Assembly (NCBI GenBank): GCA_021781455.1
Contig: JAJXWV010000070.1
Location: 1-63,619 of the forward strand
Reading direction: 5' to 3'
Length of the DNA: 63,619 bases
Origin: Acidobacteriota bacterium
Lineage (GTDB): Bacteria > Acidobacteriota > Thermoanaerobaculia > Gp7-AA8
This document shows, in pieces, positions 1 through 63,619 of this stretch. A program made the translations under genes and the position numbers. Each line of letters opens with the position of its first letter. Positions within the stretch are counted from its first letter, which is position 1. The notes under the pieces were generated by a model, which was not told where the DNA came from, searched no databases, and saw only the letters and a list, made by a program, of their open reading frames with translations.

Positions 1-76
1 ACGAGGCAGAGAACCAAAACCATGAAGGAAGGCGGTCTGTCGACCGCCACCATCAATCAGAAACCCGAGACCGACC

Positions 77-120
77 CCGCAGTTTCTAGTTGACGCGATC
101 CCGCAGTTCTAGTTGACGCC
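77..120. repeat. Two-copy direct repeat at operon 3' end
   Basis: A ~20-bp sequence occurs twice (77-96 and 101-120), differing by one extra T. The second copy carries the stop codon (CTA on the plus strand, 109-111) of the minus-strand gene beginning at 663. The first 76 bases show nothing recognisable. Confidence 0.6.
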
Positions 121-663
121 GGACACCAGAATCTGCTCCCAGACCTTCTTGTCCTCACCTTTCGGCTCATTGACAGTCAACACCGCGACGCTCGATACGG
201 CGGCTGCGCCTGAGCTGCCAGGCAGCCACCGGCCTATCGACTCCTCGTACCCAAGCACGACTTGCAACTGCTGGAGACCTGGCATCGTAAGGCGGCCGTC
301 CATGAACCAGCGTGGATGGTCGAGAGTGCCCTCCGTCGGAATCGTGAGTAAGACCCTCTGGTGAGGACCAAGCGTCGTCGCCGGCCATTCCAAAGAAACA
401 ACCGAATTACCGGCACTGCCCCCGCTCCAGGCATCAAATGTGCCGTCTTGATCGTTGCGAACCAGTAGCTTTGCGTAAGGTGGGATCTCTTGTTTTGCGT
501 CGCTGTCGTTTGTCAGTGCCAAGACCAATGAGACTGGAATACCGGCAATCGTCGTATTGGGCTCGAGTGACAACGATAGGCTGAGCTCTCCCGATGCAAG
601 AACTGCCCGCAGCGGCCAGACCGCAGCGAATACTGCGACAGTAACGATCCTCAATAATTGCAT
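109..663 (-). CDS. Hypothetical secreted protein
   Basis: A 184-aa protein of unrecognised family. Residues 1-24 form a typical Sec signal peptide (MQLLRIVTVAVF core, AXA-like end before SGELSLSL). The mature part is rich in beta-forming residues and starts like an immunoglobulin-like or intracellular-protease-inhibitor-like fold (SLEPNTTIAGIPVSLVLALTN); this is inference from pattern only. It lies 11 bp downstream of the metalloprotease fragment ending at 675 and on the same strand, so the two are probably co-transcribed and both exported. Confidence 0.7.
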   Translation of the reverse strand: MQLLRIVTVAVFAAVWPLRAVLASGELSLSLSLEPNTTIAGIPVSLVLALTNDSDAKQEIPPYAKLLVRNDQDGTFDAWSGGSAGNSVVSLEWPATTLGPHQRVLLTIPTEGTLDHPRWFMDGRLTMPGLQQLQVVLGYEESIGRWLPGSSGAAAVSSVAVLTVNEPKGEDKKVWEQILVSGVN

Positions 664-674
664 TGCGCTTCTCC

Positions 675-1184
675 CTAGTTGTTCGGCGTCGCCTCTAGTT
701 GAAACACCATCGGCATCGGCTCAACGGAATGCCTCACCCGGCGGTATTCTGACGAGTCCCAAGGGTCGTTGTGCAGCGAGACAATTCCGTCGGCGTGTTC
801 CCATGGCTCGCGTAAGGGACTCATCAAGCAGTTATTATGATCCCATGCCGGGCGGGAGCAGTGACCTAAGGTGAGCCGCGCCGGTGGATTGACGTCAAAC
901 GTATGTACCAACTCGTGCGCAGCTGTCTCTCGCCGGACGTTCAGAAGATTCAGGCCGGCCGCCGCCGCAATCGTTTCGATATTCATGTTGAACAGCGCAA
1001 CGTATGGTGTCTGGTCGTAATAGAGGCTCGGCGCTGCAGATACCAGCCACGTTTCGGCGAGAGTCTCCGACGAGTCGCTGGTTGCAGCGGCCGCGAAGTG
1101 CACGTGGTTGCCTTCCGTTGCGTTGTCAAACCAGCGGCCGAACACCTCGCCACAATAAGTGGGATTCGTACATGTTTTGCACAA
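675..1184 (-). pseudogene. Secreted zinc metalloprotease, C-terminal part (frameshifted)
   Basis: This 169-codon frame carries a zinc protease signature, HELVH (HExxH), followed by GHC and by a CLM segment resembling the Met-turn of metzincins. It has only a weak TTG start just after stops in its own frame, no signal peptide, and overlaps the 3' end of the frame at 1126-2100 by about 59 bp in a different phase. The two frames together make one ordinary secreted protease of about 475 aa. I read them as a single gene broken by a +1/-1 frameshift between about 1140 and 1184, either real or a sequencing error. Confidence 0.65.
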
Positions 1185-2100
1185 AGGGCAAATACGGCAT
1201 CAGATTCTCTGATCCACTCAGAACGTGAACATCCGTGTCGAACGTAGCAAAACACGATTGCGCGAGGTCGAACTCCGCTGGGAAGAGGTCGCCGTCTGTT
1301 ACGTACACGCCAACGGCATCTCCAGCGTACAAACCAGGAGCGTACCGGGCATCGACCGCTGTGTAAGAATGCACTAACGGCTGGTCAAGTGTGAGCACGG
1401 CCGGGTTGTTTCCCTTCACTCGTACCGCATTCCCGGCCTCCATATATGCTGCGTCGCCAGTTACGCTCGCGTCCGGGCTATGAATGAACAGCACAGGGAT
1501 AGGATGGGTTCCAGACGCATTTTGGAACGGAAGCGCACTTGTCACATCGACTTTCGTCGCGCCAGCCACCGGGCTTGTACGCAGGAACGCGCCACGCTTG
1601 AACATGCGATCACTTTCGATGTACACGCGCCGCCACGACGTGAAGACGTCCGACTGATAGCAGGCAGCACTCGGAGCACAACTTCCGGCATAAGGTCCCA
1701 TCTGAAATGGGACACCTGCTACTTGAATAACCTCGTTTATGCCAGCCGCTGCTCCCGGCGAATACCCTCGCGGCAAAGGCATTACGACCGCGAAAGTACC
1801 GTCTCCAGCTGTGGTCACAGGAATCCAGCCCCACGCGTCGGCGTTGGGGAAGGCGACCCCAACCCAGTTAGGCTCTTTACTGTACGGTTCCGAATCAGCT
1901 ACGCCATTCGTGCGCACGTAGAGCACGCCATTCGCCATCTGCTGCCCCGCCGCCGTAAAGGCCGTATTGGAAGTCACAGGATGTGCGGGACCCACAAAGA
2001 AGGAACGACTTTGTAACTGCGGTTGTCCATATGTTATGCGACCAACCGTGAGCGCGAAAGCAAACAGCAGCGCTCGACGGTGCAATCTTGCTCTTTGCAA
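1126..2100 (-). CDS. Secreted protein, N-terminal part of metalloprotease
   Basis: 324 aa. Residues 1-25 look like a signal peptide (RRALLFAFALTVGRITYG) and the rest is an exported, beta-rich domain with paired Cys (GSCAPSAACY). The last ~25 residues (after FVQNM) read as out-of-frame sequence. The natural continuation is the HExxH-containing frame at 675-1184, so this is the N-terminal two-thirds of a frameshifted metalloprotease. No specific family recognised for this half. Confidence 0.6.
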   Translation of the reverse strand: MQRARLHRRALLFAFALTVGRITYGQPQLQSRSFFVGPAHPVTSNTAFTAAGQQMANGVLYVRTNGVADSEPYSKEPNWVGVAFPNADAWGWIPVTTAGDGTFAVVMPLPRGYSPGAAAGINEVIQVAGVPFQMGPYAGSCAPSAACYQSDVFTSWRRVYIESDRMFKRGAFLRTSPVAGATKVDVTSALPFQNASGTHPIPVLFIHSPDASVTGDAAYMEAGNAVRVKGNNPAVLTLDQPLVHSYTAVDARYAPGLYAGDAVGVYVTDGDLFPAEFDLAQSCFATFDTDVHVLSGSENLMPYLPFVQNMYESHLLWRGVRPLV

Positions 2101-2448
2101 TGTGTGAATCCTCCTTTGACGTTGCCTGCCAACAGAGGAGTGGTCCCAGCCGCGACGATCCCTACCCTGCCCCCAGGCGCTGACCCGATGAGTCGTTTGC
2201 GTTGCTACGAAGCGATGTGTTTTCGACGGCCAAGCTAGGCGTTAGGCTCAGTCTGGTGGGTCAGGTCGGAGCCGACTCTTCAACCCATGCGGCGTGTTCG
2301 TGGTCGCGACTCGGCGCCAATCGGTGTCGGTGACCTCTTCGAATTCACCAGAACCGACGCCGACGCGATGATCTCCGAACTGCGGGGCAATAGAGCGGTG
2401 CGCTGTAGTCGGTGTGGATCGAGGGAGTGACGCCCATGCGCCCCGCGA
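2101..2448. other. Intergenic stretch, no gene seen
   Basis: About 350 bp between the start of the secreted metalloprotease (2100) and the stop of the MacB-type permease (2449), both on the minus strand. It should contain the promoter of the protease gene. Short open frames here have no family resemblance and I see no convincing terminator or repeat. Confidence 0.5.
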
Positions 2449-3684
2449 CTACTCGTACCGCAACGCCTCGATCGGATCGAGCTCGGCGGCTCGCGAGGCG
2501 GGATAGATTCCGGACACCAGGCCGACCACCATCGACACGCCGGTCGACAGCACGAGCGACCAGAACGTGATCACGGTCGGCCAGCCGGCGTACGCGGCCA
2601 CGATGCGCGCCAGCACGATGCCGATCACGATTCCGCAGATGCCGCCGAGGATGCTGATGGCGAACGACTCGATCACGAACTGCACGCGAATATCGCGCTT
2701 CTTCGCGCCGATGGCCCGTCGCACGCCGATCTCGCGCGTCCGTTCCATGACCGAGGCCAGCATGATGTTCATGATGCCGATGCCGCCGACCAGCAGGGAG
2801 ATTCCGGCGATCGACCCCATGACGATGTTGAAGATCCTTTGCGTTTGCCGGCTCTGTTCGAGCAGCGCTTCGGGGACGACGATCTCGTAATCGTCGGCGC
2901 CGCCGTGCAGCCGGTCGAGGAGCGGCTTCATCAGATCGGCGGTGTGCCGCGTGGAGACGCCTTCCTTGACGGTGACCATCAACTCGTCGACAGGCGCATC
3001 GAGCGGATCGCGATCGAACTTCCGCATCGCCGTCGACACGGGAATCCAGATCTCCTGGGCCGTCGATCCCACCGGGATGCCGTCGCTGCCCGCCGAGCCT
3101 CCCGCCGGATCGGCGGTGAGGATCCCGATGACCTCCAGCCAGACGTCGTTGACTTTGAGCAGCTTCCCGATGGCCGGACCGTACCCGAACAGGTTGCGGC
3201 GGATCTCCGGACCGATGACGGCGACCTGCGCGTGCTCGCGCTCGTCGCGGGCGTCGAAGAAGCGTCCCTCGGCCAGGCCGACCGCGGCAACGTCGCGATA
3301 GGCGGAAGCGAGACCGAGGACCTTCCCCTTCGTCTTCGTGCCGGGGGCGAGAATCTTGTACGCCTTCACTTCGACGCGCGGCAGGACTCTCTCGACATCC
3401 GGCACTGCTTCCATGATCGCTTCGCCATCGCGCAGCGACACGCCGAGAGACTTCTTGCGCAGCTCCTGCCGCTCGTCGGCTTTCACGCTCTTGGCCCTGA
3501 CGATCACGTTGCGCAGGCCCAGCCGTCCAATGGCCTGCAGCGCCTTCTGCTCGCCGCCCGAGCCGATCGACAGCATGGCGATGACGGCGCCCACGCCGAA
3601 GATCATGCCCAGCATGGTCAGCGCCGTGCGCAGCTTGTGCGTGCTCAGGTTCGCGATCGCGGTCGTAAAGGTTTCGATGTCCAT
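2449..3684 (-). CDS. MacB/FtsX-type ABC transporter permease
   Basis: 411-aa inner-membrane permease. An N-terminal membrane helix lies at about residues 18-42 (LRTALTMLGMIFGVGAVIAM), followed by a periplasmic MacB_PCD-like domain (about 45-250). Three C-terminal helices of the FtsX domain (about 285-400) contain the family-typical RTREIGVRRAIGA and the terminal YPASRAAELDPIEALRYE. It is the last gene of an operon read from 7396 and follows three membrane-fusion-protein genes. MacB-type permeases work with a cytosolic ABC ATPase and a periplasmic adaptor in export of peptides, lipoproteins or small molecules. No fused or adjacent ATPase is visible, so the ATPase must be encoded elsewhere or the set is incomplete. 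Substrate unknown. Confidence 0.9.
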   Translation of the reverse strand: MDIETFTTAIANLSTHKLRTALTMLGMIFGVGAVIAMLSIGSGGEQKALQAIGRLGLRNVIVRAKSVKADERQELRKKSLGVSLRDGEAIMEAVPDVERVLPRVEVKAYKILAPGTKTKGKVLGLASAYRDVAAVGLAEGRFFDARDEREHAQVAVIGPEIRRNLFGYGPAIGKLLKVNDVWLEVIGILTADPAGGSAGSDGIPVGSTAQEIWIPVSTAMRKFDRDPLDAPVDELMVTVKEGVSTRHTADLMKPLLDRLHGGADDYEIVVPEALLEQSRQTQRIFNIVMGSIAGISLLVGGIGIMNIMLASVMERTREIGVRRAIGAKKRDIRVQFVIESFAISILGGICGIVIGIVLARIVAAYAGWPTVITFWSLVLSTGVSMVVGLVSGIYPASRAAELDPIEALRYE

Positions 3685-3694
3685 GAGACGCCGT

Positions 3695-3769
3695 CCTGAG
3701 TCCTGATTCCTGAGTCCTGAGCGGATCCAGTGGCATCCTCAGGACTCAGCACTCAGGACTCAGGACTCA
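3695..3769. repeat. Heptamer-unit inverted repeat (CCTGAGT)
   Basis: The left arm (3695-3721) is tandem CCTGAGT-like 7-mers and the right arm (3738-3769) is tandem ACTCAGG-like 7-mers, so the arms are reverse complements and can form a long hairpin. The right arm contains the TGA stop of the membrane-fusion gene ending at 3767. The same heptamer recurs near 15.1, 30.9, 34.6 and 48.9 kb. Confidence 0.85.
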
Positions 3770-4975
3770 ATCCTTCTGCTCCGTCGGGTCGACGAGGGCG
3801 AGCTCGTCGCCTTCGTTCAATCCTCGGGTGATGACGACGCGGCCGGCGGACGAGGTAGCAATCTCGACGCGCAGCGGCTTGAACGCACCGTCCTGCCGGC
3901 GATAGACGATCACCTTCCCGTCTTTTTCGAACAGGGCCTGCCGCGGCACGGTGATGGCGCGGGCGCGATCCTCGAGGTCGAGCACCGCCCTCACGCGCGT
4001 GCCGGGCTTCATCAGTCGCGGGTCGCTGTGATCGAGGGCGATGGTCACGCCGAAGTACTGTACCGGGACATCGCGCAGGCGCTGCCGGGCCAGCTTGTCG
4101 AACTGCGTGATCCTGCCGCTGAAGGCTCGCGTGGGATCCGATTCGAGCATCACGGTGGCCTTCTTCCCGATGGCCAGCCCCGCCGCATCGGCCTCCAGCA
4201 CGAACACCTCGGCCTTCATCGAGGCGAGCTCCGGCATCTCGCCCAGCGGCTGTCCCGACCAGATGTTGCTGCCGACGCGGGCCACATCGCCGCGCCAGTC
4301 GCGCTGCAGCACCACGATGCCATCGTACGGCGCGCGGATCTCGATGGAGCGCAGCCCCTGCTCGGCGTTGCGGATGCGCAGCGCGGCCCGCTTGTCGTCG
4401 ATGCCGAGGATGTCGAGGTTGGCCCTGGCCAGACCCTTGCGGACAGCGAGGACGTTCTCGGCGTGCTTCTTCCGCTCGGAGGCGAGCTCCGCGTCGACTT
4501 CCGCTTCGATGCGCTGGTATCGCGAGAACACTTCGGCGTCGTCGAACTTGAACCTGCGCGCGGACTCGAGCTCGTGGTCCGCCTGCTTCGCGTCGCGGCG
4601 GAGATTGACGCGCGTGGTCGAGGCATCGACGTTCGACTTGGTGATGTTGTTGTCCGCGATTTCGCGATCTTCGTTCCCGAGGAGGAGCTCCTTCTCGAAA
4701 TCGGTGGGGTCGAAGCGGACCACCACGTCGTTCTTCTTCACGAAGTCGCCGTCTTCGACGATCCAGGCGACCTTCAGCACCTCGGGTGCGTCCAGCGGAG
4801 CGCTCAGCGGCGCTGCCTGCACGGCCTTCAGGTTTCCTTCGGCCGTCACGCGGCGGACGAACGGCGTCGCCTGAACCCGATACAGAGGAATCGTCTTCTC
4901 TTTCCTGTGCAGCGCCGCCGCTCCTGCGACGACGAGGAGAACGATTGGCACCCCGATGATGGCGACGCGCCTCAC
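3767..4975 (-). CDS. HlyD-family membrane fusion protein (third of three)
   Basis: 402-aa periplasmic adaptor. One N-terminal membrane anchor (residues 3-22, VAIIGVPIVLLVVAGAAAL) is followed by a barrel-sandwich/lipoyl-like half and a charged alpha-helical hairpin with coiled-coil character (about 95-195). The second lipoyl half has YDGIVVLQRDWRGD (about 215-230), then a beta-barrel and membrane-proximal domain. It overlaps the preceding adaptor gene by 4 bp (ATGA-type), implying translational coupling. It probably bridges the MacB-type permease just downstream to an outer-membrane component, which is not in the window. Confidence 0.88.
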   Translation of the reverse strand: MRRVAIIGVPIVLLVVAGAAALHRKEKTIPLYRVQATPFVRRVTAEGNLKAVQAAPLSAPLDAPEVLKVAWIVEDGDFVKKNDVVVRFDPTDFEKELLLGNEDREIADNNITKSNVDASTTRVNLRRDAKQADHELESARRFKFDDAEVFSRYQRIEAEVDAELASERKKHAENVLAVRKGLARANLDILGIDDKRAALRIRNAEQGLRSIEIRAPYDGIVVLQRDWRGDVARVGSNIWSGQPLGEMPELASMKAEVFVLEADAAGLAIGKKATVMLESDPTRAFSGRITQFDKLARQRLRDVPVQYFGVTIALDHSDPRLMKPGTRVRAVLDLEDRARAITVPRQALFEKDGKVIVYRRQDGAFKPLRVEIATSSAGRVVITRGLNEGDELALVDPTEQKD

Positions 4976-6225
4976 GGCTTCGGCTCCTCGTTCCCGCTCT
5001 TCGGGATCATGACGCGGTCGTCGGCATCGAGTCCCGATCGGACTTCGATGAACTTGTCGTTCTGAGGGCCGAGCGACAGCGGCACGGTGGCGACCGAGAA
5101 CGCGCTGCGCCGATAGGCCACGGCGTGTCCATCGGAGAGGAAGACGGCCCCGCGCGGGATGAGGAGCGTGTTGCGCGTCCTGGCCAGCTCGATGGTCCCC
5201 TGGAATCTCATTCCCGGACGCATCTTGGCCGCGTCGCTCTTGTCGAGAGCGATCTCGACGCGCAGCACCTTCACAGGATTGGCCGTCCCGGTCTGCTGCT
5301 GGACGGTTCGACTGGCCCTGGTGATCGTGCCGCCGAATTCGTCGTCGGGGTGCGAGTCGAGGCGGAGTGCCACGCGCTGGCCGACGGCCACCAGTCCCGC
5401 GTCGGATTCGTCGACCTCGCCGTTCCCTTTCATCCGCCGCAGATCCGGGAGCTCGAGCACGCGCAGCGCCCGCCAGACCGAGTCGCCGACCTTTTTCTTG
5501 TCGCCGCGAAAATCGGTGGCATAGACGACCGTGCCGTCGCGCGGCGCCACGACGGTCATTTCGCGGATGGCCCTCTGCGTGCTGGCCACCACGATCTCGG
5601 CGCGGCGCTGTTTGCTCTGCAGCAGCCGGATCTGGGCCTCGGCCGCCAGGCGCACCGACTTCATGCGCGTCCGGATGGCCGCCACTTCGTGTCTGGCAAG
5701 CTCGTAGTCGAGCTCGACTTCCTTGCGCTCCTTCAGCCCGAGGATGTCTGCCGGCGCATCGAGCTTCAGGCCGTACTTGCGCTCTCTCGCCTCTGCCTCG
5801 GCGAGCAACAGCTGGTCGTCCTGCGCCTGCAGGGCGACGTTCGCGCGTGTCTTGTCGATCTCTTTCCGGGCCTGCTCAGCCACGGCGCTGTTGTTGTCGA
5901 GCCGGCGCTGCAGCTCCGTCGTGTCGAAGGCCAGCACCGGCTCGCCTTTCTTCACGTCGGCCCCCTCAGGCGCGAGCATCGAGATCTTGAAGTCCCAGAC
6001 GTTCTCGAGCTGCGGCGGACCGAGGCTTTGCGTATCAACGGCCGCCAGGGTTCCCGTCACTTCCACGCCGGTCACCAGATCGCCGCGCCTGACGCGAACC
6101 CACTGCCCCTGCCGGTCGGCCGCAAGCTGGTTGCGGACCGTCCAGCCGCCGAGGAAAAACACGACGACGAGCGCAACCGCCACCGCTGCCAGAACGTGCC
6201 TTCGGCGCGGGGATCCCTCAGCCAT
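4972..6225 (-). CDS. HlyD-family membrane fusion protein (second of three)
   Basis: 417 aa. N-terminal anchor at about residues 9-28 (HVLAAVAVALVVVFFLGGW), then the HlyD layout: lipoyl half, long helical hairpin rich in Arg/Glu/Gln (about 110-215), second lipoyl half with PRDGTVVYATDFRGDKKK, beta-barrel, and a C-terminal domain ending in a basic/Pro-rich tail. Its start overlaps the upstream adaptor gene by 8 bp and its stop overlaps the downstream adaptor by 4 bp, so all three adaptors are likely made together. Diverged enough from its neighbours to be an old duplication. Confidence 0.88.
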   Translation of the reverse strand: MAEGSPRRRHVLAAVAVALVVVFFLGGWTVRNQLAADRQGQWVRVRRGDLVTGVEVTGTLAAVDTQSLGPPQLENVWDFKISMLAPEGADVKKGEPVLAFDTTELQRRLDNNSAVAEQARKEIDKTRANVALQAQDDQLLLAEAEARERKYGLKLDAPADILGLKERKEVELDYELARHEVAAIRTRMKSVRLAAEAQIRLLQSKQRRAEIVVASTQRAIREMTVVAPRDGTVVYATDFRGDKKKVGDSVWRALRVLELPDLRRMKGNGEVDESDAGLVAVGQRVALRLDSHPDDEFGGTITRASRTVQQQTGTANPVKVLRVEIALDKSDAAKMRPGMRFQGTIELARTRNTLLIPRGAVFLSDGHAVAYRRSAFSVATVPLSLGPQNDKFIEVRSGLDADDRVMIPKSGNEEPKP

Positions 6226-7396
6226 GAGACTCCCCCACGCCGGCCAGGACCTGTCCTTCCTTCAATCCACTGCGAACGACGCACTCCTGCGCGTTGCACG
6301 AGCCGATGGTCACGGTGACGAGCCGGCCGCCGGCCAGGCGCACGCGCGGTGCGGCTTTCGAAAAATCGATCGTGCCGCGCGGGATGAGGAGCGCGCTGGC
6401 GATCGCCTCCCGCTGCACTTCCACGCGCGCAGACAGGCCAGGCCTCATCCGCGCCGTGTCGATGCGCTCCAGCCGCACCGCCACCTTGAACGCGCGCCGC
6501 ATCTCGTTCCGCTTCCGCTCCTGCGCGACCGGGGAGATCGAGGCGATTCGTCCCGGAAAGTGCATCGACGGATAGCCGTCGACCGTGACGACCACCGGCA
6601 TGCCCACCGCCACCCGCCCGTCGTCGACATCGGCAAGCGCGGCGTTGATCTGCAACGAGTCGAGATCCGGCAGCTGGGCGATCGGAACACCGACCCACAC
6701 ACCGTCGCCAGCCTGGAGCTTGCGGCGCTCCCACGGATGATCGCGGATCACGACCACGCCGCTGCGGGGCGCGCGCAGGATCACCGCTTCGATGGCCACC
6801 TCGGCGATGCTGACATCGCGCCGGGCCCGCTCCAGCTTCAACCGTGCGTTCTCTCGGTCCGAGGTGATCGACGTCTGCTGCGACTCGAGAATGTCGCGCG
6901 CCTTTTCGAAATCCACCTGGGCGCGAAGCAGCTTCAGGCGCCGGTCCTCGAAATCGCGCGCGGAGACGATCTCCGGAGGCACGTCGGCCTCGATCTTCGC
7001 CTTCTCGAGCTCTTCCTTCTTCCTGGCGAGGTCGAGCCGTTTGAGGTCGAGATCGGCTGCCCACTCCGCTTCCTTCTGCTGCAGCTCCTGCTCTGCCTCG
7101 GTGGCCAGCTGCCGCTTGGAGTCGAGATCCGTGGCGAAGGGACCGTTGTCCAGCTCCGCCACGCGGTCGCCGGCGCGCACAAGGTCTCCGTCACCGGCCA
7201 GCCATTTGATCGAGCTCTGCCACGACGGAAGTCGTGGAACGCTGACCGTCGCGCCGCGCTGTGCCTCGAGCTCGCCGGTGAGCACGAGCGTGTTCACGAA
7301 CGTCCCGCGATGCACGCGCGTGCTGGCGTCCTTCGCCTCGTAACCCGAAAAGCAGCCACAGAGCAGAAGGAGCGGGATGGTGCAGCGACGTGACAT
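6218..7396 (-). CDS. HlyD-family adaptor, predicted lipoprotein (first of three)
   Basis: 392 aa. The first 15 residues (MSRRCTIPLLLLCGC) look like a lipoprotein signal with a lipobox-like LCGC, so this copy is probably lipid-anchored, unlike the next two, which have a transmembrane anchor. It has the same overall plan: lipoyl half, strongly helical hairpin (about 95-190, KKEELEKAKIEADVP), second lipoyl half (APRSGVVVIRDHPWERRK) and beta-barrel. It is the first gene of the adaptor/permease operon; its promoter should lie in 7397-7589, divergent from egtD. Confidence 0.85.
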   Translation of the reverse strand: MSRRCTIPLLLLCGCFSGYEAKDASTRVHRGTFVNTLVLTGELEAQRGATVSVPRLPSWQSSIKWLAGDGDLVRAGDRVAELDNGPFATDLDSKRQLATEAEQELQQKEAEWAADLDLKRLDLARKKEELEKAKIEADVPPEIVSARDFEDRRLKLLRAQVDFEKARDILESQQTSITSDRENARLKLERARRDVSIAEVAIEAVILRAPRSGVVVIRDHPWERRKLQAGDGVWVGVPIAQLPDLDSLQINAALADVDDGRVAVGMPVVVTVDGYPSMHFPGRIASISPVAQERKRNEMRRAFKVAVRLERIDTARMRPGLSARVEVQREAIASALLIPRGTIDFSKAAPRVRLAGGRLVTVTIGSCNAQECVVRSGLKEGQVLAGVGESHG

Positions 7397-7490
7397 TGGA
7401 TCCGCTCGATTCTAGCTGGAGGTAGGACGACGCCAAACACGGAGTAGTTACGGCCGAGGCCGGCGTCACACCGGCGGATGAGGGCGAGAC

Positions 7491-7573
7491 CGAATGGGAC
7501 GAATGGGGCCGATGGAACCTATGCGACGAAACGAAGCATCCGTCTCATCCGTCCCATCAGTCCCAGAGGCCCC
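7491..7573. repeat. Inverted repeat with 9-nt units
   Basis: In the divergent gap between the efflux operon and egtD, the left arm (7491-7518) consists of GGGACGAAT/GGGGCCGAT-type 9-mers. The right arm (7537-7573) is the reverse complement of such 9-mers. It has the same design as the 7-mer hairpins elsewhere in the window, with a longer unit. It ends about 16 bp before the egtD start. Confidence 0.65.
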
Positions 7574-7589
7574 ATAGAATTCGCACTCG

Positions 7590-8567
7590 ATGCCCCGCTT
7601 TACGCTGATCGACCGCGAGGTCGAGATCTCCTCCTTCGCGGACGACGTTAGGCGCGGCCTCACGGCTGCGCCGAAATCGCTTCCTCCGCACCACTTCTAC
7701 GACGAGCTCGGATCGGCGCTCTTCGACGCCATCACGAGGCTGCCTGAGTACTACGTCACCCGCGCCGAAAGTGAAGTGCTCACCTCGTTCGACGAGGAAA
7801 TCGCGGAGGCGTTCGGCACGCCGGTGAGGTTGATCGAGCTCGGCGCCGGGAGCGCGCGCAAGACCCGCCTTCTGTTCGATGTGCTGCGGCGCCGGCAGCC
7901 GCAGCTCGAATACGTCCCGGTGGACGTTGACCGAACGATCCTCGAGCGCAGCGGGCGGACGCTTCTCGACGAGTATCCCTCGCTGCGCATCACTGCCGTC
8001 TGCTCCGATTTCCGCGACCTGTCGCGCAGCCTGGCCGGACTGCACGACTCCTCGGCCCGGAACGTCGTCCTCTTCCTCGGGTCGACGATCGGAAACCTTG
8101 GATTCGACGAGTCGGTATCGATGTTCCGCGGCCTCGGCAAGGCTCTCGGCCCGTCGGACGCATTCTTCCTCGGCGCCGACCTGAAGAAGTCGAAATGCGT
8201 TCTCGAGCCGGCCTACGACGATGCCCTCGGCGTCACGGCCGCGTTCAACCTCAACCTGCTGGCGAGGATCAATCGCGAGCTGGGCGGCCGGTTCGACGTC
8301 AAGCGCTTCGCACATCGCGCATTCTTCGACGAGTCGAAGAGCCGCATCGAGATGCACCTGGTCAGCCGCGAGGCGCAGACGGTACGCATCGAGGCGCTCG
8401 GTCTCGACGTCGCCTTCGCGGAGGGAGAGTCGATTCACACGGAAAACTCGTACAAATACGACGCCGCCATGATCGAGAGAATCGCGGCGGCATCGGGATT
8501 CCGGGTCGAAAAGACGTGGACCGACAGCCGCCGCTGGTTCGCCGATTTCCTCATGCGGGTCTCGTGA
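7590..8567 (+). CDS. egtD: EgtD-like histidine N-alpha-methyltransferase
   Basis: 325 aa, close to the ~320 aa usual for EgtD. EgtD trimethylates the alpha-amino group of L-histidine to hercynine with S-adenosylmethionine, the first step of ergothioneine synthesis. Seen here: the family N-terminus with FYDELGSALFDAI and LPEYYVTRAE (about residues 32-58), SAM motif I LIELGAGSARKT (about 80-91), GSTIGNL (about 168-174), DLKK, and the C-terminal ENSYKYD segment (about 289-295). No EgtB-type sulfoxide synthase is adjacent, so the rest of the pathway would be elsewhere. It heads a run of histidine-related genes (tRNA-His, hisS, hutH-like). Confidence 0.88.
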   Translation: MPRFTLIDREVEISSFADDVRRGLTAAPKSLPPHHFYDELGSALFDAITRLPEYYVTRAESEVLTSFDEEIAEAFGTPVRLIELGAGSARKTRLLFDVLRRRQPQLEYVPVDVDRTILERSGRTLLDEYPSLRITAVCSDFRDLSRSLAGLHDSSARNVVLFLGSTIGNLGFDESVSMFRGLGKALGPSDAFFLGADLKKSKCVLEPAYDDALGVTAAFNLNLLARINRELGGRFDVKRFAHRAFFDESKSRIEMHLVSREAQTVRIEALGLDVAFAEGESIHTENSYKYDAAMIERIAAASGFRVEKTWTDSRRWFADFLMRVS

Positions 8568-8732
8568 GAACGGCGCTCCAGCCGCTGGCCAGCAACGTCT
8601 CGCAACACCGCGCCTGCAACTCATGTCAGATGCGCAACTTGCGTCGGCGCCGGCGCTCGGAGAATGCCACAGCAGTCCTTTGCGTTCACACTCGCGCCCT
8701 CTGCGGATCTTGAGTATGATTCCGCGTCCTGT

Positions 8733-8809
8733 GCCGGGGTAGCTCAGTTGGTTAGAGCACCAGATTGTGGATCTGGGGGTCGCCGGTTCGAAGCCGGCCC
8801 CCGGTACCA
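8733..8809 (+). tRNA. tRNA-His (GTG), lacking G-1:C73
   Basis: A 77-nt cloverleaf. The acceptor is GCCGGGG/CCCCGGT (first pair G1:U72), D arm GCTC...GAGC, and anticodon stem CCAGA/TCTGG with loop TTGTGGA giving anticodon GTG. The T arm is GCCGG-TTCGAAG-CCGGC and CCA is encoded. Canonical bacterial tRNA-His has an extra G-1 paired to C73. Here the base at -1 is T and position 73 is A. This form is known from alphaproteobacteria and goes with a divergent HisRS, which is what the next gene encodes. Confidence 0.97.
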
Positions 8810-8821
8810 TTCCACTCCGCG

Positions 8822-8899
8822 GAATTGAGAATTGAAGATTGAGAATTGAGACCGGCGGACCTGCGCTTTTCTCAACTCTCCATTCTCAATTCTCAATTT
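8822..8899. repeat. Heptamer-unit inverted repeat (ATTGAGA)
   Basis: The left arm (8822-8850) is four ATTGAGA/ATTGAAG-type 7-mers and the right arm (8870-8899) is the complement (TTCTCAA type). It lies between tRNA-His and hisS and could form a ~25-bp stem upstream of the hisS start, so an effect on hisS expression is possible but unproven. Confidence 0.8.
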
Positions 8900-8921
8900 C
8901 GCTCCTCAACGAGGTGCGATT

Positions 8922-10355
8922 TTGCCCGGAACCGTCGAACCGCGCCTGTCCCGCGGTCTAAGAGATCTCCTCCCCGACCAGATGCTGGCCCGCCAGGCGA
9001 TGATCGATACGATCCGCCGGGTCTACGAGTTGTACGGATTCGTACCGCTGAGCACGCCGGCCATCGAGTTTCTCGACGTCCTCTCCGGCAGCGCCGGACA
9101 GGAAGCGCAGCAATCGATCTTCCGGGTCAGCAACCCGGAGAACGAGGCGCTCGGGCTGCGCTTCGACCTGACCGTTCCGCTGGCGCGAGTCATCGCCCAG
9201 TACGCCGAGCTGCCGCGTCCCTTCCGCCGCTACCAGGTCTCCCCGGTGTGGCGCGCCGACAAGCCCGACAAGGGGCGATTCCGCGAGTTCGCGCAGTTCG
9301 ACCTCGACTCGGTCGGCACGGTCTCTGAGATCGCCGACACCGAGATCCTGGCCGGGATGTGCGACACGCTCGCGGCGCTGAACGTCGGCCCTCATCTGGT
9401 GCGCTTCTCCAGCCGGGCCGTGCTGAACCTGCTGCTCGACTTCGCCTCGGTCCCACATAGTCAATGTGTTGACGTTTTCCGCGTTCTGGACAAGCTCGAC
9501 AAGGTGGGGCTGGACAAGGTCTCGCTCGAGCTGATGGACGGCTACAAGGACGAATCGGGTGACACCATCCGCGGCATCGGACTGACGCGCGATCAGGTCG
9601 ACCGCATCGTCCGCTTCCTCAACGTGAAGGCGGAAAGACGCCGCGACGTGGTCGCGCAAGTCCGCGAGCTGTTCGCGAACGTGCCCAATGCACCGGCTCA
9701 GATCGACGCCATCCAGCGCATCTCCGATCACCTCTATGCGCTCGGCTACGGCGACGATCGAGTCTCGCTCGATCTTTCCATCGCCCGCGGCCTCGCCTAC
9801 TACACCGGCCCGGTCTTCGAAGCCATCCTCCTCGACGCGCCGCAGTTCGGATCCGTCTTCGGCGGCGGCCGCTACGACAGCCTCGTCCAGCGCTTTCTCG
9901 GAGAGGCGATCCCCGCGGTCGGTGCCTCGATCGGCGTCGATCGCCTTCTGGCCGCCCTCGCGCACCTCGGCAGAATCGGCAAGCAGAAGGCGACCGCCCG
10001 CGTCCTCATCACAAACATGGACGCCAACCTGACGGATGATTACCTGGCCATGACCTGGGAACTGCGCCGTGCCGGAGTGCCGACCGAGCTGTACGTTGGG
10101 ACCGCAAAGGGCCCCGGCAAGCAGCTGCGGTACGCCGATCAGTACGACATCCCGCTGGCGATCCTCTACGGCACCAACGAAAAGCAGCAGGGCATCGTGA
10201 CGATCAAGGACATGGCCGTCGGCCGCGAGAAGGCCAAGAACGTCGGCGACCGCAGCGAATGGCTGGCGGCGCGCTCCGGCCAGGTGAGCGCCCCGCGCGC
10301 CGAGCTGGTCGCGACCGTGAAGCGGCTGCTCGACGAACTGGATCGCGGGATATGA
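8922..10355 (+). CDS. hisS: Histidyl-tRNA synthetase
   Basis: 477 aa, longer than the ~420-aa E. coli type. Class II core: motif 1 region at about residues 20-50, motif 2 FRRYQVSPVWRADKPDKGRF (about 97-116) followed by EFAQFDLDSVG, the HisRS signature RGLAYYTG (about 290) and motif 3 with FGGGRYDSLVQRF (about 312-324). A C-terminal anticodon-binding domain follows (about 355-450). The motif-2 wording GRFREFAQFD resembles the alphaproteobacterial HisRS group (GRFRQFMQFD) rather than the E. coli form (RYRQFHQ). That group charges tRNA-His without G-1:C73, matching the tRNA gene 113 bp upstream. The start is at 8922 (ATTTTGCCC region, TTG codon). Confidence 0.93.
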   Translation: MPGTVEPRLSRGLRDLLPDQMLARQAMIDTIRRVYELYGFVPLSTPAIEFLDVLSGSAGQEAQQSIFRVSNPENEALGLRFDLTVPLARVIAQYAELPRPFRRYQVSPVWRADKPDKGRFREFAQFDLDSVGTVSEIADTEILAGMCDTLAALNVGPHLVRFSSRAVLNLLLDFASVPHSQCVDVFRVLDKLDKVGLDKVSLELMDGYKDESGDTIRGIGLTRDQVDRIVRFLNVKAERRRDVVAQVRELFANVPNAPAQIDAIQRISDHLYALGYGDDRVSLDLSIARGLAYYTGPVFEAILLDAPQFGSVFGGGRYDSLVQRFLGEAIPAVGASIGVDRLLAALAHLGRIGKQKATARVLITNMDANLTDDYLAMTWELRRAGVPTELYVGTAKGPGKQLRYADQYDIPLAILYGTNEKQQGIVTIKDMAVGREKAKNVGDRSEWLAARSGQVSAPRAELVATVKRLLDELDRGI

Positions 10356-10398
10356 GCTCCTCTGAAGCTGTGGTGAATTCGTTCTTAGCGGAGAATCG

Positions 10399-12150
10399 AT
10401 GAGTATGACCGAGGAGAGACCGGCTGTGATGGAAGCGAAGCAGAGGCCGGTCATCCTGAATGGCGACTCACTCACCATCGACCAGCTCGTGGCCGTGACC
10501 CGCCACGCCGCTCCGGTCGAGTGCGATCCGCGCACCGACGCGCGCGTGCTGGCCAGCGAACAGCTGATCGCCCGCATCGTCGAGAAGTACTTCCGGGACT
10601 GGAAAAGCGGCGACCACACGGCCACCGAGTACGGCGTCACCACCGGCTTCGGCGAGTTCAAGGACAAGACCATCGCTCCGGGCGACCTGCAGCAGCTGCA
10701 GCGCAACCTCCTGCTGTCGCACTCCGTCGGCGTCGGCGAGAACACCGATCCCGACGATCTGAGCAACTACTTTCCACCGGAGGTCGTGCGGGGTGCGCTC
10801 GTCACCCGTCTGAACGCCTTTCTCAAGGGGCACTCGGGAGTCCGCAGCGTACTGGTGAAGATCGTCCAGGCGCTGCTGAACGAGCGCGTGATTCCGCTCG
10901 TCCCGCTCCGTGGCTCAGTCGGCGCCAGCGGCGATCTCTGCCCGCTCTCGCACCTCTTCTCCGTCCTTCTCGGCGCCGGCCGTTTCTACATCGCCGGCGA
11001 CGACCGGCTGCGCGATGCGCACGAGCTCCCCGCGATTCTCGGCTTCCCGCGCGAGGAGATGCTGCCGACGTTCAAGGAAGGGCTGGCGCTGGTCAACGGC
11101 GCGAACTTCTCCTCGGCCATGCTCGCGCTGGCGGTCCACGACGCCGAGCGGCTGGCAACAGCCGCCGACCAGAACGCCGCCCTCGCGCTCGAAGCGGTGG
11201 CCGGCTGCACGCGGGCGCTCGACCCGAAAGTGCATCAGGCTCGCGGACAGCTGGGCCAGATCGAGAGCGCGCGGCGCATTCGCGAGCTCGTGACCGGAAG
11301 CAAGCTCGTGGAACGCGCCGGTGCCGTTCAGGATGCCTATTCATTGCGCTGCGCGCCGCAGGTCCACGGCGCCGTGCTCGACGCCATCGCCTATGCGCGC
11401 GGCGTCGCCGAGCGCGAGCTCAACGCCGCCACCGACAATCCGCTCTTCTTTCCCGATGGCAGCGAGCCCTTCGACGCGCAGTTCAGCGCCAACTGGCCGG
11501 AGTGGTATCGCGGCGATCACCGCCTGGCCTACTCCGCCGGCAACTTCCACGGAGAGCCGCTGGCCATCGCTGCCGACCTGCTGGCCATCGCCGTGGCAGA
11601 GCTGGCCAGCATCGCCGAACGGCGCACGCAGCTCATGCTCGACCGCGACCAGAACCGCGGCCTGCCGCCGAACCTGACTACGCGCCCCGGCGTCAACTCG
11701 GGACTGATGATCGCGCAGTACACCGCCGCGTCGATCGTCTCGGAGAACAAGGTCCTGGCCCATCCGGCGTCCGTCGATTCCATTCCGACCGGTGCCAATA
11801 CCGAGGACCACGTGCCGATGTCGACGTACGCGGGACGGAAGCTGCGCACCGTGATCGGCAACGTGCAGGCGGTGCTCTCGATCGAGAGGCTGGTCGCCTC
11901 GCAGGCCATCGAATGGCGCGTGGCGATCATCGAAGGCGCGGGGACGGCGAAGACGATGGAAGAGGCCGACGCCCAGGCGCACGCATTCGAAGAGATCGTG
12001 GCCGGCCGCGCACCTCACATTGCCGGCTACCTCGGACAGGGCACGCGCGCGTCGTACCTCGAGGTCCGCACCGCCACGGAGCCGGTGCTGTTCGACCGCC
12101 CGCTGCACGACGACATCCGGCGCCTGCGCGCAGCGACGTTCGGCGGCTGA
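10399..12150 (+). CDS. hutH: Histidine ammonia-lyase family enzyme
   Basis: 583 aa; a member of the MIO-containing aromatic amino-acid ammonia-lyase family. It shows the YGVTTGFG motif (about residues 78-85), the Ala176-Ser177-Gly178 triad in GSVGASGDLCPLSHL that cyclises to the MIO cofactor, FHGEPLAIA, and NTEDHVPM near residue 475. The Glu in that last motif (NxED) favours histidine over phenylalanine/tyrosine lyase. It is about 70 residues longer than classic HutH (~510), so substrate is inferred. The other hut genes are absent here. It sits 43 bp after hisS on the same strand and may be co-transcribed. Confidence 0.85.
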   Translation: MSMTEERPAVMEAKQRPVILNGDSLTIDQLVAVTRHAAPVECDPRTDARVLASEQLIARIVEKYFRDWKSGDHTATEYGVTTGFGEFKDKTIAPGDLQQLQRNLLLSHSVGVGENTDPDDLSNYFPPEVVRGALVTRLNAFLKGHSGVRSVLVKIVQALLNERVIPLVPLRGSVGASGDLCPLSHLFSVLLGAGRFYIAGDDRLRDAHELPAILGFPREEMLPTFKEGLALVNGANFSSAMLALAVHDAERLATAADQNAALALEAVAGCTRALDPKVHQARGQLGQIESARRIRELVTGSKLVERAGAVQDAYSLRCAPQVHGAVLDAIAYARGVAERELNAATDNPLFFPDGSEPFDAQFSANWPEWYRGDHRLAYSAGNFHGEPLAIAADLLAIAVAELASIAERRTQLMLDRDQNRGLPPNLTTRPGVNSGLMIAQYTAASIVSENKVLAHPASVDSIPTGANTEDHVPMSTYAGRKLRTVIGNVQAVLSIERLVASQAIEWRVAIIEGAGTAKTMEEADAQAHAFEEIVAGRAPHIAGYLGQGTRASYLEVRTATEPVLFDRPLHDDIRRLRAATFGG

Positions 12151-12153
12151 CAT

Positions 12154-12757
12154 GGAGTGCGGGCGTCCCGCCCGCACCGATCGGGCGTCCCGCCCGATCG
12201 TCTCAGCAGAGCGGCGGTCAAATTCCGTTCGAACGAATTTGCTCTTACCGCCGGCCGAGACGGCCGCCGGAGTGCGGGCGTCCCGCCCGCACCGATCGGG
12301 CGTCCCGCCCGATCGTCTCAGCAGAGCGGCGGTCAAATTCCGTTCGAATGAATTCGCTCTTACCGCCGGCCGAGACCGCCGCCGGAGTGCGGGCGTCCCG
12401 CCCGCACCGATCGGGCGTCCCGCCCGATCGTCTCAGCAGAGCGGCGGTCAAATTCCGTTCGAACGAACTCGCTCTTACCGCCGGCCGAGACGGCCGCCGG
12501 AGTGCGGGCGTCCCGCCCGCACCGATCGGGCGTCCCGCCCGATCGTCTCAGCAGAGCGGCGGTCAAATTCCGTTCGAATGAATTCGCTCTTACCGCCGGC
12601 CGAGACGGCCGCCGGAGTGCGGGCGTCCCGCCCGCACCGATCGGGCGTCCCGCCCGATCGTCTCAGCAGAGCGGCGGTCAAATTCCGTTCGAACGAATTC
12701 GCTCTTACCGCCGGCCGAGACGGCCGGCGGATGCGGGCGGGACGCCCGCACTCCTAC
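12154..12757. repeat. Five 115-bp tandem units of double palindromes
   Basis: Units begin at 12154, 12269, 12384, 12499 and 12614 with an exact 115-bp period and only a few substitutions. Each unit begins GGAGTGCGGGCG and contains two adjacent hairpins with 9-bp stems and TCC loops (GTGCGGGCG/CGCCCGCAC and GATCGGGCG/CGCCCGATC). A third palindrome, GCCGGCCGAGACGGCC, follows at the end. A last, inverted half unit (12731-12757) runs up to the stop codon of the convergent DUF5916 gene. The array therefore fills the whole gap between two convergent genes. Related single elements occur at 32982 and 41804. There are no spacers, so this is not CRISPR. Confidence 0.95.
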
Positions 12758-14994
12758 CGCTGGAACGCGTAGCTGACCTTGAGGAAGAACTCCCGGGAGC
12801 TCGGCTCGAGATTCCCCTGGTCGAGCGTCGCCTGGCGAAGATCCCCGACTCCGACGTACATCAGCGTCTGCCAGTTGATCTTGTAGGCCAGGAGCAGCTG
12901 CGTGGCCAGCGAGCCGTCGATGTGGTCGACCGCGTCGATATACAGGGCCTGATCGTTGTTCGTCCGCTGGTTCTGCACGATGGCTCGAACGAACATCCGG
13001 CTGTTGAACGTGTACGTCGCCTTGATGCGCTCGATCTGCGAGGTGAACAGCCTGTCCGACGCTCCGTTCGGGTTCTCGTTCAGCCAGCGCACGCCGTTCG
13101 TCAGCGCGAGCTCCAGGTGATCGGTCGGACGAAGCGTCGCCGTCAGTGTGACCTTCGCTCCGCGGCCGAGCCGCGAGTTCGCGAAATCGACGTCCTGACC
13201 GAGCCAGCCGTCGAGCGAGACGTTCGAGATGACCCGGTTCACCGACCCTTGAACCGTGTAATAGAACTGGTGTCGCGTGAAGAGGTCGCCGCCGCTGCGC
13301 ACGCGGTCCTCCACCAGCCGGAAGCGGACGGATGAACGGTACTTCCCGTCGGCTCCCCAGCCGATCGAGGTCAGACGGTAAAGCTGCGTCCCGTCCTGCT
13401 CGGAGTCGTACTGCCCCTGCGCAAAGATCCGCACGCGGCTGAAGAACCGCTCCGTCGGCCAGAACGTGTGCCCGGCCTCGGCGAAGTTCGACCGGTATCC
13501 GACTTCCGGCACGAAGCCGTTCTCGGCGCGGAAGTCGTTCCCGTAGTCCTTGTATTCCGTGAACAAGTCGTTGGTGCGCGCCGAGTACGAGTACTGGAGG
13601 TCTCCCGCGTGGGAGGTGAGCCTGCGGCCGTCCCACTCCGACGCCAGGCCGGGCTGATTCGGCGTGCGCGTGTCGCTGATCAGCAGCTGTCCGGTCATGG
13701 TGTGGTTGCCCGACCGCCACTGAAAATCGGGACCGAGGACGCGATTGTAGGAACCGCCGCTCGATTCCTTGTCCGTGGCGAGAAGACTGACGAATGACAG
13801 GCCGAAGTCGTGGCGCACACGCCCGATGGCGTCGATCGAGGAGAAGTCCTGGTTTGCGAAATCGGATCCGGTGGGCGACGGGAGGATCACGCTTCCGCCG
13901 CCGCGGTCCTGCGCGACGAGCAGTGTGTACGCGTTCTCGCCCGCCTTTCCCGTGGTGCGCAGGCCCCAGCGCGGCGAGGTGATCGTCCTCGTGTAGGCGG
14001 CCTGGACGGGCGTCGTGAACAGCTCCACGTCCTCCAGGAAGAAGGGGCGCTTCTCGGGATAGAAGATCGCGAACCGCTCGTTGGCCGTGATGGCGGCGAC
14101 GTCGGACTCGACCTGCGAGAAGTCGGGATTGATCGTCCCGTCGAGTGCGGTGTCGGCGTTGGGCGTCCACTTCAGATCGCCGCCCAGGCCCGGCTTGACC
14201 CGCTGATTCGTGAACGGCGTACCGATCCCGTCCACGGTCTGGCCGAGCTGCCGCGCGGTCATATACGGCGCCGTGACGAGATGACCGCCGGGCGGCAGGT
14301 TTTCCAGCCCGCTCAGCTTCTCGAAATGACAGACGAAGCAGTTCCCGCCGCGCGGCAGCCGAGCCGTGAAGATCTGATACCGCCGCTCCCGCGGATAGTT
14401 GCGATAGAGGACCAACCCCCACTGCTCCGGATTCGAGCTGGAGTACCGGAGCGAGGAGAAGGGAATGCGCATCTCCAGCGACCAGCCGTGCGCGTCAATC
14501 TTCGTGGCCGAGTCCCAGAAGAAATCGGGAGAAGCATCTTCATTTCCGGACGTATCGTCGTTCACGGCGTCGTACTGCGTGCCGTGCGCGTTGACGAAGA
14601 ACTCGTAGCCGGTCTTCCCGTCGTTGCGCGTGTCGAGGATGACGCCGCCGAAGTCGTCGGCGTTGCCGTTGATCTGATCGTGATCGCCGAACATGGCCCG
14701 GATCTGCGACGGATTCGGATCGGACATGTCGATGCCGATGTAAAGGAAGTGCTCGTCGTACGTCACGTAGCCGACGGTCTTCACCTTCGGCGGCACGTTG
14801 TCACCCGGGTTGGTCTCATACCAGGTGTCGAAGCGCAGCGCGCCGGCCCAGCCCGGATCCGAGAGGTTGCCGTCGATGGTGATCGGACCGGTCGCGCGGC
14901 GGATGTGGACGGCCGGTGCCGGCTGCGGATCGGCGCCGAAGGCGACCACACAGACCATCAGCGCAGTGATGAAAACAGCCGCCCGCTTTTGCAT
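12754..14994 (-). CDS. Outer-membrane DUF5916 protein with CBM9-like domain
   Basis: 746 aa. Signal peptide at residues 1-21 (AAVFITALMVCVVAFGAD); a carbohydrate-binding family-9-like beta-sandwich (about 28-215, PITIDGNLSDPGWAGALRF); then the DUF5916 region, which is predicted to form a beta-barrel. It contains FFPEKR-like FYPEKRPFFLEDVELF and ends in an aromatic-alternating strand, VSYAFQR, typical of outer-membrane barrels. Function of the family is unknown. One oddity is a CFVCH (CxxCH) motif at about residue 216, a possible c-type haem site at the junction of the two domains. The stop codon abuts the 115-bp repeat array. Confidence 0.85.
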   Translation of the reverse strand: MQKRAAVFITALMVCVVAFGADPQPAPAVHIRRATGPITIDGNLSDPGWAGALRFDTWYETNPGDNVPPKVKTVGYVTYDEHFLYIGIDMSDPNPSQIRAMFGDHDQINGNADDFGGVILDTRNDGKTGYEFFVNAHGTQYDAVNDDTSGNEDASPDFFWDSATKIDAHGWSLEMRIPFSSLRYSSSNPEQWGLVLYRNYPRERRYQIFTARLPRGGNCFVCHFEKLSGLENLPPGGHLVTAPYMTARQLGQTVDGIGTPFTNQRVKPGLGGDLKWTPNADTALDGTINPDFSQVESDVAAITANERFAIFYPEKRPFFLEDVELFTTPVQAAYTRTITSPRWGLRTTGKAGENAYTLLVAQDRGGGSVILPSPTGSDFANQDFSSIDAIGRVRHDFGLSFVSLLATDKESSGGSYNRVLGPDFQWRSGNHTMTGQLLISDTRTPNQPGLASEWDGRRLTSHAGDLQYSYSARTNDLFTEYKDYGNDFRAENGFVPEVGYRSNFAEAGHTFWPTERFFSRVRIFAQGQYDSEQDGTQLYRLTSIGWGADGKYRSSVRFRLVEDRVRSGGDLFTRHQFYYTVQGSVNRVISNVSLDGWLGQDVDFANSRLGRGAKVTLTATLRPTDHLELALTNGVRWLNENPNGASDRLFTSQIERIKATYTFNSRMFVRAIVQNQRTNNDQALYIDAVDHIDGSLATQLLLAYKINWQTLMYVGVGDLRQATLDQGNLEPSSREFFLKVSYAFQR

Positions 14995-15363
14995 CCGCTC
15001 GTTCTACGTTCCCGCATAGCCAAAGTTTGCTGCGAGCGAGAATTTCTTCAGGGCAATGGTTGCGCGGCCGCGGTTGCCTTTGTGACAGGGAAGTGAACGA
15101 GTCCTGAGTCCTGAGTCAATGCAGCCCGAGTCGTGTTGGAACCCCGCTTCCGGGCATGGCAACTCAGTACTCAGCACTCAGTACTCAGCACTCAGTACTC
15201 AGCACTCAGTACTCAGTACTCAGCACTCAGTACTCAGCACTCAGTACTCAGCACTCGGCTTGCCGCCGGCGCCAAGCATCGGCTACGATTCGCACACCCA
15301 CCTGAACGCGTTCGCGTCGTCAGCCTTTCGTCCCTCCTGCAAACCGGCGCCACAGCGAACACG
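14995..15363. repeat. Intergenic gap with ACTCAGT heptamer array
   Basis: The gap separates divergent genes. A short left arm of CCTGAGT 7-mers (15099-15117) is followed by a much longer right arm (15164-15257) of about thirteen ACTCAGT/ACTCAGC 7-mers, alternating. It is the largest heptamer array in the window and its arms are unequal, suggesting unit gain or loss by slippage. Promoters for both flanking genes must lie beside it. Confidence 0.85.
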
Positions 15364-15885
15364 ATGAATTCAGTCATCCGAATCAGCGTCTCGATTCTCT
15401 TCCCGATAATCCTCTCCACCGCCGCCGCGGCCGCGGCCGCACCGATGGTGCGCGTCATCGGCGTGAAAGACAGCCGCACTCTGATCGTCGACCGCACCGG
15501 CGTGGCCGCCGCGATTCGCCTTGCGCAGATCGTCGTCGCTCCCGCCGAAGAAGGCGCCGCGACCGAGTACCTCCGCACTGCGCTCGTCTCGTCGTGGGTG
15601 CTCGTCGAGACCGACGCCCGCGGCGAGTCGTACGTCTACCGCTCCCCCGATGGGCTCTTCGTCAATGCGGAGCTCGCGCGACGGGCGTGGACCTCAGGGC
15701 ATACGGCGATGGTGTACCTCGGCGAAGTCGATCCAGCGCCGCAGCGAACGGCCACGCGGGCGCCGTCAAAGACGAAGGCAAAGGCGAAGACGCCGTCGAA
15801 TGTGAAGCCTCCGAAGCCGCAGCGCGCGAGGACCCAGCCTCGCGGAGCGCATCGGATTCCGCAGCTGCCGTCTTCGGGAAAGTAA
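15364..15885 (+). CDS. Secreted SNase-like (thermonuclease-fold) protein
   Basis: 173 aa from the ATG at 15364; the longer upstream frame is only translated repeat. Signal peptide at about residues 1-25 (Ala-rich). Residues 27-110 resemble a staphylococcal-nuclease OB fold: RVIGVKDSRTLIVD, AIRLAQIVVAP and a C-terminal LFVNAELARRAW helix like that of TNase homologs. The usual catalytic Asp/Arg/Glu pattern is only partly recognisable, so nuclease activity is doubtful. The tail (about 120-173) is very basic and rich in Pro/Lys/Arg, possibly nucleic-acid or cell-envelope binding. Confidence 0.6.
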   Translation: MNSVIRISVSILFPIILSTAAAAAAAPMVRVIGVKDSRTLIVDRTGVAAAIRLAQIVVAPAEEGAATEYLRTALVSSWVLVETDARGESYVYRSPDGLFVNAELARRAWTSGHTAMVYLGEVDPAPQRTATRAPSKTKAKAKTPSNVKPPKPQRARTQPRGAHRIPQLPSSGK

Positions 15886-15893
15886 TGAGCCTT

Positions 15894-15959
15894 GCCCCGC
15901 CCGGCGTTGGGTGTCGGGGGATGGCGAGAATGCCACCCGACACCCGAGTGGGCGGGGGC
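15894..15959. repeat. Inverted repeat between convergent genes
   Basis: The left arm (about 15894-15920) and right arm (15936-15959) are near-perfect reverse complements around GGGTGTCGGG/CCCGACACCC. The hairpin sits between the stop of the SNase-like gene and the stop of the YkgJ gene and could serve as a bidirectional terminator, although it has no T-run. The GGGTGTC unit recurs at 20451. Confidence 0.7.
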
Positions 15960-16228
15960 TATGCGGGCCGCGTGAGGCGCTCGAGACCGGCGAGGTACGC
16001 CAGCGCCCCGTCCGCCGACGCGCCGCACATCTCGACCGACGCGCGAAGAGACGTGCAGACAGCGGGTCGCTCGGGCCTGCCGAAGACTGCGCACAGATTT
16101 TCGGCCGTGAGGTGGATACAGCGAACTCCCGCCGGCTTGCCATTCGGCATCCCCGGAATCGGAGAAGAAATTGAAGGTGCGATGCAGCAGGCGCCACATC
16201 CGGTGCGACAGTCCATCGCTGGTGCCAA
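15959..16228 (-). CDS. YkgJ-family cysteine cluster protein
   Basis: 89 aa. It is the short zinc/iron-chelating YkgJ form with the N-terminal CRTGCGACC cluster and further Cys in GVRCIHL, NLCAVFG, PAVCTSL and EMCG. The segment SSPIPGMPNGKPAGVRC is almost word for word that of the enterobacterial family. Function in the cell is not established; the conserved Cys pattern indicates metal binding. Close to the YpfJ-like gene (30 bp apart), same strand, possibly one transcript. Confidence 0.85.
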   Translation of the reverse strand: MAPAMDCRTGCGACCIAPSISSPIPGMPNGKPAGVRCIHLTAENLCAVFGRPERPAVCTSLRASVEMCGASADGALAYLAGLERLTRPA

Positions 16229-16258
16229 CGCCGCGCTCTTCGCTGGCGATTCCGCCGG

Positions 16259-17125
16259 CTACTCCTGGACGTCCGCTCCGCTGGCGAAGGTATCGCAGTC
16301 GGAGAGGCGGCCGCTCGCGAAACCGCGCCTGAACCACGCCTGGCGCTCACGCGAGGAACCGTGCGTGAACGAGTCCGGGTTGACGCCTCGCCCCGCCATG
16401 CGCTGCAGCCGGTCGTCACCGACTGCGGATGCCGCTGCCAGTCCCGCGTCGAGGTCACCCGGCTCGAGAAGGTTTCTCTCCTGACCGGAATGGCCCCACA
16501 CGCCGGCGAGGCAGTCGGCCTGCAGCTCGAGGCGGACCGACAGCGCATTACGGTTCTGCGGATCGCTGCGTATGGCCCGTTCGACGCGGCCACTGATGCC
16601 GAGGATGTCCTGGACGTGGTGGCCGACCTCATGGGCCAGCACGTACGCCTGCGCGAACTCGCCGGGCGCGCCAAAGCGGCTCTTCAGCTCGTCGTAAAAC
16701 GAGAGGTCGATGTATACCTTCTCGTCTTCGGGGCAATAGAACGGGCCCGTCGCACTCTCGGCAAATCCGCAGGGGGACCGGTACGCGTCGCGGAAGAGCA
16801 CGAGCTTGGCGTGCGTGTATGGCCTGTTGGCCTGCTGCGGCAGCAGCGAGTCCCAGGTCGATTGCACGTCGTCGAGCACGAAGGAGACGAGCTGCACTTC
16901 GCGATGCTCCTGGGGCGACTCCGCGACCGTGCCGGACTGGCTGGCGGGCGTCGCCGTCCGCGGGCTGTTGTCGACGAGCGTGAAAAAGTTCCGGCCGAAG
17001 ATGAGGCTGAGGACGAGCAGGACCAACGCTCCGCCGATCCCGAGCGGCGCCTTGCCGAATCCGCCGCCGCTCGACCCGCGTTCGTCCTCGATGTCCGAAC
17101 TGGTTCCCCCAGGTGTCCATCGCAT
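16259..17125 (-). CDS. YpfJ-family neutral zinc metallopeptidase
   Basis: 288 aa from the ATG at 17125. A frame from 17167 exists, but MRWTPGG...SSDIEDERG matches the family N-terminus. Layout: a short cytosolic Gly-rich stretch, one membrane helix (about residues 32-50, GIGGALVLLVLSLIFG), then the extracytoplasmic peptidase domain with HEVGHHVQ (zinc-binding HExxH), ELQADCLAGVW and YCPEDEKVYIDLSFY. A membrane-anchored predicted protease whose substrates are not known. Confidence 0.88.
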   Translation of the reverse strand: MRWTPGGTSSDIEDERGSSGGGFGKAPLGIGGALVLLVLSLIFGRNFFTLVDNSPRTATPASQSGTVAESPQEHREVQLVSFVLDDVQSTWDSLLPQQANRPYTHAKLVLFRDAYRSPCGFAESATGPFYCPEDEKVYIDLSFYDELKSRFGAPGEFAQAYVLAHEVGHHVQDILGISGRVERAIRSDPQNRNALSVRLELQADCLAGVWGHSGQERNLLEPGDLDAGLAAASAVGDDRLQRMAGRGVNPDSFTHGSSRERQAWFRRGFASGRLSDCDTFASGADVQE

Positions 17126-17439
17126 GATGCTGGTATAGCACGGAGGACCAGGGGAGGGTGCGCTCAAACTTTCGCGCCGGCGGGCTGAGCTGGGTTCAAA
17201 TGGATATGGCGCTTCCGGCTACATCTACACGATGACGGCGCGTCGGCCAAAGATAGGCGATCCCACATGAGTCAGCTGAATTGTTCGAGACGTAGCGAAT
17301 GGCTCGCTTGCTTTTGTGGTCCTGAAGTAGGGCACACCTACGGTGCGCCGCGGAACCTCGGCTGCGGCGCAGCGCGGCTGCGCCCTACGGTGAACCACAG
17401 AACTCACAGAGAGCACGGAGTGCTCATCGCGCAACGCCA
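17126..17439. repeat. Gap with REP-like GTAG palindrome
   Basis: A 314-bp gap between the YpfJ start and the ftsK stop. At about 17333-17395 a GTAG-headed element (GTAGGGCACACC) faces an inverted partner ending CTGCGCCCTAC. On the minus strand this partner reads GTAG followed by GGCGCAGC/GCTGCGCC, the layout of REP elements. The rest should hold the promoter of the YpfJ gene; no ORF is convincing. Confidence 0.6.
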
Positions 17440-19971
17440 CTAGATCGTCTGGCCGCTGGCCGGCGGGTAGTCGTCTGCGCGCACGAGGATCTCGCGCGGC
17501 TTCGATCCCTGCGACGGGCCGACGATGCCGTTGGCTTCCATGATCTCGATCAACCGCGCCGCCCGCGAGTATCCGAGCTTGAGACGCCGCTGCAGGTACG
17601 AAGCGCTGGCCTGTCCGGTCGACAGCACCACGCGCACGGCATCGTCGTACTTCGGATCGTCGAGGTACTCGATGCCGTCGGCGCCGCTCTTCTCCTCCAC
17701 AGGCCTGGTGACCTCGAGCAGATACTGCGGATCGCCCTGGTTCCTCTTCACGAACTCGACGATGGCGTTGATCTCCTTCTCCGAAACGTACGCACCGTGA
17801 ATGCGGCGGATGCGGGCCGTGCCCGGAGGGAGGAAGAGCATGTCGCCGTATCCGAGGAGCTTCTCCGCACCCTGGGCATCGAGAATCGTGCGGGAGTCCA
17901 CCTTGGAAGCGACCTGATAGGAAATGCGCGACGGAAAATTCGCCTTGATGACTCCGGTGATGACGTCCACCGACGGCCGCTGTGTGGCGATGATCAGGTG
18001 GATGCCCACGGCGCGCGCCTTCTGCGCCAGCCGCGTCACCGAGTCCTCGACGTCCTTCGATGCCACCATCATCAGATCGGCAAATTCGTCGATCACGATG
18101 ACGATGTACTGCATCGGCTCCGGGGTCACGGCATCTTCCGCCACCTTCCGGGCGCGGCGCATTGCGTCCGGATCCTTCAGCAGGGCGTTGTACTGGTCGA
18201 TGTTCCGTACGCCGCACTCGGCCAGAGTGCGGTAGCGGTTCTCCATTTCCGCGACGGCCCAGATCAGGGCCACCGACGCCAGTTTCGGGTCCGTGACGAT
18301 CGGGTGAAGCAGGTGCGGAACGTCCTCGTAGATCTTCAGCTCCACCATCTTCGGATCGATCATCAGCAACCGCAGCTGAGTCGGCAGCGCCTTGTAGAGC
18401 AGCGACACGATCATGGAGTTGAGGCCGACGGACTTGCCGGCGCCGGTCGCCCCGGCCACGAGAAGGTGAGGCATCCTGGCGAGATCCGTGACGACTGGCT
18501 CACCATGGATGTCCTTGCCCAGCGCTACCGTCATCAGCGAGTGGGCGTCGTGGAAGGTCGACGTGTCGATGATGTCGCGCAGCATGATCGTTTCGCGCTT
18601 GCGGTTCGGCACCTCGATGCCCACGGTGGACGAGCCGGAAATCCGTTCGATGCGGATCGACTCGGCCTTCAGCGCCAGGGCCAGATCGTCGCCGAGGTTC
18701 ACCACCTTCGCGTACTTGACGCCCGCGGATGGCTTGAACTCGAAGGTCGTGACCACCGGACCGGGGTGATAGGCCGTCACTTCGCCTTCGACTGCGAACT
18801 CCCGGCAGCGCTCCTCGATGAGATGACCGATCTCGAGGAACTTCTTGTGCACGTCGTCGTTGATGCTGCTCTGCTTTTCGCCCGGCGCGAGGAGCTCGAC
18901 CGACGGAAGGTCGTCGTTGCTGATGCGCCGCTTCTGCGGCCTGGTTTCCTTCGGATTGCGCATGGCCGGCCGCGGGATCTGCGGTTTGGGACGCCGGGCC
19001 GCCGCGCGTACGGCCGGTTCGTCGTACAGCGGATCTTCGAACTCCACCGGAACCTCGTCGACATCCACTTCGTCCGGTGTGCTTCGTCCCGGCCCACGGA
19101 ACTGCGCCGCCGGTGCCTGCGGCTCGTTGGCCGCGTACAGCGCGAACGGGTCGGGAGTTTCCTGCTGCGCCAGCGCTTCCGCCGCTTTGCGGAGATCCGC
19201 CTTTGTCACTTTCCGGATCTGGAAACGTCCGGCACCCTTGACCTCGCGGACGACGGGCCCCGATTCGAGCAGCGATGGCGGCTCCTGAGGTTCCGCGGAG
19301 ACAAGCCTCAGCGCCGGCCCTTCTTTCTCGAGGTGCTTGCGCAGCACCGAGCCCTTCATCTTTTCCTTACGCCTGCGCTCGGTGAAGCGCGCCCACTGCA
19401 GGGCCAGAGCCCGTCCCGCCGCGACCAGCCTGCGATGGATGCCCAGGAAGATCGCCGCGAGGCTGATGCGCGTGGCCAGGAGAAGTCCGATCAGGATCGC
19501 CGTGACGACGGCGATCGTCGCGCCGCTCGTGTTCAGGTTCGACGACACGGCGCGGTTGATTTCCTGCCCGAGGTAACCGCCGGACGGGACCAGCGCCTCG
19601 CGGAACCACACTTTGCCGAACGCCAGATCGCACGCCGGCGGCAGCGCGATCGCCAGAACGGTGAAGCCGATCACCTTCGTCTGGAGAAACTCGATTTCCT
19701 TTCCCCAGAAGCGGTTCCATCCGGCGGCCAGGAGAATGGCCGGGAACAGCAGGCTCGCAAATCCGAAGAAGCCGACGAAGATCCAGGCGATGGTCGCGCC
19801 GTAGTAGCCGATCCAGTTGGCGATGGCGCTGTTGGTGGATGTGAAGAAGGCGGAGGAGTCGTTGGGATGGTAGGAGACGAGAGCGGCCGTGAGACTGATG
19901 CCGGTCGCCGAGACGACGATCCCGATCAGCTCCCCTCCCCGCCGGCTCTTCGCGAAACTCGATAGCTCCAT
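17440..19971 (-). CDS. ftsK: DNA translocase FtsK/SpoIIIE
   Basis: 843 aa taking the ATG at 19971 (a start at 19995 is possible). Four N-terminal membrane helices (about residues 15-190) anchor it at the septum. A variable linker (about 200-370, acidic and Arg/Pro-rich) is followed by the RecA-like motor with Walker A GATGAGKSVGLNS (about 504-516) and Walker B IVIVIDEFADLMM. The C-terminal gamma winged helix (about 780-843, SYLQRRLKLGYSRAARLIE) recognises orienting DNA sequences. It pumps chromosome dimers through the division septum to XerCD. Linker and total length are typical. Confidence 0.95.
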   Translation of the reverse strand: MELSSFAKSRRGGELIGIVVSATGISLTAALVSYHPNDSSAFFTSTNSAIANWIGYYGATIAWIFVGFFGFASLLFPAILLAAGWNRFWGKEIEFLQTKVIGFTVLAIALPPACDLAFGKVWFREALVPSGGYLGQEINRAVSSNLNTSGATIAVVTAILIGLLLATRISLAAIFLGIHRRLVAAGRALALQWARFTERRRKEKMKGSVLRKHLEKEGPALRLVSAEPQEPPSLLESGPVVREVKGAGRFQIRKVTKADLRKAAEALAQQETPDPFALYAANEPQAPAAQFRGPGRSTPDEVDVDEVPVEFEDPLYDEPAVRAAARRPKPQIPRPAMRNPKETRPQKRRISNDDLPSVELLAPGEKQSSINDDVHKKFLEIGHLIEERCREFAVEGEVTAYHPGPVVTTFEFKPSAGVKYAKVVNLGDDLALALKAESIRIERISGSSTVGIEVPNRKRETIMLRDIIDTSTFHDAHSLMTVALGKDIHGEPVVTDLARMPHLLVAGATGAGKSVGLNSMIVSLLYKALPTQLRLLMIDPKMVELKIYEDVPHLLHPIVTDPKLASVALIWAVAEMENRYRTLAECGVRNIDQYNALLKDPDAMRRARKVAEDAVTPEPMQYIVIVIDEFADLMMVASKDVEDSVTRLAQKARAVGIHLIIATQRPSVDVITGVIKANFPSRISYQVASKVDSRTILDAQGAEKLLGYGDMLFLPPGTARIRRIHGAYVSEKEINAIVEFVKRNQGDPQYLLEVTRPVEEKSGADGIEYLDDPKYDDAVRVVLSTGQASASYLQRRLKLGYSRAARLIEIMEANGIVGPSQGSKPREILVRADDYPPASGQTI

Positions 19972-20221
19972 CACACCCAACCCATCCAATTGCAAAGATT
20001 AGCAGAAAACGGGCCCGAGCATCTCACCCGGCACCGACTGCGCCGCTGCCGGGATGTGAGGACACCGGACGTGGCAGCTGTCGGCATGTCCTCAGCACGG
20101 AGGAGACATGACTCCGGTACCAGGCGTCACGACGGCGGGCAACGAGCGGGGCGTACCGTAGTTGCGGTTCTCGGATGGGGTCCAGGAACCATCATCAGAA
20201 TAGAAACGAGAGGAGCTCCTC

Positions 20222-20440
20222 ATGGCTGATTGCGATCTTCTCGACCGCTGTGGCTTCTTCAAGAAGTACCAGGGCACGCTCGACCTGGCATGCCAGGGCT
20301 TCATGAACTCGTACTGTAAGGGCACGAAGATGGACGATTGCGTCCGGAAGCAGTTCCGGACGGAACACGGCTGCGCACCTGAAGACGACATGCTGCCCAC
20401 CGGCCACATGATGCCGAAGCACCTCAGCGGGCACAGGTAG
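20222..20440 (+). CDS. Small cysteine-rich protein
   Basis: 72 aa with six Cys (positions 4, 10, 24, 32, 40, 51), several Asp/His and no signal peptide or membrane helix. A clear Shine-Dalgarno, GAGGAG, lies about 9 bp before the ATG. I recognise it as resembling short Cys-rich proteins (MADC-x-L-x(2)-C-x-FF start) found in various Gram-negatives without assigned function. Metal or disulfide binding is plausible only from the Cys spacing. Confidence 0.75.
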   Translation: MADCDLLDRCGFFKKYQGTLDLACQGFMNSYCKGTKMDDCVRKQFRTEHGCAPEDDMLPTGHMMPKHLSGHR

Positions 20441-20450
20441 ATCGGACTGC

Positions 20451-20482
20451 GGGTGTCGGGTGTCGGGTGTCACCCGAGACCC
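20451..20482. repeat. GGGTGTC heptamer hairpin
   Basis: Three GGGTGTC 7-mers (20451-20471) lead into CACCCGAGACCC, giving a short hairpin between two convergent genes (stop at 20440 and stop at 20487). Probably acts as, or arose at, the transcription end of both. Confidence 0.65.
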
Positions 20483-20486
20483 GTTG

Positions 20487-22246
<1,760 letters not shown>

Positions 22247-22250
<4 letters not shown>

Positions 22251-22831
22251 AGGTTCTCCGGTTTCGAGGTCCCGCGGTCGCGAGGTTCCGAGGCCTCAGG
22301 ACCTCGCAACCTCGTGACCTCGCGACCAAATTGCGGCTGACGTCTGGCCAGAAACGCGCTCAGCCCTTCCTGCGGCTCGCCGGTCGCGAAAAGTCGCGCG
22401 AATTCCGCGCGTTCCAGTGTGTCGCCGCCGCGCCTCGAGATCAGCGCGGCTGCGGAGTCGAGAGCGGCCGTGCTGCGGCCGCCGATCCAGCGGGCAATCC
22501 ACTCTACCGGATCTTCTCCGGACGGAACAACTGCGTCGGCCAGCCCTTCGCGGAACGCTTCGGCAGCTGTCAATCGATTGCCGGACATGAGATGCAACCT
22601 GAGCGCCCGGCGCCCTATTCTCCACGCTGCGCCTCCCCAGGCCTGCGGCGTGTCGATATCGAGCGAGGCGTCTGCGTCGAGGGCCAGCCAGTCGCACTGC
22701 AGCGCGGCCGCGAGCGCATGGCCGCGGAGCCGCCCTGCGCCGATCGCAATCGCGAAATCGCGCCGCGCGGCGATCTCCTCGACCGCCCGCGCATTGCAGC
22801 GCGCCAGGTCGTGCGGCGTGAGGATGAGCAT
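22247..22831 (-). CDS. Degenerate crotonase-fold (enoyl-CoA hydratase-like) protein
   Basis: 194 aa, well short of the usual ~260. Residues 30-125 keep the crotonase pattern ([21 protein letters not shown], then [19 protein letters not shown]), but the N-terminal substrate-entry strands are missing and the usual catalytic Glu positions are not evident. The last ~25 residues (after [11 protein letters not shown]) are encoded by the 8-mer inverted repeat that follows, so the original C-terminus is lost or overwritten. The stop overlaps the mutase start by 4 bp, implying coupling. Active enzyme or decaying relic cannot be decided. Confidence 0.6.
22260..22327. repeat. Inverted repeat of 8-nt units (GAGGTCGC type)
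   Basis: The left arm (22260-22297) of GAGGTCCC/GCGAGGTT-like octamers and right arm (22298-22327) of the complementary GACCTCGC/AACCTCGT units lie almost back to back. It encodes the C-terminal ~20 residues of the crotonase-like protein. The same octamer family makes the hairpin at 45070-45182. Confidence 0.75.
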
Positions 22832-24060
22832 GACTCCGATGATACAAGAGCGCAGCGCCGGAACGCGGGCAAAGCAGCATCACCTGCCTGCTCCCTGTTA
22901 GGTTCTTCTCCCGAGAGCCGCACGCGACAGGAGCACTCTACGCACCGAAGAGAGCTGGTGAACGTCTCGCTGTCGACCTGCCGGAACGGTCCCCTCGCCC
23001 CGCCGTCCAGAGCCAGCGATTTTCGATGAACGAAGTCAGCGGGGCGAGTGGATGCAAGGGGAGTGGGGCACGCCCGGTCTCGATTCTTCCCGAGGTATCC
23101 TCGGAATGCATGCGGTACCAGGCACGGCCTCAGTCGCGCGGACGTGAGAAATGGCTCCGGGCCCTTCTCCGCTTTCGGAATGACGAAGTCTTCGGCAACA
23201 TCGCCGACGTTGTGCGACGGATCGAAGACGTTTGTTTGTTTCTCTGATTTCCCTTTTAGATCTCGCGTTCCCCACTCCCCTTGCATCCCCTCGCCCCGCT
23301 GATTTCGATCCTGTTGACTCGTCCGATTCGTGTGGCGGGGCGAGGGGACCAGCGCCGTTCGGGGCAAGAGCAAGGTCGCTCATCTGCCACAGCCTAACGA
23401 GCCAGATAACGAGAGGCCGCAGGCGAGACGAGCACTCTACGCACCGAAGAGAACTGGTCACCTGGTGAACGCCTCGCCGTCGGCCTCGCCGGAACCGTCC
23501 CCTCGCCCGGCCTGCCGGAACGGTCCCCTCGCCCGGCCTGCCGGAACCGTCCCCTCGCCGGGCCTGCCGGAACGGTCCCCTCGCCGGGCCTGCCGGAACG
23601 GTCCCCTCGCCGGGCCTGCCGGAACGGTCCCCTCGCCCCGCCGTCCAGAGCCAGCGATTTTCGATGAACGAAGTCAGCGGGGCGAGGGGATGCAAGGGGA
23701 GTGGGGCACGCCCGGTCTCGATTCTTCCCGGCGAGGGGACCAGCGCCGTTCGGGGCAAGAGCAAGGTCGCTCATCTGCCACGGCCTAACGAGCCAGATAA
23801 CGAGAGGCCGCAGGCGAGACGAGCACTCTACGCACCGAAGAGAACTGGTCACCTGGTGAACGCCTCGCCGTCGGCCTCGCCGGAACCGTCCCCTCGCCGG
23901 GCCTGCCGGAACGGTCCCCTCGCCGGGCCTGCCGGAACCGTCCCCTCGCCCCGCCGTCCAGAGCCAGCGATTTTCGATGAACGAAGTCAGCGGGGCGAGG
24001 GGATGCAAGGGGAGTGGGGCACGCCCGGTCTCGATTCTTCCCGAGGTATCCTCGGAATGC
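22832..24060. repeat. Repeat cluster, left part (modules 1-2 and start of 3)
   Basis: Four copies of one composite module are arrayed between 22906 and 24834. Each has (a) a leader with GAGCACTCTACGCACCGAAG (at 22931, 23429, 23821 and 24595); (b) a 26-bp unit GGCCTGCCGGAACGGTCCCC... in 1, 6, 3 and 2 copies; (c) a spacer; (d) a 33-bp terminal repeat beginning TCAGCGGGGCGAG; (e) variable internal sequence; and (f) a trailer with GCGAGGGGACCAGCGCCG. Module 1 has both terminal repeats (23036-23068 with one mismatch, 23270-23302) around a deleted nuclease gene. In module 2 the inside and the right terminal repeat are gone. Confidence 0.9.
23101..23247 (+). pseudogene. DUF559 nuclease gene with internal deletion
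   Basis: Module 1 carries the first ~15 codons and the last ~25 codons of the DUF559 gene found intact at 24061-24411. The join ATGGCTCCGGGC/CC/TTCTCCGCTTT removes about 215 bp, including every catalytic residue. What remains is a non-autonomous, MITE-like derivative still flanked by both 33-bp inverted repeats. Confidence 0.85.
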
Positions 24061-24466
24061 ATGCGGTACCAGGCACGGCCTCAGTCGCGCGGACGTGAGA
24101 AATGGCTCCGGGCGAACGCTACGAACGGGGAGAAGAAGCTCTGGTCGGCATTGCGACCACTGTCATTCAAATTTCGTCGGCAGCATCGAATCGGCCCGGT
24201 CATTGTCGATTTCTACTGCCCGGAGGTTCGGCTGGCGATCGAAGTGGATGGCGGCATTCATTCGTACGAGCCGGTCATGAGCCGCGACCTGGAGCGGGAC
24301 GCGATGCTCCGGCGACTCGATATTCACGTTCTCCGCTTTCGGAATGACGAAGTCTTCGGCAACATCGCCGACGTTGTGCGACGGATCGAGGACGTTTGTT
24401 TGTTTCTCTGATTTCCCTTGTGGATCTCGCGTTCCCCACTCCCCTTGCATCCCCTCGCCCCGCTGA
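23987..24466. mobile_element. Putative DUF559-nuclease element with 33-bp inverted repeats
   Basis: Perfect 33-bp inverted repeats, left 23987-24019 (beginning TCAGCGGGGCGAGGGG) and right 24434-24466 (ending CCCCTCGCCCCGCTGA), bound 480 bp that encode only a DUF559 nuclease. A second, outer inverted pair (GGTCCCCTCGCCCCGCC to the left, GGCGGGGCGAGGGGACC to the right) encloses it. Three deletion derivatives lie beside it (module 1 at 23036-23302; left end only at 23674 and 24734). This is the layout of a mobile or repeat-propagating element; no transposase, target-site duplication or match to a named IS family is visible to me. Confidence 0.65.
24061..24411 (+). CDS. DUF559 (Vsr-like) endonuclease-domain protein
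   Basis: 116 aa from the ATG at 24061. It matches the DUF559 family of PD-(D/E)XK/very-short-patch-repair-like nucleases: EKKLWSALRPLSFKFRRQHR, then IGPVIVDFYCPEVRLAIEVD with the catalytic D...ExDG set followed by H, and LRRLDIHVLRFRNDEVFGNI at the end. It is the only complete gene inside the 33-bp inverted-repeat element. DUF559 proteins have no firmly established cellular role; a part in spreading the repeats is my inference. Frames extending further upstream merely translate the repeat. Confidence 0.8.
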   Translation: MRYQARPQSRGREKWLRANATNGEKKLWSALRPLSFKFRRQHRIGPVIVDFYCPEVRLAIEVDGGIHSYEPVMSRDLERDAMLRRLDIHVLRFRNDEVFGNIADVVRRIEDVCLFL

Positions 24467-24834
24467 TTTCGATCCTGTGACTCGTCCGATTCGTGTGGCG
24501 GGGCGAGGGGACCAGCGCCGTTCGGGGCAAGAGCAAGGTCGCTCATCTGCCACAGCCTAACGAGCCAGATAACGAGAGGCCGCAGGCGAGACGAGCACTC
24601 TACGCACCGAAGAGAACTGGTCACCTGGTGAACGCCTCGCCGTCGGCCTCGCCGGAACCGTCCCCTCGCCCGGCCTGCCGGAACCGTCCCCTCGCCCCGC
24701 CGTCCAGAGCCAACGATTTTCGATGAACGAAGTCAGCGGGGCGAGGGGATGCAAGGGGAGTGGGGCACGCCCGGTCTCGATTCTTCCCGGCGAGGGGACC
24801 AGCGCCGTTCGGGGCAAGAGCAAGGTCGCTCATC
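24467..24834. repeat. Repeat cluster, right part (module 4)
   Basis: The trailer of module 3 (24468-24566) is followed by module 4: leader with GAGCACTCTACGCACCG, two 26-bp units, and the left terminal repeat (from 24734). That repeat is joined directly to the trailer GCGAGGGGACCAGCGCCG with the whole inside deleted. Homology to the other modules stops at 24834, inside the stop codon of the neighbouring methyltransferase gene. Confidence 0.85.
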
Positions 24835-25666
24835 ACGGCGATCTTCGGTTGCGGGCGAGCGGAGCGAGCCTGCGCTGTGCTCTGCGCTCGTCGCTCTTCG
24901 TCGCCACGAGAATCAAACCTGGTCCGAAAGGCAACCACCCGAAGACGGTATCGATCGCGAAGACCGCACGTACGGCGCTGATCAGGAAGCGCGATCGGCC
25001 GGCGCGCGCGACCGACTTCAGCGCGCCATCCTCATCGACCTTCCGCCGCGCCCGGCGTTTGTTCATCGGCAGAAGGAAAAGCGTGTCATAGGCGAGGACG
25101 ACTGGAAATCCCCAGAAGCGCGCCTTCACGATGTCCAGTCCGGCACGCCGAAACAGATCCGCGAGCTGCGAACGCGCGTAGCGGCGGCGGTGCTCGTAGT
25201 AGTCGTCGGAGGCACTCCAGAGACTTTGCATCGCCGGAACCGTGGCGATGACCCGGCCCTCGTTCTCCAGCACGCGCCCGATCTCGCGCGCAGCCGAGGC
25301 ATCGTCATCGAGATGCTCGAGCGTCTCGCCGGTGGTCATCGCTTCGAACGAGCCATCGCGAAACGGCATGCGCGTCAGATCCCCGACCACAGCCGGAACG
25401 CTCGAGGTCCGCCGGACGTGCAGGGCGGCCTCGAATGCGTAATCGATCCCGATGACGCGGTAACCGCGCTTCTCCATTCGCACGGCCAGCTGTCCCAGGC
25501 CGACCGCGCCGTCGAGGATGCGGGCGCCGCGAGGAAGCTTGTCCACTTCCCGCACGATCATCGCCAGGCGATGCTCGTGCCGGGGACCGAACATCTCCGG
25601 CTGCGTGCCCCACTGATGCGTTGCCGTCACGGCCGCGATTATGACGGAGCCTCGCGTGGCCTGCAT
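24833..25666 (-). CDS. Class I SAM-dependent methyltransferase
   Basis: 277 aa (a start at the Met of MFGPRHEHRL, ~24 residues in, is also possible). Rossmann-type methyltransferase: motif I ARILDGAVGLGQLAVRM (an unusual DGAVGLG for the common DxGxGxG), acidic motif IIDYAFE-like GIDYAFEAALH, motif GDLTRMPFRDGSFEAMTTGETLEHL, and a C-terminal hydrophobic segment (FPVVLAYDTLFLLP). Substrate unknown; this type often modifies lipids or quinones. Its TGA stop is formed at the exact boundary with the repeat cluster, so the native 3' end may have been replaced. Confidence 0.8.
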   Translation of the reverse strand: MQATRGSVIIAAVTATHQWGTQPEMFGPRHEHRLAMIVREVDKLPRGARILDGAVGLGQLAVRMEKRGYRVIGIDYAFEAALHVRRTSSVPAVVGDLTRMPFRDGSFEAMTTGETLEHLDDDASAAREIGRVLENEGRVIATVPAMQSLWSASDDYYEHRRRYARSQLADLFRRAGLDIVKARFWGFPVVLAYDTLFLLPMNKRRARRKVDEDGALKSVARAGRSRFLISAVRAVFAIDTVFGWLPFGPGLILVATKSDERRAQRRLAPLARNRRSP

Positions 25667-25757
25667 TGCGCTATTCTCGAATCACACACAACGCTGAAGG
25701 ACCGCCGACCGCCGCGCCACCTCCCGGGTCGGCGAACCGCGGTCGAAGGAGCGGATC

Positions 25758-26354
25758 ATGGCCGACTACGATTTCATGGTGGAGACCTACGCCACCGAGC
25801 GGATCAAGACGCTCTCCGTCTGGTCGCAGTTCGGGGACGATGAGATGGAGTTCCGCCCCGCGCCGCTGTCGCGGACTCCCCATGAGCAGATGGTCCATCA
25901 GTGCACGAGCGAGCACGGCTGGATGACGAACATGCTCGGCATCGATGTGGGCCTCCCTCCCCTGCCGCCTGCCGAGTCGCGCCTCGACTTCATCCGCCAT
26001 TTCGCCGAGGCCACCGACCGGCGATTGAAGCGCCTGAGCGCAATGCCACCAGTCTGGTTCGAGGAGATGACCACCTTCTTCGATGTGCCGAGGACGAAAA
26101 GCTGGGTGCTGCTGCGGCGTCTCACGCACTCCGCCCACCATCGCGCCCAGCTCACCGTCTATCTCCGCCTCCTCGGCAAACCGCTGTACTCGACCTACGG
26201 CCCGACCGCGGATACCGGTGGACTGTTCCAGAACAAAGCGCCCGTGATCTATCGGTACGGGAGCGTCGAAGAATTGCTGGATGCCGAACCCGCGGGTGGC
26301 AAGTTCCCTTCGCTTCCAGGACCGGGCGGCGCCAATCCGACCGAAAGGCCGTAG
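25758..26354 (+). CDS. DinB-family protein
   Basis: 198 aa. A four-helix-bundle DinB/YfiT-like protein: HQCTSEHGWM (about residues 43-52) and THSAHHRAQLTVYLRLLGKP (about 127-146) provide the conserved His triad that binds a divalent metal. Members are thiol-dependent S-transferases or of unknown activity, not the DNA polymerase DinB. Single gene, divergent from the methyltransferase (91-bp gap). Confidence 0.85.
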   Translation: MADYDFMVETYATERIKTLSVWSQFGDDEMEFRPAPLSRTPHEQMVHQCTSEHGWMTNMLGIDVGLPPLPPAESRLDFIRHFAEATDRRLKRLSAMPPVWFEEMTTFFDVPRTKSWVLLRRLTHSAHHRAQLTVYLRLLGKPLYSTYGPTADTGGLFQNKAPVIYRYGSVEELLDAEPAGGKFPSLPGPGGANPTERP

Positions 26355-26580
26355 GGGTCTCCAGGCATTCGGAGTCGGGCTGACGGGCCTTGCCGGACAA
26401 CACGCCCGGCGTGGCACGCGCTGATGTAGGGCGCCCACAACGTCACGTGACCGTGCGCACACGTCAGCTGGTCACCTATAGGCGACTGTTTACGCGGTCC
26501 ACAATTCTTACAGATTGGGTTGAATCGAAGACTCGACCCCTTAGAGATCCTACTCACGGACCACATTAAAGGAGTCGCGG
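26355..26580. promoter_or_regulatory. Promoter/5' region of secreted Ig-like gene
   Basis: 226 bp without a gene. A strong Shine-Dalgarno, AAAGGAG, sits 6 bp before the ATG at 26581. The stretch is noticeably less GC-rich just upstream of that ATG, in keeping with a promoter; exact -10/-35 boxes cannot be assigned with confidence. Confidence 0.45.
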
Positions 26581-27924
26581 ATGAATGCCAGGGCATCTCA
26601 TCGCCGTATGTCGCGGATCATCGGAATGATCTGCTGTTCGCTCGTCGGCCTCACAGCACTGTCTGCCGAAGCTCAGGTCACTGCAAACAGGGTCACCCTC
26701 AAGGATGACGCTGGGGTTCTGTCGCCGGACGGGACCACCCATTCGTACACCCTGGATTCTACGAATATGCAAAAGTTCTCCGTCGCGCCAGGCTTTTTGG
26801 CGACGGACCACCCCGCATTTTGGGGAATTGCTCTCCTTCCTACTTACACGCCGACCACCGACACGCCTTGGATCGAGCAGGGCACTTTTTACATCTACTT
26901 CGCAAGTCCGAACCCGCCGGTACCAGGTCACTATGCCTGGACCTTCGACGGAAACAATATTGTCGGCAATAGTTACATCGCAGATGTTTCCTTTAATGTT
27001 GTCAACGTCCCGGGGTGCCAACCAAAGACGGGCTCCTATGACATCTCCGCTGTGACAGTTGCGCCGGACCCGCAACTACCACCAGGTCATAACACCGTCA
27101 CGCAGCTGGCGGCGAGCTTCACAGTACAGTGCAAGAGTGGCAATCTCTCCGGCAATGTTTCCGGCACGGTGGCGTTCGACGTGAACCTCCCGCCGAACAG
27201 CGGACAGGGCGGCAGCGGCGGTTCGGGGGGATCAGGGGGATCGGGCGGATCGGGCGGATCGGGTGGAGGAACTCCGCCTCCGCCGCCGCCAATCCCCGTG
27301 AACTTTGCCTTCGTTCTCCCGGACACCGTCACCAACTCACCGCTGTTCATCGGCAACTCAGGCAGCGCGACCGTCGACTTCACCACCGCAACTCTTCCGG
27401 ACTTCAACTCCGGCGTGGCACTTTCCGCATTCAGCGATGCCCCCGACAACGGTGATTTCAACGTCTCGGTGAACCCGACGACGATCGCCGCGCCCGGCGT
27501 CGGCAGCGGAAAGGTCACGATTACCACCGGACCGATGACGCTCCCGCGGGACTATCACGTGTCGCTCATCGCCACCGATGCCAACGGCCAGCAGTACGCG
27601 TCGACGTTCCCAGTGTCGCTCGTTTGCGATCCTCCGATGATCCTGGCGCTCGACCAGCCGAAGAGCGTCACGATCAAACAGGGCCAGGTGCCGACGCTCC
27701 AGGTCGCCGCAATGGGAACCGGACCGTTCCTGTATCAGTGGTATGCGGGTCACACGGGGCAGACACAGTTCCCGGTCAGCAACGGCAACACCTTGAAGCC
27801 GAGCATCAGCTATGGCTCGAGCGACTACTGGGTCCGCGTGAGCAACGCCTGCGGCAGCGCAGACTCTGAGACGGCGACCGTCACGGTTGCGAAGCCATCG
27901 AATACCCCAACGCGACGCAGGTAG
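26581..27924 (+). CDS. Secreted Ig-like protein with Gly-Ser and Pro linkers
   Basis: 447 aa. Signal peptide at residues 1-31 (cleavage near AEA-QVT). The N-terminal beta domain (32-205) has two Cys in CQPK and VQC. A flexible linker of about seven GGS repeats (about 212-232) precedes a run of prolines. A second beta-domain follows, then a C-terminal Ig-like domain (about 345-440, QPKSVTIKQGQVPTLQVAA, FLYQWYAG, YWVRVSNACGSADSETATV). No membrane anchor or sorting signal. Probably an extracellular binding or structural protein; function unknown. Confidence 0.75.
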   Translation: MNARASHRRMSRIIGMICCSLVGLTALSAEAQVTANRVTLKDDAGVLSPDGTTHSYTLDSTNMQKFSVAPGFLATDHPAFWGIALLPTYTPTTDTPWIEQGTFYIYFASPNPPVPGHYAWTFDGNNIVGNSYIADVSFNVVNVPGCQPKTGSYDISAVTVAPDPQLPPGHNTVTQLAASFTVQCKSGNLSGNVSGTVAFDVNLPPNSGQGGSGGSGGSGGSGGSGGSGGGTPPPPPPIPVNFAFVLPDTVTNSPLFIGNSGSATVDFTTATLPDFNSGVALSAFSDAPDNGDFNVSVNPTTIAAPGVGSGKVTITTGPMTLPRDYHVSLIATDANGQQYASTFPVSLVCDPPMILALDQPKSVTIKQGQVPTLQVAAMGTGPFLYQWYAGHTGQTQFPVSNGNTLKPSISYGSSDYWVRVSNACGSADSETATVTVAKPSNTPTRRR

Positions 27925-27946
27925 GATTCCCTCATCGCAACATTGA

Positions 27947-27980
27947 AACGGCCGGGCCTTCGCCCGGCCGTTCTTGTTTC
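27947..27980 (+). terminator. Rho-independent terminator
   Basis: A perfect 11-bp GC-rich stem (AACGGCCGGGC / GCCCGGCCGTT) with a CTTC tetraloop is followed by CTTGTTTC. It lies 23 bp after the stop of the Ig-like gene. Confidence 0.8.
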
Positions 27981-27994
27981 GCGCGGAGCCTAAA

Positions 27995-28046
27995 CCCCTC
28001 ATCCGCCTTCGCCACCTTCTCCCCGCTGCGGCGGGGAGAAGGGCCA
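27995..28046. repeat. Palindromic repeat (CTTCTCCCCGC family)
   Basis: A self-complementary CCTTCTCCCCGC..GCGGGGAGAAGG stem, preceded by the CCTCATCCGCCTTC tag. The same element occurs at about 52500-52623 (twice, in opposite orientation) and at 63496-63540. A common type of intergenic palindrome in GC-rich genomes. Confidence 0.8.
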
Positions 28047-28061
28047 CGAGTGCGGAACGAG

Positions 28062-28214
28062 TCAGCCGCGCGGGGCAACTTTCTTCTCGGAAGAAGAAGG
28101 CGTGGTGCTGGGTCGCGGTTTGGACTTCGCCAGAGATAACGACAGCTTTCTGAGCTGCGATGCCTGGCGAATTCGCTGCGTCACGGCTCGTTCCGAATCA
28201 TCGACGCTCTTCAT
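28062..28214 (-). CDS. Small 50-aa basic protein downstream of alaS
   Basis: A 50-codon frame too short for routine calling. Its ATG lies 3 bp after the alaS stop (TGA CGA ATG), so it would be translated by reinitiation or coupling. Product: an acidic-then-basic N-terminal helix (MKSVDDSERAVTQRIRQASQ), LRKLSLSLAKSK, and a Ser/Thr/Pro/Lys-rich tail. Codon use looks like that of neighbouring genes. No family recognised. Could be a chance frame. Confidence 0.45.
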   Translation of the reverse strand: MKSVDDSERAVTQRIRQASQLRKLSLSLAKSKPRPSTTPSSSEKKVAPRG

Positions 28215-28217
28215 TCG

Positions 28218-30899
28218 TCACGCTGTCAGCAGCTCACGCAGCGCCGCGGGCGCGCTCTCCAGCGCCTGGTTCAGCTTGTCGGCGTCCTTGCCGCCCGCCT
28301 GCGCCAGGTCGGGCTTGCCGCCGCCCTTGCCGCCGACGATCGGAGCGAGCTTCGCGATGAGCTTGTTCGCGGGAATCCTTTCCATGAGGTCCCTGGTGAC
28401 CGCCGTCAGCAGCGTGACCTTGCTGTCGGTGACGCTGCCGAGGACGACGACGCCGCTCTTGATCTTCGAGCGGAAGGTGTCGGCGAGGTTGCGGAGATCG
28501 CCGCCGCTGATGTCGTCGACGCGACGCGCCAGCAGCTTGACGCCGTCCACGTCGACAGCGTCGTCGGACGGCTGTGATCCCGACTGCGCAGCCTGACCGC
28601 CGCCCGTGGCGAGCTTCATCCGCAGCTGCTTCATCTCCTTCTCGAGCTGGCGCTGCTTCTCCTGCAGCGACTGCACGTACGCGGGGAGGTCGTCGAGTGA
28701 AACGTTGGCCTGCTGCTGGATGTGGTGGGCCGTGTCTTCGAGTTTCTGGAAATAGGCCACCGCACCGCGGCCTGTGAGCGCCTCCATGCGCCGCACGCCG
28801 GCTGCGAGCGACCGGTCGGAGACGATCTTGAACACGCCGATGTCGCCGGTACGATTGACGTGGCAGCCTCCGCAGAACTCACGCGAGTAGTCGCCCGCGG
28901 AGACGACGCGGACGACGTCGCCGTATTTCTCGTCGAACATCGACACGGCGCCCGTGCTCCTGGCCTCGCTGATGGGCATGCTCTGCTTGCTCACCTCGAG
29001 GTTCTCCCGGATCTTGAGATTGACCTGCTCTTCGATGAGCCGCAGCTGCTCGTCGGTGACCGGCTGGTGATAGGTGTAGTCGAACCGCAGACGATCGGGC
29101 GCAACGAGAGAGCCGGCCTGCTGCACCGTGGGACCGAGGATGTCCTTGAGGGCCTTGTGCAGCAGGTGCGTGGCGGTGTGGTTGGCCGTCGTGTCGAGCC
29201 GCGTGGGAACGGGAACCGAGGCGCGCACGGTGGCGCCGAGGGGCAGATGACCTTCCTCGACACGAACGCGCGAAACGGGCAGGTCGCTCATCGGTTTCTG
29301 CGTGTCGAGCACGCGTGCGTGGCCGCCGTCCCACACCAGAGTGCCGGTGTCGCCGACCTGCCCGCCGGACTCGGCATAGAACGGGGTCGGCGTCAGGATC
29401 ACTTCTGCTTCCTGGCCGTGGTGGAGAGCTTCGAGCTCCTTCCCTTCCACGACGATGGCCTTCACAATCGCGGGAACGTCAACATATTGATCATATCCGA
29501 CGAACTCGACCGGCCCGACCTTCTCCGCGATGCGGGCGAACGTGGCGGCGTCGGTCGAGGACTGAAACTTCGAGGATGCCTTCGCCTTCGCGCGCGCGCC
29601 GGCCATCATCGTCTCGAAGCCTTCGCGGTCGAGGGTGACGCCTTCCTCTTCGGCCATCTCGCCGATGAGGTCGACGGGAATGCCGAACGTGTCGTACAGC
29701 CGGAACACCTCGGCCCCGCCTAACGCCCGCTCGCCCCGTGCGCGGACCTCGTCGAGCAGTGCACCTACGCGTTCCATACCCGTCGTCAGGGTGCGCGCAA
29801 AACGCTCTTCTTCCGACTGCAGGGTCTTGAGGATGGCTTCGCGGCGTTCGCGAAGCTCGGGATAGGCGTTGCCCATCGAGGCGATCACGCTGTCGACGAG
29901 CTGGGAGAGCACGACCGCTGTCGACAGCTTGCGACCGAAGCGGATGGCGCGACGGATGATCCTCCGCAGGACGTAGCCGCGCCCTTCGTTCGAGGGGATG
30001 ACCCCGTCGCTGATCAGGAACGTGGCCGCGCGCGAGTGGTCGCAGAGGACACGCACCGCCGTGTCGATCTCGTCGCCCATCCTCCCGCCGTACCGGGTGC
30101 CGCTGATCTCCTCGATCCGCGCCATGACCGGCTTGAACAGGTCGATGTCGTAGTTCGTCCCGCAGTTCTGCAGAACGCTGGCGAAGCGCTCCAGCCCCGC
30201 GCCCGTGTCCACCGACGGCGCCGGCAGCGGCGTCAGCACGCCTTCGGCGCTGCGGTCGTACTGCATGAAGACCAGGTTCCAGATCTCCATCGTGTCGTCG
30301 CCCTCGCCGTTGACGAGAGCGGCTGCATTCTTCGACATGTCATCGCCGCGGAAATAGTGGATCTCCGAGCAGGGGCCGCAAGGGCCGGTGTCGCCCATCG
30401 ACCAGAAGTTGTCCTTCTTGCCGAAGCGGAGAACGCGATCGGGATGCGCGCCCGCTTTGATCCAGAGCCTCTCCGCCTCTTCGTCGGCGGGAACCGTGCC
30501 TTCGCCTTCGAAGACCGTGAACCAGAGCCGGTCGACCTCGAGCTTGAACACGTCCACGACCAGCTCCCAGGCGAAGCGGATCGCGTCTTCCTTGAAGTAA
30601 TCGCCGAAGGAGAAGTTCCCGAGCATCTCGAAGAACGTGTGGTGCCGCGCCGTGCGACCGACGTTCTCGAGGTCGTTGTGCTTTCCTCCGGCGCGGACGC
30701 ATTTCTGCGAGGTCGTGGCCCGGCTGTAGTCGCGCTGCTCGCGGCCGAGGAAGACGTCCTTGAACTGGTTCATGCCGGCGTTGGTGAAGAGCAGCGTCGG
30801 ATCGCCCGCCGGAACGAGCGACGAGCTGGCCACGCGCCGGTGGGCCTTCGATTCGAAGTATTTGAGGAACTGTTCGCGAATCTCGCTGGTAGAAAGCAG
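28218..30899 (-). CDS. alaS: Alanyl-tRNA synthetase
   Basis: 893 aa if read from the CTG at 30899. Class II catalytic domain with LLFTNAGMNQFKDVFLG, QKCVRAGGKHNDLENVGRT and GDTGPCGPCSEIH. The tRNA-recognition domain follows; the editing domain has HTATHLLHKAL (HxxxH) and CGGCHVNRTGDIG (CxxxH), and the C-Ala domain is at the end. The first ATG/GTG/TTG in frame is GTG at 30833, but conserved N-terminal residues (TSEIREQFLKYFESKAHRRV) are encoded upstream of it. No standard start codon exists in that stretch. CTG at 30899, 5 nt after GGGGG, is the best candidate start. Charges tRNA-Ala and hydrolyses Ser/Gly-tRNA-Ala. Confidence 0.9.
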   Translation of the reverse strand: MLSTSEIREQFLKYFESKAHRRVASSSLVPAGDPTLLFTNAGMNQFKDVFLGREQRDYSRATTSQKCVRAGGKHNDLENVGRTARHHTFFEMLGNFSFGDYFKEDAIRFAWELVVDVFKLEVDRLWFTVFEGEGTVPADEEAERLWIKAGAHPDRVLRFGKKDNFWSMGDTGPCGPCSEIHYFRGDDMSKNAAALVNGEGDDTMEIWNLVFMQYDRSAEGVLTPLPAPSVDTGAGLERFASVLQNCGTNYDIDLFKPVMARIEEISGTRYGGRMGDEIDTAVRVLCDHSRAATFLISDGVIPSNEGRGYVLRRIIRRAIRFGRKLSTAVVLSQLVDSVIASMGNAYPELRERREAILKTLQSEEERFARTLTTGMERVGALLDEVRARGERALGGAEVFRLYDTFGIPVDLIGEMAEEEGVTLDREGFETMMAGARAKAKASSKFQSSTDAATFARIAEKVGPVEFVGYDQYVDVPAIVKAIVVEGKELEALHHGQEAEVILTPTPFYAESGGQVGDTGTLVWDGGHARVLDTQKPMSDLPVSRVRVEEGHLPLGATVRASVPVPTRLDTTANHTATHLLHKALKDILGPTVQQAGSLVAPDRLRFDYTYHQPVTDEQLRLIEEQVNLKIRENLEVSKQSMPISEARSTGAVSMFDEKYGDVVRVVSAGDYSREFCGGCHVNRTGDIGVFKIVSDRSLAAGVRRMEALTGRGAVAYFQKLEDTAHHIQQQANVSLDDLPAYVQSLQEKQRQLEKEMKQLRMKLATGGGQAAQSGSQPSDDAVDVDGVKLLARRVDDISGGDLRNLADTFRSKIKSGVVVLGSVTDSKVTLLTAVTRDLMERIPANKLIAKLAPIVGGKGGGKPDLAQAGGKDADKLNQALESAPAALRELLTA

Positions 30900-30920
30900 A
30901 AAAACCCCCGTGATCGTAAG

Positions 30921-30997
30921 TCCTGAGTGCTGAGTCCTGAGTTCTGAGTGTACGAGCTGCTCAGGACTCAGGACTCAGGACTCAGCACTCAGGACTC
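30921..30997. repeat. CCTGAGT heptamer hairpin in recX-alaS junction
   Basis: The left arm (30921-30950) of CCTGAGT 7-mers and right arm (30960-30997) of ACTCAGG 7-mers. The right arm encodes, on the minus strand, the last seven residues of RecX (RVLSAES) and its TGA stop. On the minus strand the hairpin lies just upstream of the alaS start. Confidence 0.85.
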
Positions 30998-31484
30998 TCT
31001 TGATCTTCATGCATTCATCGATCGTGTGAAAGACGAGCGACGGGCCGTACCCGTGATTCAACAGATACGCGGCCAGTTTCTTTCGGCACTCGTCCGTGCG
31101 CAGGTACGAAGTGCCGTAACGGCGGGCGATCATACGCATTTTCTTCACGCAGAGCGTAGTGACCCCTTCCCTCTCGCGTGCGGGCTCGACGTTCTCGCCG
31201 ACCGCGCGCTCGGCGATGTCGTCGGCGACACCTGCGGCGACGAGCTCGCGGCGGATGCGCTGCGGCCCGATGTTCTTCAGGGAGCGGGCCCGGGCGAAGA
31301 GGCCGGCGAAGCGCTCGTCGTCGAGCCATTTCTCGGCATCGAGACGCTCGATCGTGGCGGCGATGGTCTCGCGGTCGAACTCTTTTGCGGACAGCTTGCG
31401 GCGGAGCTCGGCCACGCTGTTGAAGCGATGGTTGAGAATCCGCAGCGCGGCGACATAGCAGCGATCGGGGTCGTTCATGGACAT
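30975..31484 (-). CDS. recX: Regulatory protein RecX
   Basis: About 169 aa from the ATG at 31484 (31478 and 31496 are alternatives). Three-helix RecX repeats: ALRILNHRFNSVAELRRKLSAKEFD, then WLDDERFAGLFARARSLKNIGPQRIRREL, then a third, looser repeat (about 115-160). RecX binds RecA filaments and inhibits recombinase and coprotease activity. It is not next to recA here but precedes alaS, a frequent partner of recA-recX in bacteria. The C-terminus is supplied by a heptamer repeat. Confidence 0.85.
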   Translation of the reverse strand: MSMNDPDRCYVAALRILNHRFNSVAELRRKLSAKEFDRETIAATIERLDAEKWLDDERFAGLFARARSLKNIGPQRIRRELVAAGVADDIAERAVGENVEPAREREGVTTLCVKKMRMIARRYGTSYLRTDECRKKLAAYLLNHGYGPSLVFHTIDECMKIKRVLSAES

Positions 31485-31607
31485 GCCGTCTTCCATTCTG
31501 CCCGATCGCAAGGATCGGTCGGTCCGGAAGGCCAGTCATTCTCGCTCGTGCAGCGCGAACATCTCCTGCACGTAGAACCGCTGAGCGAATCTCACGGGGT
31601 GGAGAGC

Positions 31608-31727
31608 GGACATTCCTGTCCGCGGCGGCTGGAGATTCCTGTCCAGCCGCTAAGGTTCGTCTGATGACGAGATCAGCCGTCGGACAAGAATGTCCGACGG
31701 CCGCGGACAGGAATGTCCGCTCTCCGA
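31608..31727. repeat. REP-like twin-hairpin element (GGAGAGCGGAC)
   Basis: Two hairpins, GCGGACATTCCTGTCCGC and GGCTGGAGATTCCTGTCCAGCC, are followed after a spacer by two inverted partners. The last ends GTCCGCTCTCC, so each half begins GGAG and the halves can also pair with each other. This matches the GTAG/GGAG-plus-palindrome build of REP/BIME elements. It fills the gap between recX and pilT. Confidence 0.8.
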
Positions 31728-31732
31728 AGCGC

Positions 31733-32911
31733 TCAGACCTGGTTCGAAAAATCGAACGGCGAGTCCTCCGAGAAGGGATCCTCTGGCTGGCCGCTGACCG
31801 AGAGCTTCGAGTCCATCTCCTCGCGCGCCACGTCCGAGGTCGACTGAATGCCCTGCAGCTTGAGCCGGAACTCGTCGGGATTCGACGCGCGCCGCAGCGC
31901 CTCGTCGAGGGTGATCAGGCCATTCTTGTAGAGCATGTACAACGACTGATCGAAGGTCTGCATCCCGTACTGCGAGGTACCCTGGGAGATGGCGTCCTTG
32001 ATCAGCTTGGTCTTTTCCTTGTTCTCGATGCAGTCCCGGATATACGCGGTCGAGATCAGGACTTCGGTGGCCGGAACGCGGCCGAGACCGTCGGCGCGGG
32101 GAAGCAGGCGGAGAGAGACGACGGCCTTGAGGACGGCCGCGAGCTGCAGGCGGATCTGCTTCTGCTGATGCGGCGGGAAGACCGAGATGATGCGGTTGAT
32201 CGTCTCGGTGGCGTCCATCGTGTGCAGCGTCGAGAGCACGAGGTGGCCGGTCTCGGCGGCCGTCAGCGCGGTCTCGATGGTCTCGTAGTCGCGCATTTCG
32301 CCGACCAGGATGACGTCGGGATCCTGGCGGAGTGCGGAGCGAAGAGCCTGCGAGAACGACTTCGTGTCGACCTCGACTTCGCGCTGGTTGACGATCGATT
32401 TCTTGTCGCGGTGGAGGAACTCGATGGGGTCCTCGACCGTCATGATGTGCTCGGTTCGGTGCGCGTTGATGTAGTCGATCATCGCCGCCAGCGTGGTCGA
32501 TTTTCCCGAACCGGTCGTCCCGGTGCAGAGAATCAGTCCTCGCCGCTCCTCGGCGATCTTTTCCAGAATCAGGGGAAGCATCAGCTCGCGGATCGAGAGG
32601 ATCTTGACCGGAATGACGCGGAGAACCATGCCGACCGTGCCGCGCTGCTGGAAGATGTTGCAGCGGAAGCGGCCCAGCCCGGGGACTGAGTAGGCGATGT
32701 CGATCTCGTAGTTATTCTTAAATTTTTCCTTCTGCCGCGAGGACATGATCGAGAACGCCATGGCGATCGTGTCTTCCTGCATCAGGCGCTTGAGTTCCAC
32801 GAGCGGGACGAGCTCACCATCGACGCGGATCACGGGATGCGAGCCGACCTTGATGTGAAGGTCGGAGGCCCGGCGCTCGGCGGCAATCTTCAGTAAGTCA
32901 TTGATATGCAC
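31733..32911 (-). CDS. pilT: Type IV pilus retraction ATPase PilT
   Basis: 392 aa from the GTG at 32911 (Shine-Dalgarno AGAGGTG; upstream frame is repeat). PAS-like N-domain (about 1-100), then the RecA-like motor: Walker A GTTGSGKST (about 135), Asp box with ITVEDPIEFLH-like MTVEDPIEFLH, Walker B DPDVILVGEMRD (about 205) and His box STLHTMDATETINRI. PilT powers pilus disassembly and twitching. It ends in an acidic tail. Pilus assembly ATPases lie 7-11 kb away, separated by unrelated genes. Confidence 0.93.
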   Translation of the reverse strand: MHINDLLKIAAERRASDLHIKVGSHPVIRVDGELVPLVELKRLMQEDTIAMAFSIMSSRQKEKFKNNYEIDIAYSVPGLGRFRCNIFQQRGTVGMVLRVIPVKILSIRELMLPLILEKIAEERRGLILCTGTTGSGKSTTLAAMIDYINAHRTEHIMTVEDPIEFLHRDKKSIVNQREVEVDTKSFSQALRSALRQDPDVILVGEMRDYETIETALTAAETGHLVLSTLHTMDATETINRIISVFPPHQQKQIRLQLAAVLKAVVSLRLLPRADGLGRVPATEVLISTAYIRDCIENKEKTKLIKDAISQGTSQYGMQTFDQSLYMLYKNGLITLDEALRRASNPDEFRLKLQGIQSTSDVAREEMDSKLSVSGQPEDPFSEDSPFDFSNQV

Positions 32912-32981
32912 AGGGTCACCTCTGGTGGTTGACGCCGGATTGTAACTCCGATCCCGGGGGCGTCGAGTTCCACGCCGCCCG

Positions 32982-33078
32982 GGAGTGCGGACGTCTCCGT
33001 CCGCATCCGCCGGACATCTCGTCCGGCGGTTACGACCCAGAAGGAAGCAGCGATCGGACGAGGACGTCCGCACTCCCA
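32982..33078. repeat. REP-like twin-hairpin element (GGAGTGCGGAC)
   Basis: Starts GGGAGTGCGGACGTC and ends GACGTCCGCACTCCC, with inner hairpins (GCCGGACATCTCGTCCGGC and others). Same family as the 115-bp array at 12154 and the element at 41804. It lies between divergent pilT and the esterase, overlapping their promoter region. Confidence 0.8.
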
Positions 33079-33105
33079 GGGGTGATGCCACTAGAATCGG
33101 CAGCC

Positions 33106-33768
33106 ATGACGGTGAGCCGCCGTGACGACCTCAACCTCCCCTGCGTTCTCAGTGTCCCGAGCGGCCTGCCGGATGATGCGCAGCTGCCGCTCGTCTTCGT
33201 CATGCATGGGCGTGGCGCTGACGCGAACGATCTCGCGGATATCGCGCCGGCGATCGATCACGGCTGCCGCTTCGTCTTTCCGAACGCCCCGCGGCCATTT
33301 GAGCCCTATCCGGGGATGACGTTCGGCTTCACCTGGTTCGATGGCTGGCCACCGGCGCGAGAAACCATCGTCGAGTCTCGCAACCGGCTGCTCACGTTCA
33401 TCGACGAGGTCGTGGCCCAATACCCCACGCCCGCCGGCAAGGTCATCGTGGCGGGCTTCTCCCAGGGCGCGATGATGGCGTTGGATGTGGGGTTCCGCAC
33501 GAAGGTGCTGCCGGCCGGCATCGTTGCCATGAGCGGCGCCCTGTACGAGGACGATCTCCCGGATCTGCGTTCGCGAAGCGCAACTCCGGTGCTGATCGTC
33601 CATGGCACCGAGGACGAGATGATTCCAGTGATCGCGGCGAGACGCACGAGGCTGGTTCTCGAAGAGCACGGCGTCGGCGCGGAGTACCACGAGTTCCCGA
33701 TGGGCCACTGGGTCACGCCGGAGTCGCTGGCCGTGGTGCGGGACTTCATAGGACGGGCACTGCAGTGA
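33106..33768 (+). CDS. Phospholipase/carboxylesterase family hydrolase
   Basis: 220 aa from the ATG at 33106. Alpha/beta hydrolase of the acyl-protein-thioesterase-like group: oxyanion segment VFVMHGRGADANDL, nucleophile elbow AGFSQGAMMA (Ser in GFSQG, about 125), catalytic Asp in VHGTEDEMIP and His in FPMGHWV. No signal peptide, so cytosolic. Likely hydrolyses short acyl esters; natural substrate unknown. Confidence 0.88.
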   Translation: MTVSRRDDLNLPCVLSVPSGLPDDAQLPLVFVMHGRGADANDLADIAPAIDHGCRFVFPNAPRPFEPYPGMTFGFTWFDGWPPARETIVESRNRLLTFIDEVVAQYPTPAGKVIVAGFSQGAMMALDVGFRTKVLPAGIVAMSGALYEDDLPDLRSRSATPVLIVHGTEDEMIPVIAARRTRLVLEEHGVGAEYHEFPMGHWVTPESLAVVRDFIGRALQ

Positions 33769-33814
33769 CAAAAAAGAGGCGCGAGGCCGCCGGTTCGGCC
33801 GGGTCCGCCCTCCC

Positions 33815-33841
33815 TGGCAGGCTGGAAAGCCTGCCCCACAC
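33815..33841. repeat. REP-like palindrome (AGGCTTTCCAGCCT family)
   Basis: TGGCAGGCTGGAAAGCCTGCC followed by CCACAC; on the minus strand it begins GTGTGGGGCAGGC. Same palindrome family as 39360-39416 and 57168-57221. Confidence 0.65.
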
Positions 33842-33898
33842 CGGGGAGCGCTCTACCCCCTGGACCATGGCAGACCACTTGCTTCAGAATGCGCCAGG

Positions 33899-34594
33899 AT
33901 GACTCCAAATAACCGGTTCCTGCTCTCGGCGGTTGCACTCGCGGCCACGCTTGTGCTCGCCGGCACGGCAGAAGCGACGCTCGTCCGCGCCGTTCCGTTC
34001 GATACCAAAGTCGGAGAGGCGGAGTCGATCATCCTCGGCAAGTGCATCCGTACGCGATCGCAGTGGGACGACGCACATCGCTGGATCCTGACCTACTCGA
34101 CCTTCTCGGTCGAGCAGACGCTGAAGGGCAATCCTCCGCCGGAGATCACGATGGTCACCCCCGGCGGACAGGTCGGATCGATCCACCAGGACTCGATCGG
34201 CATTACTCCCTTCAACGAAGGCGATGAACGGGTGATCTTCGTCAAGAGCACGAGGCTGGGCCCGACCGTCCTGTACTTCGATCAAGGCGCGTATGCCGTC
34301 GAGACCGACGATCACGGCGAGAAGATCGTGATGCCGGTGAATACCGCTGAGGTCAGGATCGACACGCAGCGGGGGAAGGCCGTCGAGCCGGAGCAGGCGC
34401 GACCCCTGGGAGACTTCCGGGGCCAGGTGCGCGAGGCCATGCAGCGTGTGGACGCTCAGAAGATGGACATGCTCCGTGCGGCGATGCACCGGCAGGCTGC
34501 TGGGAACGAATCGCCGTTTTCGAAATATCGGTGGCTGCTGGTCGTGGCCGTCGTCGGGGCCTCGCTGGCCACCTGGAGACTGCTGCGGCGTTAG
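33899..34594 (+). CDS. Hypothetical exported protein with C-terminal membrane anchor
   Basis: 231 aa. Signal peptide at residues 1-26 (RFLLSAVALAATLVLAGTAEA), a globular beta-rich domain (27-145) with one Cys, a helical stretch, and a C-terminal helix KYRWLLVVAVVGASLATW with basic end RLLRR. That would leave the protein anchored with the domain outside the cytoplasm. The end resembles exosortase-type sorting tails but no PEP-like motif is seen. Family not recognised. Confidence 0.7.
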   Translation: MTPNNRFLLSAVALAATLVLAGTAEATLVRAVPFDTKVGEAESIILGKCIRTRSQWDDAHRWILTYSTFSVEQTLKGNPPPEITMVTPGGQVGSIHQDSIGITPFNEGDERVIFVKSTRLGPTVLYFDQGAYAVETDDHGEKIVMPVNTAEVRIDTQRGKAVEPEQARPLGDFRGQVREAMQRVDAQKMDMLRAAMHRQAAGNESPFSKYRWLLVVAVVGASLATWRLLRR

Positions 34595-34604
34595 GCGGGA
34601 GCCA

Positions 34605-34745
34605 GTCCTGAGTGCTGAGTCCTGTAGGGACGCGCAGCAGCGCGTCCGCAGCTTCGGTTTCTTTTCTCGTTCACGGGAGCTGCGGACGCGCTGCTGCGCG
34701 TCCCTACTCCGGATCGTGACCACGATCCATCCGGACTCAGGACTC
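34605..34745. repeat. Nested repeat: CCTGAGT heptamers around a 29-bp REP palindrome
   Basis: The outer pair is heptamer CCTGAGT units (34605-34623) and their complement (34732-34745). Inside are perfect 29-bp inverted copies of a GTAG-headed element (34624-34652 and 34679-34707; starts GTAGGGACGCGCAGCAGC). The inner element recurs at 47304 and 52337. The right outer arm ends next to the plsC-like stop codon. Two repeat classes are stacked at one site. Confidence 0.9.
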
Positions 34746-34747
34746 GA

Positions 34748-35566
34748 TCAGGCGGTCTTGTCGAGGCGCTCCCGCATCGGGGAGTCGGACATCGGATCGG
34801 TCGGGGAGTAAGCGTCGCGGCGGCGCTCGAGGTCTTCGCGGACGGCGCGCTTGAAATTGTCGGCGCCTCCCTTGGCCATCTGCTCGGCGATGTAGTCGGC
34901 GATCTCCACGTTCTCGATGCGCATCCGGACGGTCTTGAAAATGCCGACGCGTTTCTGCCCGGGGATCTGCACGTGATGGAGTCCGCCGCTGTAGGCCAGG
35001 AGCATGCGGCCGCTCTCAACGGCCAGCAGGATGTCGGCGATGCCGCCGCGCACCGTCATCGGATTGCCGTTGACGTCGAGGCCGCTCTCACGCTTCATCC
35101 GCCCCTCCGGCGCGATGATGACCATCGACCGGGGATCGATCTTGTTGAGCACTTCGAACCAGGTGTGATCGCGCTCGCGACTCACGGCCACCACGTGATG
35201 GGCGACGAATTTGAAGATCAGGCCGACCAGCGGCCGTCCCGTCGTCTTCTCGGCCGCCGGGATCACGCCGTGCGCGGCCAGACGCCAGGCGAAACGGTTT
35301 GGCACTCCGGAGAGGAACACTGGCTCGAACAGGCTGGTGTGGTTGAGAAATGCGACGAGCCGGAGATTTCCCCACGGGTCTTTCGGAGTGGGGCCGATGA
35401 AGGTCATTTGCGGGCGATAGAAGATCCGGCTCAGGTACTTGAGAACCATGAGCAGGGAGAAGACGACGGCGCTCCGGATGAGACCCACGGCGCGTGAGGG
35501 TACCAAAACGGGCCGGCTCCCGAGTAGCGGGAAGTGCTCGTCGGCCAGGATCGATCCGCTGGACAT
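34748..35566 (-). CDS. PlsC-family acyltransferase
   Basis: 272 aa. 1-acyl-glycerol-3-phosphate acyltransferase-like: a membrane helix at about residues 28-48 (LIRSAVVFSLLMVLKYL), motif I NHTSLFEP (Glu where NHxxxxD has Asp), and motif III APEGRMKR (about 152-159) with the conserved EGxR-like EGR. Membrane-associated enzyme of phospholipid synthesis; the substituted Asp means it may act on another acceptor. Single gene between repeats. Confidence 0.75.
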   Translation of the reverse strand: MSSGSILADEHFPLLGSRPVLVPSRAVGLIRSAVVFSLLMVLKYLSRIFYRPQMTFIGPTPKDPWGNLRLVAFLNHTSLFEPVFLSGVPNRFAWRLAAHGVIPAAEKTTGRPLVGLIFKFVAHHVVAVSRERDHTWFEVLNKIDPRSMVIIAPEGRMKRESGLDVNGNPMTVRGGIADILLAVESGRMLLAYSGGLHHVQIPGQKRVGIFKTVRMRIENVEIADYIAEQMAKGGADNFKRAVREDLERRRDAYSPTDPMSDSPMRERLDKTA

Positions 35567-35645
35567 CGAGAACCCTTCGATTCCGCGGAAGAGCAGCGAA
35601 AGATCAATTTGCGTCGAAAACGGCAGGACGGCAAGGCCTGCAGCC

Positions 35646-36347
35646 TCACAGGTTTCCGAGGAATTCCCTGGCGAAGGCGGGACCCTTCCCCTCGTCCTCG
35701 TGCTTGAAGAAAACGTAGGCGTCAGACCAACGCTGCTCGAGGACGCGCTGCCCCCACGCCTTCAGGTCGCCTTCTCCGTAGCTGGTGCGACGCAGGCGCA
35801 GGTACCCCCACGATGCGGTCGGGAGCAGGACGGTGGCCGGATCGGCGACCTCGTCCGTATCTGCCGCACAGAGCGCGGCATCGCGCTCGCGAAGAGCTTC
35901 GTAGACCGCCTCGTCCGACCATGATTCGTGGCGGAACTCGAAGGCGATCTTCGCCTCACGCGGGACGGTGGCGATGAAGTCCCGCAGCCGCTGCACGTCC
36001 CTGCGGAGATACGGCGGCAGTTGAAAGAGGATCGGACCGAGCTTCGGTCCGAGCGCCTTCGCAGCCTCGAAGAAATACTCGACGTCGTCCTCGGCCGCGG
36101 CGAGCTTCTTCTGGTGCGTGATCCGCTGCGGCGCCTTCAGGACGAAGGTGAAGCCGTCGGGCACCTCCCCAGCCCACTTCGCGAGCGTCTTCGGGTCCGG
36201 CATCCGGTAGAAGGTGTTGTTGATCTCGACCGTCGTGAAGTGGGATGCATAGAACGGGAGCATCTTCGACGCCGGCAAATCGTCCGGATAGAAGGTGCCC
36301 TTCCATTCCTTGTAGCTGTAGCCGCTGGTGCCGACGATCACACGCAC
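35646..36347 (-). CDS. DUF72 family protein (YecE-like)
   Basis: 233 aa from the GTG at 36347, which gives the family N-terminus VRVIVGTSGYSYKEWKGTFYP. TIM-barrel DUF72 marks: FTTVEINNTFYRMP, FKAPQRITH-like LKAPQRITHQKK, LGPILFQLPP, AFEFRHESWS, and the terminal AYVFFKHEDEGKGPAFA. Molecular function unknown. It overlaps no neighbour and faces convergent genes on neither side. Confidence 0.88.
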   Translation of the reverse strand: MRVIVGTSGYSYKEWKGTFYPDDLPASKMLPFYASHFTTVEINNTFYRMPDPKTLAKWAGEVPDGFTFVLKAPQRITHQKKLAAAEDDVEYFFEAAKALGPKLGPILFQLPPYLRRDVQRLRDFIATVPREAKIAFEFRHESWSDEAVYEALRERDAALCAADTDEVADPATVLLPTASWGYLRLRRTSYGEGDLKAWGQRVLEQRWSDAYVFFKHEDEGKGPAFAREFLGNL

Positions 36348-36439
36348 AGGGCGACTATAGATTCTTTCGGGAGAGGCATGCACGGCTGAGGAGCCGGCCG
36401 CAGGTCTCGCGGGCAGGTTGACTTCCCGCACAATGCAAC

Positions 36440-36465
36440 GCAGCCGGGCGTCGAAGCCCGGCTGC
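36440..36465 (-). terminator. Hairpin downstream of LuxR-type gene
   Basis: A perfect 10-bp stem (GCAGCCGGGC / GCCCGGCTGC) with a 6-nt loop, 20 bp past the stop of the 36486-36911 gene. There is no T-run, so termination is only likely, not certain. Confidence 0.4.
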
Positions 36466-36485
36466 ATGAGAGTGGCACTTCAGCC

Positions 36486-36911
36486 TCAGACGGTGATCAG
36501 GCCGTTCCGGATCCCGTAGCGGTAAAGCCCCAGATTGTCCTCGAGATGCAGCTTGCGAAGCAGCCGCGCGCGATGCGTGGTGACCGTCTTCACGCTGATC
36601 TCGAGCTGGGCAGCAATCTCCTTGAGCCTCCTGCCCTGCAGGAGCATCGACATGACCTCGTTCTCACGCGGCGAGAGGCGAGCGTGGAGAGGTGGGTCGT
36701 TGCTGACAAAACTGGGACCGCTGGCCGATTCGATGAGTCCAAGCGTCGTCTGCTTCCAGTGCTCGAAGGTATCTTTGTCGATTGGAAAGTCGAGTCGTTG
36801 AATGGCGATCTTGACGTCTTGTATTGCGTTCACGGCGTTTTTCTCCCCTGTAGGAGTAGAGGATACTGCCGCTTCGATTACAGATTTGTTACTTGGACGT
36901 TTGGGTTGCAT
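36486..36911 (-). CDS. LuxR-type helix-turn-helix regulator
   Basis: 141 aa from the ATG at 36911. The N-terminal ~75 residues are unrecognised and there is no receiver domain. The C-terminal GerE/LuxR helix-turn-helix (about 78-138) has LSPRENEVMSMLLQGRRLKE, IAAQLEISVKTVTTHRARLL and LHLEDNLGLYRY. A DNA-binding regulator without visible sensory domain. Its first 23 bp overlap the end of the upstream membrane-protein gene, so both are likely made from one transcript and may form a regulator/partner pair. Confidence 0.8.
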   Translation of the reverse strand: MQPKRPSNKSVIEAAVSSTPTGEKNAVNAIQDVKIAIQRLDFPIDKDTFEHWKQTTLGLIESASGPSFVSNDPPLHARLSPRENEVMSMLLQGRRLKEIAAQLEISVKTVTTHRARLLRKLHLEDNLGLYRYGIRNGLITV

Positions 36912-37356
36912 ACGGCCTCTGCACTCGAGTGGAATCGCAATAGGTAAGGACTTCCTGCAAGACCCGGGAGCAGCGTGAAATCTCGGCGGCATCATGCCTG
37001 CGGCATTCGTTGATCGTCCATTCAGCCGACGCCGCGTACTCGTTCTGCTGGGGGACCGGTTCGCAGAATCCTGCCGGCTCGGCGGCGACCGACAGGCAGC
37101 CCTTGAGGAAGAGCCGCGTCTTCAGCTCGTTCGAAAACTCCGGGGATGATTGGAGGCGGCGCAGAGATTCCTCGACGCACTGCCTCGCGTCGCGGCCGCG
37201 GCCGAACGCCTCCCCATCGTGTCGGACGCTCCTTCCCGCCTCCGTCAGTCGCGCCCGGTTTGCGCGTAACCACCGATAGCTCACGAATGCACCGGCTCCG
37301 GCGACGGCGACCGCGACGAGGGCGATGACCAGGAGCACCTTGAGCCATGTCGGCAT
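36889..37356 (-). CDS. Hypothetical single-pass membrane protein, Cys-containing
   Basis: 155 aa from the ATG at 37356. One N-terminal membrane helix (residues 4-27, WLKVLLVIALVAVAVAGAGAF) followed by an extracytoplasmic helical domain with five Cys (in RQCVEE, KGCLSV, GFCEP, NECRR, SRCSR/TYCDS region). Family not recognised. Overlaps the LuxR-type gene by 23 bp. The 30 bp between it and the divergent selenoprotein gene must hold both starts. Confidence 0.65.
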   Translation of the reverse strand: MPTWLKVLLVIALVAVAVAGAGAFVSYRWLRANRARLTEAGRSVRHDGEAFGRGRDARQCVEESLRRLQSSPEFSNELKTRLFLKGCLSVAAEPAGFCEPVPQQNEYAASAEWTINECRRHDAAEISRCSRVLQEVLTYCDSTRVQRPYATQTSK

Positions 37357-37386
37357 GACGCTCTCCCGGATCGATTGATTGCATCT

Positions 37387-38130
37387 ATGATCGCACGCGT
37401 GGCGACGGTCGACGAGCTTCCGTTTTCTCTGCGTCTTTTCTACCGCGCTTATCGCTGGCGGCGGATCGATCCCGTTCCATGGACGCCGATGAGCAAACCC
37501 TTGCGCGAGGCGAGGCTCGTCCTCGTGTCGACCGCCGGAATGGTCGCGCCGGACCAGACCGAGTTCGACCAATCCTTTCGCGGCGGTGACTACTCGTTCC
37601 GCGAGATCGGCGATGACGCGGTGGTCTCAACCTTGATCGAGTCGCACCGCAGCGAAGCCTTCGACCACGAGGGCATCCGTTCGGATCCGAACCTTGGCTT
37701 TCCTCTCGACCGCCTTCACGAGCTGGCCCGCGAAAGCGAGATCGGCTCGCTCAACCACCGCCATCTGTCCTTCATGGGCTCCATCACCGCTCCTGGACGC
37801 CTCGCCGCTCAGACCGCGCCGGCAGCGGCGCAGCTCCTGGTCGATGACCGCGTCGATGCCGCGCTTCTCGTGCCCGTCTGACCGATGTGTAATCAGACGG
37901 TCGGTCTGATCGCCGCCGAGCTGGAGCGCCGCGGAATCTCCACAGTCTGCATCGAGCTCCTGCGCGAGGTCGCCGAGCGCGTGCGCCCTCCCCGCTCGCT
38001 CGTCGTTCCTTTTCCTCACGGTTATCCCCTCGGCAAGCCGGACGATCCCGCGCTGCAGCGATCTGTGATCCGGGCGGCGCTGGCGCTGCTGGAGCGCGAG
38101 GGACCGCCCCCGCTGATCGTCGATTTGTAG
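37387..38130 (+). CDS. Probable selenoprotein, GrdB-like (Sec encoded by TGA at 37879)
   Basis: 247 residues if TGA 37879-37881 is read as selenocysteine. Upstream half: LVLVSTAGMVAPDQTEFDQ, YSFREIG, ESHRSEAFDHEGI, FPLDRLHELA, HLSFMGSITAPGRL and DAALLVPV. The frame continues past TGA with no other stop as U-PMCNQTVGLIAAELERRGIS... LVVPFPHGYPLG...DPALQRSVIRAAL. This whole layout is that of the small glycine/sarcosine/betaine-reductase selenoprotein-B-like family, in which the VPVxPxC site carries Cys or Sec; here it would be a U-P-M-C redox motif. A SECIS-like hairpin follows the TGA. Routine calling would split it into a 165-residue and an 82-residue ORF. Enzymatic role unknown; selA/selB/selC are not in the window. 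Confidence 0.82.
37892..37910 (+). promoter_or_regulatory. Candidate bacterial SECIS element
   Basis: A perfect 7-bp stem, ATCAGAC (37892-37898) and GTCTGAT (37904-37910), closes a 5-nt loop, GGTCG. The loop begins 18 nt after the TGA, within the 16-37 nt known for bacterial SECIS hairpins, and starts with GGU, the bases SelB recognises in the apical loop. The stem lies inside codons of the conserved CNQTVGLI segment. Confidence 0.75.
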
Positions 38131-38419
38131 GGAGCAATGCGAAGGTCGGGCACGGCCCGGCGCAGCTGCGCCCTGCGTTCGGCTCTCGCTCTGACCGGCA
38201 CGAGAGAGCGCAGGACGTCGCATCGACGACGTGGGTGGCAGCCGCCGTCACTCTGAGAGGCTGTCCAGAAATCGAGAGCGGCGCGGACGCGCGCCCTTCC
38301 TCACGATGGAGGAACAGGTACTTCCGCGGCAGCTCCCGACCTGCAGCGCGCCGCGCAATCACCTCGCGCAGGATGTGGCGTTGCGCGAAGTCTACGCGAC
38401 GAGTACCGGAAAGTTTCCG
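38131..38419. repeat. Gap with GCGCAGCTGCGCCCT palindrome
   Basis: 289 bp between convergent genes. Near 38150-38185 it holds the GGCGCAGCTGCGCC-type palindrome related to the one at 17333; the GTAG heading it overlaps the TAG stop of the selenoprotein gene. Otherwise nothing recognised. Confidence 0.45.
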
Positions 38420-39061
38420 TCAGCCGCCCATGGTCTGCAGCGACTCGCTTTCCGTCGCGGATGCCGGGAGGGACAGCCACGCGTCGGGATCGACGAGACA
38501 CGATTTCCCGTCATCGGGAAGAACGACGTGCACTCGCAGCTCGCGCAGCGTTTCCTCGTCTCTGGCCCTCGCCGCGTTACAGCGCGCGTTTTCCGCTTCG
38601 CGCACGATCCGCCGGACCTCGTAGCGGACCACGTGCGTGTGCAGGAGCAGCATGCGGCACTCCAGGGAAATGGCCTGCGATCGCAGCAGCGGCTCGACGA
38701 CCTCTACGGCCGGGCGGAGCTCCGCGGCAGCGATGTTGATGGCGTTGACCCGCAGCGAGGCGTATGCAACGCGGGCGGCGTGATTGGTCGAGCTGATCAT
38801 CGGCATGTCGGCCGCAACGGGTTGGATCGAAGCCTGTCGGACGGCAGCCCGGCATGGCGAAACCGGACCAGCGTTCGCTCTCTGCGCGGCGTATGCCTGA
38901 CGGACCGGCTGAGCGGTCTCAGGAACTTCGGTGGTCGCGGCAACCCTCAGAACGGCCGAGATCGCGAACCGGAAGAACGCCTCCTGGCGGGCGGCGCTGA
39001 ATCGGCAGGCCGTGACGAGCAACAGCCCGAGAACGAGCGATCCGCGGATGAATCTGGCCAT
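38420..39061 (-). CDS. Hypothetical exported protein
   Basis: 213 aa from the ATG at 39061. N-terminal signal of about 20 residues (FIRGSLVLGLLLVTACRFSA); the LVTAC segment could be a lipobox. The rest is helical and rich in Ala/Arg/Glu with several Cys (SPCRAAV, LECRML, ARCNAA, KSCLVD). Family not recognised. Amino-acid make-up is ordinary for the genome. Confidence 0.55.
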   Translation of the reverse strand: MARFIRGSLVLGLLLVTACRFSAARQEAFFRFAISAVLRVAATTEVPETAQPVRQAYAAQRANAGPVSPCRAAVRQASIQPVAADMPMISSTNHAARVAYASLRVNAINIAAAELRPAVEVVEPLLRSQAISLECRMLLLHTHVVRYEVRRIVREAENARCNAARARDEETLRELRVHVVLPDDGKSCLVDPDAWLSLPASATESESLQTMGG

Positions 39062-39421
39062 TCCCGCTCCTTTCGCGATCCAAAGATAGGACGGCCGCTG
39101 ACCGAAAAGGTTGGCCGCACATCCACTTGTCACCCGCACGTAACGGGTTCTCAGCCGATCGGAATCAATCCGCATCGCAACGAGCCGGGCGGTGCCCCCG
39201 CGATGTCGAGCCGGCGGAACGGCAGTCCCGTCACTCTGAGCCGGCGCAACCGCGGGGGCGGTGGACGGGCGGGAGCGGTGGAGCGCGGCGAAGAGTCTCT
39301 TACCGGGACGATTGTCGGGCTGGAGACCCTTGGCCGCGCTGCGCCGCTCCGTAACCCTCGTGTGGGCGGGCTTTCCGGCCTGCCAAGGAGGGCAGGCTGG
39401 AAAGCCTGCCCTACACGAAAG
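39062..39421. repeat. Gap with two palindromic repeat families
   Basis: 360 bp. At 39229-39313 lies the left-arm copy of the long element also seen at 47373 (CGTCACTCTGAGCCGGCG ... GCGCGGCGAAGAGTCTC). At 39360-39416 two inverted AGGCTTTCC/GGAAAGCCT palindromes face each other, the second ending CTACAC (GTGTAG on the minus strand), just after the stop of the GAF-PilB gene. Confidence 0.75.
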
Positions 39422-41728
39422 TCACTTCACCGCGATCGCCCGGGCCTGCTTGTAGTCGACGACGCCGGCGAACATCTTCTCGAGTGCATCCTGCAGCAGA
39501 GTGCGCATGCCCTGATCGAGAGCGGTCTTGCGCAGCTCGTCGATGGGAGCTCGCTTCTGCACTGCGCGCTTCACGTCGTCCGTGCCGACGAGCAGCTCGT
39601 GCACGCCCATGCGGCCCTTGAAACCGCTGTTGTTGCAGGCCGGACAGCCCTTCGGCTTGTAGAGCGTGAGCTCGGGCGTGTAGTCGACGCCGGTGCGGTC
39701 GAAGTAGTCAGGTCCGTACGCTTCGACGATGTCGTTGAACTCCTGCACCGTCGGGTGGTAGCCCTCCTTGCACTTCGAGCAGAGGGTGCGGATGAGGCGC
39801 TGAGCCATGATGCCGAGGAGCGCATCGGCGAAGTTGAACGGATCGATGTTCATGTCCAGAAGACGGGTGATGGTCTCCGGGGCGGAGTTGGTGTGGAGCG
39901 TCGAGAAGACGAGGTGGCCGGTCAGCGACGCTTCGATGCCGATGGCCGCGGTCTCGTGGTCGCGCATTTCACCGACCATGATCACGTCGGGATCTGCGCG
40001 CAGGAACGAGCGCATGGCCGCGGCGAAGGTGAAGTCGATCTTCGGCTGCACCTGAACCTGGCGCAGCCCCTTCTGCGTGATTTCGACGGGGTCCTCGGCG
40101 GTCCAGATCTTCATGTCCACGGTGTTGATGAAGCCGAGGGCGGAATGGAGCGTGGTGGTCTTACCGGAGCCGGTCGGACCGACGACCAGGCAGATGCCGT
40201 ACGGCTTCGCCAGGATCTCCTTGAACTTCGTCAGGTTGTATTCGCTGAAGCCCATCTTGTCGAGCGGCAGCGGCTTGGAGGCGGCCAGGATGCGCATGAC
40301 CACGTCCTCGTTGGCGTTCGTGGTGGGGATCGTCGCCACACGGAGCTCGATGACGCCCTTCGAGTACTTGAAGCGGATCTTGCCGTCCTGCGGCTTGCGG
40401 CGCTCCGAGATGTCGAGCTTGGCCATGATCTTGAGGCGCTGCACGAGGGCATTGCGGTGCGGGCCCGGCACCTCCATGAACTTCTCGCAGTCGCCGTCGA
40501 TGCGCAGCCGGATCAGGCAGGGGTTCTTCGCTCCGTCCGGCTCCACGTGAATGTCCGACGCGCCGCGGTTGAACGCCTCGATGATCATCTGATTGGCGAG
40601 GCGCACGATTCCCGAATCGGTCTCGTCGATCTCCGCCTCGGGGACCTTCTCCTCCTCGACCTCGCCCGTCTCGCCGTCGCCGAGCATGTCGATGATCTTG
40701 GCCAGATCGGCCGCGTCCTGCGTCTGGGCTTCCTTCTCGCCGTACGAATTCAGGATGTAGGCGAGGATCTCGTGCTTCATGCCCACCCAGAACTCGTAGC
40801 GAGGTGCCAGGTTCATGGCCCGAAGGCCGTCGAGCCGCGTCAGGTCCTGAGGATCATCCACCGCCAGGACCAGAACACCCGGCCGCCGTTCCACCGGCGC
40901 GGCCACGTACTTCTTCCACATGTCCGAAGAGACCCGCTCGCGAAGGTCCTGCGGAATCATCTGCGCGCCGTCGTAGCCGAAAAACTGCGTGCCGAAGAAG
41001 GCGGCCAGCGACTTGCCGATCTCCTCCCTGGGGACGTTCATGTCCTCGATCAGGATCTTTTCGACGTTGGTGTTGTTCACGCGGGCGCTGCTGACGGCCT
41101 GCTCGATGTCCTTCTCGGAAATGATGCCCTTGTCGACCAACGCTCCGAAGCGCGACGGCTTCGACTGCCGCGCCGCCCGGTGCTGGTTGTAGAAGGCGAT
41201 CCCCAGGATGCGCGCGATCTCCTCGGCGGCATCCTCATCCTGCTGCGTGAAGACCGGGTTGTGGCGCCGGTTGATCAGCTGCACCACGCCGAGCAGGTAC
41301 TTCTCGAACATGATCGGCACGGCCAGCACGGACTTCGTGCGGAAGCCGGTCTGCTTGTCCCAGCGCACGTCGAACCTGAGGTTGGGGTGGAACTTGGTGA
41401 GCTCGGCGGCATCGTAGGCGTCGCGGATGTTGATGGTCTTCCGGGCCAGGGCGGTGAAGCCGGCGATCGACGAGAACGATTTCGGAACGCGGATCTCCTT
41501 CGGGACGTCGCCGACTTTCTGGAGGGAGTAGAGCTCCTGGTTCTTGGTGTCGACGGCGTAAATCGTCAGCCGTTCCGAGTCGAGGAGCTCGAGGATGCGG
41601 TCCTTGAGCGTCATCAGAATCTGCGGGATCGACTCCGCGGAGTTGATCTGATTCGTGATCGACGTCAGCTTCTTTCGGTACTCGAGCTCTTTCTCGACGG
41701 ATGATGACGGGGCTGCCTGTACAGTCAT
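39422..41728 (-). CDS. PilB-like type IV pilus ATPase with N-terminal GAF domain
   Basis: 768 aa. A GAF domain (about residues 20-185; LDSERLTIYAVDTKNQELY, KSVLAVPIMF, GVVQLINR) is fused to a GspE/PilB N-domain (about 190-330) and motor domain. The motor has Walker A GPTGSGKTTTLHSAL (about 520), Walker B DPDVIMVGEMRDHET, HTNSAPETI, and a zinc site CSKCKEGY...GCPACNNSGFKGR (about 665-725). Pilus assembly ATPase whose activity could be tuned by a small molecule bound to the GAF domain; ligand unknown. Paired with the plain PilB-type gene directly upstream. Confidence 0.92.
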   Translation of the reverse strand: MTVQAAPSSSVEKELEYRKKLTSITNQINSAESIPQILMTLKDRILELLDSERLTIYAVDTKNQELYSLQKVGDVPKEIRVPKSFSSIAGFTALARKTINIRDAYDAAELTKFHPNLRFDVRWDKQTGFRTKSVLAVPIMFEKYLLGVVQLINRRHNPVFTQQDEDAAEEIARILGIAFYNQHRAARQSKPSRFGALVDKGIISEKDIEQAVSSARVNNTNVEKILIEDMNVPREEIGKSLAAFFGTQFFGYDGAQMIPQDLRERVSSDMWKKYVAAPVERRPGVLVLAVDDPQDLTRLDGLRAMNLAPRYEFWVGMKHEILAYILNSYGEKEAQTQDAADLAKIIDMLGDGETGEVEEEKVPEAEIDETDSGIVRLANQMIIEAFNRGASDIHVEPDGAKNPCLIRLRIDGDCEKFMEVPGPHRNALVQRLKIMAKLDISERRKPQDGKIRFKYSKGVIELRVATIPTTNANEDVVMRILAASKPLPLDKMGFSEYNLTKFKEILAKPYGICLVVGPTGSGKTTTLHSALGFINTVDMKIWTAEDPVEITQKGLRQVQVQPKIDFTFAAAMRSFLRADPDVIMVGEMRDHETAAIGIEASLTGHLVFSTLHTNSAPETITRLLDMNIDPFNFADALLGIMAQRLIRTLCSKCKEGYHPTVQEFNDIVEAYGPDYFDRTGVDYTPELTLYKPKGCPACNNSGFKGRMGVHELLVGTDDVKRAVQKRAPIDELRKTALDQGMRTLLQDALEKMFAGVVDYKQARAIAVK

Positions 41729-41803
41729 GTCGCGAATCTCCCGAAGTTGTCGTGCGAACGGTCAAAAAGGATAGCGCGTTGGGTGATTGAACGCGAAATG
41801 ACG

Positions 41804-41925
41804 TGGAGTGCGGACGTCCCGTCCGCAGTCGCCGGGCGTCCCGCCCGGCGAAAGAGAAGCCGAGAACTGTCGGACAACAACCGGGCGGGACGCCCGGTTG
41901 CTTGCGGGCGGGACGCCCGCACTCC
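41804..41925. repeat. REP-like twin-hairpin element between pilB paralogs
   Basis: Begins GGAGTGCGGACGTCCCGTCC and ends GGACGCCCGCACTCC. Two hairpins per half (GCCGGGCGTCCCGCCCGGC is one), halves inverted to each other. Same family as the 115-bp array at 12154; it stops 5 bp before the stop codon of the second pilB-like gene. Confidence 0.85.
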
Positions 41926-41930
41926 TCACC

Positions 41931-43718
41931 CTAGATCCCGGTCACGCGCACCACTTCTTCGAAGGTCGTGCTCCCTTCGGCCAGCCGCCGCAGAGCGGAC
42001 TGCCGGAGCGTGCGCATGCCGCGCTTGATGGCCATGTCCTTGATCTTGAGAAAGTCCTCGCCGTGGTCGATGAGGTCGCGGATGGCGTTGTCGATCGTCA
42101 GCAGCTCGAAGATGCCGGTACGGCCGTAATAGCCGGTGTTGCGGCAGCGGATGCAACCCGCCCCTTCCTTCACGATGATCCGCTTGCCCGGAGGAGCCTG
42201 CAGGTTGAGCATGGCCGCCTCCTCGTGCGTGAGCGGGCGGTTCCGCCTGCAGTCTTCACAGATCTTCCGCACCAGGCGCTGGGCCATCGTGCCGATGAGC
42301 GTCGAGGAAATGAGGAACGGCTGGATGCCGAGGTCGACGAGGCGGGTCACCGACGTCGCGGCGTCATTCGTGTGCAGCGTGGAGAAGACGAGGTGGCCGG
42401 TCAGCGCCGATTGCACGGCGTTTTCCGCTGTCTCGTGGTCGCGGATCTCGCCGACCATGATGATGTCGGGATCCTGGCGCAGGATCGTCCGCAGGGCCGC
42501 GGCGAAGGTGATGCCGATCTTCGCCTGCACCGAGGTCTGGTTGAAGTCCTCGTACACCATCTCCACGGGATCTTCGATGGTGGTGATGTTGATCTCCGGC
42601 GAATAGAGGGACTTCAACGCCGAGTAGAGCGTCACCGTCTTGCCGGAGCCGGTCGGACCGGTCACGAGAATGATGCCGTGCGGCCGCGTGATCCAATCGT
42701 TGAACGTGTGCAGCTCGTCGTCGTAAAAGCCGAGGCCGCTGAGATCGCGGATCAGGATGTCGGGGTCGAAGATGCGCATGACCAGCTTCTCCCCGAAGGC
42801 GGTGGGCAGCGTGGAGACGCGCAGCTCGATCTCTTTTCCGTCGCGATCGGTCTTGATGCGGCCATCCTGCGGACGCCGCCTCTCGGCGATGTCCATCCGG
42901 CACATCGTCTTCAGGCGCGAGGTGATGGCCAGGTTGACGAGCTTGGGAACGCGCTGGATCTCGTGGAGCACCCCGTCGATGCGGAAGCGGATCGCCGCCT
43001 GCTCGCGCTTCGGCTCGATGTGGATGTCCGACGCTCGTGAGTCGTAGGCGTGCTGGAGCAGGTAATCGACGGCGTTGACGATGTGCTGGTCGCTCGACTC
43101 GATTTCCGAGCCGGACTTCAGCTTCACGAACTGCTCGAGATTGCCGAAGTCGAGGCCGCCCTTGAGGTCGCGCTCGGCCTTGGTGACGGAGGCGCGGAAG
43201 CCGTACTGCTCGTTGATGACCGACATGACGTCGCTCTCGGCGGAGACGACGAGGTCGACGTCCTGCTTGGCCATGGCCCGGTACGACTCGATGGCCACGT
43301 TGTCGAACGGATTGACCACGCACACGACGAGCTTTCCGTCGCGCACGGCCACCGGAATCATCTTGTGCTTCCGGGCGAAGGGACGGGAGATCTTCGACTC
43401 GATCATCTCCACGTCGAGCTTGAGCGCGTCGATCTTGTAGAACGGCAGGTGAGCGTCTTCGGCGATGAGCCGCGCCAGCAGGAAGTCGTCGATGCGCGTG
43501 CCGTTGCCGCTGGCGTCGGTCAGGTTCATGGTCACGATCGCCTTGACCGGGCTGACGTCCTCGTCCGGTTTCGATTTCGAGCGGTGCGTCCGCTGGCGAT
43601 CGGCGTTCTCGATGTCCAGGCGCTGGCGGTCGTCGATGAAGCCGGCGTTCTGCAGCAGCCCACCGAGGTACGAAACCGAGATCTCGCGCGATGGACGGGT
43701 GGCAATTACCGTGGTCAT
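41931..43718 (-). CDS. pilB: Type IV pilus assembly ATPase PilB/GspE
   Basis: 595 aa, the usual PilB length. MshEN-like N-domain (about 75-190), GspE linker, motor with Walker A GPTGSGKTVTLYSALKSL (about 355), Asp box TIEDPVEMVYEDF, Walker B DPDIIMVGEIRDHETAE, HTNDAATSVTRL, and zinc site CEDCRR...GCIRCRNTGYYGR. Drives pilin extrusion at the inner membrane. Lies 202 bp upstream of the GAF-PilB gene on the same strand, with a REP element between. Confidence 0.93.
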   Translation of the reverse strand: MTTVIATRPSREISVSYLGGLLQNAGFIDDRQRLDIENADRQRTHRSKSKPDEDVSPVKAIVTMNLTDASGNGTRIDDFLLARLIAEDAHLPFYKIDALKLDVEMIESKISRPFARKHKMIPVAVRDGKLVVCVVNPFDNVAIESYRAMAKQDVDLVVSAESDVMSVINEQYGFRASVTKAERDLKGGLDFGNLEQFVKLKSGSEIESSDQHIVNAVDYLLQHAYDSRASDIHIEPKREQAAIRFRIDGVLHEIQRVPKLVNLAITSRLKTMCRMDIAERRRPQDGRIKTDRDGKEIELRVSTLPTAFGEKLVMRIFDPDILIRDLSGLGFYDDELHTFNDWITRPHGIILVTGPTGSGKTVTLYSALKSLYSPEINITTIEDPVEMVYEDFNQTSVQAKIGITFAAALRTILRQDPDIIMVGEIRDHETAENAVQSALTGHLVFSTLHTNDAATSVTRLVDLGIQPFLISSTLIGTMAQRLVRKICEDCRRNRPLTHEEAAMLNLQAPPGKRIIVKEGAGCIRCRNTGYYGRTGIFELLTIDNAIRDLIDHGEDFLKIKDMAIKRGMRTLRQSALRRLAEGSTTFEEVVRVTGI

Positions 43719-43765
43719 GGACGTGGAAATGGTAATCCGGAAGCGCTCACAATGAATTTCTAATT

Positions 43766-43852
43766 GCCGGCCGGTGGCTCTTGGTTGTTGGCTTTTGGCT
43801 CTCGGGAAGACCGGAGTCCAAGAGCCAACAGGTGAGAGCCAATAGCCAATTC
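43766..43852. repeat. Heptamer-unit inverted repeat (GGCTCTT)
   Basis: The left arm has 7-mers GGCTCTT, GGTTGTT, GGCTTTT and GGCTCTC; the right arm has GAGCCAA-type 7-mers complementary to them. It ends just before the stop codon of the methyltransferase gene at 43855 and sits upstream of pilB. Confidence 0.75.
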
Positions 43853-43854
43853 AC

Positions 43855-45057
43855 CTAACGCACCTCCAGCAGGAACCCCTTCAGATACTCCCCTTCCGGA
43901 CAGTACAGCGACACCGGATGATCGGGCGCGGCGGTCAGGCGGCGCACGAACGAGACCTGGCGGCCGGCGTCGTGCGCGGCGGAGAAGATGACCTTCTGAA
44001 AGAGGTCGAGCGACAGGTGTCCCGAGCAGGAGAACGTCATCAGCAGGCCGCCGGGCGCGACCAGGCGCAGGGCATAGAGATTGATGTCCTTGTAGCCGCG
44101 GGCGGCCCGCTCCACTTCGCCGCGCGACTTCGCGAACGCCGGCGGATCGCAGACCACGAAATCGAAAGCTTCCCCTGCTGCAGCGCGCCGGCGCACGTAG
44201 TCGAACGCATCCGCGGCCACGAAGGTGACGTTGTTCGAAAGGGCGTTGAGCTCGTGATTCGTCCTGGCCAGCTCGATCGCTTTTTCGGAGACGTCGACGT
44301 TGACCACCGAGGACGCGCCGCCTGCGGCCGCATACACGCCAAAGGCACCGCTGTAGGAGAAGAGGTTCAGCACGCGCGCGCCGCCGGCCAGCGTCCGCGC
44401 CAGACGGCGGTTCTCGCGCTGGTCGAGAAAGAACCCGGTCTTCTGCCCCTCGGCAGGCTCGACCACGAAACGCAGCGACGACTCGCTGATCGTGGCGGCC
44501 GGATCGCCGCCGCCGTCCCATTCGCTCTCCAGCGTCAACTGCTCGAGCCGGCGCGCCGGAAGGTCGTTCTTGAAATAGATCAGCCGCGGGGCGGCGGCGT
44601 TCTTCAGCGTCTCGACGAGGAGCGGCCGCAGTTGCTCGAGGCCGTAGTTCGCGATCTCCACGACCAGGACGTCGTTGTAGCGGTCGACCACCAGGCCGCT
44701 CAGGTCGTCTCCTTCGGCGTGCAGCAGCCGGCCGGCATTCGTCGCCGCATCGAACAGGTTCTTCCGTCGCCCGATGGCCGCTGTGATGCGCTCTCGCAGA
44801 AGCTCCGCGGTCAGCGGTACGTCTCCGAACGTCAGCGCGCGCAGGCGGATCTGCGAATGCGGCGAATAGAGCCCCGACGCCAGCACCTGCCCTCTCTCGT
44901 CGACGAGATCGGCGAGCGCGGCCCCGGCGGGCCCGCTTTCGTCGGCGATGGCACCCGTGAAGATCCACGGATGTCGATTGGCCACTGCACGCTCGCGGCC
45001 TCGCTTGAGCACGAGACGCCTGCGTCTACTCGGGTCGAACAGTTCGTTCACGTTCAT
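43855..45057 (-). CDS. RlmI/RlmK-like 23S rRNA methyltransferase
   Basis: 400 aa from the ATG at 45057. N-terminal PUA domain (LKRGRERAVANRHPWIFTGAI), an RRMFS-like middle with DLSGLVVDRYND, and a Rossmann SAM domain: FFLDQRENRR, VLNLFSYSGAFGVYAAAGGA, DAFDYV and the N/DPPF-type DPPAFAKSR. This is the arrangement of class I rRNA cytosine-5 methyltransferases (RlmI, YccW). Position methylated cannot be told from sequence alone. Confidence 0.88.
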   Translation of the reverse strand: MNVNELFDPSRRRRLVLKRGRERAVANRHPWIFTGAIADESGPAGAALADLVDERGQVLASGLYSPHSQIRLRALTFGDVPLTAELLRERITAAIGRRKNLFDAATNAGRLLHAEGDDLSGLVVDRYNDVLVVEIANYGLEQLRPLLVETLKNAAAPRLIYFKNDLPARRLEQLTLESEWDGGGDPAATISESSLRFVVEPAEGQKTGFFLDQRENRRLARTLAGGARVLNLFSYSGAFGVYAAAGGASSVVNVDVSEKAIELARTNHELNALSNNVTFVAADAFDYVRRRAAAGEAFDFVVCDPPAFAKSRGEVERAARGYKDINLYALRLVAPGGLLMTFSCSGHLSLDLFQKVIFSAAHDAGRQVSFVRRLTAAPDHPVSLYCPEGEYLKGFLLEVR

Positions 45058-45069
45058 TCGATTGATCCC

Positions 45070-45182
45070 GGTTGCGAGGTTGCGAGGTATCGAGGTCTCG
45101 AGGCGAGAAAATCTGGCGTTTCGAAAAGACAGGTCCAGCGGTCCGACCTCGTGACCTCGCAACCTCGCAACCTCGCGACCTC
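45070..45182. repeat. Inverted repeat of 8-nt units (GGTTGCGA)
   Basis: The left arm (45070-45106) is GGTTGCGA, GGTTGCGA, GGTATCGA, GGTCTCGA; the right arm (45144-45182) is GACCTCGT/GACCTCGC/AACCTCGC octamers. The divergent promoters of the methyltransferase and the YbjN-like gene must lie in or around it. Same octamer family as 22260-22327. Confidence 0.85.
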
Positions 45183-45232
45183 ATCGTCGTCAGCAACCCG
45201 CCGAAACTCCGCAACCGCTATAATCCCTCGCG

Positions 45233-45730
45233 ATGACGCTTCGGCACCCCAAGAAGTTCCACACCAAAGGGCAGGAAGAGGTCTACCGGCAGGTGAACTC
45301 GTTTCTCGACGAGCTCGTCGACGAACACTTTGACGACGCCGAGCACTGCGACTTCTACCTCAAATACGGATCGACCGTGCTGGAGATCTCCATCGAGCCC
45401 TACGAAGAGGACGACGCCGTCGTGGAGATCCTCGCCTTCTGCGTGAAGGGTGTGGACAAGACCGCCGAGCTGATGGCCGAGCTCCTGCTGCTCAATTCCG
45501 AAGTGCCGCTCGGGGCCTTCAGCATCGTCGGCAATGACGTCTTCTTCTCGCACTCCTTCCTCGGCCGTCGCCTGCGCGGCGAGCAGCTCATCGCATCGCT
45601 CGACGCAGTGGCCAGCATTTCGGATGACTACGACGACCGCATCATCGCCAAATACGGCGGCAAGACCGCGCTCGAGCAGTTGCGCACCAGCAAGCGACCG
45701 CGTCCGGCGCAACCAGTGGAAACCAATTGA
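45233..45730 (+). CDS. YbjN-like (type III chaperone fold) protein
   Basis: 165 aa. CesT/YbjN-like alpha-beta fold: acidic N-terminal half (VNSFLDELVDEHFDDAEHCD), VLEISIEPYEEDDAVVEILA, a long Leu-rich helix MAELLLLNSEVPLGAFSI and SHSFLGRRLRGEQLIASLDAV. Cytosolic, no catalytic motif; members bind peptides or protein partners. Followed 35 bp later by a lipoprotein gene. Confidence 0.65.
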   Translation: MTLRHPKKFHTKGQEEVYRQVNSFLDELVDEHFDDAEHCDFYLKYGSTVLEISIEPYEEDDAVVEILAFCVKGVDKTAELMAELLLLNSEVPLGAFSIVGNDVFFSHSFLGRRLRGEQLIASLDAVASISDDYDDRIIAKYGGKTALEQLRTSKRPRPAQPVETN

Positions 45731-45764
45731 AAAAGCGGCATATCCGTTGCTCTATGACCAAGGC

Positions 45765-46445
45765 ATGAAGACGATCTGGTGGTGGGCGGGCCTTGCGATT
45801 TTACTGTCCGGTGCACTCCTCTCTACGGGATGCACCGGAGGGAAAGAGAGCAACGCCGCCGAAGAACAGCTCCCGAAGAAAAATCCGATCGTCGTCTCAC
45901 AGACCTCACCCGCCGCACCGCCAGCGCAAGCTCCCGCCGTCGACCCCATCCAGCAGCTCAAGTCGATCAGCCACGCCATCCCGGTCTATGCCGGCGCGCA
46001 GTTTCGCGAGGACCTGACCCGTCACGACGAAGTCATGATCCGCAACCAGTACGGACCCCAGGCCCACGTCTACACCATGGCCACGAACGACTCGTACCCG
46101 CAGGTCTACCACTACTACACGACTTATCTCGCGCAGTTCCGCGCCTATCCGCCGCAGATGCCCTATCCGCCGGAACAGCAGTCGTGGCGCACCATGGAAG
46201 TGAACCTCAACCAGGCCATGCAGGACCCCTTCATCCCGGGAGACACGATCTCGCCCGGCGCCAAGCAGGTGACGCTGCAGATCGCCGAGACCGAAGCGGA
46301 GCCGACCACCGTGATCCGCTACATCGTCACGCCGGAGACGCCGGCCGCGCAAGCCGCGCAGAACGCCTCTCCGAAAGCAGGTTCGGGTGCCTCATCGACC
46401 GTGACCATGACACACGGCAATCCCGCCCCCGCCGGACTACGCTAG
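45765..46445 (+). CDS. Predicted lipoprotein
   Basis: 226 aa from the ATG at 45765. Lipoprotein signal with lipobox LLSTGC (Cys23). A Pro/Ala-rich linker (about 40-62) precedes a compact domain (65-200) with Tyr-rich YPQVYHYYTTYLAQFRAYPP, and a low-complexity Ala/Ser/Thr tail. Family not recognised. Followed 28 bp later by the UspA gene. Confidence 0.7.
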   Translation: MKTIWWWAGLAILLSGALLSTGCTGGKESNAAEEQLPKKNPIVVSQTSPAAPPAQAPAVDPIQQLKSISHAIPVYAGAQFREDLTRHDEVMIRNQYGPQAHVYTMATNDSYPQVYHYYTTYLAQFRAYPPQMPYPPEQQSWRTMEVNLNQAMQDPFIPGDTISPGAKQVTLQIAETEAEPTTVIRYIVTPETPAAQAAQNASPKAGSGASSTVTMTHGNPAPAGLR

Positions 46446-46473
46446 GAAAATCGCGAGCCACGCTCGCCTGCTT

Positions 46474-47289
46474 ATGTATCCCTGGCGCCGCATCCTGATC
46501 CCCACCGACTTTTCGACCGCCTCGGAGTGGGTCTTCGACGATGCCATCCGTGTGGCCGGTTCCACCGGAGCGGAGGTGGTGATCCTGCACATCCGCATGA
46601 CCCGCCCCTCCAACCCGCAAAAGCTCAGATTCCCTGCCGATCCGTCCGTCTACGAATACGTGGAGAAGACTGAGCTGGAGAAGCTGCGCAACCGCGTGCG
46701 GGTCGCGAATGCCACCATTCCTACGCGGCTGATCGTGAAGAACGGCCCCGATCCGGGCGCTGAGATCTGTCGAACCGCAGCGGAGGAGAAGGCCGACCTG
46801 ATCGTCATGGCCACTCACGCCCGGCATCACGTCGCACACCTGCTCGTGGGTGGAACGACGCAATCGGTGCTCAACGATCCTCCCGCTCCCGTTCTCGTGA
46901 TCCGCTACGGAATTCAGAAGCGAAAATCGATGCGGAACATCGTCGTTCCCGTGCAGCCGCGGGAAACGTCGTGGGCGGCGATCGATCTTGCCGGCGCAAT
47001 CGCATCGCGTGAGCGGGGCGAGGTACACCTGCTGACCGTCTGCAGCACCGCCAACCGCACGGTCGCCGAGAACGAGCTGGCCAGGGCGGCCGAAAGCCGC
47101 CTGAAGGACGTCAGCTCGAGCCGCGCCACCGTGGTCGGCGAGGACATCAACCGCGAGATCGTTCGCTACACCGAAAAAAGCGGCGCCGACGCCCTGTTCA
47201 TCAATTCCGTCGACAAGCCCAGCCCCCTCAAGCTCGACATCATCCGCCACGCCACCGTGCCGGTGATGATCACGCCGGCGAATGCGTGA
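46474..47289 (+). CDS. Universal stress protein, two tandem UspA domains
   Basis: 271 aa. Domain 1 (about 1-148) starts MYPWRRILIPTDFSTASEWV and has the phosphate-loop-like VMATHARHHVAHLLVGGTTQ...PAPVLVIR. Domain 2 (about 152-271, MRNIVVPVQPRETSW) is more degenerate and ends ATVPVMITP. Fused UspA pairs bind ATP and act in stress or dormancy responses; which one applies is unknown. Confidence 0.88.
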   Translation: MYPWRRILIPTDFSTASEWVFDDAIRVAGSTGAEVVILHIRMTRPSNPQKLRFPADPSVYEYVEKTELEKLRNRVRVANATIPTRLIVKNGPDPGAEICRTAAEEKADLIVMATHARHHVAHLLVGGTTQSVLNDPPAPVLVIRYGIQKRKSMRNIVVPVQPRETSWAAIDLAGAIASRERGEVHLLTVCSTANRTVAENELARAAESRLKDVSSSRATVVGEDINREIVRYTEKSGADALFINSVDKPSPLKLDIIRHATVPVMITPANA

Positions 47290-47676
47290 GCAGATCACCG
47301 GCCGTAGGGACGCGCAGCAGCGCGTCCGCAGCTCTCGTCACGGCCTCGACCCCGAGGTTCGGACGCGCTGCCCCCGTCACTCTGAGCCGGCGGAGCCGCG
47401 GGGACGGCGGGCGGGTGGAGCGGCGTAGCGCGGCGAAGAGTCTCAAGATTGCACGATCGCGGTGAGCCAGCTGTCGTGCCCGATCGGCTCCCGCCCCGCA
47501 ATCGTCCCGGTAAGAGATCCTTCGCCGCGCTCCGCCGCTCCCGCCCATCCACCACCCCCGCGGTTTCGCCGGCCCACGATGACCGGGGAGCGGTTTCGTC
47601 GGCTCACGATGAGGGACACGGCTTCGCCGCCTCACGATGGCAGTTGCACAATCTCCCGCTCGTATACGATTCATCC
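47290..47676. repeat. 387-bp gap of REP and long inverted repeat
   Basis: At 47304 begins the GTAGGGACGCGCAGCAGC element (see 34624), with a partial partner GGACGCGCTGC near 47361. From 47373 to about 47574 lies a long inverted repeat with arms of about 80 bp (CGTCACTCTGAGCCGGCG... to ...CCGGCCCACGATGACC). Three degenerate ~32-bp units ending CACGATG follow. A related arm occurs at 39229. No gene seen. Confidence 0.8.
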
Positions 47677-48162
47677 ATGTCGCAATTCCGCATCCGTCCC
47701 GCCAGCGAGAATGACGTTCCCCTGATCCTGACCTTCATCCGCGACCTGGCCCGATACGAAAGACTCGAGCACGCCGTCGTCGCAACCGAGGACATCCTGC
47801 GCGAGTCGCTCTTCGGCCAGCCGCGCTTTGCCGAGGTGCTGTTCGGTGAAGAGGACGGCGTGCCGGTCGCCTTCGCCCTCTTCTTCCACAACTTCTCCAC
47901 GTTCGTGGGGCGGCCGGGGCTGTACCTCGAGGACGTCTTCGTGAAGCCGGAGAAGCGCGGCTGCGGCTACGGAAAGGCGATGCTGGCGCGGCTGGCCTCG
48001 ATCGCCGTCGAGCGCAACTGTGGCCGCTTCGAATGGGCCGTGCTGAACTGGAACACCCCCGCCATCGACTTCTACAAATCCCTCGGCGCGAGCCCGGTCG
48101 ACGACTGGACGATCTTCCGCATGACCGGTACCTCCCTCGAGGCGCTCGCCGAACGAGATTGA
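47677..48162 (+). CDS. GNAT-family N-acetyltransferase
   Basis: 161 aa from the ATG at 47677. Close to the spermidine/spermine acetyltransferase-like group: IRPASENDVPLILTFIRDLA, YERLEH, FFHNFSTFVGRPGLYLEDVF, motif A VKPEKRGCGYGKAMLARLA (acetyl-CoA pyrophosphate loop) and WAVLNWNTPAIDFYKSLGA. Acetyl acceptor unknown. The TGA stop lies in the first unit of the repeat that follows. Confidence 0.9.
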   Translation: MSQFRIRPASENDVPLILTFIRDLARYERLEHAVVATEDILRESLFGQPRFAEVLFGEEDGVPVAFALFFHNFSTFVGRPGLYLEDVFVKPEKRGCGYGKAMLARLASIAVERNCGRFEWAVLNWNTPAIDFYKSLGASPVDDWTIFRMTGTSLEALAERD

Positions 48163-48239
48163 TGATTTGAGATTGATGATTTATGAACCGCGGAACGCGC
48201 AGCTTCGGTTCATAAATCATCAATCTGAAATCTCAAATC
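48155..48239. repeat. Inverted repeat of paired 7-mers (GAGATTG-ATGATTT)
   Basis: The left arm (48155-48190) is GAGATTGATGATTT twice then ATGAACCG; the right arm (48206-48239) is CGGTTCATAAATCATCAATC... complementary to it. The GNAT stop codon is inside the left arm. A related right arm with a shorter hairpin is at 61021-61075. Confidence 0.85.
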
Positions 48240-48258
48240 GTCTTATTCTTCTCATCGT

Positions 48259-48333
48259 GCGGAGTTAGCTCAGCGGTAGAGCATCTCGCTTACACCGAGG
48301 GGGTCACAGGTTCGAATCCTGTACTCCGCACCA
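48259..48333 (+). tRNA. tRNA-Val (TAC)
   Basis: 75-nt cloverleaf: acceptor GCGGAGT/ACTCCGC, D arm GCTC..GAGC, anticodon stem TCTCG/CGAGG with loop CTTACAC (anticodon TAC), T arm ACAGG-TTCGAAT-CCTGT, encoded CCA. Confidence 0.97.
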
Positions 48334-48405
48334 ATCCATCCCGCGATAGTCCCCACTCCCTTCAATCCGCCTCGTCGACGACGACACGCACGTGAACGGG
48401 TGCGG

Positions 48406-48873
48406 TCAGGGCTCGGCGCTGGTGGCTTGCACCACTCCGGCGTACGCGCTGAAGAAAACTGCCGGAATCGCGAACGGTACGAGCAGCCACACGGGTGAGT
48501 GCACGGACATATGCGTCATGTACCTGCCGAATGTCCGATACGTCTCCCGGCCGTCGAACATGGTGAACATGACGCGATGCACGATGAGACCGGTGGCTGT
48601 GGCTGTCAGCAGGCGCGCCAGGACACGCCAGATCGTCCGGCTGAACCACGTGCGGATTGCGGCTTCGGGTACAGCACAGACGACGAACAGGGTGAAAGCG
48701 ATCACGACCGTGAACAGCGCCATGAGCTGCGCGATCGCGAGCATCCTCGCATGGCGCGAGGTGAATAGAACCGCTGTTCCAGCGAAGCCCACCACCATGA
48801 GCGCAACAACGCCCGAGATCCTGAATCCGAGATTCAGCTCGCGCTCGAAGTGCCGGGTCGGTGTCGCGCTCAT
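48406..48873 (-). CDS. Hypothetical four-helix membrane protein
   Basis: 155 aa with four predicted membrane helices (about residues 19-38, 46-67, 88-104, 128-150). No signal or catalytic motif. Family not recognised. Followed at its 5' side by a short CCTGAGT-type array (48911-48939). Confidence 0.6.
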   Translation of the reverse strand: MSATPTRHFERELNLGFRISGVVALMVVGFAGTAVLFTSRHARMLAIAQLMALFTVVIAFTLFVVCAVPEAAIRTWFSRTIWRVLARLLTATATGLIVHRVMFTMFDGRETYRTFGRYMTHMSVHSPVWLLVPFAIPAVFFSAYAGVVQATSAEP

Positions 48874-48910
48874 GCGTGGAGGATACGGCCGAGCTTCGAC
48901 GCGCGTCCAT

Positions 48911-48939
48911 GTGGACTCTCAGGACTCAGGACTCAGGAC
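48911..48939. repeat. Single-arm ACTCAGG heptamer run
   Basis: Three to four GGACTCA 7-mers without a visible inverted partner. Same unit as the hairpins at 3695, 30921 and 34605. Confidence 0.7.
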
Positions 48940-49011
48940 TGCCGTGTGGTGGTCCGTCGTGTGCAGTGCTGCAGGTGACGTCGGCTCATCTTGCTAGACT
49001 CTCTCGCCGCC

Positions 49012-49392
49012 ATGTTGCCGCTCCTCCGATCGAAGCCGCGCGTGCTCGTTCTCGACGACGATGCCGCGATCCGCAAAATCGTCACGCTCGTGCTGAGGCG
49101 CGCCGGCTACAGGGTCGAAGTCGTGACGAAAGGAAACGACGCCATCCGCGCCATCGAGAGCGCCGACCACTACGCCGCGATCCTCCTCGACCTGATGATG
49201 CCGCACGAGGGCGGGATGACGGTCATGAAGCACCTGCGGAAGTCGAATCCTGCGCTGCTGAAACGCGTGATCCTCCTGACCGCCGCTCCCGATCCCGTGC
49301 TTCGAACCATGCGCAAGGACGTGTTCGCCGTGGTCAAAAAACCGTTTGAGGCCGCCGTGCTCACTGCCGCAGTCGAGAAGCTCGCGAAGTGA
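49012..49392 (+). CDS. Stand-alone response-regulator receiver
   Basis: 126 aa from the ATG at 49012. Complete receiver: acidic pocket VLVLDDDAAIRK, phosphoacceptor Asp in AILLDLMMP (about residue 60), Thr in ILLTAAP and Lys in VVKKPF. No output domain, so it works by protein contact, CheY-like. Stop overlaps the start of the ACT-domain gene (GTGA), implying coupled translation. Confidence 0.88.
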   Translation: MLPLLRSKPRVLVLDDDAAIRKIVTLVLRRAGYRVEVVTKGNDAIRAIESADHYAAILLDLMMPHEGGMTVMKHLRKSNPALLKRVILLTAAPDPVLRTMRKDVFAVVKKPFEAAVLTAAVEKLAK

Positions 49393-49760
49393 CCATCCGG
49401 CTGCGGGTTCTTCCGGAGGTCTTCGCGGTCTGCCGCCTCGAGCCGCATGCCGCGGTTCCCGATTGGGCCGCGGGCGAGATCGTCTCAATCACGCGAACAC
49501 CCGAAGAACTATCGATCGTTTGTCGCGAAGACGTCGTGCCGCCAGCGATCCGCTCGGAGAAAGAGTGGCGGTGCCTGAGCGTCGAAGGGCCGATACCGTT
49601 CGCGACCACCGGCATTGCCGCCGCAATTTCGTCTCCGCTCGCCGCAGCTGGCATCAGCGTCTTCCTGCTTTCGACTTTCGACACGGATTTCGTCCTGGTG
49701 AAGGAGCGCCAGCTCGCGCGAGCGCTCGACGCACTCCGCGCGTCGGGCTGCTCGATTTGA
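49389..49760 (+). CDS. ACT-domain protein (CASTOR/ACT_7-like)
   Basis: 123 aa, GTG start overlapping the receiver stop by 4 bp. Two ACT-like halves: LRVLPEVFAVCRLEP and TRTPEELSIVCREDVVP, then WRCLSVEGPIPFATTGIAAA and AAAGISVFLLSTFDTDFVLV. This two-ACT form resembles amino-acid-sensing CASTOR-like proteins. Probably binds a small ligand; which one is unknown. Confidence 0.7.
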   Translation: MTIRLRVLPEVFAVCRLEPHAAVPDWAAGEIVSITRTPEELSIVCREDVVPPAIRSEKEWRCLSVEGPIPFATTGIAAAISSPLAAAGISVFLLSTFDTDFVLVKERQLARALDALRASGCSI

Positions 49761-49799
49761 GCCGTGAGCCGCAGAGAACGAGAGACGGCACCGAACAGC

Positions 49800-50918
49800 T
49801 CACGCGATGTCTGTGCCGCTCTGCGATATCCGGAACGACCGCTTGTAGATGTCGATGACCGACATCAGCAGCGAGAACACCAGCGGCCCGATCACCAGGC
49901 CGACGAAGCCGAAGGCCTGCATCCCGCCGATGACCGCAACGAGCAGCGGAATGGCGGGCATCTGCGCGTTTCCCTTCATCACCCACGGCCTGATCACGTT
50001 GTCGATGAGCGAGACGACGACGAGACCCCAGATGGTGAGGAAGATGGCCCCGAAATAGGACCGCTCCCCCATCGAGGCGGTGATGTAGAGGTAGATCGCC
50101 GCGGGAATCCAGATCACCGGGGCACCGACGAGCGGCATCAGCGACAGCACCGTGGCGACGAATCCCCAGAAGAGCGCACCCGGCACCTGCGCGATGGCCA
50201 GGCCGATCGTCGTCACCCCTCCCTGAGCGATGGCCGTGAGCACGTGACCGCGAAAGGTCGCGTCGATGACGTCCTTGAAGATCACGCCGAACTCTCGGTC
50301 GTACTCCGACGGCAGCGGCGAGAGCGCACTCAGCTCCTTCAGGATCGACTCTCCCTCGACGAAGAAGAAGTACGACGACAGGAGCACGAACGCGAACGTC
50401 ATCAGCGCACCGGTGAATCCTCCGACGATCGCAGCGCCATTGCGCGCCACCCAACCCGGGATCTGCTCGATGGCAGGCAGGATCAGCTGCTGCGGATTGA
50501 GCGACGCCGGATTGAACTCGGGGGCGAAACGGCGGATCCAGGCAGTGTGGCCCGGGATGTCGATCCGCTGCATCAACCTCTGAGCCTCGCCGCTCTTCAG
50601 GTCGGCGACCACGCCATTGGCCTGCTGCACGAGGAGCATGCCGAGGATCGAGGCCGGGATGATGACGATGACGAGCAGGAACAGCAGCATGAACGCCGCC
50701 GCCAGCCCGGCGCGGCCGTGAAGGCGCTTGCGCACTCGCACGTAGAGCGGATGAGTGATCGTCACCAGCATGGCGCCCAGAACCATGGCCGTGATGAAGG
50801 GGCGAACGATCATCACCGTCGCCCAGAGGACCGCCAGAGCGACGATCCCGAAGAAGATCATTCCGGTGGCGCGCCATTCGCGGCGCGGGACGGTTTGGCT
50901 CACAGCCTTCTCGCTCAT
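49800..50918 (-). CDS. AI-2E family transporter (YdiK/PerM-like)
   Basis: 372 aa from the ATG at 50918; the longer frame only adds translated GGGTAGC repeats. About seven to eight membrane helices in the family pattern: two at the N-terminus (MIFFGIVALAVLWATVMIV..), a long helical loop (about 90-170), then the conserved C-terminal half with LMPLVGAPVIWIPAAIYLYI and IGPLVFSLLMSVIDIYKR. Members export small molecules or ions (AI-2 in one case); substrate here unknown. Confidence 0.88.
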   Translation of the reverse strand: MSEKAVSQTVPRREWRATGMIFFGIVALAVLWATVMIVRPFITAMVLGAMLVTITHPLYVRVRKRLHGRAGLAAAFMLLFLLVIVIIPASILGMLLVQQANGVVADLKSGEAQRLMQRIDIPGHTAWIRRFAPEFNPASLNPQQLILPAIEQIPGWVARNGAAIVGGFTGALMTFAFVLLSSYFFFVEGESILKELSALSPLPSEYDREFGVIFKDVIDATFRGHVLTAIAQGGVTTIGLAIAQVPGALFWGFVATVLSLMPLVGAPVIWIPAAIYLYITASMGERSYFGAIFLTIWGLVVVSLIDNVIRPWVMKGNAQMPAIPLLVAVIGGMQAFGFVGLVIGPLVFSLLMSVIDIYKRSFRISQSGTDIA

Positions 50919-50940
50919 GCAGAGGAGCGTACCTGAGGAA

Positions 50941-51060
50941 AGCGGGTAGCGGGTAGCGGGTAGCGGGTAGCGGGTAGCGGGTAGCGGGTAGCGGGTAGCG
51001 GGTAGGAGCAGTGTTCGCACGGGAGCCGGGCGGTCCTCCTACCCGCTACCCGCCACCCGC
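50941..51060. repeat. GGGTAGC heptamer hairpin
   Basis: The left arm (50941-51006) has nine or so perfect GGGTAGC 7-mers and the right arm (51037-51060) has GCTACCC/GCCACCC units. It lies in the promoter region of the AI-2E gene, after the LuxR gene's stop. The left arm is much longer than the right, as at 15164. Confidence 0.9.
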
Positions 51061-51064
51061 TTCG

Positions 51065-51721
51065 TCAAAGGACCACGATCCCCAGCCGCGCGGCCTGCAC
51101 CGCGGCTTCGGTACGCGTGGCGGCGCCGAGCTTGCCGAGGATGGCGTTCACGTGGAACTTCACGGTGTGCTCGGTGATGCCGAGGCGCTGGGCGATCTCC
51201 TTGTTGGTGAGGCCGGCGGCGAGCAGCTGCACGACCTCGAGCTCGCGCGGCGTGAACGGCTCGGCCATCGTCACAGTCTCGCGAGCTCGAGGAAGGTCGC
51301 GTGACGACTCCTCATCGAGAACCACCAGCCCCTCGCGAAGGGCGCGAATGGCGGCCTGCAGCCGGGCGGTGGTCGCGGTCCGCGACAGCACTCCCCGAGC
51401 GCCGGCCGCCAGCGCCTCGGCGGCTGAGGCGTGGTCGTTGAGAAGCACGAGGAGAGGGATCTCCGTGGCGGCATTCCCCGACAACGTTCCCGGCTCGCCG
51501 TCGCAGACCACCACGTCGGGAGCGAGCATGCGCAGCCGCGCGGCCAGGTGCTGGTCCATTTCCATCTCGTCGACGACGGAAATGTCGTCGAGTCCGCTCA
51601 GGATCGAAGAGAGCCCCGCCCGGGCGAGCGCATCGCTCCCGGCCACGACCACACGAACCGCGTCCGCGGCCTGCGGCGGCAGCAGATGGCCCGATGTCGA
51701 AATGCCTGGAACGTTCAGCAT
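51065..51721 (-). CDS. NarL/LuxR-type response regulator
   Basis: 218 aa. Receiver-like domain (about 22-130) followed by a LuxR helix-turn-helix (about 155-215; FTPRELEVVQLLAAGLTNKE, IAQRLGITEHTVKFHVNAIL). The receiver lacks the usual acidic pair (VVVAGSDALARAGL where DD is expected) and the conserved Lys (VLSRTAT); the Asp in VVVCDGEPG is present. It may therefore work without phosphorylation. No histidine kinase nearby. Confidence 0.85.
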   Translation of the reverse strand: MLNVPGISTSGHLLPPQAADAVRVVVAGSDALARAGLSSILSGLDDISVVDEMEMDQHLAARLRMLAPDVVVCDGEPGTLSGNAATEIPLLVLLNDHASAAEALAAGARGVLSRTATTARLQAAIRALREGLVVLDEESSRDLPRARETVTMAEPFTPRELEVVQLLAAGLTNKEIAQRLGITEHTVKFHVNAILGKLGAATRTEAAVQAARLGIVVL

Positions 51722-51788
51722 GGTCTTCTCTGCCCGTCAGAACAACGGCCTATTCCCGCGTTCATCCTGCGGTATTATCCCGCGCGTT

Positions 51789-52340
51789 TTGAATTTCATC
51801 GAGTCTCCTCTTCCCGGCGTCATCCTGATCGAACCCAAAGTGTGCGCCGACGACCGCGGCTTCTTCATGGAGACCTACCACATGGCACGCTTCCGCGCGG
51901 CGGGCATTCCGGCCGCCTTCGTCCAGGACAACCACTCCCGGTCGACGCGCGGCGTCCTGCGCGGACTGCACTACCAGGAGCCGCGGGCGCAGGGAAAACT
52001 GGTGCGGTGCATCCGCGGTGCGCTCTTCGACGTGGCCGTCGACATCCGCCGCGGCTCGCCGCATTTCGGCAAGTGGTATTCGATCGAGATCTCGGACGAG
52101 AACAAGCGCATGCTCTGGATTCCGCCGGGATTCGCGCACGGCTTCTGCGCCATCAGCGAAGAGGCGGACCTCGTCTACAAGTGCACCGAGCTGTACGACG
52201 CGCGCGCCGATCGCTGCATTCTCTGGAACGACCCCGAGATCGGCATCGACTGGCCGCTCACAGAGCCGCTGCTGTCGCCGAAGGACGCCGCCGCACCGCG
52301 ACTGAGCGAAGTGGAGCTGCTGCCCGAATACAAGGGGTAG
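51789..52340 (+). CDS. rfbC: dTDP-4-dehydrorhamnose 3,5-epimerase
   Basis: 183 aa from the TTG at 51789, which starts the family-like NFIESPLPGVILIEPKV; no ATG fits. Cupin-type RmlC: DDRGFFMETYH, catalytic His in RGLHYQEPRAQGKLVRC (about 60-76), FDVAVDIRRGSPHFGKW, IPPGFAHGFCAI and the catalytic Tyr/Asp region YKCTELYDARAD. Epimerises dTDP-4-keto-6-deoxyglucose in dTDP-rhamnose synthesis. rmlA/B/D are not here. Its TAG stop is the GTAG head of a REP element. Confidence 0.93.
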   Translation: MNFIESPLPGVILIEPKVCADDRGFFMETYHMARFRAAGIPAAFVQDNHSRSTRGVLRGLHYQEPRAQGKLVRCIRGALFDVAVDIRRGSPHFGKWYSIEISDENKRMLWIPPGFAHGFCAISEEADLVYKCTELYDARADRCILWNDPEIGIDWPLTEPLLSPKDAAAPRLSEVELLPEYKG

Positions 52341-52738
52341 GGACGCGCAGCAGCGCGTCCGCAACTCTCGTCGTGTCCCCCGCTCCGGGGTTGCGGACGA
52401 TCTCTCCATTCAACATCGAACACTCCGGTACTTCGCAACTTGTCAATCCGACACACTCGAATCGCGCAGGCGCAACACAGGAGGGAGGAAACGTTCGAGT
52501 GTTCCCCCTCTCCCCGCCGCAGCGGGGAGAGGGCCGGGGTGAGGGGTCTCGTTCTCGTTTGAAAGGAGACCCCTCATCCGCCTTCGGCACCTTCTCCCCG
52601 CTGCGGCGGGGAGAAGGGCCACGAACGCCACAGCGCGCATGACCAAGAAAATCCCGAAGCGCCACACTCAATATGCAACATTGAGCCGATTCCCGAACGT
52701 GCCCACGTCGCAGATCGTCTGCTGCGCCTCCCGGACGG
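52337..52738. repeat. Gap with REP and CTTCTCCCCGC palindromes
   Basis: The GTAGGGACGCGCAGCAGC element (52337-52363), then facing copies of the CCTCTCCCCGCCGCAGCGGGGAGAGG / CTTCTCCCCGCTGCGGCGGGG palindrome (about 52500-52623) with their CCTCATCCGCC tags pointing inward, forming a larger inverted repeat. No gene; both neighbours converge here. Confidence 0.8.
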
Positions 52739-54811
52739 TTAGGTCGTCCCCTTCGGCATCAGGTACTTGTTGTACCAGTCCCGGTACCGCTGCAGACGGT
52801 CGCGAACGTAGCTCGGCGTCGTGATGCCGTGGTACTGCCCCGGATAGACGACGAGCTCCGTATCCACGCCCATGCTCCTGAGCGCCTGATACATCTGCTC
52901 GCCACCGATGATCGGGACGTTGAAATCGGACTGGCCGCCCAGGTACAGAGTCGGCGTCTTGATCCGATCCGCGTGCAGGAACGGATACGAGACCCTGAGC
53001 CACGCGTCGAGGTTCTTCCACGGTGGCCCGAGCTCGAGGTCGTACTGCGCGACGTACTCGTCGCTGCCGTACATCGAGAGCTGTAGAGCGCTCCCCGCTC
53101 CCGCGATGGCCGCCTTGAATCGCGGATCGCTCGCGGTGGTGTAGTCGGTGAGGATGCCGCCGTAGCTCCAGCCGCCGATGCCGAGGCGGTCTGGATCCGC
53201 GACACCGCTGGCGACCGCGTAGTCGACGGCGGCGAGCAGGTCCATGACTTCCTTGTTTCCCCAGTCGGCGAAGATCGCCTTCTGGTAGGCGTTGCCGCGA
53301 CCGGCGCTCCCGCGATAGTTCACCGCCAGCACCACGTATCCGCTGGCTGCGAGGAACTGTCGATCGAAGCTGAAGCCGTATTCGTCCTGGCCATTCGGCC
53401 CGCCATGGATGTTCAGCAGCGTCGGGTACTTCCTGCCGGCAACGTACGACGGCGGCTTGATCATGAGGCCATGGACCTCGGTGCCGTCTTTTGCCTTGCA
53501 GGTGAAGTCTTCGGTGCTCGCGAGCTGGATGTTCGCAAGCCATTCGTCGTTCTCGTGCGTGACGCGGCGCAGGTGGCCATTCTCCAGGACGTAGACTTCC
53601 GCCGGCTCGTTCGCCGTGGCTGACAGCAGCGCAAAGCGTCCGTCCGTGCCCGGGGCGAGCGAGGAGACGATGCGGCGCCCGGTCGTCAGTTTCTCGATCG
53701 CGCCGCCGGCTGCGGGAATCCGAGCCGCGTACGTGACACGGTCGTCCTGCACGACGAAGGTGAGGGACTTGCCGTCCGCACTCCAGACGATCGGCCCCTG
53801 CACCGCGCGATCGAGCGAGGTCGTCAGGAGCCGCGCCGCGCCGCCCGCCGCAGGAACCACGGCCAGCTTGTTCAGGTTGTACGCGGTGTACTTCGGCTCG
53901 TCTCCCTGGAGATAGGCGATCGACTGGCTGTCGGGACTCCAGGACGGCCGGCCGCCGTCAGGGCCGGGGAACGTCGTGAGCTTGCGGGGCTCCGCGCCGG
54001 CCTTCGCTTCCACGACGAAGACGTCCCTGTTGTCGACACGATCCGGATCCTTCTCGTGATTGCTGACGAACGCGATCAGACGGCCGTCCGGCGACCACGA
54101 CGCCGACTTCTCGTCGTAGTTGCCCGATGTCAGGATCTCTGCCTTTCGAGCACCAACGTCGAAGAGCTGCAGGTGAGAGTGCAGAGATTCGAGATAGCCT
54201 TCCCGATCCTGCTTGAAGTGATACCGGTCGATGACGATGGGGGGCTTCGTCTTCCGCTTCCAACCGTCCATCTTCTCGGGGTCGGACTTCGGGTCGAAGT
54301 CGTCGACGACCAGCAGCAGGCGCTTGCCGTCCGGTGACCACGCGTACTCGGAGACGCTGCCTTTGATGTCGGTCAGCTTCTGGGCTTCACCTCCGCGGCG
54401 GTCGAGCAGCCACACCTGGCCACCCTTCTTCTTTTCTTCCTCGTCTCCGCGCGTCGCGATGAAGGCAAGGTACCGGCCGTCGGGGCTCCAGCGAGGCATG
54501 CTCTCGCTGCTGTCCGGCAACGACGTGAGGCGAACACGATCGGCGCCGTCCCAGCTGATCATCCAGACGTCGGAGTCGCGGCGATCTTTTTCGACGTCGA
54601 TCGTGCTCACGGTGTACGCGATCCACTTGCCGTCAGGCGACACCTGCGGATCGTTGACGCCGCGCTGCTTCGCCAGATCGTCGAGCGTCAATGGACGTTT
54701 CGTCGTTGCCGTCTGCGCGGCCGCGCCCGGCGCCAGCAGCATCGCCAGCGTCAGCGCTGCGCCACACAAGCCCGCAAACAGTCGAGTACGAGTCACCTGT
54801 CGATTCGTCAT
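52739..54811 (-). CDS. Secreted S9-family prolyl oligopeptidase-like peptidase
   Basis: 690 aa. Signal peptide at residues 1-32 (LFAGLCGAALTLAMLLAPGAAAQT). PD40-type beta-propeller (about 40-420) with repeated SPDGK/SPDGR strands (DPQVSPDGKWIAYT, PRWSPDGRYLAFI, ASWSPDGRLIAFV), then the alpha/beta hydrolase domain (about 430-690). The latter has LLNIHGGPNGQDEYGF, nucleophile GIGGWSYGGIL, Asp in YLGGQSDFNVP and His in PGQYHGI. Exported dipeptidyl/acylaminoacyl-peptidase-type enzyme, probably for peptide scavenging. Confidence 0.92.
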   Translation of the reverse strand: MTNRQVTRTRLFAGLCGAALTLAMLLAPGAAAQTATTKRPLTLDDLAKQRGVNDPQVSPDGKWIAYTVSTIDVEKDRRDSDVWMISWDGADRVRLTSLPDSSESMPRWSPDGRYLAFIATRGDEEEKKKGGQVWLLDRRGGEAQKLTDIKGSVSEYAWSPDGKRLLLVVDDFDPKSDPEKMDGWKRKTKPPIVIDRYHFKQDREGYLESLHSHLQLFDVGARKAEILTSGNYDEKSASWSPDGRLIAFVSNHEKDPDRVDNRDVFVVEAKAGAEPRKLTTFPGPDGGRPSWSPDSQSIAYLQGDEPKYTAYNLNKLAVVPAAGGAARLLTTSLDRAVQGPIVWSADGKSLTFVVQDDRVTYAARIPAAGGAIEKLTTGRRIVSSLAPGTDGRFALLSATANEPAEVYVLENGHLRRVTHENDEWLANIQLASTEDFTCKAKDGTEVHGLMIKPPSYVAGRKYPTLLNIHGGPNGQDEYGFSFDRQFLAASGYVVLAVNYRGSAGRGNAYQKAIFADWGNKEVMDLLAAVDYAVASGVADPDRLGIGGWSYGGILTDYTTASDPRFKAAIAGAGSALQLSMYGSDEYVAQYDLELGPPWKNLDAWLRVSYPFLHADRIKTPTLYLGGQSDFNVPIIGGEQMYQALRSMGVDTELVVYPGQYHGITTPSYVRDRLQRYRDWYNKYLMPKGTT

Positions 54812-54959
54812 GCGCGATCACCCCAAAGAATTTAGATTCGGCTGCAGCCATGGACCGCCGGCAGCGTGGAGGGATTCTACCTCGCGGAGTTAGGTCGTTT
54901 CCTTCGAGACGGCTCTCGCGGCGCATCCGTGGTTGACGAGGAGAAGCAGAATCACGAGC

Positions 54960-55370
54960 TCACGCGGAAGCGGCGGTCATCGCAGCGCCCCGGCGGTCGC
55001 GCAGTTCCAGCCAGCTCCACACGAAAGCGACGGCAAACACCGCGTCGATGACGGCGAAGGGCTTCCACATGTCCGGAATGCCAGGTCCCGCCCAATACCA
55101 GAACACAGTGGCCGCATACGCGACCTTCAGCAGGATGCCGTACGGAATCAGGTTGCGGTTCCGCTGCGGGTTTTCGGCGACGGCGAAGAACATCGCGCCG
55201 AAAATGAGGAGGAGCATGGCCGGGAACTGCACGTATCCCCAGTGATTCGGCGGCACCACGTCGTAGCGCGTGAAGAGCTTGTCTCCCGCGACGAGGAACG
55301 CGGCTCCAAGAACGCTGTCGTACAAACCCGAAAGAAAGAAGACGCTGGAGATCACGGGGTGCTTTTTCAC
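54960..55370 (-). CDS. Hypothetical four-helix membrane protein in radical-SAM operon
   Basis: 136 aa from the GTG at 55370. Four membrane helices (about residues 6-27, 42-62, 73-92, 100-120). The GTG overlaps the TGA of the radical-SAM gene (4-bp overlap), so it is translationally coupled. Family not recognised. Likely a membrane partner of the radical-SAM product. Confidence 0.7.
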   Translation of the reverse strand: MKKHPVISSVFFLSGLYDSVLGAAFLVAGDKLFTRYDVVPPNHWGYVQFPAMLLLIFGAMFFAVAENPQRNRNLIPYGILLKVAYAATVFWYWAGPGIPDMWKPFAVIDAVFAVAFVWSWLELRDRRGAAMTAASA

Positions 55371-56698
55371 GATACTGTGCTCCGTTCTTCGTTTTGGTGT
55401 GCGCGGAGGGATCGAATGAACCGCTTCCGGCGTGCACGCGTCCATTCACTGCTGTAGAGGTCGACGGCGAGACTCCTGAATCCCCGCTGCAACTGGTCGG
55501 CGGTCATGCCGGAGGGCCGAAAGTTCACATCGAACAGCGTGCAGCGTTCCCACTGGTCCTTGTGCAGCAACCGCCCCTCGCGCTCCAGTCGCGCGAACAG
55601 CGGCGTTCCAGGGAACGGCGTCTCGATCGTGATCTGCACGTCGAACAGATCAGCCTCGGAGACGAACTCACGCACGCTGTCGAAGATCTCCGGCGTGTGC
55701 CCGTCCAGCCCGAGGATGAAGCAGCCGTTCACGCGGATGCCGTGGTCCTGAATATTGCGCAGCGACTGGCGATACCGGTCGAACTTCTTCAGCTTCCAGT
55801 TCACCCCCGGCTCGATTCCGTCCAGCCCCTCGCGAACGGGGCTCTCCAGGCCGATGAGCAGCTCGACGCATCCGCTCGCCTCGAGCAGGCTCAGAAGCTC
55901 GTCGTCCTCACCGACGGAGATGTCCGTCTCGGTGAACCAGCGGATGTTGCGGCGCGCCAGCTCCGGCAGAAGGCCGAGCCAGTACGAGCGCGACACGAAG
56001 CTGTTGTCGTCCGCCAACTCGATGAACGGCTGCGGCCAGATCCCGCGAATCCGATCGACTTCAGCGAGCACTTTCGCCGCCGGTTTCTGACGATAGCTCC
56101 TGCAGAAGAGGACCGAGCCCGCGCAGAACTCGCATTTGTGCGAGCAACCGCGGCTGGTCTGAACCGTGAGCCGGTTGTAGTTCCCGATGTCGAGCAGGTC
56201 GAACGCGGGCATCGGCGCGTCGGCCAGGTCGAAATCGTCGTCGATCGAGCCATAGACGCTTTGAAGACATCCGTCCTCGGCGTCAGCCACTACGTCGGCC
56301 CAGTGCAGCTCGCCATGGCCGACGACGACACTCGAGCAGTGCTCCAGCGCCTCGTCCGGGAGAACGCTCACGTGCGGTCCACCCATCACGACCGGGATCC
56401 CTGTGGCGCGATACCGGTCGGCGAGCGCATAGGCTTCCTCCGCCTGCGCGCTGTAGGTCGAGATGCCCACCAGATCGAACCTGTCGGCGATCACTTCCGC
56501 TTCGCCGAGATTCGCCACCTCGAGGTACTTGACCGGGTGTCTCCGCGGCGTCAGTGCCGCAATCGTGAGGAGACCCAGGCTGGGAAGCGACGCGATGGCT
56601 TTGCTGCGCTCCACGAAGCCCGGGAGCGTGAGACCGAGCCGGAGAAGCTCCTCGTCACACGCGCGAATCCCGCTCATCGCGATCAGCCCGATTCTCAT
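55367..56698 (-). CDS. B12-binding-domain radical SAM protein
   Basis: 443 aa from the ATG at 56698. N-terminal cobalamin-binding-like Rossmann domain (about 1-145; DLVGISTYSAQAEEAYALA, VVMGGPHVSVLPDEAL, VVGHGE). The radical SAM core has the CxxxCxxC cluster in SRGCSHKCEFCAG (about 175-187), LADDNSFVSR, ELLIGLESP and GCFILGLDGHT; a C-terminal extension follows (about 370-443). Resembles the large group of B12-dependent radical SAM enzymes acting on lipids or cofactors. Sandwiched between two small membrane-protein genes with ATGA/GTGA overlaps, suggesting a membrane-linked substrate. Reaction unknown. Confidence 0.88.
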   Translation of the reverse strand: MRIGLIAMSGIRACDEELLRLGLTLPGFVERSKAIASLPSLGLLTIAALTPRRHPVKYLEVANLGEAEVIADRFDLVGISTYSAQAEEAYALADRYRATGIPVVMGGPHVSVLPDEALEHCSSVVVGHGELHWADVVADAEDGCLQSVYGSIDDDFDLADAPMPAFDLLDIGNYNRLTVQTSRGCSHKCEFCAGSVLFCRSYRQKPAAKVLAEVDRIRGIWPQPFIELADDNSFVSRSYWLGLLPELARRNIRWFTETDISVGEDDELLSLLEASGCVELLIGLESPVREGLDGIEPGVNWKLKKFDRYRQSLRNIQDHGIRVNGCFILGLDGHTPEIFDSVREFVSEADLFDVQITIETPFPGTPLFARLEREGRLLHKDQWERCTLFDVNFRPSGMTADQLQRGFRSLAVDLYSSEWTRARRKRFIRSLRAHQNEERSTVS

Positions 56699-57084
56699 GA
56701 CAGGAACCCCACCCACACCAGAATCACCACCGCGGAAAGAAGACAGGCGACGGGAACGGGGAACAGCTGCCGCAGACTCATCTTCCAGGCAGCGAGATAG
56801 CAGACGAGCGGCATGGCGATGGCACCGGCGATGAGAAGGGCGGACGACCAGGCCAGAGCTTGCGAGCGAGGGATTCCGAGGACGGCGACGGTCAGCGCGA
56901 ACTGAATATTGATCAGTCCAAGGCCGAAGAAGGAGATGTGGCCGAGGCGCAGCATGCGCCGCTTCCACGATCCATAGCCGCCCAGCCACTCCTCACGCCA
57001 GAAGAAAAGACCCGGCAGAGCACCGGCGAGGAAACCGAGAACCATGCCGATCCATCCCGCGGCGAGATTGGGGTAAGCGACCAT
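56695..57084 (-). CDS. Hypothetical membrane protein at head of radical-SAM operon
   Basis: 129 aa from the ATG at 57084. Four membrane helices (about 9-30, 47-70, 77-99, 104-126) with a short basic loop (WLGGYGSWKRRMLRLG). Stop overlaps the radical-SAM start by 4 bp. Family not recognised. Confidence 0.7.
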   Translation of the reverse strand: MVAYPNLAAGWIGMVLGFLAGALPGLFFWREEWLGGYGSWKRRMLRLGHISFFGLGLINIQFALTVAVLGIPRSQALAWSSALLIAGAIAMPLVCYLAAWKMSLRQLFPVPVACLLSAVVILVWVGFLS

Positions 57085-57167
57085 CTGTCCCGATTGAACG
57101 ATGCCGGATTTTATGTCCGCACTCCTGCTGGGTGCGCAGCAGTCGTCACACGCGGGAGTTGCCGGAG

Positions 57168-57221
57168 GTGTAGGACAGGCTTTCCAGCCTGTCCCCTGGC
57201 GGGCTCGAAAACCCGCCCCAC
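57168..57221. repeat. REP-like GTAG palindrome pair
   Basis: GTGTAGGACAGGCTTTCCAGCC TGTCC-type element followed by GGCGGGCTCGAAAACCCGCCCCAC. Starts GTAG plus an 8-bp stem; related to 33815 and 39360. It separates the CZB gene from the radical-SAM operon promoter. Confidence 0.75.
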
Positions 57222-57233
57222 CCCAGCGCCCTG

Positions 57234-57593
57234 TCACGCTCTCTTCGCTTCCATCGTGTCGAGGAGCTCCGCGATTCGAGCCGTCAGCGGATCGAGGCTG
57301 ACCAACCCCCGCTCTGCAGCTTCGGTCTTGCCAGCCTTTCGCGCCTCGACGATGTCCTTCGAGATTCGATGCAGCTTCTCGTGAACGGTCGCCAACTCCT
57401 TCATCTCGGCGGTCTTTCCGTACTTTGCGAGCCCGGCGCCATCGATCCATTTCCCGAGGTTGCACTCGTGGTGAGACAGAAGCTCGGATTCGTCGAGCCC
57501 CTGCTTTCCGCTGACGTAGGCTCGCAGGCGCGATCTCCAGTTCAGGTGGTTCAGTTTCGCGGTCGCAAAGTCGAAGTTGGTGATGCTGACCAT
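57234..57593 (-). CDS. Stand-alone CZB (zinc-binding) domain protein
   Basis: 119 aa consisting almost only of a chemoreceptor zinc-binding (CZB) domain: NHLNWRSRLRAYVSG (His15), HHECNLGKWIDGAG with Cys, and VHEKLHRISKDIV, giving the 3His/1Cys zinc set. CZB domains usually sit at the end of chemoreceptors or diguanylate cyclases; here it is free, with no signalling domain attached. Likely a cytosolic zinc or redox sensor acting in trans. Confidence 0.8.
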   Translation of the reverse strand: MVSITNFDFATAKLNHLNWRSRLRAYVSGKQGLDESELLSHHECNLGKWIDGAGLAKYGKTAEMKELATVHEKLHRISKDIVEARKAGKTEAAERGLVSLDPLTARIAELLDTMEAKRA

Positions 57594-57795
57594 GAATGCT
57601 CCCCGGCGGGCTCACAAGCTCGCCGCAAATCGACGGCCGCGATATCCTACAGCGAGTTCGTTGCGATATCAGGAGGTGCGATCTCAGCGGGAGCCGAGGA
57701 CTCTTGACACTGTCCCACCTGCAACTTACGATGCGCGCTCGCTTCGGGGGGAATGCCCTTCCGGAGCATGCGGTTAGTGAAGTTCCCAGCCTTGC

Positions 57796-57873
57796 GGGGC
57801 TGTAGTTCAGTTTGGTTAGAACGCCGGCCTGTCACGCCGGAGGTCGCGGGTTCGAGCCCCGTCGGCCCCGCCA
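57796..57873 (+). tRNA. tRNA-Asp (GTC)
   Basis: 78-nt cloverleaf: acceptor GGGGCTG/CGGCCCC, D arm GTTC..GAAC, anticodon stem CCGGC/GCCGG with loop CTGTCAC (anticodon GTC), T arm GCGGG-TTCGAGC-CCCGT, encoded CCA. Confidence 0.97.
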
Positions 57874-57891
57874 ATTCGAATCCCATTGGGA

Positions 57892-57913
57892 GCCGCCGCG
57901 AGGCGGCTTTTTT
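57892..57913 (+). terminator. Rho-independent terminator after tRNA-Asp
   Basis: GCCGCC-GCGA-GGCGGC stem and loop followed by six T, 19 bp after the tRNA. Confidence 0.88.
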
Positions 57914-57931
57914 GTTTTGGGCGAAGCTGTG

Positions 57932-58930
57932 TTACCGGCACGGGGTCGTCTTCACGGACGTCCATCCCGACGCAGATTTGTGATCGAGTGTCTGCCCGGC
58001 GAGACGAACAGTCGTTTCACCACACCGAAGGCCGATCGCTCCGGCATTGAACTGAAGAATGAGATCGGTGTTGCCGTCTCGATCGACGTCACTCCAGCTC
58101 GCGCTGACCGGATGCGCCGAGGCCGGTCCGAAAGCAAGGCTGTTCACATCGAGAATCGCAGGAGAGAATTCGGGAGACGCCAGCACGACGACCGATATTT
58201 CATCGTCGGATGCTGGATCAACGACGGCTTGCGACCCGGATTTCAGCTGAGTGGCTAAATCGATCTTGTTTCGGATCGGATCCGTTCCGATACTGACGAA
58301 GCCACTACCGGATGCGACAGAAACGTCCACGAGGTCGTAGCGCAGCGTATTCGGGTCCGCGACGCTCGCGATCCGAGGGGCACGCACACGGGATGCAGGC
58401 CGTTCCTCAAAGGTGAGCCGGAACGTACTGCTGTCGCCCTCAGCGACCCAGGTGCTCAAACCGCTTCCGGTCATCACGAACGCGTCAGGATCCGTGTCCG
58501 GATTGCCGGTGTTCGGCGTCGAGATCACCCCGAACGATACCGTCTTCTCCAGTGGGGCGACCGAGTCGGCAACGCAGCCCTGAGTCGCGATCTCAACGCA
58601 CTTCTGCGCGATGATCTTGAACTTGCCTCCGGAGATCAACGACTCGATACGGGACGAACCGTTATCTTCGGTAAGGAACAGCGAGAAAGTAGGCGGGAGC
58701 GCATCGCCATAGAAGTGTCCACCGGACAATTGAGCACTATTGTTCGAGGGATCGCCCCACGTGATCTTCTCAGTCCCTACTCCGCTGGACGTGCCTCCGT
58801 CGGCAGACGTGAAAGTTGCCGAGACGTCCCATCGGGTTCGCGGCGCGGCCTGCAGGGCGTCTGAGCCAACCACCGCGACCGCGAGGGCGAACCACACGAC
58901 AACTGCAGAACTGCGCGCTTTTTTTCTCAC
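57932..58930 (-). CDS. Hypothetical secreted protein
   Basis: 332 aa. Signal peptide at residues 1-29 (AVVVWFALAVAVVGSDALQAA). Mature protein is beta-rich; four Cys (CVEIATQGC, LRCG, TPCR). WSDVDRDGNTDLILQF near the C-terminus has a Ca2+-binding EF-like/FG-GAP-like look (DVDRDGNTDL), common in secreted repeat proteins. A GTG start with a strong AAAGGAG Shine-Dalgarno. No family recognised for the rest. Confidence 0.7.
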   Translation of the reverse strand: MRKKARSSAVVVWFALAVAVVGSDALQAAPRTRWDVSATFTSADGGTSSGVGTEKITWGDPSNNSAQLSGGHFYGDALPPTFSLFLTEDNGSSRIESLISGGKFKIIAQKCVEIATQGCVADSVAPLEKTVSFGVISTPNTGNPDTDPDAFVMTGSGLSTWVAEGDSSTFRLTFEERPASRVRAPRIASVADPNTLRYDLVDVSVASGSGFVSIGTDPIRNKIDLATQLKSGSQAVVDPASDDEISVVVLASPEFSPAILDVNSLAFGPASAHPVSASWSDVDRDGNTDLILQFNAGAIGLRCGETTVRLAGQTLDHKSASGWTSVKTTPCR

Positions 58931-59248
58931 GAAAGACTCCTTTCAATCGAGGTCACATCTGCCCTCCGGAATTCTAGTGTTCTCCGCTCTGCCGGTCGAC
59001 ATTGCGCTCCGCTTCCGGACTTGCCCGCCTTCCGCGCACAGGTGCTACTTTCTTTAGCCGAACCGAGCAGTACCGCCGTGATCGGTCGATTTCGTCCACC
59101 GTTCAAAGTGTGACGATTCCGTTGGATCCGGACCTCGCCACCGGCCTCCCCTCGCCCCGACCGACGTCACATCGCGTGGGCGCCCTGTTGCAGTAGCATC
59201 CGACCTCTTACGGCGCAGCTCACTCAGCCGCCGTTTCGGAGCATTTTC
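58931..59248. promoter_or_regulatory. Divergent promoter region
   Basis: 318 bp between the divergent secreted-protein gene and the plus-strand gene at 59249. It carries the AAAGGAG Shine-Dalgarno of the former at its left edge. No repeat or ORF recognised; promoters in both directions expected. Confidence 0.5.
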
Positions 59249-59620
59249 ATGAAGAAAGAATCCGAAATCCTCGAAGAACTCTCCCGCCGGGCCGCCCTCC
59301 CTCTCACCACCGTCAAGGCCGTCGTGGACGCCCTTCGCGATGAAGTGCGGCGCGGAGGCCTCACCGACGACATTCTTCTCCACGCCGGGGACGCCACCGA
59401 TCGCGTCAGGCACGATCGCGTGCTCGGACACAACCACGCCGATCCGCGCGCGGTCGACGACCTCATCGCCCGCGCCCGCCGTCACCGCCTCGGTCTGGAG
59501 TTCCTCCTCGAGGGCTACCTCGGCAGCGTGGCCGCCGAATTCGGCACGCACGCCTTTACCGTCGAAGCGGCCAGAGCGAAACTTCGCAGCGAGCACAGGA
59601 CAACGGACGACGCCAGCTGA
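59249..59620 (+). CDS. Hypothetical small cytosolic protein
   Basis: 123 aa. The N-terminal half resembles a small helical DNA-binding or HU-like bundle (MKKESEILEELSRRAALPLT, TVKAVVDALRDEVRRGG); the C-terminal half is His/Arg-rich. Not confidently assigned. Its stop overlaps the start of the HMG-lyase-like gene (TGATG), so the two are coupled. Confidence 0.6.
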   Translation: MKKESEILEELSRRAALPLTTVKAVVDALRDEVRRGGLTDDILLHAGDATDRVRHDRVLGHNHADPRAVDDLIARARRHRLGLEFLLEGYLGSVAAEFGTHAFTVEAARAKLRSEHRTTDDAS

Positions 59621-60636
59621 TGACGCCTCTCAAATATCCGAAGAAAGTCGAGCTGGCCGACATCACCGTCCGCGACGGCTTTCAGCACGAAGAAAAGTGG
59701 ATCCCGACTCCGGCCAAGCTCTGGATCGCCGAGGAGCTCATCCTGGCCGGCTACAAGCGCCTCGAGATCACGAACCTCGGCAACCCGAAAGGGATGCCGC
59801 AGTTCGCCGACGCCGACCAGCTGTTGCGCGAGATCCGCACAAGCAAGCGCGTGGCAGCGCAAATCGCTGATGTCGAGCTCACGGCGATCACCATCCGCGA
59901 GCGCGCCGTCGACCGCGCCATCAGGCTGCGCAAAGAGGGCGTCGGCCCCGATCGCATCCTGATGATGGTCTCGACCTCCGCCTCGCACATGGTCAAGAAC
60001 TCCGGGCTCGACCATGCCGCGTACTGGACCGAGGCGGAGCGCTGCATTCGCAAGGCGCACGATGCCGGGATCAAGGTCAACGGAACCGTGAGCACGATCT
60101 GGGGCTGCCCGATCGAAGGGCCGACGAAACTCGAAGACGCCGTCACGTTCACGAGGCGCTTCCTGGAGATCGGCGCCGACGACATCGAGCATGCCGACCA
60201 CGACGGCTCCGCGCCGCCGAACAAGGTCCACGAGTACTTCTCGATGATCCTCGAGGCGATGCCCGACCCGGCGAAGCACCTCGCCCACTTCCACGTCACC
60301 CGCGGCTGGGGGCTGGCCAATGTCCTCGCTGCGCTGCAGGCCGGGATGATCCGCTTCGAGAGCACGCTCGGCGGAATCGGCGGCCAGCCCGCGAATTTCT
60401 TCGACGGCTACCCCGTCGCAGGAACCGGCAAGTACTACTACCAGGACGCGAACAGCGTCGGCCTGGTGTGTACCGAGGATCTTGTCGTGATGCTCGACGA
60501 GATGGGAATCGAGAGCGGGCTCGACGTCGATCGCGTGCTCGCCACGGGGCGCATGGTCGAACGGATCGTGGGACGCAGGCTGCGGAGCGAGACGGTCAAG
60601 AGTGGGCGGATTCCGAAGAAGGCGACGGGGTTCTGA
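59620..60636 (+). CDS. HMG-CoA lyase-like (DRE-TIM) enzyme
   Basis: 338 aa. TIM-barrel metallolyase: DITVRDGFQHEEKWIP (DxxxRDGxQ), metal-binding HxH in LAHFHVTRGWGLAN, ADDIEHADHDGS, and FESTLGGIGGQPANF. HMG-CoA lyases have a catalytic Cys in a GGCP loop; here that loop reads GGIGGQP, so the classical Cys is missing and the substrate is probably different from HMG-CoA. Cytosolic. Coupled to the small gene upstream; a coiled-coil gene follows 20 bp later. Confidence 0.85.
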   Translation: MTPLKYPKKVELADITVRDGFQHEEKWIPTPAKLWIAEELILAGYKRLEITNLGNPKGMPQFADADQLLREIRTSKRVAAQIADVELTAITIRERAVDRAIRLRKEGVGPDRILMMVSTSASHMVKNSGLDHAAYWTEAERCIRKAHDAGIKVNGTVSTIWGCPIEGPTKLEDAVTFTRRFLEIGADDIEHADHDGSAPPNKVHEYFSMILEAMPDPAKHLAHFHVTRGWGLANVLAALQAGMIRFESTLGGIGGQPANFFDGYPVAGTGKYYYQDANSVGLVCTEDLVVMLDEMGIESGLDVDRVLATGRMVERIVGRRLRSETVKSGRIPKKATGF

Positions 60637-60656
60637 AGCCGAGGTACGATAGAGCC

Positions 60657-60959
60657 GTGGACGAAGAACTCCGGACTCTCATTGAGGACACCGCTGCACA
60701 GACGCGGCGTCACTTTGATACCGTCGCCGAGCGTTTGGAGAAATCCATCGATGCAGTCGCAGAATCGGTGACCGTCGTCGACGAGAAACTCTCCCGCCGG
60801 ATCGACCGCTTCGAGGAGCGGGTGGAACGCGGTTTCGCCGAGACGCAGGCAATGATCAAGTTCTCGCACGCCGATCTCGACCGCCGCATCAGCTCGCTCG
60901 AACACGGATTCGCCGGTCTGCAGGCACGCGTCGAACGCCTGGAATCGACACCGGAGTAA
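60657..60959 (+). CDS. Small coiled-coil protein
   Basis: 100 aa, GTG start. Almost entirely helical heptads (LIEDTAAQTRRHFDTVAERL, KSIDAVAESVTVVDEKLSRR, IDRFEERVERGFAETQAMI), acidic and basic residues alternating. No domain recognised; likely a self-associating or scaffold helix. Confidence 0.6.
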   Translation: MDEELRTLIEDTAAQTRRHFDTVAERLEKSIDAVAESVTVVDEKLSRRIDRFEERVERGFAETQAMIKFSHADLDRRISSLEHGFAGLQARVERLESTPE

Positions 60960-61020
60960 GAAGTTTGGTCACCGGCTGAGGTCACTCCGTCGGGCCGAGA
61001 TGCCTCTGGGGGGGTCGATC

Positions 61021-61075
61021 CGTGAACCGAATCGCTCTTTCGGTTCATCAATCATCAATCTCAGATCTCAAATCG
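61021..61075. repeat. Hairpin plus ATCAATC units
   Basis: GAACCG-loop-CGGTTC hairpin followed by ATCAATC/ATCAATCTCAGATCTC units. It corresponds to the right arm of 48155-48239 with a truncated left arm. It lies just upstream of the metG start. Confidence 0.75.
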
Positions 61076-61097
61076 ATCCGATACAATCCCGCCCCCG

Positions 61098-63113
61098 ATG
61101 CCTAAGAAGTTCTACATCACTACGGCCATCCACTACGTCAACGACGATCCCCACATCGGGCACATGTACGAGAACATCGTCGCCGACGTGCTGGCGCGGC
61201 ACCGCCGGCGCATGGGCGACGACGTCTATTTCCTGACCGGCACCGATGAGCACGGGCAGAAGATCGAGCGCGCCGCGGCGAAGGAAGGCATCCGGCCGAT
61301 CGAGCTGGCCGACCGCGTCGTGACTACGCACCACGACATCGACCGGCGCCTCAACATCAGCTACGACGACTTCATCCGCACCACGCAGTCGCGCCATCGC
61401 GTCGGCGTCTACGAGCTGATCCGCCGCATCCAGGAGCGCATCCCCGACGACATCTACCTCGGCGAGCACTCCGGCTGGTACTGCCAGAACGAAGAGACCT
61501 TCGTCCCGGAGAACCAGGTTCGCGACGGCAAGGACGAGAGTAGCCACCCCGTCGAGTGGACGACCGAGAACAACCTCTTCTTCAAGCTCTCGCGGTACAC
61601 CGAGCCGCTGCTCCAGCACTACCGCAGCCATCCCGAGTTCGTCGTTCCGGCGACGCGGTTCAACGAAGTCATCTCCTTCGTCGAGCAGGGCCTCAAGGAC
61701 CTCTCGATCTCGCGCACGGCGATCAAGTGGGGCATCCCGTTCCCCGGACATCAGGACCACGTGATCTATGTCTGGATGGACGCGCTGACCAACTACATTT
61801 CGGCGCTGGGATTCGGCAGCGGCGATCATGCGAAGTACGACCGCTACTGGCCGGCCGACGTTCACCTGATCGGCAAGGACATCGTGCGCTTCCACGCCGT
61901 CTACTGGCCGGCGTTCCTGATGTCGGCGGGATTGCCGCTGCCGAAGCAGATCGTCGGCCACGGCTTCTGGCTCCGCGACAACCTGAAGATCTCGAAATCG
62001 CTGGGCAACGTGGTCCGGCCTTACAACATCCTCGACGACTTCGGCGCCGACCCGCTGCGCTATTTCCTCACGCGCGAGATGACGTTCGGCAACGACCAGA
62101 ACTACTCGGATCAATCATTCCTCTCGCGTTACAACTCCGACCTGGCCAACGACCTCGGCAACACGCTCTCCCGCGCCATCAAGATGAGCGACTCGTATTT
62201 CGGTGGAAAGACTCCTCCGGTGCCGTGCGACGACAACGAGCTGCAGGGCCTGTCGAAGGAGATCGTGCCGGAGTACCTGCGCGGCATGGACGAGTTTGCG
62301 CTCCAGCGGGCGCAGGATGCGGTCTTCCGCTTTCTGGCCGCAGTGAACGGCTACATCGTCAGCCGTGAGCCGTGGAAACACTTCAAGGAAAAAGGCGCCG
62401 ACGAGGCGCTGTCACGCGTCATCTGGAACACGCTCGAGGCGCAGCGGATCATTTGGGTGATGATGGCCCCGATCATGCCGACGGTGGCGCGCGAGGCGCT
62501 GACGCGACTGGGCGCCGATCCCGATCGCATCGACGCCGGCGCGCTCGAGTGGGGCGGGCTGCCGAACGGCGTGCCGGTGAAAGTCATGGATGCGCTTTTC
62601 CCGCGGACCGATGAAACCGCGTACATCGGGACGGAGCGGGCAGCGAGCAGCGGGCAGCGAGCAGGAGAAAAGAAAGTGGAAGAGAAGAAAGACACTCAGT
62701 CGACGGCGCCTGCGGAGACGATCGCGAACCAGCAGCCACCGCACGCGGGACCACCGATCGAGACCACGCAGGCAGCGCCACCGGGAATCGCGCGGGTGTC
62801 GATCGAACAATTCATGGAGATCGACTTGCGCGTGGCGGAGATCCGCGCGGCGGAGCGCGTTCCGAAATCGAAGAAGCTGATCAGGATGTCGGTCTTCGAC
62901 GGCGCGAACGAGCGCACGCTGGTGGCCGGCATTGCCACCAAGTACACGCCGGAGGAGCTGGTCGGACGCAAGGTGGTGATCGTCGCCAATCTTCAGCCGG
63001 CAAAACTGATGGGCATCGAATCGAACGGTATGGTGCTGGCTGCATCGATCGATGGAGAGCCATCGTTACTGGCGGTGGATCCGAGCGTGCCGGCGGGAAC
63101 GAAAGTGAAGTAG
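61098..63113 (+). CDS. metG: Methionyl-tRNA synthetase with C-terminal tRNA-binding domain
   Basis: 671 aa. Class I core with HIGH-type HIGHMYENIVADVL (about 19-32), LTGTDEHGQKIERAA, KMSKS-type LKISKSLGN (about 296-304) and anticodon-binding helical domain. The zinc-knuckle Cys are mostly absent (GWYCQNEETFVPE), so it is the one-knuckle/zinc-less subtype. A Lys/Glu/Pro-rich linker (about 512-560) joins a Trbp111-like OB-fold tRNA-binding domain (about 565-671, SIEQFMEIDLRVAEIRAAER, KSKKLIRMSVFDG). The linker starts with residues encoded by GCGGGCA/GCGAGCA 7-mers. Charges tRNA-Met. Confidence 0.95.
   Translation: MPKKFYITTAIHYVNDDPHIGHMYENIVADVLARHRRRMGDDVYFLTGTDEHGQKIERAAAKEGIRPIELADRVVTTHHDIDRRLNISYDDFIRTTQSRHRVGVYELIRRIQERIPDDIYLGEHSGWYCQNEETFVPENQVRDGKDESSHPVEWTTENNLFFKLSRYTEPLLQHYRSHPEFVVPATRFNEVISFVEQGLKDLSISRTAIKWGIPFPGHQDHVIYVWMDALTNYISALGFGSGDHAKYDRYWPADVHLIGKDIVRFHAVYWPAFLMSAGLPLPKQIVGHGFWLRDNLKISKSLGNVVRPYNILDDFGADPLRYFLTREMTFGNDQNYSDQSFLSRYNSDLANDLGNTLSRAIKMSDSYFGGKTPPVPCDDNELQGLSKEIVPEYLRGMDEFALQRAQDAVFRFLAAVNGYIVSREPWKHFKEKGADEALSRVIWNTLEAQRIIWVMMAPIMPTVAREALTRLGADPDRIDAGALEWGGLPNGVPVKVMDALFPRTDETAYIGTERAASSGQRAGEKKVEEKKDTQSTAPAETIANQQPPHAGPPIETTQAAPPGIARVSIEQFMEIDLRVAEIRAAERVPKSKKLIRMSVFDGANERTLVAGIATKYTPEELVGRKVVIVANLQPAKLMGIESNGMVLAASIDGEPSLLAVDPSVPAGTKVK
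62635..62667 (+). repeat. In-frame heptamer run inside metG
   Basis: Units GCGGGCA-GCGAGCA-GCGGGCA-GCGAGCA: 7-mer tandem array within the linker-coding part of metG, read as RAASSGQRAG. Its period is the same as the intergenic heptamer arrays, but here there is no inverted partner. Confidence 0.7.
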
Positions 63114-63270
63114 CCGGCTGCAGCACTGCGAGACGATGAATGGAATGTCGAATCGGAGTTAGCTGAGGTTGCTAAAAAGGTCGTGCTTCGCCTCGCGTTC
63201 GGAACTACATTGAAGACGTCGCTGATCTGAAGATTTGCAGCGACCCAGACGGCGCACTCTAGCGCGCTGC

Positions 63271-63309
63271 GCCCGTTCCCCCGGCCAGGGAACGGGCAAT
63301 TTTTTTTAG
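63271..63309 (+). terminator. Strong Rho-independent terminator
   Basis: A perfect 10-bp stem (GCCCGTTCCC / GGGAACGGGC) with CCGGCCA loop is followed by AATTTTTTTT. It is 158 bp after metG, with no gene in between. Confidence 0.9.
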
Positions 63310-63570
63310 TTCATCCCGAGCGCAACATTCGTTGACCGAACGACCGCGCAAATGTCGGCGAGGGATCAAGAGTCGCCACAATAGGCGATCGGTGCGCCTG
63401 CTCCGTTGATCCCTCGTCGGATTTCGGGCGATGGGCCAGCTCGAGTGCGAGCGACGCTTCCAAGAAACGTTCATGCGGCTCTGGCGTTCGTTGCCCTTCT
63501 CCCCGCCGCAGCGGGGAGAAGGTGCCGAAGGCGGATGAGATACTCCGTTGAAAGTCAAGCAGGAAGTGCT
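63310..63570. repeat. Gap with CTTCTCCCCGC palindrome
   Basis: No gene recognised. At 63496-63540 lies the CTTCTCCCCGCCGCAGCGGGGAGAAG palindrome with the GCCGAAGGCGGATGAG tag, in inverted orientation to the copy at 27995. Confidence 0.75.
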
Positions 63571-63619
63571 ATGGAAACCTCGGAAATCGCAGACGACGCG
63601 ATTCCCGACGTTCCCACAG
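63571..63619 (+). CDS. Partial CDS running off the window
   Basis: An ATG at 63571 with AGGAAG Shine-Dalgarno 5 bp upstream opens a frame METSEIADDAIPDVPT that continues past the window end. Too short to identify. Confidence 0.4.
   Translation, partial: METSEIADDAIPDVPT

Follow-up and report, generated by a model that had tools for sequence, protein, structure and literature searches.

A PrdB-like gene with a conserved in-frame TGA and a covarying downstream hairpin is predicted to encode a selenoprotein in an Acidobacteriota bacterium

We analysed a 63,619-nt contig of an Acidobacteriota bacterium (hereafter, the window), in which a forward-strand frame coding for a PrdB-like protein is open throughout except for a single in-frame TGA (Table 1). 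The original prediction described the two ORFs on either side of this codon as halves of one protein that share a frame and are separated by the TGA and one further codon, and the coordinates agree with that description, the first ATG of the 3′ half lying at 37885. Homologs start to match no more than a few residues from the ATG at 37387, which supports this codon as the start; an alternative TTG start is located at 37375. When the TGA is read as selenocysteine (Sec, U), the residues around the site are ALLVPV-U-PMC-NQTVGL, and the TGA takes the U position of the UxxC motif of the GrdB/PrdB family, placing the junction of the two ORFs at the redox site of the family, as had been proposed. Cys168 is likely the resolving Cys of this motif.

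Table 1 Features of the PrdB-like locus (positions in the window)
Feature	Position	Strand	Details
PrdB-like gene, predicted selenoprotein	37387..38130	+	ATG 37387, stop TAG 38128-38130; 247 aa, predicted Sec = residue 165
In-frame TGA, predicted Sec codon	37879..37881	+	First position of UxxC (U-P-M-C)
Cys168 codon TGT	37888..37890	+	Column invariant in the 29-sequence alignment
Bacterial SECIS-type hairpin	37889..37913	+	Core stem 37892-37898 / 37904-37910, two weaker outer pairs

The translated frame matched the D-proline reductase PrdB model TIGR04483 over residues 31–236 (E 1.1e-34, 119.9 bits) without reaching its equivalog cut-off of 300 bits, and scored 43.8 bits with PF07355 (GRDB), above the Pfam gathering cut-off of 22. 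The gene had originally been called GrdB-like, which is right as to the GrdB/PrdB family (PF07355, TIGR04483), but its closest relative is PrdB rather than GrdB proper, the GrdB profile scoring only 45.5 bits. Like PrdB, the product is ~26 kDa in size, shows near full-length homology and carries UxxC; unlike PrdB, it falls far under the equivalog cut-off and comes from a genome in which no PF09338 partner was found. With GrdB (TIGR01917/PF07355) the homology covers the C-terminal half: GrdB proteins are ~430–440 aa long and contain UxxCxxC, whereas the window protein corresponds to the C-terminal half alone and contains UxxC (UPMCNQT, with Thr at the third Cys). Alignment with a GrdB of the same phylum whose Sec is encoded by TGA (locus L081) placed the two Sec residues in one column and Cys168 in that of the Cys that follows. 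The L081 gene (G181:C1:10920-15228, motif UATCSRC) lies between two PF09338 subunit genes, and such loci are rare, PF09338 being present in 1 of the 297 sampled genomes of the phylum. A paralog in the host genome itself (L070, G000:C43:113888-114529) belongs to the same family and is 35% identical to the window protein over ~216 residues, but has no TGA and carries CPETC (CxxxC) in place of UPMC; several genomes from the host's taxonomic family also carry this stop-free CPETC form (L044, L045 and L046).

The best family match to PrdB and the alignment of Sec with the GrdB Sec would both be expected if the gene, while coding for a selenoprotein, specified a true component of a D-proline (or glycine, betaine or sarcosine) reductase. 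We regard this alternative as improbable. No match to the PF09338 partner subunit was found in the host genome G000 with the same model that detected two copies in G181, the positive control, which makes an amino-acid reductase component unlikely. GrdA was likewise unmatched in the genome in a search that had no positive control, the flanking genes examined hold no PF09338- or GrdA-type partner, and the third Cys of UxxCxxC is missing. Because the score is so far under the PrdB cut-off and the genome contains no PF09338 partner family, the window protein, judged by its sequence, is probably PrdB-like but not a D-proline reductase. Gene neighbourhoods of 18 loci revealed no conserved neighbour except at three related Desulfobacterota loci (L054, L055 and L062), which share a ~410-aa gene after it and, before it on the other strand, genes that resemble a transporter set; neither arrangement was seen at the window locus.

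Downstream of the TGA, the claimed perfect 7-bp stem with a GGTCG loop is present at 37892-37910 (stem strands ATCAGAC and GTCTGAT, loop 37899-37903). The bSECISearch model of bacterial SECIS elements reportedly places the loop ~16–37 nt from the TGA, with a G within the first two loop bases. In the window the hairpin lies directly 3′ of the TGA, its loop begins 18 nt past this codon, and a G is found among the first two loop bases. Folding of the nucleotides after the TGA, which had been suggested as a check, gave no support, the energy of the 47 nt that follow this codon being indistinguishable from that of dinucleotide shuffles (z −0.02). A stem as good arose in 1.3% of random synonymous recodings of the same peptide, and the hairpin taken from the window sequence by itself is thus weakly significant. 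Rfam at gathering scores detected three tRNAs in the window and nothing else.

The hairpin becomes convincing because it is conserved with compensatory changes in relatives. A G was found among the first two loop bases in all 41 loci compared, and the seven pairs of the core stem were all formed in 36 of these, six being formed in four loci and five in one. Across 40 distinct sequences, 95.8% of the cells in the whole 9-pair structure were paired, 46 cells were changed on both sides, and compensatory changes affected 5 of the 9 pairs, as in columns 19/27, where A-U, G-C and U-A pairs alternate among the sequences. The covariation score of 0.407 compared with 0.179 in shuffles, none of the 500 shuffles reaching the observed value, and sliding the partners by 1–3 columns reduced the paired cells to 23–38%. 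The register kept in nearly all 41 loci, together with these compensatory changes, bears out the view that the position and loop bases are those of a bacterial SECIS.

The TGA itself is conserved. Homologs were found in 27 of 61 near genomes (the host included), the closest matches each containing exactly one TGA, and in 16 further loci, mostly from Desulfobacterales, other Deltaproteobacteria, Verrucomicrobia and Pyrinomonadaceae. An alignment of 41 TGA-bearing sequences from several phyla put the first TGA of every sequence in one and the same column. Alignment of U with Cys, another proposed check, showed the TGA in line with the Sec of a GrdB whose gene also has TGA there, and with a Cys (CSLC) in the distant homolog L050. 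Comparison with a 68%-identical homolog gave a dN/dS of 0.26 before the TGA (dN 0.29, dS 1.13) and 0.17 after it (dN 0.18, dS 1.06), with most differences at third codon positions on both sides. The lower ratio after the TGA and the third-position differences therefore indicate that the 3′ half is translated and constrained. A sequence from a Verrucomicrobia MAG (L061:1425-2159), with TGA at both the U and C positions of the motif, was considered as a UxxU variant and rejected; since it also contains a later TAA, it is probably a damaged or mis-assembled copy. In one genus of the host's class, each genome carries two Sec paralogs of this family, one with UPVC and one with UPNC (L035/L051, L040/L052 and L038/L053), whose C-terminal extensions are longer than that of the window gene.

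The host genome (4.88 Mb, estimated 100% complete) contains all four Sec genes that the original prediction proposed to look for: selA (472.6 bits), selB (370.4 bits), selD (355.1 bits) and a 94-nt tRNA-Sec with anticodon TCA (71 bits). The selD gene of this genome also carries an in-frame TGA, within GGUACKLGQ (L018:1501-2439, equivalent to G000:C30:12837-13775). TGA-bearing family members are common in the phylum, occurring in 52 of the 297 sampled genomes, and 50 of these 52 possess selA, compared with about 191-192 selA genomes in the whole set (odds ratio 18 for TGA-bearing versus other genomes, Fisher p 7e-9, kinship among the 297 genomes being ignored). The two TGA-bearing genomes without selA, G156 (750 contigs) and G263 (77% complete), are weak exceptions to this link. 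Stop-free homologs alone were found in 30 genomes of the phylum, three of which were without selA.

Taken together, the open frame, the conserved TGA, the covarying hairpin, the full Sec machinery and the purifying selection after the TGA argue for one intact gene whose TGA is predicted to be read as Sec, a reading to which we assign a probability of about 0.96; Sec insertion at residue 165 is what we infer from these sequence comparisons. Decoding of the TGA as some other amino acid, through a genome-wide code change or near-cognate suppression, would also account for a frame that runs on past the codon. This is very improbable, as the neighbouring genes in the window terminate normally under table 11, TGA is the terminal stop of many homologs, the TCA anticodon belongs to a tRNA-Sec in this genome, a distant homolog has Cys and classical GrdB has Sec at this site, and such decoding leaves the hairpin without explanation. 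A pseudogene or sequencing error, in which a Cys codon mutated to TGA in a dead or misassembled gene, fits the lone in-frame stop within an intact frame, the pattern of a recent nonsense mutation, and has a parallel in the apparently damaged L061 (two TGA and one TAA), but is scarcely credible given a TGA shared by dozens of homologs, some of only ~33% identity, the covarying hairpin, a purifying selection 3′ of the TGA at least equal to that on the 5′ side, and the complete Sec machinery. As the original prediction had argued, mutation alone accounts for neither the hairpin nor the conserved 3′ half, and neither of the signs that it named as pointing to a pseudogene (a genome devoid of sel genes, or relatives with the TGA elsewhere or with frameshifts) was observed.

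An AlphaFold2 model built with 29 family members (mean pLDDT 94) predicts a common Rossmann-like α/β arrangement, in which residue 165 is located between a strand (158–162) and a helix (166–181). A sequence search of solved structures gave a chance match only, Foldseek returned no match at E ≤ 0.001, and VIA-align produced generic Rossmann-type rows, the top Z of 9.8 belonging to LacI-type sugar-binding domains. Because these searches yielded only chance or generic matches, we draw no functional claim from the fold.

For the predicted selenoprotein, attack by Sec followed by the action of a resolving Cys is the established chemistry of UxxC selenoenzymes, from which we derive the proposed mechanism. 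SelB would bind the hairpin 11–29 nt downstream of the UGA and bring Sec-tRNA, so that the ribosome would decode the UGA as Sec. The product would be a 27-kDa Rossmann-like α/β protein, in which Sec165 would end a β strand, precede a helix and pair with Cys168 of UPMC. Most likely, the Sec selenolate would attack an oxidised or electrophilic substrate; Cys168 would then release Sec as a selenenylsulfide, which a cellular thiol system would reduce, and the enzyme would probably act without an amino-acid-reductase partner subunit. Both the redox cycle and the existence of such a substrate are suggested by analogy.

The description of the gene as a probable new selenoprotein is supported as to the selenoprotein, and only the gene is new, the family having been described in 2005 (PMC1088965, PMC2398784). 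PrdB/UxxC was the third most frequent known selenoprotein family in the 2005 Sargasso Sea survey, with 42 genes (PMC1088965), and was among the main selenoprotein families in the 2008 GOS survey, with 235 genes assigned to pfam07355 (PMC2398784); two reviews give D-proline reductase as UxxC (PMC9312934, PMC13188914). The marine-metagenome proteins share with the window protein the Pfam family, a UxxC motif with Sec in the first position and a wide distribution in free-living bacteria, and their placement in the same subfamily follows from family and motif rather than from sequence alignment; the window gene differs in coming from an assembled genome. It is therefore an additional member of a family known since 2005. 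We found no paper on PrdB-like selenoproteins in soil or related lineages.

If every TGA were taken as a stop, annotation would yield two fragments at this locus or declare the gene broken, whereas the correct reading adds one selenoprotein to this genome. We lean towards the window protein being a stand-alone Sec/Cys redox enzyme. The broader proposal, that the short PrdB-like selenoproteins, rather than being amino-acid reductases, form a family of stand-alone Sec enzymes with a new reaction, is in our view evenly poised. If true, it would mean that a stand-alone Sec family without a partner subunit exists in several phyla, and that its members may, for example, cleave a C–heteroatom bond reductively or reduce an oxidised metabolite.
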